Of a DNA stretch of 25,456 nucleotides, positions 1 to 25,456 are shown in pieces. Within the stretch, counting starts at the first letter, position 1. The number at the start of each line of letters is the position of its first letter. Origin of the DNA: a virus. The position numbers and the translations under genes were made by a program. Below the pieces are notes generated by a model, which did not search any database, was not told the origin of the DNA, and saw only the letters and a program-made list of their open reading frames with translations. Location: positions 1 through 25,456 of IMG/VR virus record IMGVR_UViG_3300044675_002113; one strand, given 5' to 3'.

Positions 1-1
1 T

Positions 2-730
2 AGCCGGTTCCCGGAAAAGCTTTTAGGTATCGATACAAACGCCAAAACCGTGAAGGGTGAAAAATACGGCGTTAAGACGGCGATCCTTTATCTAATGCCC
101 GCAATGCAAAGCGGCGTGCAATTGTGCGCTATGGCGAAAACAGCCGGTTGCGAAAAAGCTTGCCTATTTACCGCCGGTCGCGGCGCTATGTCTAATGTTA
201 TGCTTTCGCGCCTACGCAAAACGCTATATTTTAACCAGTACCGCGATCTATTCATGAACCAATTGCATAATGAATTGATACGCGAGCGCGCTAAGGCCGA
301 ACGTCAAGGATATAAGCTTATTGTGCGTCTAAACGGTACTAGCGACGTTCGTTGGGAAAATGTCGCTATCGGCTATTCTTACGCTAACATTATGCAAGCT
401 TTGCCCGATATCCAATTTTACGATTATACGAAAATCGCTAATCGCAAGCATATCCCGGCTAATTATGATCTAACATTTAGCTATAGCGGCGTCGCAGATT
501 ATGCGCCCTATGTCGCTAAAGCTGTTGTCAATGGCGAGCGGATCGCCGTTGTTTTTCGCGATCGCGCGATCGTTAACGCTATGCTTGCCAATGGCGATAC
601 GTTTTTAGGCCTGCCAGTTGTGGACGGAGACGACACCGACATAAGGCATTTAGATCCTAAGGGCGTCGTTGTTGCGCTATACGCTAAGGGCAAGGCACGC
701 CGCGATCAATCCGGTTTCGTTGTAGGATAA
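2..730 (+). CDS. GP88/DUF7227-like phage protein, 5' partial
   Basis: The reading frame is open from base 2, upstream of the first possible start (GTG at 50). The residues before that start read SRFPEKLLGIDTNAKT and run smoothly into KGEKYGVKTAILYLMPA, so the gene is cut by the window edge and its true start is outside. Counted from the GTG, the cysteine cluster C26, C34 and C38 lies in a CAMAKTAGCEKACLFTAGRG segment, as in phage gene-product-88 or DUF7227-type proteins. The rest is a mixed alpha/beta domain with an LNGTSDVRWE stretch near residues 93-102. The family is widespread in phages and I know of no proven activity; the cysteines could bind a metal. Codons ending in A/T and GATC-rich sequence set it apart from genes to the right of 1.8 kb. 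Confidence 0.7.
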   Translation, partial: SRFPEKLLGIDTNAKTVKGEKYGVKTAILYLMPAMQSGVQLCAMAKTAGCEKACLFTAGRGAMSNVMLSRLRKTLYFNQYRDLFMNQLHNELIRERAKAERQGYKLIVRLNGTSDVRWENVAIGYSYANIMQALPDIQFYDYTKIANRKHIPANYDLTFSYSGVADYAPYVAKAVVNGERIAVVFRDRAIVNAMLANGDTFLGLPVVDGDDTDIRHLDPKGVVVALYAKGKARRDQSGFVVG

Positions 731-742
731 GGGGAAAGCATA

Positions 743-934
743 ATGACTAAGCAAACAACAAGCGATCTATTCCGGGCGTATATCGATCTAGATAATGGCG
801 AGACGCTAGCATGGCCCGACTTAACCTATAACCAAGCGCGCTGGCGCTATCATTGGATACAGCGCGAGCTTGTGCGATCGTTAACCGGCCCGCGCTGGAA
901 AACGTACGGTTACGAATTAGAAGGGAAAGCATAA
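743..934 (+). CDS. Small phage protein of unknown function (63 aa)
   Basis: I do not recognise a family. It is a 63-residue soluble protein, rich in Trp, Tyr and Arg, predicted to be mostly helical (LTYNQARWRYHWIQRELVRS around residues 27-46). The ATG has a good ribosome binding site (GGGGAAAGC, then ATA). Twelve bases separate it from the gene upstream, and its TAA overlaps the ATG of the next gene, so the two are probably translationally coupled. It shares the GATC-rich composition of the left block. Confidence 0.65.
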   Translation: MTKQTTSDLFRAYIDLDNGETLAWPDLTYNQARWRYHWIQRELVRSLTGPRWKTYGYELEGKA

Positions 935-1092
935 TGAAAAGCTTCATAGTCACCGACAACAATAGAGGCGCGCCATATAACGCCGATAGCGTCAAGCACG
1001 CGATCCGTACGCATAATAGATTGCGTCAAAAGATAGGCAAACGGGAAGCGCAATTGATTCACGCGTTTCTGAAGGGCCACCAAAAGGATTGA
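934..1092 (+). CDS. Small basic phage protein (52 aa)
   Basis: The start at 934 is chosen because AGGGAAAGC lies just upstream and the ATG overlaps the previous stop (TAATG). An in-frame ATG at 853 would overlap the upstream gene by 82 bases and lacks a ribosome binding site. The product is basic, with a helical C-terminal half (KHAIRTHNRLRQKIGKREAQ), which would suit nucleic-acid binding, but no family is recognised. It is the last gene before an 89-base noncoding gap that holds a hairpin. Confidence 0.6.
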   Translation: MKSFIVTDNNRGAPYNADSVKHAIRTHNRLRQKIGKREAQLIHAFLKGHQKD

Positions 1093-1101
1093 TCCGTTAC
1101 C

Positions 1102-1143
1102 GCCATATTAGCCGCGCGATCGTTAGCGCGCGGCGTTTATGGC
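1102..1143 (+). other. Two-part hairpin in intergenic gap
   Basis: GCCGCGCG (1111-1118) pairs perfectly with CGCGCGGC (1127-1134) around an eight-base loop, and GCCATA (1102-1107) pairs with TATGGC (1138-1143) outside it. No run of T follows, so this is not a classic intrinsic terminator. It sits between two co-directional genes and could be a processing site, an attenuator or a protein-binding site. It occupies most of the 1093-1181 gap, which otherwise holds only the AAGGAAAG ribosome binding site of the next gene. Confidence 0.5.
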
Positions 1144-1181
1144 GCTAATGCCAGCAACAGTACAGTAAAGGAAAGTAAACT

Positions 1182-1418
1182 ATGAACCGTACACTAGACG
1201 TGATCGCCCGCGACATTAGCCGCGACTGGCAGAAACCATATTTTGGCGCGGTACCCTATCTTGACGCAATGCACAGCCTGCAGACTATCGGCGATAAATA
1301 CTATTTTGACACCGCCGAATCGGTTGTACGCTATTTTCTAGCTAATGCATCATCATGGAAGGGCGACACCGCCCGCGCGATCAAAGCCGAGCTAAAAACG
1401 CTTCTGAAGGGCGCCTAG
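1182..1418 (+). CDS. Conserved small phage protein (78 aa)
   Basis: This 78-residue protein has the pattern MNRTLDVIARDISRDW, then YFGAVPYLDAM and a final helix with WKGDTARAIKAELKTLL. That pattern (a leading helix, an F-G-A-V-P-Y-L segment and a C-terminal W-x-G/R-x-T-A helix) recurs in small conserved phage proteins without known function. AAGGAAAG lies at normal spacing before the ATG. It is soluble, without cysteines or membrane segments. An early regulatory role is possible from its position only. Confidence 0.7.
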   Translation: MNRTLDVIARDISRDWQKPYFGAVPYLDAMHSLQTIGDKYYFDTAESVVRYFLANASSWKGDTARAIKAELKTLLKGA

Positions 1419-1421
1419 GCA

Positions 1422-1520
1422 ATGATCGCGCATTTAGCCCACATAGGCACCACCATAGCGTTTTTAGCCGTTCTAGCGGCGTCTGTAAGCGCAATCATCA
1501 TTACACTAAAAGGAAACTAA
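1422..1520 (+). CDS. Small single-span membrane peptide (32 aa)
   Basis: This ORF starts three bases after the preceding TAG and ends three bases before the next ATG, filling the gap exactly. It encodes 32 residues with one hydrophobic stretch (about residues 11-28, TIAFLAVLAASVSAIII) and a short basic C-terminus, LKGN. The ribosome binding site is weak (GAAGG inside the end of the upstream gene), so translation may depend on coupling. The tight fit and clear membrane segment support it; no family is recognised. Confidence 0.5.
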   Translation: MIAHLAHIGTTIAFLAVLAASVSAIIITLKGN

Positions 1521-1523
1521 CCA

Positions 1524-1766
1524 ATGACAAACGATCGAAACTATTTGCGTATGCTATCGGATAGCGAATTGATCCGCCTTGCGATCGATAGCTACAACGA
1601 AACGTCTATTGTCCTAGCCGAGCGATTAAACGCCCTATTGGACGTTCAAGCGCAATTGGAAACGGTAACCAATGAACGGGACGAATTAGACGCCCGGTGC
1701 GATATCTGGAAACAGCAGGCGATCGAAGCAATGGACGAGCTTGACGCCCTACGCGGGACCAAATGA
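1524..1766 (+). CDS. Coiled-coil phage protein (80 aa)
   Basis: AAAGGAAACTAACCA precedes the ATG, a good ribosome binding site. The N-terminal 30 residues look helical (SDSELIRLAIDSYNETS) and the second half is a predicted coiled coil with heptad-like Leu/Val spacing and many charged residues (about residues 35-75). This suggests an oligomer or partner-binding protein. No family is recognised. Its TGA overlaps the next ATG as ATGA. Confidence 0.65.
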   Translation: MTNDRNYLRMLSDSELIRLAIDSYNETSIVLAERLNALLDVQAQLETVTNERDELDARCDIWKQQAIEAMDELDALRGTK

Positions 1767-1822
1767 TTGCGGTTATCGCTGGAGCCGCCCTTTTCTTATT
1801 AACCTTATTATTAGAGGATTGA
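1763..1822 (+). CDS. Possible hydrophobic micro-peptide (19 aa)
   Basis: The ATG overlaps the preceding stop (ATGA) and the ORF ends three bases before the next gene. The product, MIAVIAGAALFLLTLLLED, is almost entirely a membrane span. Its last codons contain the GAGG that serves as ribosome binding site for the next gene, so it may act as a coupling leader as much as a protein. Very short ORFs can arise by chance; the exact overlaps are the only support. Confidence 0.35.
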   Translation: MIAVIAGAALFLLTLLLED

Positions 1823-1825
1823 CCA

Positions 1826-2026
1826 ATGAACCACTATCAAATCGCAATCATTGCACTGCTGGCTCTGGAAGCCATAACACTGTTTGTCCTATGGATGACG
1901 CATCGTGACCGCCAAATTTGGCAAGCCATGTGGACAATGACAGCCGAAGAATTGCTATTCTGGAAGCGCAACGGCATCCTGCGCGATCCATTGACAGGCA
2001 AATACCGCAAGCGGGACAAAAGCTGA
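1826..2026 (+). CDS. Small single-span membrane protein (66 aa)
   Basis: It has one N-terminal membrane segment (about residues 5-24, QIAIIALLALEAITLFVLWM) and a positively charged tail with several Trp. The basic residues after the span (THRDR and KRDKS) suggest a cytoplasmic C-terminus. GAGGATTGACCA precedes the ATG. Codon use switches here to GC-rich codons (CTG, GCC). The stop overlaps the next start as TGATG. Function is unknown; small inner-membrane proteins in early regions often modify the host envelope, but nothing here proves that. Confidence 0.6.
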   Translation: MNHYQIAIIALLALEAITLFVLWMTHRDRQIWQAMWTMTAEELLFWKRNGILRDPLTGKYRKRDKS

Positions 2027-2367
2027 TGGAATATGCCGTCCGCAAGCAAATAAAGCACCTGTGCGGCTATATCAGCGACAAATCCGCTGTGTTGCAGCAC
2101 ATCAACCGCGAACACAACCTACGCCTGACGCTGCGCGACATAGAGGATATAGACGAAGCCACATCGCGCCACCGCGCACGGCGGACAGACCTAGCCGCTA
2201 TGATACCATCGCCGCTGATTGTGACGCACAAGCACAAGGGGCACGACCCGCTGGCCTTGGCGCTGTTCAAATACCATGCGGCGCGGACGTTCGGCCCTGA
2301 ACAAGCCTATTGGCTGGATAGGATGAACGACCGCAAGCCCAAGCCGACAACTACAATCGAACTGTAA
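2026..2367 (+). CDS. Phage protein with possible N-terminal HTH (113 aa)
   Basis: The start at 2026 is chosen because it overlaps the preceding stop (TGATG); a longer in-frame reading from 1918 would overlap the neighbour by 109 bases. The N-terminal half (ISDKSAVLQHINREHNLRL, then a helix with IEDIDEA) has the spacing of a small helix-turn-helix domain. The C-terminal half holds an F-x-x-Y-H-A-A-R pattern (FKYHAARTFGPEQAYWLDRM). It is basic overall. A DNA-binding early protein is plausible but unproven; no family is recognised. Confidence 0.6.
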   Translation: MEYAVRKQIKHLCGYISDKSAVLQHINREHNLRLTLRDIEDIDEATSRHRARRTDLAAMIPSPLIVTHKHKGHDPLALALFKYHAARTFGPEQAYWLDRMNDRKPKPTTTIEL

Positions 2368-2378
2368 AGGACAGACAC

Positions 2379-2516
2379 ATGATTAAACCACAACAAGCCG
2401 CGCCTATGGGACGCAAACATCGCGTGTCATCCGACAGCGCATGGCCGCTGCGCGGACTAGACGGCAAGACATTCGCGGAACGCCGCGCAGAACGTGAAAA
2501 GGAACAAAGCAAATGA
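2379..2516 (+). CDS. Small basic phage protein (45 aa)
   Basis: AAAGGACAGACAC precedes the ATG at normal spacing and the stop overlaps the following ATG (ATGA), so the ORF is well placed between two genes. The product is highly charged, with GRKHRV near the N-terminus and a C-terminal helix of alternating Arg and Glu (FAERRAEREKEQSK). No family is recognised. Confidence 0.55.
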   Translation: MIKPQQAAPMGRKHRVSSDSAWPLRGLDGKTFAERRAEREKEQSK

Positions 2517-2698
2517 CCGCATTACTTATTATCGTCGTTGTAGCCGCCATAACAGCATATATTTGTATGGCGGTAAAAATTGGTTTTTGGGTGTTAGACC
2601 TTACTCAAAACACTGGTTTTGGGCCGGGTTTTCACGCGATAACAATCGTAACAATCCTAGCAATACCCTTTGCCATTGCCGCGCAGGTGCGACCATGA
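2513..2698 (+). CDS. Small two-span membrane protein (61 aa)
   Basis: The ATG overlaps the previous stop by four bases. Two hydrophobic stretches are visible: about residues 2-20 (TALLIIVVVAAITAYICMA) and about 42-58 (AITIVTILAIPFAIAAQ), joined by a loop with aromatic residues. AAAGGAACAAAGCAA precedes the ATG. Its stop overlaps the next start as ATGA. No family is recognised. Its position in the early region makes a classical lysis holin less likely than a host-membrane protein. Confidence 0.6.
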   Translation: MTALLIIVVVAAITAYICMAVKIGFWVLDLTQNTGFGPGFHAITIVTILAIPFAIAAQVRP

Positions 2699-2880
2699 GC
2701 CGCCCGATGGTATACCCCATAGGAACGCTAGAAGTTGGCGAGATCGCCACCATGCCAGCCACCAAGAAGGGCGATGCCAAGCGCACCAGCCGCAACGTGA
2801 GCCAATACGGCATCCGCAACGGCAAAGCGTTCAAGTGCCGCACTGTGGGCGGCGTAACCTTCATAACTAGATGGATGTGA
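2695..2880 (+). CDS. Small DNA-binding-like phage protein (61 aa)
   Basis: The start at 2695 overlaps the preceding stop (ATGA) and gives MSRPMVYPIGTLEVGEIATM; an in-frame ATG at 2494 is rejected because it would run across the whole upstream gene. The pattern is a short beta strand, VGE, a basic helix with SRNVSQYGIRNGKAFKCR, then a strand with GGVTFITRW. Small phage proteins of this general shape are common and may bind nucleic acid. No specific function can be assigned. Confidence 0.6.
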   Translation: MSRPMVYPIGTLEVGEIATMPATKKGDAKRTSRNVSQYGIRNGKAFKCRTVGGVTFITRWM

Positions 2881-2884
2881 GCAA

Positions 2885-3151
2885 ATGAAAGCCACAGAAC
2901 GCCAAGTGACACATGAAACGCTTGCTAAGTTAGGTATGCCGTATGCCCTTGTCTGCGAATATCGCGGCGGGCATGACGCACGCAAGTTTACGCTGTTTGA
3001 CGGATTTAATACGCAGCATGAAGCCGAAAGCGAAGGCAGACGGATTGAAGCAGCTAAACCCTTCGCAGACGGCAACGGCGGGAAGCGCGGCTATGCCGAT
3101 TTGAAATGGCGTGTGGAAGTGCTGCACGACACAGAGGGGCAGAGCAAATGA
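2885..3151 (+). CDS. Phage protein of unknown function (88 aa)
   Basis: An 88-residue soluble protein. Strands (YALVCEYRGG and KFTLFDGF) are followed by a helix with EAESEGRRIEAAKPFAD and a final strand WRVEVLHDT, consistent with a small alpha/beta fold. The ribosome binding site is modest (GGATGTGAGCAA). The stop overlaps the next start (ATGA). No family is recognised. Confidence 0.6.
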   Translation: MKATERQVTHETLAKLGMPYALVCEYRGGHDARKFTLFDGFNTQHEAESEGRRIEAAKPFADGNGGKRGYADLKWRVEVLHDTEGQSK

Positions 3152-3540
3152 CCAATATAAGCGAATGGGGTGCAGTCATGCGCCTAGCCAGACGCGCTGC
3201 GCTGTTGGCTGGCGAAGAACAGCGCCGCCTTGGGCGTGTGACGGAGCAAGAGGACAGCAGCATTATGCTGTATACCGACGACCCGACAACGGCAGGGTTG
3301 TTCGCCCGCAATTCCGACATGGCTGCAATGTGCAAGACCAGCGGCATTGAAGGCGTGTGCATCGTCATGGGCGACAAGTTTCCGCCAGCAGCGCATGAAG
3401 CCGAACGTCCCGACCCTGAACTTCCGCGCGTTGCTGCGATGTGGTTCCCCGCCAATGGCGACAAATGCCCCCGCTGCCGCCTGTTCAGGCGCACGACAGG
3501 CGAAATATGCAACCCATGCGAAAGGAAATTAGCAGCATGA
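3148..3540 (+). CDS. Phage protein with C-terminal zinc ribbon (130 aa)
   Basis: The start at 3148 overlaps the previous stop as ATGA and has AGAGGGGCAGAGCAA upstream; an in-frame ATG at 3106 lies inside the neighbour and lacks a ribosome binding site. The C-terminus has two CxxC pairs, C107/C110 and C121/C124, in the form KCPRC then TGEICNPC. This closely resembles the small zinc ribbon at the end of isoleucyl-tRNA synthetase and formamidopyrimidine-DNA glycosylase. The N-terminal 100 residues are not recognised. A zinc-binding nucleic-acid contact is inferred. Confidence 0.6.
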   Translation: MTNISEWGAVMRLARRAALLAGEEQRRLGRVTEQEDSSIMLYTDDPTTAGLFARNSDMAAMCKTSGIEGVCIVMGDKFPPAAHEAERPDPELPRVAAMWFPANGDKCPRCRLFRRTTGEICNPCERKLAA

Positions 3541-3734
3541 CAGACTATGATGATGAGGACGACGAATTGGCGCTGCCCGAACGATACATCGAACGCGCAG
3601 GCGAAACCTTAGCCTACCGCCTGATGGAATATCTGGAATTTCTGGGCGTGATAGGCAAAGACCATGTGTCCTATCTGCGCTACCCGCCCATTGAATTGAT
3701 CGAAGACGCCGAAAAGGCGTTAAAGGACGAATAA
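3537..3734 (+). CDS. Small acidic phage protein (65 aa)
   Basis: The start at 3537 overlaps the preceding stop (ATGA), with AAAGGAAATTAGCAGC upstream. A longer in-frame reading from 3441 is rejected because it lies inside the zinc-ribbon gene. The N-terminus is strongly acidic (MTDYDDEDDE). The remainder is helical, with LAYRLMEYLEFLGVIG. DNA-mimic proteins can be this acidic, but only the first ten residues are, so that idea is weak. No family is recognised. Confidence 0.6.
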   Translation: MTDYDDEDDELALPERYIERAGETLAYRLMEYLEFLGVIGKDHVSYLRYPPIELIEDAEKALKDE

Positions 3735-3735
3735 A

Positions 3736-3930
3736 ATGCCAATAGTAAAACGGACTAGCCACATCTGGACGCCTGAAATGGACGCAGAGTTGATGAGTTA
3801 TTATGAACACGGCTTACGGCCAGCCTACATGGCGGAGCAAATGGGGCTAACGATTGCGTCCGTAGAAGGCCGATACCATAAATTAAAAAGGACGGCGAAA
3901 GCAGACAATAAAAAGCCCCCTGCGGAGTGA
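3736..3930 (+). CDS. GcrA/Myb-like helix-turn-helix protein (64 aa)
   Basis: The segment W-T-P-E-M-D-A-E-L (residues 11-19), then YYEHGLRPAYMAEQMGLT and a recognition-helix-like SVEGRYHKLKR, matches the GcrA or Myb/SANT-type three-helix DNA-binding fold used by alphaproteobacterial regulators and many phage proteins. At 64 residues it is only the DNA-binding part; the C-terminal sigma-contacting domain of full-length GcrA is absent. AAAGGACGAATAAA precedes the ATG. It is the last gene of the rightward operon. Its final codons lie inside the stem-loop that terminates the opposing operon. It probably regulates transcription; the target is unknown. Confidence 0.6.
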   Translation: MPIVKRTSHIWTPEMDAELMSYYEHGLRPAYMAEQMGLTIASVEGRYHKLKRTAKADNKKPPAE

Positions 3931-3945
3931 GGACGCAGGGGGCTT
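3913..3945 (-). terminator. Intrinsic terminator of the leftward replication operon
   Basis: A perfect 12-bp stem (AAGCCCCCTGCG at 3913-3924 with CGCAGGGGGCTT at 3934-3945) encloses a nine-base loop. Read on the minus strand, the GC stem is followed by TTTTTATTG, a good U-tract, so it mainly ends transcription coming from the primase-helicase gene. On the plus strand only TT follows the GC stem, so it would be weaker for the small-gene operon. It overlaps the 3' end of the GcrA-like gene. The remaining bases to 4003 hold nothing else clear. Confidence 0.9.
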
Positions 3946-4003
3946 AAAAAGGTCAGCGGAGCATCACCGACCCTATCCATATATCATTGCAACCAAATGG
4001 TTG

Positions 4004-6349
4004 TCAATTCTTGCCTATCGACGGCATGATGCTCGACTTAGGCAAGTCTTCCGCCAAGCGGCGCAAGTCTGATTTGTTCCCTTTTTTCACGTCCGGCGCG
4101 ACAAAGATATGTTTCTTGGTCACGTATTCAGTCGAACCGATCCGGCCCATGTCAACCCAGCCAGCTTCTTTGAGCGCATGAAGCAGCGCCGCCTGCGGTA
4201 TCTTGACGCCAGCAGGGACGTTAATCGCCAGCGCGTCACAGATGCGGTGGAAAGGCCCACCAATGACACCATTGGCAAACACACCAGCCCTTTCGCGCAT
4301 CATGTCTACCAGATAGCTTTCCGCAACGCTCATGCCATGCTCGACCATGTTCAGCTTCCATTCGGTCACTGGCGGTGCAGCCGCAGGGTTGAACGCCGAC
4401 ACGTCGCGCTGATGCAGCCAAGCGGCGCACTTCTCATAGCCGCCGCTTTCATACCAGCCCCACAGCTTTTTGGCTGCGGTCGGCGTCATACGCGGCGCGC
4501 GCGTCCACACGCAGAACCAGCGCCTGTCCTGTGTCGGCAGCGTGATAGGCAGCGGATCGTTCGTGTAGGCAATCACCATCAGGCGGTTGACCAAGTCGTA
4601 AGGGTGCATACCCTTGCGGTTGACCGACAGCGTTTCAGGCGGTGCAGCGATAAGCGGCTTTAGCTTGTTAGCCATCGCCCGGCGTTCGCGTGCCTCTGGC
4701 TCCTTTAATTCGTTCAAGATGACAACTTCAGCCTCAAGCGCATAACCCCACTGGCTGTCCAACCCGCCAGCCTCAATAACTGACCGATTGCGCCAATGCT
4801 TGCCGCCGAGCGCCCACAGGAACGGCTGAAACATACTGTCCTTACCAGCGCCTTCATCGCCGCCAATCAGGATGGCATGGTTAATCTTGACGCTAGGGTG
4901 CTGTATCTTGAACGCCATAGCGTCAAGGATGTGGTCTAACTCGACATCATCCGCCACCAGACTGCGGCAATGCTCTAGCCAAGGCTCAACGTCATGGTCT
5001 GCAATCTTGTCGCTGCCCGACACATCAGGCCGTCCGTCTGTCCAGCGATTGCCGTAGACAAGGCCGTCACGCGTCACCAGCACGTCATCGCCAGCGGCGA
5101 ACGTCACAGCCGACAGCGCAGGGGCGCCGCGATCCTGACGGCGCTCATCAAAATAGATGGACGCCTGCACGCGGTTTGTCTTCTTGTGGATGGAACGGCA
5201 GTCAACGTGACGGAACAACGCGTTAAAGACGTTGCGGGCTATCTCTTGACGCGTCACCATGTCAAAATAGCTATCGTCGGACTGGATGTATGCGAAACGC
5301 TCGAACCATTCGCTTTGTTCCAGCCGTCCAGCCTCTTTTTTCTCGACCTCACGCACACGCGCTGCGGCTTCATCGGGGAAGGCTTCGGTCGGCGCGATTT
5401 TCTCATACATCGACGCCAGACGTTCAGCGATTAACTCGTCACGCAAGCCCGGCGTTACCTTCGGGCCACCTTCACTGGCGACCCAATCAAGGAATGTCCG
5501 GCTGTCTAAGTCTTGGCAATGCCCATGATAGCAGCAGAACGACCGATCCAGCGGCTTGTAGCGCGCCTCGACCATGCCGTCGCTGTGTTGCTCATGGTTA
5601 GGGCAGACAATGCCGCACCAGCCGTCAGCGTTAGGATTGCTAAGGACTAGGTTGTTGTCCGCAAGCCATGTCAGGACGTTGTCAAGCCCATTGTCGCGCA
5701 ACTGCACCGCTTTATATTCGGCTGTGTCGCCTTCCTCTGGCGTGACACCTAGCGCATCACAGATTTCGCCCAGCGTGTATTCCCGCTCAGGGTGGAACTC
5801 CACCAACCGCGCAGGAAAGTTATTGCGTCCGCGCTTCAAATTGACGCTGCCGGGTATGCGGCAGTTGCGGACGGCGTTAGTCGCGCCGGGATCGGTGTAG
5901 CCCGCGTCCGCGATGGCCTTAATGGCAGCGCAGAAATCACCCTTGCGCGGCTGTTCGCTGAACGCGTAGCCCCACTGGAACGAACCTTCGCTGGTTTCCA
6001 GCACCCATGTCGGCTCAAGCGGCGGCGTCTTTGACTTAGTGCCGACATCATCCAGCATCATGAACAGGACATACTCGACGTTGCTGGCCTTGGCGGCAGG
6101 CTTTCCGTCTACAAAGCGGTCAACGATGAACGAGCCAGTGTTGACATACCATGCCTCGCCTTCCTTCATGCGGGTCTTTTCTGGCAGGAACGCAGGGAAG
6201 GTGGCCTTCGGTGCGCCGTCCGCATGGAATATCAGGTTGCCGTCGCTGTCATGCTGCGGCTTCTGCCGCACGACCAAAGCCGTCTCGCCGACATTGTCTG
6301 CCGCCAATCCGGTTATATACTCTATAAACTTAGTGCGATCCTCACTCAT
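4004..6349 (-). CDS. Primase-SF3 helicase fusion (DUF5906-type)
   Basis: It opens the duplex and probably primes phage DNA synthesis. The start at 6349 is chosen for the strong GAGGAG site at 6356-6361; an in-frame start at 6421 would lie inside the polymerase gene. Residues ~20-200 look like a RepB/archaeo-eukaryotic primase domain, with D100-D101 and the R161-N-C-R-I-P-G-S-V-N segment. A cysteine/histidine cluster (C245, C249, H252, C272/C273, H275/H277, C278) may bind zinc. Residues ~450-620 are a superfamily 3 helicase: Walker A GGDEGAGKD (496-504), Walker B-like VVILNE (542-547), sensor-like YTND (595-598) and the arginine-rich QDRRW (607-611). The 781 residues fit phage primase-helicase fusions. 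It is last in the operon, 11 bases after polymerase. Confidence 0.85.
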   Translation of the reverse strand: MSEDRTKFIEYITGLAADNVGETALVVRQKPQHDSDGNLIFHADGAPKATFPAFLPEKTRMKEGEAWYVNTGSFIVDRFVDGKPAAKASNVEYVLFMMLDDVGTKSKTPPLEPTWVLETSEGSFQWGYAFSEQPRKGDFCAAIKAIADAGYTDPGATNAVRNCRIPGSVNLKRGRNNFPARLVEFHPEREYTLGEICDALGVTPEEGDTAEYKAVQLRDNGLDNVLTWLADNNLVLSNPNADGWCGIVCPNHEQHSDGMVEARYKPLDRSFCCYHGHCQDLDSRTFLDWVASEGGPKVTPGLRDELIAERLASMYEKIAPTEAFPDEAAARVREVEKKEAGRLEQSEWFERFAYIQSDDSYFDMVTRQEIARNVFNALFRHVDCRSIHKKTNRVQASIYFDERRQDRGAPALSAVTFAAGDDVLVTRDGLVYGNRWTDGRPDVSGSDKIADHDVEPWLEHCRSLVADDVELDHILDAMAFKIQHPSVKINHAILIGGDEGAGKDSMFQPFLWALGGKHWRNRSVIEAGGLDSQWGYALEAEVVILNELKEPEARERRAMANKLKPLIAAPPETLSVNRKGMHPYDLVNRLMVIAYTNDPLPITLPTQDRRWFCVWTRAPRMTPTAAKKLWGWYESGGYEKCAAWLHQRDVSAFNPAAAPPVTEWKLNMVEHGMSVAESYLVDMMRERAGVFANGVIGGPFHRICDALAINVPAGVKIPQAALLHALKEAGWVDMGRIGSTEYVTKKHIFVAPDVKKGNKSDLRRLAEDLPKSSIMPSIGKN

Positions 6350-6355
6350 CGCTTG

Positions 6356-6361
6356 CTCCTC
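6356..6361 (-). promoter_or_regulatory. Ribosome binding site of the primase-helicase gene
   Basis: GAGGAG on the minus strand lies six bases before the ATG at 6349 and overlaps the polymerase stop codon (6361-6363) by one base. It fixes the start of the primase-helicase gene and suggests translation coupled to polymerase. Confidence 0.8.
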
Positions 6362-8316
6362 TATTTGCCGTATCGTTCCATTATTGCCACTTCTGCGTTC
6401 AGGGGCAACCCCGACGCCCAAGGTGGCGGCTCACACATAATCTGCACCAGCCGCGCTGCGGCGGCTTCGGCTTCATCCTCTGGCACTTCCAAGACGATTT
6501 CATCGTGGATGTGCAGCACTACGTTATCCAATCGACGCAAGGCGTGGCGCAGCAAGTCGTTGGCGACAGCCTGCGTGATGTTTTCACACGCCAGACCGCG
6601 CCACAGCCGCGCCCTAGGCCACTCTTTAGCGTCTGCGGCTGGCTTCCATGAAGCCTTAGCATAGGTCAGATTGCCTTCCTCGTCGAAACGGGCGAAAGGA
6701 TAACATAACACACGTCCAGACGGAAGCGCATACCAAAGATGCAATCCATCAAATAAATATGTGACGCGGCCAATGGTAAACTCACGGCCCTTGTTCCGCA
6801 TGGCACGCATATAGGTGTCCTCAAGGCCAGACCAGTAAGGCACGGCCCATTTGTTAGCGCGGCGCCATGCGTCAACCATGCGCTTTGCATCGCTCTCCGA
6901 CATCAGCAAGCCGTAGATGCGGCCCATGCTGGCAAACGCGCCGACGCCGCCTGCAAAGCCACACGCCAACTCTTGAACTTTCCCGATCTGGCGCTGGTCT
7001 TTGTCAACGTCATCATAGCTGACATGGAAAGTCGCAGCGGCGTTGTGCTTGTAAACGTCTTCGCCCTTGGCAAAGATGTCCAGCTTGTGTTCGCCGAAGG
7101 TGCTATTGGACGCCCACGGCGTCACCCGCGCTTCGATAGCGGCCCAATCAGCGACGATAAGCCGCTTGCCTTTGTCGGCCATCAGCGCAGGGCGTAGCAT
7201 ACCTTTCAGCACGTCAGTGACGCGGCGACCATGCGCGGGAACAATTTGGTGCCCCCGCACCATAGCCTGCCGCACTAATGCAGGGTCGTCGGCACACTTT
7301 CTTGGGAAGTTGTGGACCTGAAGCCCAAATGATGAAGCGCGGCCAGTAGCACTGCCTCCTGCAAATACAAATGCTCCTCTAACTCGAAAATCTTCCTCAT
7401 CAGCAAGCGCCGCGGCACGCTCGAATTTTGCCACGGACGATGCCCAGAGATCGTCCGCGCACTGTATGACTTCCGCAACTTCCGCCGGTACTTCATCTGG
7501 GTTCTCCTCCGCCAGCGTGAGCAAGTTAGCGCGCACGTTCTTGTCAATAGATAGCTTGGCTTCGCCGTCTTTGTAAATGGTCGCCAGTGCAAGCGCCTGC
7601 GGCCCTACCCTGTCCAGCACCCACGCCTTCATCTTGGGGCTGCGGACGGATTTAATCTCGCCCTTCGTCACCTCTGCGACGATGTCTTGTATCTCGACCA
7701 TCTCTTCTTGGGCGTAACGCACAGCAGCCAGCGCCAGCGGCCTGTCAAGCAGGACGCCGCGGTCGTTAATGCGCTCGTTGGTGTGATAATCGGCCAACTC
7801 TTCAGCCGACAGCGGACGCTGCGCCTGCGCGATAGCGCGCATGGCCCGCACGTCCTGTTCGCAATAATCGACCATCTCCTGCATCAGCGCAACGTCCTCG
7901 CGGAACGTGCCGTCACCTTGCGGAACGGACAGCAAGCGGATTAGTTGTCCGCCGCGATGGTCTTTCTTCATGGTCGCGCCAGCGAAGCGGCCCACATCCT
8001 CAAGGCTACCCGGCGCACAGTTGGCGCGGGCTTGCGCTGCGGTGCAGTAGAACTGCTCCAGCTTGAAATCGACCTGAAGGACATACCAGAATATCAGGCG
8101 CTCGAACGCTGCGTTGTGCGCGTATACCAGCCCCTTGTGGTCTTTGACGGCTTGCGGGAAAGGCTCACCGGGGAGCCACGTCCGCACGTCTTCGTCATTA
8201 AATGCGTAGGACATGCACAACACGTCGGTGCTGGCGTCCTGCGCGTAATTATACACGCCGCGGCTGCGAAGGTCGCAACGGCTGCGCGTCTCAAAATCAA
8301 CCCATAATTTAGACAT
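6361..8316 (-). CDS. Family A DNA polymerase with 3'-5' exonuclease
   Basis: Phage replicative polymerase of 651 residues. The ATG at 8316 is preferred over an in-frame GTG at 8328 because GTGAGAA lies upstream at usable spacing. The proofreading domain has Exo I D7-x-E9, Exo II N68-A-A-F-E72 (Glu where Pol I has Asp) and Exo III Y151-x3-D155. The polymerase domain has motif A (D390, E395, R397 in ADWAAIEARV), motif B (R442-x3-K446-x3-L450-x3-F454) and motif C (H604-D605-E606). The residue equivalent to E. coli Phe762 is Leu. No 5'-nuclease domain is present. It lies between the ssDNA-binding-like gene and the primase-helicase. Confidence 0.95.
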   Translation of the reverse strand: MSKLWVDFETRSRCDLRSRGVYNYAQDASTDVLCMSYAFNDEDVRTWLPGEPFPQAVKDHKGLVYAHNAAFERLIFWYVLQVDFKLEQFYCTAAQARANCAPGSLEDVGRFAGATMKKDHRGGQLIRLLSVPQGDGTFREDVALMQEMVDYCEQDVRAMRAIAQAQRPLSAEELADYHTNERINDRGVLLDRPLALAAVRYAQEEMVEIQDIVAEVTKGEIKSVRSPKMKAWVLDRVGPQALALATIYKDGEAKLSIDKNVRANLLTLAEENPDEVPAEVAEVIQCADDLWASSVAKFERAAALADEEDFRVRGAFVFAGGSATGRASSFGLQVHNFPRKCADDPALVRQAMVRGHQIVPAHGRRVTDVLKGMLRPALMADKGKRLIVADWAAIEARVTPWASNSTFGEHKLDIFAKGEDVYKHNAAATFHVSYDDVDKDQRQIGKVQELACGFAGGVGAFASMGRIYGLLMSESDAKRMVDAWRRANKWAVPYWSGLEDTYMRAMRNKGREFTIGRVTYLFDGLHLWYALPSGRVLCYPFARFDEEGNLTYAKASWKPAADAKEWPRARLWRGLACENITQAVANDLLRHALRRLDNVVLHIHDEIVLEVPEDEAEAAAARLVQIMCEPPPWASGLPLNAEVAIMERYGK

Positions 8317-8341
8317 AGAAGTTCTCACTCTTCTGCTACTC

Positions 8342-8365
8342 GCCGGGGTGGTGGATCACCCCGGC
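8342..8365 (-). other. Strong hairpin between ssDNA-binding-like and polymerase genes
   Basis: GCCGGGGTG (8342-8350) pairs perfectly with CACCCCGGC (8357-8365) around a six-base loop. On the minus strand no T-run follows (GAGTAGCAG), so it is unlikely to be a simple terminator. It lies 25 bases before the polymerase ATG and 11 bases after the preceding stop. It could stabilise the upstream mRNA, set a processing point or lower polymerase expression relative to the ssDNA-binding-like gene. Confidence 0.65.
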
Positions 8366-8376
8366 TTTCGCACCCC

Positions 8377-9039
8377 TTAAACTACGCGACGACGACGGCG
8401 CGCACCTTCAGCGGCTTCAGGTTCAGCGGCGACTTCCAACTCCGCGTCCTCTGTCTCTTCGACTGCACTTGCGTCCATCGACACCCAATCGGTGATGTCA
8501 AAGATAGGCGTATAGATGCGGCCATAGGTCTTGTGCTGATAATGCTCTGACGACAGCGAGAGCAACGGCACAGGCTTAGTCTGGTCCTTGTCCACCTGAT
8601 CGGCGATGGCAACGGCCAATGCCTGCACAGCACGCTTGCCGCCGACTGATGTAGCCGTGAAGCGCGCCTGCATGTCCTTGTCTTCGCCGTTGGTGCAGAC
8701 CAGCATCATGCCGACTTGCATTTCCCAACCGCGCGTTGCGCCTGATGGCGCTGGTTCCAACTCTGGCAGCGGCTCTGACACTGGCACCAGCTTTTCAGCC
8801 AGCACTTCGCCGTTGCCCCATGCGATGTAGCCATGAACGAACGAAAACGGATTAGCGGCCCACAGGCTGCCGTCTTCAACTTCGGTCTGGTCTGCACCAA
8901 AAACCCAATGGCCTGTCTTGTCCATCTTTAGGATGACTGTGCCGCCGGGCGCAACTTCCGATTGGATAGAACGCAAAGCGCCAGAGAGGGACTGAACGGA
9001 CGGCAAGTTAGCGCCGCCAAAAGTAGTGATGTTCGACAT
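8377..9039 (-). CDS. Putative ssDNA-binding/replication accessory protein
   Basis: This 220-residue protein lies between the Cas4-like nuclease and polymerase genes, the place usually held by a single-stranded DNA-binding protein (often DUF2815) in this type of phage cassette. Its sequence (FLKMDKTG-like VILKMDKTGHWVFGADQTE, VEDGSLWAANPFSFVHGYIAW) resembles a conserved phage family annotated as hypothetical. The core is beta-rich to about residue 185. The tail is acidic (EETEDAELEVAAEPEAAEG) as in many ssDNA-binding proteins, but ends in five arginines. The role is inferred from position and tail. The ribosome binding site AAAAGG is 11 bases from the ATG. Confidence 0.6.
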   Translation of the reverse strand: MSNITTFGGANLPSVQSLSGALRSIQSEVAPGGTVILKMDKTGHWVFGADQTEVEDGSLWAANPFSFVHGYIAWGNGEVLAEKLVPVSEPLPELEPAPSGATRGWEMQVGMMLVCTNGEDKDMQARFTATSVGGKRAVQALAVAIADQVDKDQTKPVPLLSLSSEHYQHKTYGRIYTPIFDITDWVSMDASAVEETEDAELEVAAEPEAAEGARRRRRVV

Positions 9040-9057
9040 TGTATTGTACCTTTTCTG

Positions 9058-10179
9058 TTACTGGATTTTAGACATAGCTTTGGTAAGCGTCTGTCCGATT
9101 TGCAAAACCGCTGGCCGAGGATCATTCTCCGGCGCAAGGGTAGAGCCTGTTGAGACGGCGACAACTAAGTCCGCCGGCAATTCTATCTTGGCTTTCTTCA
9201 AAGCCTTTTCCGCTTGGGCTGGTGACAGCGGCTTGGGGTCACCCCATGCTTCTACACCAACGCCTGTCAGGAAGGCTACAGCCTTATCCTCATTTGTCCA
9301 CTGTCTTGTGGCGCGTTTGTTGACCAGCTTCCAGCCGGGGACTTTGCGGCCTTCTTCCAGAAGCCCGTGCGCCATCTGCTGCAAATCCTTGATGAACGCC
9401 TCAATCAGCGGCGCCTGTTCAAGATAGTGTGCAATCTGGTCTACCGGCAGCGCGTCCATCTTGGCTTTCAGTGCGCGGTCTACCGCGCCTGTCATCACAG
9501 GACAAATGGGCTTGGCCGCGCACCACTTGCAATGGTCGCCTGACGCCAACGGCGCGTCTGGGCGCATGGCAATCTTAACGGCGGCGGCAAGTTCTTTCTC
9601 GAACGCGTCAACGCGTGCAAGGTCAGTCACCCACCGCTTGACGAACGGCGGTTGTACAATGATTAGTTCGACTTCTTTTGCGCCCTCGAAAGCCCAAGCC
9701 GTATCCGCCGTGCGTTTAGCCGCCGCAGCGTAGAAGAGTAGCTGGCTGTTTTCCTCGACTTCGACAGCCACGCCATCGCCAAACTTCCAATCCAGAACGA
9801 CCGCTCGATCACCCATGCGACCAAGAAGATCGGTAGAACCAAAAACGTCAGGCAGAAAATCACCAAAACCAACCCGGCTTTCAACCGCATATTCCATCTC
9901 CCCCTTGGGGTCTATCTCGTCCAGCGCACGCAGCGCCGGTATCAGCTTGTCATCAACCAGTGCTTCAGTCAGCACGGTCTTTTCATAGGTGGTGCCGACC
10001 ATGCTGTACGGATCAAGGTCACGCTCTAATATGGTGGCTATAGTGTCATGCAGGAGCGTGCCTTCGTCGGCGTAGCTGCTGCTGGGCTTTGGCGGGACGG
10101 TGTCCACCAGCGCCACGCTGCCGGGGCAGGCGATGACGCGTTTGGCGGTAGAGCCGCCGACTATCTTACTATGCTGCAT
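9058..10179 (-). CDS. Cas4/RecB-like PD-(D/E)XK nuclease (DUF2800)
   Basis: A predicted exonuclease for phage recombination or replication, 373 residues. The ATG at 10179 has GGAAGG just upstream; an in-frame ATG at 10251 lacks one and would extend past the promoter. Nuclease-core residues are visible: H44, D117 (DVFGSTDLLG), D130-W-K132 (VVLDWKFGDG) and Q146-x3-Y150. C18 (IACPGS) together with C217, C220 and C226 (CKWCAAKPIC) form the split four-cysteine pattern that holds a [4Fe-4S] cluster in Cas4 and AddB. It is the first gene of the leftward replication operon, directly behind a good promoter. Confidence 0.85.
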   Translation of the reverse strand: MQHSKIVGGSTAKRVIACPGSVALVDTVPPKPSSSYADEGTLLHDTIATILERDLDPYSMVGTTYEKTVLTEALVDDKLIPALRALDEIDPKGEMEYAVESRVGFGDFLPDVFGSTDLLGRMGDRAVVLDWKFGDGVAVEVEENSQLLFYAAAAKRTADTAWAFEGAKEVELIIVQPPFVKRWVTDLARVDAFEKELAAAVKIAMRPDAPLASGDHCKWCAAKPICPVMTGAVDRALKAKMDALPVDQIAHYLEQAPLIEAFIKDLQQMAHGLLEEGRKVPGWKLVNKRATRQWTNEDKAVAFLTGVGVEAWGDPKPLSPAQAEKALKKAKIELPADLVVAVSTGSTLAPENDPRPAVLQIGQTLTKAMSKIQ

Positions 10180-10209
10180 ACTGAACCTTCCTTTACTGTT
10201 TGAACCGTC

Positions 10210-10237
10210 ATCATACAGACAACAAAATTTGATGCAA
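10210..10237 (-). promoter_or_regulatory. Sigma70-like promoter for the leftward replication operon
   Basis: On the minus strand, TTGCAT (10232-10237) and TATGAT (10210-10215) are separated by 16 bases. The -10 box differs from consensus at one position and the -35 box at two. Transcription would start near 10203, leaving a 24-base leader with the GGAAGG site of the nuclease gene. The surrounding AT-rich spacer (10180-10275) is the only divergent gap in the window. Confidence 0.6.
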
Positions 10238-10240
10238 GCC

Positions 10241-10269
10241 TTGAAATGCAAAAAATTTTGTAGTAGCTA
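10241..10269 (+). promoter_or_regulatory. Possible rightward promoter for VRR-NUC/helicase genes
   Basis: TTGAAA (10241-10246) and TAGCTA (10264-10269) are 17 bases apart. Transcription would begin at about the ATG at 10276, giving a leaderless or nearly leaderless message. This agrees with the lack of a ribosome binding site before that ATG. The -10 box is poor, so this is a weak call. Confidence 0.35.
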
Positions 10270-10275
10270 ACCCGC

Positions 10276-10551
10276 ATGACTGAGAAAGAAATAGAGCGGT
10301 ACTTCTGTAAACGTGTGCGGGCAGTCGGCGGTTTCGCCTACAAATTCCGCAGCGTAACGCAGATCGGTGTGGCCGACCGCATAGCATGTATGCCCAACGG
10401 CGAGGCTTGGTTCATCGAACTGAAGCAGCCTAACGGTAGGCTGTCTGCGTTGCAGCGTATCTTTTCTGATGAGATGGCGCACACCAAGCAGCATTACGCC
10501 TGCCTGTGGTCAGTAGAGGATGTGGACGCATGGCTCAAACGCTTCAGCTAA
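10276..10551 (+). CDS. VRR-NUC domain nuclease
   Basis: A stand-alone 91-residue virus-type replication-repair nuclease, a minimal PD-(D/E)XK fold thought to cut branched DNA. The N-terminal acidic helix (TEKEIERYFCKRV), GVADRI with D34, E48-L-K50 and the following LSALQ60 match the family; Asp replaces nothing in the core, but GVAD stands where most members have GxPD. Length is normal for a phage VRR-NUC. No clear ribosome binding site precedes the ATG. The gene overlaps the SNF2 helicase gene by 22 bases; this nuclease-helicase pair is a familiar phage arrangement, probably acting in recombination or replication restart. Confidence 0.85.
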   Translation: MTEKEIERYFCKRVRAVGGFAYKFRSVTQIGVADRIACMPNGEAWFIELKQPNGRLSALQRIFSDEMAHTKQHYACLWSVEDVDAWLKRFS

Positions 10552-11846
10552 GGCCGTATCAGGAGCAGGCGGCGACGTTCCTGTACGAACGTGACCGCGC
10601 CATGATCCTTGCGCCTGTCGGCGCGGGCAAGACCGCCATCACCTTGACGGCGATGGACGAGATGCTGCGCGACGGCCATGTCAAACGCTGGCTGGTGGTA
10701 GCGCCGAAGCGCGTCTGTACGGATGTGTGGCCGGTGGAAGCGCCGAAATGGTCTGGCGTCGCTCCTGCGCTGGCTGTCGGCACGCCAGCGCAAAGGGTGG
10801 ATGCGTTGCGGAGCGACGCCAGTGTCGTCGTCATTAACTATGACAACCTAGATAAGCTAGAGGATTTATCGGGCTTTGACGGTATTGTGTTTGACGAACT
10901 GACGCGGCTGAAGAACCCCAGCGGCAAACGCTTCAAGGCGCTGGACAAGCTGCTGGCTAACGTCAAAGTGCGCTGGGGCTTGACCGGATCGTTCACGGCG
11001 AACGGCCTTGAGGATGTCTTCGGCCAGTGCAAGATCATTGACCAGACGCTGCTGGGCCGCGCCAAGGGTGCGTTCCTGCAACAGTATTTCATCTGCACCA
11101 ACCGCGACTTCGGCCAGTGGGTTCCCGCAGCCGGCGCGCTCGAACAGGTGATGGCGCGGATCAAACCGGCGACGTTCGTGCTGGAGCCGGGCGAGTATAA
11201 GGACAAGCTGCCGCCATGTCATGTTAACGAAGTGCGCGTTTCGTTAACAGATCGTAAACCATATGATGAAATGAAGCGCCAATATGTAACACGTTTCGGC
11301 GACGACCAGATCGTAGCGCAGAACGCAGCGTCGGTGACAACCAAGCTGCAACAGATGGCGTCAGGCTTTGTCTACAACCGCGACGCAGGCACGCCGTCCA
11401 TCTGGTTCAGCAGCCACAAGTTCGACCGGCTGGAAGAACTGCTGGCGGAGAACCAGCGGGCCAACACTATCGTCGCCTACACCTATCAGGAAGAGTTGGC
11501 GGAACTGAAGCGCCGCTTCCCGCACGCGCAGACAATGGACGACGACAATGTCATCGAACGCTGGAACCGCGGTGAGGTCGAGTTACTGCTGGCGCACCCT
11601 AAGTCGGCAGGGCATGGCCTGAACCTACAGCATGGCGGCTGCCACATGGTGTTCCTGTCGCTGCCGTGGTCGTTGGAACTGTACGAGCAAACGGTCGGAC
11701 GCCTGCACCGCAGCGGCCAGACCAAAGATGTCTGGGTCTACGTGATGTTGACCGAGAAAAGTATTGATGAACGCATATGGGCGGCGCTGCACGACAAGCG
11801 TGCGGTGTCCGACATAGCATTAGAGGAGTTAAAAGATGCGATCTAA
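10530..11846 (+). CDS. SNF2-family (DEAD/DEAH-type) helicase
   Basis: A 438-residue superfamily 2 ATPase that translocates on DNA. The start at 10530 has AGAGGA nearby and avoids the longer reading from 10506. Motifs in order: LRPYQ (7-11), Walker A A28-P-V-G-A-G-K-T35, motif II D122-E-L-T (variant of DEAH), motif III LTGS (151-154), motif V AGHGLNLQ (360-367) and motif VI Q387-TVGRLHRSGQ. The last is diagnostic for SNF2-type enzymes. The protein is a bare helicase core without added DNA-binding domains, as is usual for phage members. It is coupled to VRR-NUC and probably works with it. Confidence 0.9.
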   Translation: MAQTLQLRPYQEQAATFLYERDRAMILAPVGAGKTAITLTAMDEMLRDGHVKRWLVVAPKRVCTDVWPVEAPKWSGVAPALAVGTPAQRVDALRSDASVVVINYDNLDKLEDLSGFDGIVFDELTRLKNPSGKRFKALDKLLANVKVRWGLTGSFTANGLEDVFGQCKIIDQTLLGRAKGAFLQQYFICTNRDFGQWVPAAGALEQVMARIKPATFVLEPGEYKDKLPPCHVNEVRVSLTDRKPYDEMKRQYVTRFGDDQIVAQNAASVTTKLQQMASGFVYNRDAGTPSIWFSSHKFDRLEELLAENQRANTIVAYTYQEELAELKRRFPHAQTMDDDNVIERWNRGEVELLLAHPKSAGHGLNLQHGGCHMVFLSLPWSLELYEQTVGRLHRSGQTKDVWVYVMLTEKSIDERIWAALHDKRAVSDIALEELKDAI

Positions 11847-12039
11847 GTTTTTCCCTTACGTCTGCCGTTATGTTAATAACGAAGGTGCGTGGCTGGCCGG
11901 CTATTATGATAAGGACGCCGCCGACCGACCGCCAGCGATGATGATTAAAGGCGCCGGAATTAAAGAAGGCGACCAAATCTCCATCTCGTATCTTGAACAG
12001 CCCGCAACGGCTAGGCAGATTGTAGGACTTGACAAATGA
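11836..12039 (+). CDS. Small phage protein of unknown function (67 aa)
   Basis: The ATG is preceded by AGAGGAGTTAAAAG, a strong ribosome binding site, and overlaps the helicase gene by 11 bases. The product appears beta-rich (FFPYVCRYVNNEGAWLAGYY and QISISYL), perhaps a small barrel. No catalytic motif is seen and no family is recognised. It is co-transcribed with the helicase. Confidence 0.65.
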   Translation: MRSKFFPYVCRYVNNEGAWLAGYYDKDAADRPPAMMIKGAGIKEGDQISISYLEQPATARQIVGLDK

Positions 12040-12227
12040 GTAAACTAAACTGGCGGTCGATGATTGCCGTGCTGTCCGACCTTACGGAAGGCGAATTAAA
12101 GGATGCGCTGGACGCGGAACTGAAGACGCACAAGCGCCCGGCCATCGCCCGGCGGTTGCATCAGCGTTACTCTGCGATGCGGACGGCGCGCGAACGCGGC
12201 GAGATTATGACGAGGTTAAAGAAATGA
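12036..12227 (+). CDS. Small helical phage protein (63 aa)
   Basis: The ATG overlaps the previous stop (ATGA). The protein is helical and basic, with LSDLTEGELKDALDAELK followed by RPAIARRLHQRYSAMRTARER. This resembles small phage proteins that may bind nucleic acid or a partner enzyme. No family is recognised. Confidence 0.6.
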   Translation: MSKLNWRSMIAVLSDLTEGELKDALDAELKTHKRPAIARRLHQRYSAMRTARERGEIMTRLKK

Positions 12228-12355
12228 CAGACCATGCAGCGGCGACCGCTGAAGCACTGGAAATGGTGATTGCCATGCTAAAGGCAGGGCAATCACCTGA
12301 AGACTTAGGCCCGATGGTTATACTGATCGGGCGTATGATGGCTAGGCGAACCTAA
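12224..12355 (+). CDS. Very small helical protein (43 aa), end of rightward operon
   Basis: The ATG overlaps the previous stop (ATGA), giving 43 residues: MTDHAAATAEALEMVIAMLK, then AGQSPEDLGPMV and a hydrophobic/basic end. The TAA at 12353-12355 overlaps, on the opposite strand, the TAG of the leftward lysis operon (12352-12354). An inverted repeat within the gene (GCCCGAT 12309-12315 with ATCGGGC 12326-12332) lacks a T-run. Function unknown. Confidence 0.55.
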   Translation: MTDHAAATAEALEMVIAMLKAGQSPEDLGPMVILIGRMMARRT

Positions 12356-12519
12356 GCTAAGTATTGCGACAGCGCCGTAGCCGCTGCGCCGATGATGGCG
12401 AGTACGCCGGCCAGCTTGGCTTTCCAACCAAGGGCAGGCTTCGGCGCTTCGTCCATCGGCAAGATTTTACCGGCGACTTCTTTCACGGCAATTTTCGTGA
12501 TGAGGTTCTTCAAGTTCAT
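12352..12519 (-). CDS. Small membrane protein of the lysis cassette (55 aa)
   Basis: AAGGAGAG lies just before the ATG at 12519, clearly better than an in-frame start at 12546 inside the endolysin gene. The N-terminal half is amphipathic and basic (MNLKNLITKIAVKEVAGKIL). The C-terminal half has one membrane segment (about 34-53, AKLAGVLAIIGAAATALSQY). Small proteins of this layout lie beside endolysins in many phages and may be holins or holin partners. It is the last gene of the long late operon. Confidence 0.6.
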   Translation of the reverse strand: MNLKNLITKIAVKEVAGKILPMDEAPKPALGWKAKLAGVLAIIGAAATALSQYLA

Positions 12520-12529
12520 GTTACTCTCC

Positions 12530-13141
12530 TTACAGCCAAGAAGCATATTTCTTGGTTTTCAGTTTGCGGTCGTCGAGTCCGTGTGTACCACCATTTATCC
12601 GCTTTGTCAGTGCAAGGATTGTAGCGTCATTGACGCCTTGGTCACAGATACCCCAAAGCTTGTTCTTGTCGAAGAACCAAAGGGCGCTTTCAAAGGCCAG
12701 TTCGGTAGCCACCAAATCGGGGTTCGTCATCACATCGGGGCGACCGATATAGTCGGAGAACGCCTTGAAATTAAATTTGCCCGTCAATTGGAGACTGCCG
12801 CGGCCACGAAAAAGCCAGCCTTCGCCTGACGCTTCGTCGCCATTGCCCATGCGGTTAGCGTAGACGCGGTTGGCGATTTTCATCGGCTGGCGTTCGTAAG
12901 CGCGGGCCAGTGCATCGGTCGGGAAGTACTTACCAAAGATGCCGCGCAGACCCTTCGCGCTGTAGTTCAGGTTCTCGCTGAACGCCTTGAAGCCGCCCGA
13001 CTCATGCGCCGTTTGAGCAAAGAAATGTGCAGCCCGATCAGGTGATAATTTATAAAAAGCCGCAGCCGCCTTAAATGTACCCGGACCAAATGCACCATCA
13101 GCGGTCACCCCTATCTTTTTCTGTAGATTTACAAGGCTCAT
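12530..13141 (-). CDS. GH19 (chitinase-like) endolysin
   Basis: It degrades the host peptidoglycan at lysis; 203 residues. The start at 13141 overlaps the preceding stop (ATGA) and follows a GGAG. Residues ~1-30 (LQKKIGVTADGAFGPGTFKAA) resemble a short peptidoglycan-binding repeat. The catalytic domain shows FAQTAHESGGF with E47 as the likely proton donor, then ENLNYSA, IFGKYFP and the family signature FRGRGSLQLTGKFNF (~111-125). No signal peptide or SAR segment is present, so export should need a holin, consistent with the membrane proteins encoded just upstream. Confidence 0.9.
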   Translation of the reverse strand: MSLVNLQKKIGVTADGAFGPGTFKAAAAFYKLSPDRAAHFFAQTAHESGGFKAFSENLNYSAKGLRGIFGKYFPTDALARAYERQPMKIANRVYANRMGNGDEASGEGWLFRGRGSLQLTGKFNFKAFSDYIGRPDVMTNPDLVATELAFESALWFFDKNKLWGICDQGVNDATILALTKRINGGTHGLDDRKLKTKKYASWL

Positions 13142-13629
13142 TTGCCAGCACTCCGCCAATCAGGAAAGTCATTCGCATCGACCACGCCGTCGCCATTGAA
13201 ATCGTAGCGCAGATCGTTGCGATACTTTTCCCAAGGCTCCATATCGTCATCGTCATCGTCTTCATCAATAAAGACTGTGGCCTGCGGATCGTCGTACACC
13301 TTCGGTGCCATCGCTGGCGTCAGTTCAAGCGGCGCTTCTGGCTCTGGGGCAGGCGCTGGCTCAGGGTCGGTGTCACGCGCATTGGCGTTGAGGCTCAAGC
13401 CGCCCAGCAATCCGACAAGCGCACCGATGATGGTCTGGAACGCAGGGTTAATCATCTCAAGGACGGCAGTGCTGTCCACGACATCGTTAGGCACGAACAT
13501 GCCGACGACCAGCGCCAGCACGACGACAAGGATAACTGCCGACAGCGTGACGATTGCCACGCGAACGACAAACTCAACGGTGTCGTTGACGCCGTCGTGC
13601 TTGCTCTCAAAACTATTCAGGAAGCTCAT
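13138..13629 (-). CDS. Holin-like membrane protein with EF-hand tail (163 aa)
   Basis: The ATG at 13629 follows AAGGACGAAGAAA. Membrane segment 1 spans about 21-45. An INP motif (60-62) precedes membrane segment 2 (about 66-80, TIIGALVGLLGG). The rest is soluble: a Pro/Glu-rich linker (88-101), an Asp run (122-129) and a dockerin-like calcium loop, D143-F-N-G-D-G-V-V-D-A-N-D154. The membrane half has the same plan as the neighbouring 92-residue protein, so the two look like a tandem duplication. A role in lysis is inferred from position. The EF-hand tail is unusual for a holin. Confidence 0.6.
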   Translation of the reverse strand: MSFLNSFESKHDGVNDTVEFVVRVAIVTLSAVILVVVLALVVGMFVPNDVVDSTAVLEMINPAFQTIIGALVGLLGGLSLNANARDTDPEPAPAPEPEAPLELTPAMAPKVYDDPQATVFIDEDDDDDDMEPWEKYRNDLRYDFNGDGVVDANDFPDWRSAGK

Positions 13630-13891
13630 TTTCTTCGTCCTTCTTCTTTTGCATAGCGCCGCTGCCCTGCCCCGCCATAAGTCCTGCCAACGCCCCGACA
13701 ATGAACGTCGCTATCGGGTTAATCAACTTGAAAAACTCAGCGTCGTTAGGGGACTGCCCTTCCATCGGCTGCGACACAAACACCAACGAGTATAGCACGG
13801 TCGCCACGATGAACGTCAGCGTCAGCGACAGGACGATCCCGACGATGAACCGCAGCAATTCCTCCGGCGTCCATTCACTTCTCGGCTTCAT
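13613..13891 (-). CDS. Holin-like two-span membrane protein (92 aa)
   Basis: The ATG at 13891 is preferred over an in-frame GTG at 13900 because AGGTGAAGAAG precedes it. Membrane segments lie at about 13-38 and 62-76. The second carries the INP-x-x-x-F-I-V-G-A-L-A-G-L pattern shared with the adjacent 163-residue protein. The tail is short and charged (KKKDEENE). The gene overlaps both neighbours (17 bases each). Position between a lipoprotein gene and the endolysin suggests a holin. Confidence 0.6.
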   Translation of the reverse strand: MKPRSEWTPEELLRFIVGIVLSLTLTFIVATVLYSLVFVSQPMEGQSPNDAEFFKLINPIATFIVGALAGLMAGQGSGAMQKKKDEENELPE

Positions 13892-14060
13892 CTTCTTCAC
13901 CTGTATTGATTAGCCATTCGGTGCAGTAGCCCATAGCGATGCACCGCGGCTTCTTGCAGAGTTCGTCTTCCCAATTCGCAGGGTCTTGACAATCGTAGCG
14001 GTAGCGGTCTTCGCAGCCAGCAAGCACCAGCGCCGCCAGTAGTAGACTGACTATACGCAT
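13875..14060 (-). CDS. Small cysteine-rich lipoprotein, possible o-spanin
   Basis: A clear lipoprotein signal peptide is present: MRIVSLLLAALVLAGC, with lipobox LAGC at residues 13-16. The mature part is about 46 residues and includes DRYRYDCQDPANWEDELCKK and further cysteines, a pattern seen in conserved small phage lipoproteins. AGAGGGCGT precedes the ATG. Within a lysis cassette it could be the outer-membrane spanin subunit (Rz1-like), but no proline-rich stretch or partner Rz gene is evident. Acylation and envelope location are well supported; the spanin role is tentative. Confidence 0.7.
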   Translation of the reverse strand: MRIVSLLLAALVLAGCEDRYRYDCQDPANWEDELCKKPRCIAMGYCTEWLINTGEEDEAEK

Positions 14061-14067
14061 ACGCCCT

Positions 14068-14247
14068 CTAGCCGGCCTTTTGCAGCACGTTCATGAGTAT
14101 GCCGACCAACAATACGATGATTGTGCCAGCGGAAGTCATGCCGACTTTTTCAATACGCTTCATCCGCGCGCAGATACTCTCGTACCGGAACGCGCAGACC
14201 TGTTCGTGCGTGTTAAGTTGCGCTTGTGTTTCGTCGATAGTAGCCAT
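14068..14247 (-). CDS. XhlA-like coiled-coil and TM protein (59 aa)
   Basis: The ORF fills the gap between the ejection-protein gene and the lipoprotein gene. It encodes 59 residues: a helical, charged N-terminus (DETQAQLNTHEQVCAFRYES, then ARMKRIEK) and one C-terminal membrane span (about 38-55, TSAGTIIVLLVGILMNVL). This layout is like the small haemolysin XhlA or holin-associated proteins. The ribosome binding site is weak (GAGACGCTAACA), and its start lies two bases from the upstream stop, which suggests coupling. Confidence 0.6.
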   Translation of the reverse strand: MATIDETQAQLNTHEQVCAFRYESICARMKRIEKVGMTSAGTIIVLLVGILMNVLQKAG

Positions 14248-14249
14248 TG

Positions 14250-16490
14250 TTAGCGTCTCATGGAGTTAAGGTTTTGAAACCGTTTATCTTTAGGTATCCT
14301 GCCGTATATCGGCACGGCGTACCCTTCAGAAAAATCTACATCTACCAGCGGTTCGCCGGTTTCAGGGTCGAAGTCTGGGAAGTTAAATTCTTCGCCCAGC
14401 GTCGGCGGCGTGATACCTGCCACACCTGTCTGCACCACGGCTTGTTGTCTGGCAGGCGCCGCCTGCGATCCATACAGCATTTTGTTTATGTAATCTTCAG
14501 CCGGGCGTACCTTAAGTAACGCACCCGCTTCGCGCGGCGACGCCAACGCAGGGACTAGCGCACCCAACGTTCTTTCGGATGCTTTCTCTGCTTGACGCAC
14601 CCCAAACTGTTGTGCGGCCACGCCGCCGCCGCCAATCTTGGGTATGCTGCCTACCAAGCGCGCGCCTGCGGTAAAAGCATTTGCTGCGGGCGACTCAAAC
14701 ATTTCCCCAACCTTAGCGCCAACGCCTTGAGGGAAGTTTAACTTCTGCGACTGAGACAAGTCTTCAAGACCTGTCTGCGCTACGGCGCGTTGCGCTTCAA
14801 TATCGCGGCCTAGCTTGTTAGCAGTAGCTAAATCCGCGCCCTGCAATTCTACGTTAATGTCGTAACGCCCCGGACCAAGAATGTTTTCCACAAAGTCTGG
14901 GTCTTCGCCAGCCATGACTTTAGCAAACCTTGCTTCAGGCAACTTTGCCAGTTCCCGCTGAAACTGTTGGCGCTCAATCGCCTTCATTCCTTTGGAAAAC
15001 TCATCTAAATACGCTTTCCATCCAGCGCCGCCGGCGGCCTCAATAGCATCATCAATAGGTTTTTGTGCAGCGGCAACAAGTTGCGACGTGCCTTGCCGCA
15101 ACGCTTTAGGGTCTGAAGTGCCTAGGATGCTGCTTACAAAACTGCCCATTTCGCGGCGGGCTAGGTAAAGCCCTTCTGCGTCAATGACGCCGCCCATTTT
15201 ATCTGCGCGGAGTTCTAGATTGTCCGCAAATTGCGACAGTATCTTAAACCGATCAGGGCTAACAAATTGTGCTTTGTCTGCTTCCCTACGCAAGTTGGCT
15301 ACGATTGGTGCGACGTCCAAAGGCGGCAGGCCCGCATTTGCTGCTTGAAGGTTTGCTTCGCGCATCGGACCTGTTACATCCTGCAACGCCCGCTTAGTTT
15401 CCGCTATGTTACCTACAGCTTCTGTTTGAGTCCCGCCGCCGCTGATGACTTGGCGCATACGGTTCTGCCCTGCTGCGCGTTGTTGCGCGACAGTGAGAAG
15501 CGGACCGCCTTGTTTGCTGGCGCTGCCAATGCGGGTAGCCGCAGCCAGTTCAGGCGTGAGCAACCCACGCGACGCCAGAAACTCAGCCGTGTTGGCTTTG
15601 ATGTTTTTCGGCGCATTTCGTAACGCCTTTTCAATTTTGGTTGCGTTGTCGCTTATCACTTCGCGCAGGATTCTGGCTGCTTCCACTGGGCCAGCGCGGC
15701 CTGCTATAAGGTCATAAGTTTTGCCGGCGCCAAACTTAACTATGTGACCGACCACAGGTACAACAGCGCCCGCCAATGCGGCGTCTGTCATGTCCTGATC
15801 GGTTAACCCCGCGGCTATGGTACTTGCGCCAGCGCCGCCCGCAGCGCGGTAAGCATTTCGGGCTTTCCGCGTTTGAGCAATGATTTTGCCTGATGTTTCA
15901 GCCGCCTTTGTAGGCGCGGCTACGCCTGTACCGCCGGATGTTATAGCGCGGCCAGTTTTTTCTATTACACCGCCTAGCCGCGGTGCGACCTTAGTCAGCG
16001 CCCTGCCGCCAAGCTGCACCGCAGCACCGCCGCCCGCCGTAAATGGCAGCGTACCCACAATTTCACCGCCGAGTTTGCCGCCAGCAAAGGTGACGGGGTT
16101 CGCCTGTTGCCGTTCAGCAGCAAATTGCGCTAATCGCTTCTTGGTTTTGTCGGACGCACCTACTGGAATATATTCTAAAGGGTTAAGGTAAGATAGCTTT
16201 TCAGCAATCGGTTTTAGCCCCCGCTCAAACCCAGATACAGCAGACGCAATCTTACTGCCAGTGGCGCGCAGCGCGCTCTTCTCGTCTGCACGCTGTTTCG
16301 CCTGCTGCCTTGTGTAACGCTCTTTAGATGTCTCGACGTTAAACCGACGCCGAATTTCAGCCTGCGTAGCAGGACTTGCACTGCGGTACTCTGGCAGCGT
16401 AGCCACACGGCGATCAAAGATAGCCTGCTTTGTAGCTGGATTAGCGTTCACGTAGTTCGGGTCTTTTAAAATATCCAGCGCGCTAGGCAT
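14250..16490 (-). CDS. Large ejection (internal virion) protein, gp16-like position
   Basis: A 746-residue Ala/Gly-rich protein, third and last of the ejection-protein set in the place of P22 gp16. These proteins leave the capsid with the DNA and help it cross the cell envelope. The N-terminus holds two related short segments (about 12-28, NYVNANPATKQAI; 34-50, EYRSASPATQAEI), seen in many podovirus ejection proteins. Long helical stretches and several Gly/Ala-rich, membrane-prone stretches (about 135-170, 210-260) follow. AAGGGATTAATAGT precedes the ATG. No lysozyme or protease motif was found. The assignment is by synteny and character. Confidence 0.7.
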   Translation of the reverse strand: MPSALDILKDPNYVNANPATKQAIFDRRVATLPEYRSASPATQAEIRRRFNVETSKERYTRQQAKQRADEKSALRATGSKIASAVSGFERGLKPIAEKLSYLNPLEYIPVGASDKTKKRLAQFAAERQQANPVTFAGGKLGGEIVGTLPFTAGGGAAVQLGGRALTKVAPRLGGVIEKTGRAITSGGTGVAAPTKAAETSGKIIAQTRKARNAYRAAGGAGASTIAAGLTDQDMTDAALAGAVVPVVGHIVKFGAGKTYDLIAGRAGPVEAARILREVISDNATKIEKALRNAPKNIKANTAEFLASRGLLTPELAAATRIGSASKQGGPLLTVAQQRAAGQNRMRQVISGGGTQTEAVGNIAETKRALQDVTGPMREANLQAANAGLPPLDVAPIVANLRREADKAQFVSPDRFKILSQFADNLELRADKMGGVIDAEGLYLARREMGSFVSSILGTSDPKALRQGTSQLVAAAQKPIDDAIEAAGGAGWKAYLDEFSKGMKAIERQQFQRELAKLPEARFAKVMAGEDPDFVENILGPGRYDINVELQGADLATANKLGRDIEAQRAVAQTGLEDLSQSQKLNFPQGVGAKVGEMFESPAANAFTAGARLVGSIPKIGGGGVAAQQFGVRQAEKASERTLGALVPALASPREAGALLKVRPAEDYINKMLYGSQAAPARQQAVVQTGVAGITPPTLGEEFNFPDFDPETGEPLVDVDFSEGYAVPIYGRIPKDKRFQNLNSMRR

Positions 16491-16494
16491 ACTA

Positions 16495-18282
16495 TTAATC
16501 CCTTAGAAGCGGGTTATTGCGGTCCACCTTAGTTGACGTGCGCGGTTTAGCTAGGTCTTTAGAACTGATGTAACGGTCTGAAACCTTCGGCGCTACTAAC
16601 CGCAGCTTCGGGTTTTCCTTTAGCACTTCGCCGTACACGCCGTCATATTCGCGCTGGGCGCTCTGGTATGTGCGGTACAGTTTACGGCGCATATCTATTA
16701 ACTCAGCATCAAACGTAGCTGGTTCGCCTGTCTGAATTAGTTTGCTGGCCGCTTGCTCTACGATCTTGGCGTCCTTATCGGTCGGGTTAGCGCCGACCGG
16801 CGATGCGCCAGTTTCAGTAGACTTACGCATATCAATCAACGACGTAAGCGTAGCAGTATTTTTAATCTTATCAAAAGCAGCCTGTGCGTCAGCGCGCGCG
16901 CCGGTCTGCAAAAGGCGAGGCAAATTACCTTCAATCGGACCGACAATGGAGAAACGATTGGGGTTACGCAACAACTGATCTATGGTGTTGATGCGATCAA
17001 CTACCTCGTTGAGTATCCCTTCCGTAGCGTATTTTGCTCTTGTCGCTGTTGACTTCAACTCGACAGCGCGTTCCGCTTGCTTAGTCGCCTTCGCAATCTC
17101 CGGCGCCATTCGCAATTCTACATCCTTGGTAGCTTGCGCTTCTACCTGTTTCTCCGCGCCGAGGCGGCCCAAAGGCACCACCGATGATCCGGGCGCTATC
17201 GGTTGATTTGGATTACGCATCTGAAGCGGTGTGCTTGTGCGCGTTTGCGCCAGCGTTTGTTCCATCGGCGGCGCACCGCGCAGACCAGCGGTCTGCGACT
17301 GCATCGGCTCACCGCGGTAAACAGCAAACTGCGACTCCGGTGTTTGCACAGGGTTAGCGCCCATGGCGCTATCAGCCAGCGACGGTGCGTCGGCTTGCAG
17401 CGTAATGTTGGCCCGCTGAAAGGAGTCTACAAGCGCCTGCTTATTCTGCGGCGGTTGTGTAGCTAAAAGCTGATCAAAGTCCACCTGCGCCATGACGCCT
17501 GTTTGGAACGCAGAGTCAACAATGCGCGACATTACTTCAGGTGTCATCTGCACTGCGCCCATACCTGTAAAGGACGCCGGCGTGTCCGTCATGCCTGTTT
17601 CGCTTTGTATCCGACGCAAATCTTCTTGCTGATATGCGTTTAGGGGCCGTGTCTCGTCAGGCCCAAAGGTCATTTCTGCACCTGACACCGCGGACGGCTC
17701 ACGCCCCATAGCTGATGGTTGCGGTGCCGTCGGTGTCCGCGGAGCGGCAGGCGTTTCCGGTACATCATATACGCCCTCCTGTCCGGGGCGAAGACCGCCG
17801 ACAGTGACCGATCTAGGCATACCACCTTGAGAAAGTTCCAAACTGGCAACCGGCGTTGCGATAGTTTTTTCGATTTCTTTTTCGGACGTAATCATGAGCC
17901 GGTTTCGTGTATTGCGGTCCCATGTAGACGCGGGCGGTAAAAACTTATCAAAACCCGGCACGCGGCTTACTAAGTCAGCGCGTACTGCTTCTGCCGCCGC
18001 GACATCACCTTCCGCTATATCGCCGACGGCTTCGCGGAATATACCTAACGCCTGAACTATATTATCTTGCTGCGCTTTTGTTAACGCTGGACCGTGCAAC
18101 GCTGCGGCACGCGCTTCTTTAGCTGCTTCTATACCCATCGCCTGCTGCGCCAGCGCGGATTGACGCTCCGCCGCTTCCTGCTGCCGCGCCATGTTCATCA
18201 TGTTTACGAACTGCGCCGTGCGCCGCGACGGATCGGGAAGCTGTGGGCTGCGCGCTTGAAGTGCTATCATTTGGTTTGCCAT
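16495..18282 (-). CDS. DNA ejection/transfer protein, gp20-like position
   Basis: A 595-residue protein in the place of P22 gp20. The N-terminal ~200 residues are helical and Gln/Ala-rich. The middle (200-370) is low-complexity, rich in Pro, Thr and Gln. The C-terminal part is a helical domain with LIDMRKSTETGASPVG (~482-497), a segment found in many phage internal virion proteins. It probably lines the channel or stabilises DNA during ejection. The ribosome binding site is weak (ACGGATAAATC). Stop and start of neighbouring genes are only 3-4 bases away. Confidence 0.7.
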   Translation of the reverse strand: MANQMIALQARSPQLPDPSRRTAQFVNMMNMARQQEAAERQSALAQQAMGIEAAKEARAAALHGPALTKAQQDNIVQALGIFREAVGDIAEGDVAAAEAVRADLVSRVPGFDKFLPPASTWDRNTRNRLMITSEKEIEKTIATPVASLELSQGGMPRSVTVGGLRPGQEGVYDVPETPAAPRTPTAPQPSAMGREPSAVSGAEMTFGPDETRPLNAYQQEDLRRIQSETGMTDTPASFTGMGAVQMTPEVMSRIVDSAFQTGVMAQVDFDQLLATQPPQNKQALVDSFQRANITLQADAPSLADSAMGANPVQTPESQFAVYRGEPMQSQTAGLRGAPPMEQTLAQTRTSTPLQMRNPNQPIAPGSSVVPLGRLGAEKQVEAQATKDVELRMAPEIAKATKQAERAVELKSTATRAKYATEGILNEVVDRINTIDQLLRNPNRFSIVGPIEGNLPRLLQTGARADAQAAFDKIKNTATLTSLIDMRKSTETGASPVGANPTDKDAKIVEQAASKLIQTGEPATFDAELIDMRRKLYRTYQSAQREYDGVYGEVLKENPKLRLVAPKVSDRYISSKDLAKPRTSTKVDRNNPLLRD

Positions 18283-18285
18283 GAT

Positions 18286-19047
18286 TTATCCGTCGTATGA
18301 AGGGGGTATGTAAGGGGTTCCGCCGCCAACGCCGCCGCCGCTACCGGGCGTTCTGTTTTTATAGTACTGCATAATGGCGTTGTTCATAGGCGCGTTGGAT
18401 GCGTATCCACCTATCTGACCTAATGCGTTTGTCAGCGCATTAGCAGAGCCGATGTATCCAGACGCACGGGCTTGACCTGCGTTATAAATGTTCGACGCTT
18501 GGTTCTGGCCCATCTGTCCAGCAGCGCCTGTAAGCACGTTAGTTGCTGACTGACCTGAACCCATCAGCGATTGCAGCGGATTAAGGCGTGCTGCGCGCTC
18601 GACCTGATAGCGGTTAAACGCGTTCTGATATTCTTGGCTGGCTAAGTCTTGGCCGAAACGCTGCACACCCTTTAGGGTGGAACCGGACAGCAGATTGCCG
18701 CGGGCGGCTGCCGACCGCTCTAGCGCCTTCATGCCTTCTGCTTGGCGGAAAGCATAGCCGGGGTCTTGCTGAAATTGATCAGTACCAAAGGCTTTCGCCA
18801 TGCTGCCGTAGCCAGCGGCGGTCTTGTCGCCGCCGATGCCCAGAAGCTGCATAATCTCATTTTGCGCCGTCATCCCGCCTTGGCGAAACGGCTCTTGCAG
18901 TTCAATCTGCCGCTGGAACATGCGCTCCTGTGCAGCGTTAGCGTCTTGCGACGCCTGAACCTGCGCCCTAGACGCTTTTTTAGATGCCTTGCTGGAAATT
19001 ACCGCGCCGCCAACTGCGGCTGCTGCGGTTACTGCGGCTGCGACCAT
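18286..19047 (-). CDS. DNA ejection protein, gp7-like
   Basis: A 253-residue protein of the first ejection-protein type. The ATG at 19047 is preferred over a TTG at 19059: GGGGATTGAC precedes it and it starts one base after the previous stop. A hydrophobic Ala/Val segment (2-18) is followed by a helical, Gln-rich region. DPGYAFRQAEGMKALERSAA and GNLLSGSTLKGVQRFGQDLA (about residues 94-136), then SQEYQNAFNRYQ, are typical of podovirus DNA transfer proteins. The C-terminus is Gly-rich. It should be packed in the capsid and ejected before the DNA. Confidence 0.8.
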   Translation of the reverse strand: MVAAAVTAAAAVGGAVISSKASKKASRAQVQASQDANAAQERMFQRQIELQEPFRQGGMTAQNEIMQLLGIGGDKTAAGYGSMAKAFGTDQFQQDPGYAFRQAEGMKALERSAAARGNLLSGSTLKGVQRFGQDLASQEYQNAFNRYQVERAARLNPLQSLMGSGQSATNVLTGAAGQMGQNQASNIYNAGQARASGYIGSANALTNALGQIGGYASNAPMNNAIMQYYKNRTPGSGGGVGGGTPYIPPSYDG

Positions 19048-19048
19048 G

Positions 19049-19504
19049 TCAATCCCCAATCCATTTCGTGTAGTAAATCTCTACAGGTTCCATTTTCAAA
19101 TACTCAAACAGCCTAGATGCGTCCTTGTGCATTTTGGAGCCGTAGAACATACGATGCACCCCGCGCCTTTTAGCTTCTTTTTCGACTAAACGAAAGAGTT
19201 TTACGCCGCTAAATCCACCACGCACATCTGGGTGCGTCCAAAAGATGTCCATCGTCAGCGTCAGGCACGTCTTGTAGTGAAAGCCCGGCGCGATGAAACC
19301 TATGAAATATCCCACTAAACGGCCAGCTTCGCGCAGCGTAACCAGCAACAGTTGTCCTGCGTCGTCGCGCGCTTCGTACAAATCATATTGCGGATCAAGC
19401 GGTACTTTATCTTTGTTTAGCGCCAATTCTTCCCAGTGAAGGTCGTAGCACTCCATCAATTCTGGCAAACATTTGCTGTAAGGCTCGACTTGTGCCGTAA
19501 TCAT
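19049..19504 (-). CDS. GNAT-family N-acetyltransferase
   Basis: A 151-residue protein with the GNAT fold. A strand with GQLLLVTLREAGRLVGYFIGF leads to a strand and motif A (FWTHPDVRGGFSGVKLFRLV, about 87-106) whose R-G-G-x-S-G loop should hold the pyrophosphate of acetyl-CoA. The C-terminus has YLKMEPVEIYYTKW, the typical last strands. Such genes recur within podovirus tail/ejection blocks, and the substrate is unknown. The ATG overlaps the stop of the 2-oxoglutarate oxygenase gene (TAATG), so the two are coupled. Modification of a virion protein or a host target is possible. Confidence 0.8.
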   Translation of the reverse strand: MITAQVEPYSKCLPELMECYDLHWEELALNKDKVPLDPQYDLYEARDDAGQLLLVTLREAGRLVGYFIGFIAPGFHYKTCLTLTMDIFWTHPDVRGGFSGVKLFRLVEKEAKRRGVHRMFYGSKMHKDASRLFEYLKMEPVEIYYTKWIGD

Positions 19505-20046
19505 TATGCGCTCCTGATGTCCACTATGCAGACAATCCTATCATCGGCGCTGTTATTTACAACAGAATGTTTTACACGATTGTTTACCCACCACACTTCG
19601 CCGGTACAAAAACTTACCGTCTCGTCTTCGCAATGGAACAGCGCGCCGGGCAGCGACTGAAGCGCAATCTGATAGCGGGTGTAGAACTCAGCCGGTGCGC
19701 CATGATCGACGTGCGGCGTTATCTGACCGCCGGGCGGCAGCTTAGTGACGATGCAGCGGCCCAACTGCACGCCATCGACGCGGCGCATAAGGTCCAGCAC
19801 CAGCCGACGCAGCGACGGCAACTGTGTCCACGCAGGATAGGCTATCGTCTGGATGTCGTTGATAACCGCGGTCGGGTCTTCTGGTATCTCGTTAAACCAA
19901 AGCCAGATGTCGCTGACTTCAGCATGGGCCGTGTCGGGGTGCTGCGTCCGCAGCGTGTTCTGGTCCCATAAGTCTGGCTGCGTCGCCAACTCCCGCATAA
20001 CGGGAATGACGTCTATATTATCTGCCAGACAAAGAAAGTGCTGCAT
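19504..20046 (-). CDS. 2-oxoglutarate/Fe(II) oxygenase, Asp/Asn beta-hydroxylase-like
   Basis: A 180-residue dioxygenase-like protein. The facial triad is visible: H112-V-D114 in GGQITPHVDHG, and H160 in NNRVKHSVVNNS, with R170 (DDRIVCI) placed to bind the 2-oxoglutarate carboxylate. This arrangement matches the aspartyl/asparaginyl beta-hydroxylase family, at about the length of its catalytic core. No signal peptide is seen, so it should be cytoplasmic. It would hydroxylate an Asp, Asn or Pro in some protein; a virion component is an attractive but untested target. The gene overlaps both neighbours through TAATG and lies in the place of P22 gp14. Confidence 0.8.
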   Translation of the reverse strand: MQHFLCLADNIDVIPVMRELATQPDLWDQNTLRTQHPDTAHAEVSDIWLWFNEIPEDPTAVINDIQTIAYPAWTQLPSLRRLVLDLMRRVDGVQLGRCIVTKLPPGGQITPHVDHGAPAEFYTRYQIALQSLPGALFHCEDETVSFCTGEVWWVNNRVKHSVVNNSADDRIVCIVDIRSA

Positions 20047-20381
20047 TAGCTAACCAGACGACCTGACGCGCGGATGTTGATCGCCGACGCCGTGCCAGCG
20101 ATTGTGCTGATGAAGCCATTGTTAGGTAGCACATGGCCGACCAGTTCAGGAAACGTATACGTCTCTGATGGCTGGAGCGTCTTGGTCTTGACAATCAAGT
20201 TGTCGTTACCGGCGCTGCCCGCAGCCGTCACAAGGTTGACGCTGATTGTCGCAGCCGACACGCTGTAGTTAGTCGCGGTAAACTTGTCGATAATCGTCTG
20301 CACGCCATTCGACGTGTACTGTGTCGTCTGAGCGTTCTCCGCTGTCTTAGCGGGGATGATGTTACTAATGGTTACGGCCAT
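20046..20381 (-). CDS. Conserved beta-rich virion-associated protein (111 aa)
   Basis: The sequence MAVTISNIIPAKTAENAQTT, then VIDKF-like TIIDKFTATN, LVTAAGSAGNDNLIVKTKTL and TYTFPELVGH, matches a small protein common in phage structural regions. It is rich in Thr, Ala and Asn and predicted to be all beta. AAGGAACCAGAT precedes the ATG. It lies between the needle-position protein and the oxygenase. It may be a minor tail or head component; there is no functional proof. No cysteines or membrane segments are present. Confidence 0.65.
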   Translation of the reverse strand: MAVTISNIIPAKTAENAQTTQYTSNGVQTIIDKFTATNYSVSAATISVNLVTAAGSAGNDNLIVKTKTLQPSETYTFPELVGHVLPNNGFISTIAGTASAINIRASGRLVS

Positions 20382-20391
20382 ATCTGGTTCC

Positions 20392-21042
20392 TTAATACAG
20401 CAAAGTGTTAAACGAAGCGGCTTGCATGATAACCCAATTTGTGCCGTTTGACACTAGGGTAGCCCAATTACCAGACACGTTAAGTAAAATCGACGTTCCG
20501 GCTGCACCGCCGCCCTGCGGCACGACGTTGCTGGACGCAGAGTCAAGGTTCTGGTCTTGGTTGTTTTGGAACGTAAGATAGCGCCCGACGTTGGTCGCAG
20601 CGGCTGGCAGCGTGACAACGCAAGTCGATCCAGACTTGTTGTTGATGATCCATGTCTCGTTATACGCGACCGTGAAGTCAGCCGTCTTAGTGACAGGGCC
20701 GGTCAACGCGGGTATCAGCGCCCGTATGGCTATCTCATCTAGTGGCGGTGGTGACAGGGCCAGCGCCTGAAGGCTGCTCTGCACCACAGCCAAGTCAGAC
20801 GCGGACGCGCCGTCAGGCTGCGTCTCTGTGGTCTGCGCCAGCGTCTCCAACAGCGCGTCGTAGGTCGCCAACAGCGACGACGTGTCGGGCGCTACCTCGA
20901 CTTCACTTTGGTTGGCTTGCGTAGCTGTTAGCAGCGACAGAAAGAACCGATACCATTCACGGCTAATCGCGCCTGACCGTGGGTCGATCAGAGCCACGCG
21001 CGGCGGCGTTAGCTGCGTAGGGTTGATCGGCGGCAGCGCCAT
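20392..21042 (-). CDS. Tail protein in the gp26 (needle) position
   Basis: A 216-residue protein directly after the gp10-like gene, where P22 encodes tail needle gp26. The N-terminus has PPRVALIDPRSGAISREWYR and FFLSLL, a segment seen at the start of many phage tail-associated proteins. The middle (about 45-110) is helical and may form a coiled coil. The C-terminal 90 residues are beta-rich (TVAYNETWIINNKSG, then NGTNWVIM), like a small knob. The layout (anchor, coiled coil, knob) fits a needle or short fibre, but sequence similarity to gp26 is not evident. It starts within a TAATG overlap and has a weak ribosome binding site. Confidence 0.65.
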   Translation of the reverse strand: MALPPINPTQLTPPRVALIDPRSGAISREWYRFFLSLLTATQANQSEVEVAPDTSSLLATYDALLETLAQTTETQPDGASASDLAVVQSSLQALALSPPPLDEIAIRALIPALTGPVTKTADFTVAYNETWIINNKSGSTCVVTLPAAATNVGRYLTFQNNQDQNLDSASSNVVPQGGGAAGTSILLNVSGNWATLVSNGTNWVIMQAASFNTLLY

Positions 21043-22472
21043 TAGGCGCTTGTCCCACTGAGCAGCAGTTCAGCACCCATGATGTAAATCCGTACAGGGT
21101 CGGTGCCAGACACTTCGTAGACGCGGTCGCGTATTTTCATCGTCGCGCCAAGGCGGCGCCAGATGGTACGATAGCCAGACCGGCCAATCTGTCCCATCGA
21201 CTTCCAGTGTTCGCTGGACCATGTGTGGCCGCCATCGTCCGAGAAGCGCAGCATGACTTGCGGGTTGCTGCCTTGGCCGTTGTTCAGGCCCACGCCTGTC
21301 TCGCAGTCAAGCTGCATGGAGTGCTGGATAGTACGCGCAAGGTTGTTAGCGCCTGTCGGCAGCGCGCGCCATGACCGCAACCATTTCTGCGGCGCGCCAT
21401 CGTCAGCGTACACGTTCAGGTCAAACTCGTAAATCTTGCCGTTCTGGTAGTCGCCGACAACAGTTGTGCTGTTGAAAAACATCTGGCTGCTGGCGCGGTG
21501 ACGGTTAAAATCACCATTAGCGAACGACGCACGTTCATGCCATGCGCCGGTAGCGACATCGTACACCCATGTGGTGTCAGCGGTAGGGAAGTTCAGGACG
21601 TAGAAGCTGTGGCCGTCCTGCTGATATGTGTAGCCGGTCGCGTCTGAGATGTCGGCATACTCTTGCATCTGCCATTCGATAGCGTGCGTAGACACGCGCT
21701 GACCGATGTAGCCAGCGGCCCTGTAGACGATGCCTTGGCCGCGCGCGTCCTTGCCTAGCCAGTAGACTTGGTTGTCCATCTTAGCGATGCTGTACGGGGC
21801 AGCGCAGCCCAGTTCGTTGAACGCGCCTTGGATACGGGCCAGCGGGAAGTCGAGCAGCCCTGCGTCGTACCAAACTTCGGTCGAGTTGGTGCCGAATACC
21901 CACACTTCGCGGTGGTCAACAAAAATTGCGACCACATTGTCAGGATTGCCTTCTGCGCTGGAAAACTCCAGCGGGTCAACGCTGGTGCCGTCAAGCAGCG
22001 ATGTCACCCAGATTTTCTGTGTGCCGGGTTCGTTGAACACAAAATAGCCGTCGATGTAGCCGACCGTGCCAGCGCCGGGGAAGTCAGGGTCGGTGATCTG
22101 CTGGAACACGTCGGTGCTGGCGTTGTAGATATAACCTAATGGGTTAGCAGCGATGAATAGCTGCGTGCCGTTGTCAGCCATGCTGACAGGGCCAGAGCCG
22201 CCTACAGTTCCTTTAGCGACAGCGTTCCAGTTGTTGTCTACCTGAAACAGCGTTGGGCCAGACACGACATAGCCGTAATCGCCATAAGTCCACATGCCGC
22301 GGATCGGGCCAATGCCGATAGTCGCCAGCCGCGTGAGGCCGGGCGCGCGCTGAAGGAACGCTGGTTCCTTGCCGCCTTCTGGGACAATCTCAGGAAACAG
22401 GTTAACCATGCGGTTGTCGGCGGCGTTGACGCTTCTAGCGACATACGCCGACCCAAGGATCGGCGTCTTCAT
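21042..22472 (-). CDS. P22 gp10-like packaged DNA stabilisation protein
   Basis: A 476-residue tail-hub protein that plugs the portal after packaging. The N-terminus (SAYVARSVNAADNRMVNLFPE, then FLQRAPGLTRLATIG) is characteristic of the phage stabilisation protein family. The rest repeats beta strands rich in Trp, Tyr and Gly (DYGYVVSG, FIAANPLGYIYN, YFVFNEPGTQ, DHREVWVFGTNSTEVWYD), as expected of the beta-propeller-like fold. Length is close to P22 gp10 (472). AGGAAACTACTA precedes the ATG, which overlaps the gp4-like stop as TAATG. It follows the gp4-like gene exactly as in P22. Confidence 0.9.
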   Translation of the reverse strand: MKTPILGSAYVARSVNAADNRMVNLFPEIVPEGGKEPAFLQRAPGLTRLATIGIGPIRGMWTYGDYGYVVSGPTLFQVDNNWNAVAKGTVGGSGPVSMADNGTQLFIAANPLGYIYNASTDVFQQITDPDFPGAGTVGYIDGYFVFNEPGTQKIWVTSLLDGTSVDPLEFSSAEGNPDNVVAIFVDHREVWVFGTNSTEVWYDAGLLDFPLARIQGAFNELGCAAPYSIAKMDNQVYWLGKDARGQGIVYRAAGYIGQRVSTHAIEWQMQEYADISDATGYTYQQDGHSFYVLNFPTADTTWVYDVATGAWHERASFANGDFNRHRASSQMFFNSTTVVGDYQNGKIYEFDLNVYADDGAPQKWLRSWRALPTGANNLARTIQHSMQLDCETGVGLNNGQGSNPQVMLRFSDDGGHTWSSEHWKSMGQIGRSGYRTIWRRLGATMKIRDRVYEVSGTDPVRIYIMGAELLLSGTSA

Positions 22473-23182
22473 TAGTAGTTTCCTGCGTAGACGTTAAATC
22501 GCTGGCGTGTAGCTACAAGGCTGTATGGCATCGACATGATGTCATCAGGGTTGTTGATGCGCTTGATGTTACGTTTCGACGACATCGCCAGACGGCGGAC
22601 TTGCGACGAAGGCTCGACGCCAAACTCAGGTGCCATTTCGCACGCCAAGTTATAACGGAACGCACGCAAATAGCCGGGCGGGAAATGCAGTACTGTCGCC
22701 AGCGTTGCAGGCTGGGTCAGTTCTTCTACCGAAATGAAATGCCATTCCAGCGCACGCGTCGGGCGCGGGTAGATGTACATTTCAACGTCGGGGAACGTCA
22801 TGTTGACAAAGATGACTTGCGGGTATGTCGATGTGACGGTCTTGACCGCGATACCGTTATACTGCTGCTGGTTGATGAATTTGATGCCGTAGCTGACACC
22901 GGTGCCGGGGTCTTTGAAATACGTGCTGTCGTCGAGCAACACTGGACGGTTGCCGCTGAAGTCGCCGCTAGGGCCAAGCGTGCGCGATAGCTGGCCTGCG
23001 GGCCATGTGAATATCTGGTCTTGCGTTGCGTAGACGGACAGGCGCTCTGTGTTCCAGCTATCAATCATCTGGTTCATGGCGCGCAGTGCGTCTTGCGATG
23101 TCTCAGCCGATGGAACTTCGCCTTCTGCCAGAACACCTAGAAGCCTAAGCGATCCGTTGATTATGTCCCCAGCCGTATCCAT
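22472..23182 (-). CDS. P22 gp4-like tail accessory factor
   Basis: A 236-residue head-completion protein that binds the portal ring and joins head to tail. It starts with AGDIINGSLRLLGVLAEGE and AMNQMIDSWNTERLSVYA, typical of this family. It ends with a C-terminal helical part (FRYNLACEMAPEFGVEPS, then AMSSKRNIKRIN). P22 gp4 has 166 residues, but homologues in other podoviruses are commonly over 200. AGGAAG precedes the ATG. It is coupled to the gp10-like gene downstream. Confidence 0.85.
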   Translation of the reverse strand: MDTAGDIINGSLRLLGVLAEGEVPSAETSQDALRAMNQMIDSWNTERLSVYATQDQIFTWPAGQLSRTLGPSGDFSGNRPVLLDDSTYFKDPGTGVSYGIKFINQQQYNGIAVKTVTSTYPQVIFVNMTFPDVEMYIYPRPTRALEWHFISVEELTQPATLATVLHFPPGYLRAFRYNLACEMAPEFGVEPSSQVRRLAMSSKRNIKRINNPDDIMSMPYSLVATRQRFNVYAGNY

Positions 23183-23185
23183 TGG

Positions 23186-23365
23186 TTAGTCTTCCTGCGT
23201 TGTGCGGCGGCGGCTGTGCCGCGCCGGCATTTCGTTTACTGACGCCTTTACAGGCTTTTCAGGATTATAGCGTTCCCAGCCGAAATCTTCATCATAAAAC
23301 GCTTCTTCTTCTGAAATAGCGACTTTTGATCCGTGCTGCGGATGGGCAAGATAGATAACAGCCAT
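23186..23365 (-). CDS. Conserved small phage head-region protein (59 aa)
   Basis: A 59-residue ORF between hairpin 23381-23402 and the gp4-like gene. Its sequence MAVIYLAHPQHGSKVAISEE, then AFYDEDFGWERYNP, has the recurrent 'HPxHGxKVA...GWxRY' pattern of a small protein found next to head-completion genes in many phages. The C-terminus is basic (RHSRRRTTQ). CGGAGTTTCT precedes the ATG. Function unknown; a connector or assembly role is likely from position. Confidence 0.65.
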   Translation of the reverse strand: MAVIYLAHPQHGSKVAISEEEAFYDEDFGWERYNPEKPVKASVNEMPARHSRRRTTQED

Positions 23366-23380
23366 AGAAACTCCGTAAAA

Positions 23381-23402
23381 TGGACGGCCCGAAAGCCGTC
23401 CA
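23381..23402 (-). terminator. Hairpin with T-run downstream of 136-aa head gene
   Basis: TGGACGGC pairs with GCCGTCCA (8 bp) around a six-base loop. On the minus strand TTTTACGGAG follows directly, so it resembles an intrinsic terminator, probably partial because the gp4-like and later genes must still be transcribed. It lies between the 136-residue head gene and the 59-residue gene. Confidence 0.7.
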
Positions 23403-23411
23403 CTATATTAG

Positions 23412-23822
23412 TTAAAGGCAGTGAATAACCGCAAAGTTAATCACTACTGCTTCGCTCAAGTTACCGCCGGAAATGTTACGGACGGTAATGGTAACTGTTC
23501 CAGTGCCTTTGCCGGAAACCCAGCAGTTATACGCGCCGGCAGTAGCCCCTGAAGCAACACTCAAAACAACCACATCTTTTGCGCTAACCGTGCTGTTGTT
23601 CAGCGTGAACGTCACGTTGGTCGCTGCGTTCAACTGTGCGCCGTTCATCGTGATTTGACCAGCGGACTTGTTCAGCGTGACGGGTTCGGCTTTGCTAACG
23701 CCCTGCGTGACCGTACCTTGTGCTGCGGCGGTGTAGCCGAGTTCGCTATCAACATAAACGAAATCGGCGCCGTCGATGTTTTGGTCAAGGAAAGCGACGC
23801 CGATAGATTTTGTATTAGCCAT
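23412..23822 (-). CDS. Beta-rich head protein, possible decoration (136 aa)
   Basis: An all-beta, Thr/Val/Asn-rich protein of 136 residues with VTLNKSAGQITMN, FTLNNSTVSAKDVVVLSVAS and ISGGNLSEAVVINFAVI, features seen in small phage head-fibre or decoration proteins encoded after the coat gene. The C-terminal ~90 residues look like an immunoglobulin-like sandwich. AGGAGAAAATCA precedes the ATG. Hairpins flank the gene on both sides. Role inferred from fold and place. Confidence 0.65.
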   Translation of the reverse strand: MANTKSIGVAFLDQNIDGADFVYVDSELGYTAAAQGTVTQGVSKAEPVTLNKSAGQITMNGAQLNAATNVTFTLNNSTVSAKDVVVLSVASGATAGAYNCWVSGKGTGTVTITVRNISGGNLSEAVVINFAVIHCL

Positions 23823-23843
23823 TGATTTTCTCCTGAAAAGGAT

Positions 23844-23863
23844 GCCCCGACCGTAGCCGGGGC
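23844..23863 (-). other. Intergenic hairpin, terminator-like
   Basis: GCCCCG (23844-23849) pairs with CGGGGC (23858-23863) around an eight-base loop. On the minus strand ATCCTTTT follows, a weak U-tract. It lies between the 132- and 136-residue head genes and may reduce downstream transcription or protect the upstream message. Confidence 0.5.
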
Positions 23864-23870
23864 AAACCTA

Positions 23871-24269
23871 TTAGCCAGCGATGCGGTACAGGTTATACGT
23901 TGTCGCGCTGGTTTTAACAGCACGGAACATTACGCTCTTGGATGCAACGCCTGCGCCCGAACCAACCAACGTCCAGCCTGTGCCAGCGGTGATTGTAGGT
24001 ACGCCGGTGCTGGTTGCGATCAAAGCAAACTCGAACGACGAGTTAACTTTGGCGCTGCTAACGTCAGCGTCAACAACGCTAACAGCAGGAAGCGCAAGGT
24101 CAGCAGTGCTGCTTGACGTGTATACAACTGCGCCGCCAGCCAAATCGGCAGTGGTCAGCGTAACACCTGCGGTGTACGCAGTAGGGATTGCGGATACGCC
24201 CAGCGTGACTTCGCCGAGGTTGCCGTCGCCAACTTGATAACCGCCGGCGCCATTAGGTAGAATAGCCAT
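23871..24269 (-). CDS. Small head protein downstream of coat gene (132 aa)
   Basis: A 132-residue protein rich in Ala, Thr, Val and Gly with alternating beta strands. It starts MAILPNGAGGYQVGDGNLGE, includes TTADLAGGAVVYTSSSTADL, and ends SATTYNLYRIAG. Small beta proteins like this directly follow the coat gene in many phages and often coat or stabilise the capsid surface. AAAGGATTTTTATT precedes the ATG. Hairpins lie on both sides. Function is inferred from position and composition only. Confidence 0.65.
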   Translation of the reverse strand: MAILPNGAGGYQVGDGNLGEVTLGVSAIPTAYTAGVTLTTADLAGGAVVYTSSSTADLALPAVSVVDADVSSAKVNSSFEFALIATSTGVPTITAGTGWTLVGSGAGVASKSVMFRAVKTSATTYNLYRIAG

Positions 24270-24292
24270 AATAAAAATCCTTTAAAATGTTT

Positions 24293-24314
24293 GGCCTCCG
24301 GCGAACCGGAGGCC
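24293..24314 (-). terminator. Strong hairpin after the coat gene
   Basis: GGCCTCCGG (24293-24301) pairs perfectly with CCGGAGGCC (24306-24314) around a four-base loop that reads TTCG on the minus strand, a stable tetraloop. AAACATTTTA follows, a weak and delayed U-tract. It lies ten bases past the coat stop. A partial terminator or 3'-end stabiliser would give extra coat message relative to later genes. Confidence 0.65.
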
Positions 24315-24323
24315 ATGATTAAA

Positions 24324-25456
24324 TTAGCCCCACATCCGGACGGCCATTTGCGGACGGATCGTGCTGTAACCATACAGAACGTCAATACGGCAAGGCATAC
24401 GGTCGTTGTTGATGTCGTACTGACGAACAACGCGAAGCGAGATGCCGTTGTGTACCTGACGCGATGCCATGTCTACGCCCTGTGGGAGCAGAAGGTCGGC
24501 GGTTGCGAAGGTGATGGCGTCCTTGTGGTAGATGAGGTTCTGCGCGTATTGCGAAGAAGCCGCACCAACGAACACTACAGCCTTGCTGTTGCCGGGCAGT
24601 GTGTTGACAGTGGCAAGAGCGTGACCAGCCGAGTAGATCGGTGCAACAGTGATGCTGCCTGCGCCAGAGCTGTTGAGCAAGACATCAGCCAATGCAACGA
24701 ACTGGAACAACGAACCTGTGCTTTCACGGGTCTGTGGGTTAACTGCAAAGCAGTCAGCTACAGTGAACACGTCGCCAGCCTTGACAGTGGCAGCGTTACC
24801 AGCACCAGTGATGGCGATGGTGGTTGCGCCTTCCGACGTAACAGCCGCCGAAGTCGAACCGCCGGTTGCAGTACGCGAACCAGTGGTGAACTGCTTGATG
24901 GACTGCGACATATTGATTTCGTCGAAACCAAGTACGCCAGTACCCATCATGCCGTTCTTGAACTGCTTGCTGATCGTGTCGGTTGGGTTGAATAGACCCT
25001 TCAGACCTTCAACCAAACCAGCGTTGGCGGCTGGGTTAACAGTCGCATAACGTGGCGACATTACAGCAGCGTTTTCGTTCAGCTTCTGCTGTGCAGCAAG
25101 AAGAACTGCCGAAGTAGCTGGCGTAGTGCCGGGCGTGCCAACCGTGTTACCGATGGTCAGGTACGAGTTGGCAACGTCAGCGTCGATGCTCGAAGCAAGC
25201 TGCGAGATACGTGGCTTGAGAACGCGGTCAGCGAAGTCATCCAACTGCATGGTCAATTCAGCAGTGGTGAAGTTGACGCCGATGTGCTTCTGGGTGGAAA
25301 CAGCAAGAGTTGTGAACTGCTCGTTGTCGTCCTGTACCTGAAGGGCTGCGCCGTCAGTTACAAGCGCACGGTCTGGAAGACGGATACGCAGGGTTGAGCC
25401 AATTTTAGCACCTTCAACAGCAAAGCTGTCGTCGTACTGGCGGTTTACGTTACGTG
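24324..25456 (-). CDS. P22 coat-like major capsid protein, 5' partial
   Basis: The frame stays open to the window edge, giving 376 residues with the true start beyond 25456; P22 gp5 has 430, so roughly 50 residues are missing. Near the edge it reads VNRQYDDSFAVEGAKIGSTL and RIRLPDRALVTDGAALQVQD, then TQKHIGVNFTTAELT and DDFADRVLKPRISQLA, the conserved N-arm and early core of the P22 coat family. The C-terminus (VRQYDINNDRMPCRIDVLYG, then RPQMAVRMWG) also matches. It forms the capsid shell. An internal ATG at 25256 is not the start. The first complete hairpin of the late operon follows its stop. Confidence 0.92.
   Translation of the reverse strand, partial: RNVNRQYDDSFAVEGAKIGSTLRIRLPDRALVTDGAALQVQDDNEQFTTLAVSTQKHIGVNFTTAELTMQLDDFADRVLKPRISQLASSIDADVANSYLTIGNTVGTPGTTPATSAVLLAAQQKLNENAAVMSPRYATVNPAANAGLVEGLKGLFNPTDTISKQFKNGMMGTGVLGFDEINMSQSIKQFTTGSRTATGGSTSAAVTSEGATTIAITGAGNAATVKAGDVFTVADCFAVNPQTRESTGSLFQFVALADVLLNSSGAGSITVAPIYSAGHALATVNTLPGNSKAVVFVGAASSQYAQNLIYHKDAITFATADLLLPQGVDMASRQVHNGISLRVVRQYDINNDRMPCRIDVLYGYSTIRPQMAVRMWG

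What the first reader, a model, noticed from the sequence alone, without database searches (positions are those of the whole stretch)
19049..20046. Coupled 2OG oxygenase and GNAT acetyltransferase inside the tail/ejection block
The oxygenase has a full H-x-D...H triad and Arg, and the acetyltransferase has a CoA loop. They overlap by TAATG and sit between tail-needle-position and ejection-protein genes. Two protein-modifying enzymes expressed with virion genes suggest hydroxylation or acetylation of a tail, capsid or host protein. This is the best candidate for undescribed biology here.
Basis: partly seen in the sequence, partly recalled or inferred. Interest (0 to 1): 0.65.

Follow-up and report, generated by a model that had tools for sequence, protein, structure and literature searches.

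The report
Phage hydroxylase–acetyltransferase gene pair
A short-tailed phage carries two overlapping genes for intact-looking enzymes, an iron-dependent hydroxylase and an acetyltransferase, directly before a gene for a protein injected into the host; the pair stays together in well over a hundred related viral sequences, so it is very probably functional, but what it modifies is unknown.

Summary
On the minus strand a 180-aa Fe(II)/2-oxoglutarate oxygenase (PF05118 type) overlaps a 151-aa GNAT by TAATG, and one base after the GNAT stop comes the ATG of a P22-gp7-like ejection protein. H112, D114, H160 and R170 are invariant in 51 oxygenases. The GNAT is real by sequence, model and selection, but its CoA loop is degenerate.

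In a second lineage (Limnohabitans phage DC33) the pair sits between terminase and portal (32 of 32), and again a small Ala/Gly-rich protein follows.

GNATs beside internal virion genes are already published (cobaviruses, compared with T7 gp13), and the GNAT Rac near the phiKMV portal acts on the host. The obligate pairing with a hydroxylase I found nowhere described in the open-access library searched.

Most likely this is a late two-enzyme protein-modifying cassette acting on the ejection protein; that target is inferred from position only. Host targets, small molecules and a non-catalytic assembly role remain open.

The parts
19504..20046 (-). Fe(II)/2-oxoglutarate oxygenase gene, 180 aa, PF05118 type; metal ligands H112, D114, H160 and 2OG-binding R170
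   Evidence: PF05118 E 5.1e-13; invariant residues in 51 sequences; AlphaFold model pLDDT 96.2, best PDB match 4p7w; dN/dS 0.05-0.12
19049..19504 (-). GNAT acetyltransferase gene, 151 aa, with degenerate CoA loop RGGFSG (residues 95-100)
   Evidence: PF00583 E 1.9e-5, phrog_1249 E 5.8e-9; model pLDDT 95.9, PDB matches AAC(3)-Ia and RimI; dN/dS 0.02-0.08
19502..19506 (-). TAATG stop/start overlap coupling oxygenase and GNAT
   Evidence: sequence; distance -1 or -4 in 96 of 120 distinct pairs
18286..19047 (-). ejection protein gene (P22 gp7-like), ATG at 19047 one base after the GNAT stop; proposed target
   Evidence: phrog_598 'DNA ejection' E 9.5e-41; TGAcATG junction; same family at this position in 92 of 115 loci
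20046..20381 (-). 111-aa gene of unknown function, TAATG overlap with the oxygenase; not a constant partner
   Evidence: sequence; its family occupies this position in 58 of 128 loci

Best explanation
The two genes form a co-translated late cassette of two enzymes that modify protein. The oxygenase uses Fe(II), O2 and 2-oxoglutarate to hydroxylate a side chain; the GNAT transfers an acetyl group. The most likely target is the small ejection protein made directly downstream, or its assembly partners, altered while the virion is built so that its Ala/Gly-rich N-terminal part, probably membrane-inserting, is kept soluble in the head or works at injection. Shown here: gene structure, intact active-site residues, purifying selection, obligate pairing, and recurrence just before small Ala/Gly-rich virion-type proteins in different phage lineages. 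Inferred: that the GNAT is catalytic despite its odd loop, that the substrate is a protein, that it is the ejection protein, and the effect.
For: Pairing: 105/105 and 79/80 loci, 32/32 DC33-type loci at a different genome position, also in isolates PfAn1 and DC33. Oxygenase active site invariant in 51 sequences; GNAT H23, Y43, Y66, H76, D86 and K124 invariant in 52. dN/dS well below 1. Oxygenase and GNAT divergence correlate after lineage correction (partial Mantel 0.32, 0 of 2000 permutations). The gene after the pair starts with an Ala/Gly-rich stretch in 92% of 102 loci against 0.6% of 997 other genes; the same look follows a lone oxygenase (L004, L301) and a lone GNAT in Zobellviridae.
Against: No biochemical evidence. 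Neither enzyme co-varies with the ejection protein after lineage correction (0.06 and 0.08). P22-type and DC33-type downstream proteins are not shown to be homologous (hhalign 8%). Most following genes are homologous to each other, so the 92% is not 102 independent cases. L005 has a GNAT before a gp7-like protein without the Ala/Gly-rich start. Closest solved oxygenases include small-molecule enzymes.
Confidence: 0.4

Rival explanations
1. Host take-over: the pair modifies host proteins late in infection, as the phiKMV-like GNAT Rac (LUZ19 gp28) does by triggering cleavage of the host RNA polymerase alpha subunit.
For: Rac is a GNAT lying just before a small particle protein and the portal, as in DC33-type phages; the window GNAT and Rac both match phrog_1249.
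Against: No phage-type RNA polymerase in 15 related records, PfAn1 or DC33, while the search rang in T7, LUZ19 and VPv81, so these phages probably need host polymerase for late genes. Rac's own family phrog_3986 was not matched by the window GNAT. Expression with virion genes is late for a take-over factor.
Confidence: 0.2
2. Non-catalytic assembly role: the GNAT-fold protein acts as a virion assembly or stability factor at the slot of P22 gp14 or T7 gp13, and the oxygenase is a separate enzyme hitch-hiking next to it.
For: P22 gp14, annotated 'virion stability factor', is also 151 aa and lies between gp26 and gp7; T7 gp13 precedes gp14-16, and a GNAT beside internal virion proteins was equated with T7 gp13 (PMC6775973). 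The CoA loop is degenerate.
Against: No sequence match to P22 gp14 (PF11039) or T7 gp13 (PF11090) (hhalign probabilities under 1%). Invariant polar residues and the invariant oxygenase triad point to catalysis. The pair is kept together at a second genome position.
Confidence: 0.15
3. Small-molecule chemistry: the oxygenase hydroxylates a free amino acid or nucleoside-like compound and the GNAT acetylates a small amine, as auxiliary metabolism or detoxification.
For: Best structural matches are free L-proline cis-4-hydroxylase and a nucleoside-antibiotic hydroxylase for the oxygenase, AAC(3)-Ia for the GNAT.
Against: Tight coupling to virion genes at two different genome positions and recurrence before small virion-type proteins; identities of 14-19% to these structures do not define a substrate; protein hydroxylases (AspH) and RimI are among the near matches too.
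Confidence: 0.15

Closest known systems
Aspartyl/asparaginyl beta-hydroxylase family PF05118 and relatives (L-proline cis-4-hydroxylase 4p7w, AspH)
   Same: Profile match, double-stranded beta-helix fold, conserved HxD...H...R
   Different: Small single-domain phage protein, 14-19% identical to solved structures; substrate unknown; full HxD...H triad, whereas AspH (from memory) lacks the carboxylate ligand
Podovirus GNAT beside internal virion protein genes (cobavirus pc40, ZP6 ORF12; compared with T7 gp13)
   Same: GNAT gene between tail genes and ejection/internal virion genes; same PHROG group as Zobellviridae GNATs
   Different: No hydroxylase partner there; here the pair is obligate
Rac of phiKMV-like phages (LUZ19 gp28)
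   Same: Phage GNAT in front of a small virion protein and portal, like the DC33-type arrangement
   Different: Different PHROG (phrog_3986); Rac phages carry their own RNA polymerase, oxygenase-GNAT phages do not
P22 gp14 (DUF2824)
   Same: Same slot (between gp26 and gp7) and same length, 151 aa
   Different: No detectable sequence relation; that DUF2824 has a GNAT fold is only a recollection, not tested

Membership tests
Asp/Asn beta-hydroxylase family PF05118 | profile score above the curated cut-off | tested here: met
   49.6 bits against 22.6
Asp/Asn beta-hydroxylase family PF05118 | Fe(II) and 2OG ligands (His, Asp, His, Arg) on a double-stranded beta-helix | tested here: met
   H112, D114, H160, R170 invariant in 51 sequences; model matches 4p7w, 1e5s, AspH
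Asp/Asn beta-hydroxylase family PF05118 | hydroxylation of Asp/Asn in proteins | not testable with these tools
   no assay; relatives act on proteins and on small molecules
GNAT superfamily (PF00583) | profile score and fold | tested here: met
   25.4 bits against 20.7; model pLDDT 95.9 matching CoA-bound GNATs
GNAT superfamily (PF00583) | CoA pyrophosphate loop Q/R-x-x-G-x-G/A | tested here: inconclusive
   R95 in 51/52 and G/A100 in 50/52 kept; first Gly only 13/52, Phe in the window
GNAT superfamily (PF00583) | acetyl-CoA dependent transfer | not testable with these tools
   no assay
Podovirus GNAT of the internal-virion-protein slot (T7 gp13 position) | GNAT gene directly 5' of the first ejection/internal virion gene | tested here: met
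   TGAcATG junction to a phrog_598 gene; same family follows in 92 of 115 loci
Rac (phrog_3986) | sequence membership in the Rac family | tested here: not met
   window GNAT hits phrog_1249 and phrog_3810, not phrog_3986; LUZ19 Rac hits phrog_3986 at 2e-66
P22 gp14 (PF11039) / T7 gp13 (PF11090) | sequence membership | tested here: not met
   no hit while P22 gp14 and T7 gp13 hit their own models; hhalign under 1%

The most novel reading that the evidence does not exclude
The two enzymes act in sequence on the same site or the same ejection protein (hydroxylation, then acetylation): a two-step modification of a virion protein that is injected into the host, i.e. a dedicated modification system for phage injection machinery.
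Probability: 0.12. Interest if true: 0.85.

Novelty: new variant of a known kind. Interest (0 to 1): 0.5.

Why it matters
Unexplained GNATs sit next to ejection-protein genes in many podoviruses, and I found no proven virion substrate for them in the papers searched. A version obligately paired with an oxygenase gives two distinct, easily measured mass shifts (+16 and +42 Da) and two isolated phages (PfAn1 and DC33) in which to look for them. If the ejection protein is modified, it would show that phages chemically tune proteins they inject.

Tried and rejected
(1) Homology of the GNAT with P22 gp14 and T7 gp13: slot and (for P22) length agree, but hhalign gives under 1% probability, also with phiSG1 added to P22 gp14; kept as an analogy only. 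(2) P22-type and DC33-type downstream proteins as one family: alike by eye, but hhalign 8%; DC33 type against Zobellviridae type 94%, P22 type against Zobellviridae type 49%. (3) Co-variation of the enzymes with the ejection protein: nearly absent after lineage correction. (4) N-terminal acetylation suggested by a small residue at position 2 of the downstream protein: 93% against 75% in other genes, too weak. (5) The 111-aa neighbour as a constant partner: present at that position in only 58 of 128 loci. (6) Rac-like shut-off of host polymerase: disfavoured, no phage RNA polymerase found while the search rang in T7, LUZ19 and VPv81. (7) How common the pair is in prophages: oxygenase found in 1 of 399 genomes drawn from the order of the Massilia prophage host, the one being that host itself. 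(9) Paper searches for the pairing found nothing.

Full report
OBSERVATION. Both genes exist where stated. On the minus strand the order is head-tail adaptor (22472-23182), head closure Hc3 (21042-22472, phrog_578 1.1e-132), a needle-position gene (20392-21042), a 111-aa gene (20046-20381), the oxygenase (19504-20046), the GNAT (19049-19504), an ejection protein (ORF 18286-19059, phrog_598 9.5e-41, natural ATG at 19047) and two long proteins at the positions of the remaining ejection proteins. The junctions are tight: 10 bases between needle-position gene and 111-aa gene, then TAATG, TAATG and TGAcATG. The window is a whole 25,456-base virus record with a P22-type coat protein (PF11651 1.8e-32).

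ENZYMES. The oxygenase passes PF05118 (49.6 bits against 22.6). In 51 aligned sequences, many under 60% identical to the window, H112, D114, H160 and R170 are invariant, as are W27, R97, R124, E142, G149, W152, N164 and D176. Its AlphaFold model (pLDDT 96.2) is closest to L-proline cis-4-hydroxylase 4p7w (E 4.9e-10), then a nucleoside-antibiotic hydroxylase, proline 3-hydroxylase and AspH, in agreement with the profile search of PDB sequences. The GNAT passes PF00583 narrowly (25.4 against 20.7), matches phrog_1249 'acetyltransferase' (5.8e-9), and its model (pLDDT 95.9) matches AAC(3)-Ia and RimI. H23, Y43, R58, Y66, H76, Y77, D86 and K124 are invariant in 52 sequences; the CoA loop keeps R95 and G/A100 but not the first Gly. 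dN/dS is 0.05-0.12 (oxygenase) and 0.02-0.08 (GNAT). So both are maintained proteins, and the oxygenase at least looks fully competent; GNAT catalysis is likely but unproven.

PAIRING. IMG/VR was scanned with the oxygenase (single sequence and profile) and with the GNAT, and bacterial genomes with the oxygenase profile; the loci were analysed together. Of 105 oxygenase-selected loci with at least 400 bases downstream, all have the GNAT next to it; of 80 GNAT-selected loci with 600 bases upstream, 79 have the oxygenase, and L113 has none. (One search also flags L176 and L103, but these are artefacts of taking the longest ORF start; one search gives a 2-base gap for L103.) Many loci are near-duplicates; 50 oxygenase representatives below 82% identity remain. 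In 96 of 120 distinct pairs the GNAT start lies at -1 or -4 relative to the oxygenase stop. Three loci have a short ORF between the two and still keep both (L154, L156, L186). Prophages in Massilia, Janthinobacterium, Paraburkholderia, Caballeronia and Pseudacidovorax have the pair, as does the isolated Pseudomonas phage PfAn1. Oxygenase and GNAT divergence correlate beyond what the head-closure protein explains (partial Mantel 0.32, 0 of 2000 permutations).

SECOND LOCATION. Limnohabitans phage DC33 has a different architecture: terminase large subunit, oxygenase, GNAT, a 107-aa protein, portal-type connector. Its 33 relatives in IMG/VR repeat the pair, 32 of 32 where sequence continues past the oxygenase. 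In ctEw122 the GNAT alone occupies that slot, followed by two small genes and the connector. So the pair is not merely frozen in one gene order.

WHAT FOLLOWS THE PAIR. The next gene encodes a protein starting with an Ala/Gly/Val-rich stretch followed by a polar Ala/Gln/Lys-rich segment, as in MVAAAVTAAAAVGGAVISSKASKKASRAQ of the window. By a simple count (14 of 16 residues A, G, V, I or S near the N-terminus) 92% of 102 following genes have it, against 0.6% of 997 other genes in the same loci. The same look follows the pair in DC33-type phages, a lone GNAT in Zobellviridae and a lone oxygenase in MW202665 and L301. T7 gp14 begins similarly. These are resemblances: hhalign supports DC33 type with Zobellviridae type (94%) but not with the P22 type (8%). 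This recurrence is the main reason to propose the ejection protein as target; the absence of co-variation with it is the main reason for caution.

COMPARISON WITH WHAT IS KNOWN. A GNAT next to internal virion proteins was noted in cobaviruses and compared with T7 gp13, with a suggested role in virion morphogenesis (PMC6775973), and appears in Alteromonas phage ZP6 after tail tubular protein B (PMC8515928). Rac of phiKMV-like phages is a GNAT near the portal that triggers cleavage of the host RNA polymerase alpha subunit (PMC7552054); the LUZ19 order is polymerase, gp27, Rac, particle protein gp29, portal. Phages with the oxygenase-GNAT pair showed no phage-type RNA polymerase in 15 records, nor in PfAn1 and DC33, while the search rang in T7, LUZ19 and VPv81, which argues against the same trick. 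An AspH-type gene in DC33 is mentioned among its metabolic genes (PMC12195039). My searches of the open-access library found no paper on the pairing; subscription journals are mostly not covered.

VERDICT. A real, conserved, probably enzymatic two-gene cassette; each half belongs to a known kind, the obligate combination appears undescribed. Best guess: late modification of the ejection protein or its partners (0.4). The claim rests on position and conservation, and mass spectrometry on existing isolates would decide much of it.

Noticed in passing
L343:1131-1835 (T7 genes 7 and 7.3): T7 gp7 (phrog_2746, 'host range') is weakly matched by several phage GNATs (ctEw122 0.0027, Vibrio 275E43-1 0.0052, LUZ19 Rac 0.012) and lies just before gp7.3, annotated as T7 virion assembly protein; T7 gp7 may be a diverged GNAT in the Rac slot.
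   Followed up: partly
L114, L156, L161, L164, L188 (gene after the GNAT): A minority of downstream ejection proteins have a 15-25 aa N-terminal extension with a Cys within a few residues of the Ala/Gly-rich stretch (5 of 8 with an extension); T7 gp14 homologues start MCW. P22 gp7 loses 20 N-terminal residues to OpdA per its GenBank note.
   Followed up: partly
L004:7995-9172 and L301: In Manatee Spring podovirus ctXG1253 and one IMG/VR relative the oxygenase occurs without a GNAT, directly before a DNA-ejection gene (phrog_21132).
   Followed up: partly
L003 (PQ492659.1): Limnohabitans phage DC33 is filed under Inoviridae in its record although it encodes a terminase and a podovirus-type connector; a mislabelled taxonomy line.
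   Followed up: no
L189 (Dyella jiangningensis chromosome): Oxygenase and GNAT are both present but the reading frames are broken up (81-aa and 112-aa fragments), a decayed prophage copy.
   Followed up: no
window 14250-18282: The two long genes after the ejection protein (595 and 746 aa) have no Pfam or PHROG match at the limits used although their position is that of P22 genes 20 and 16.
   Followed up: no
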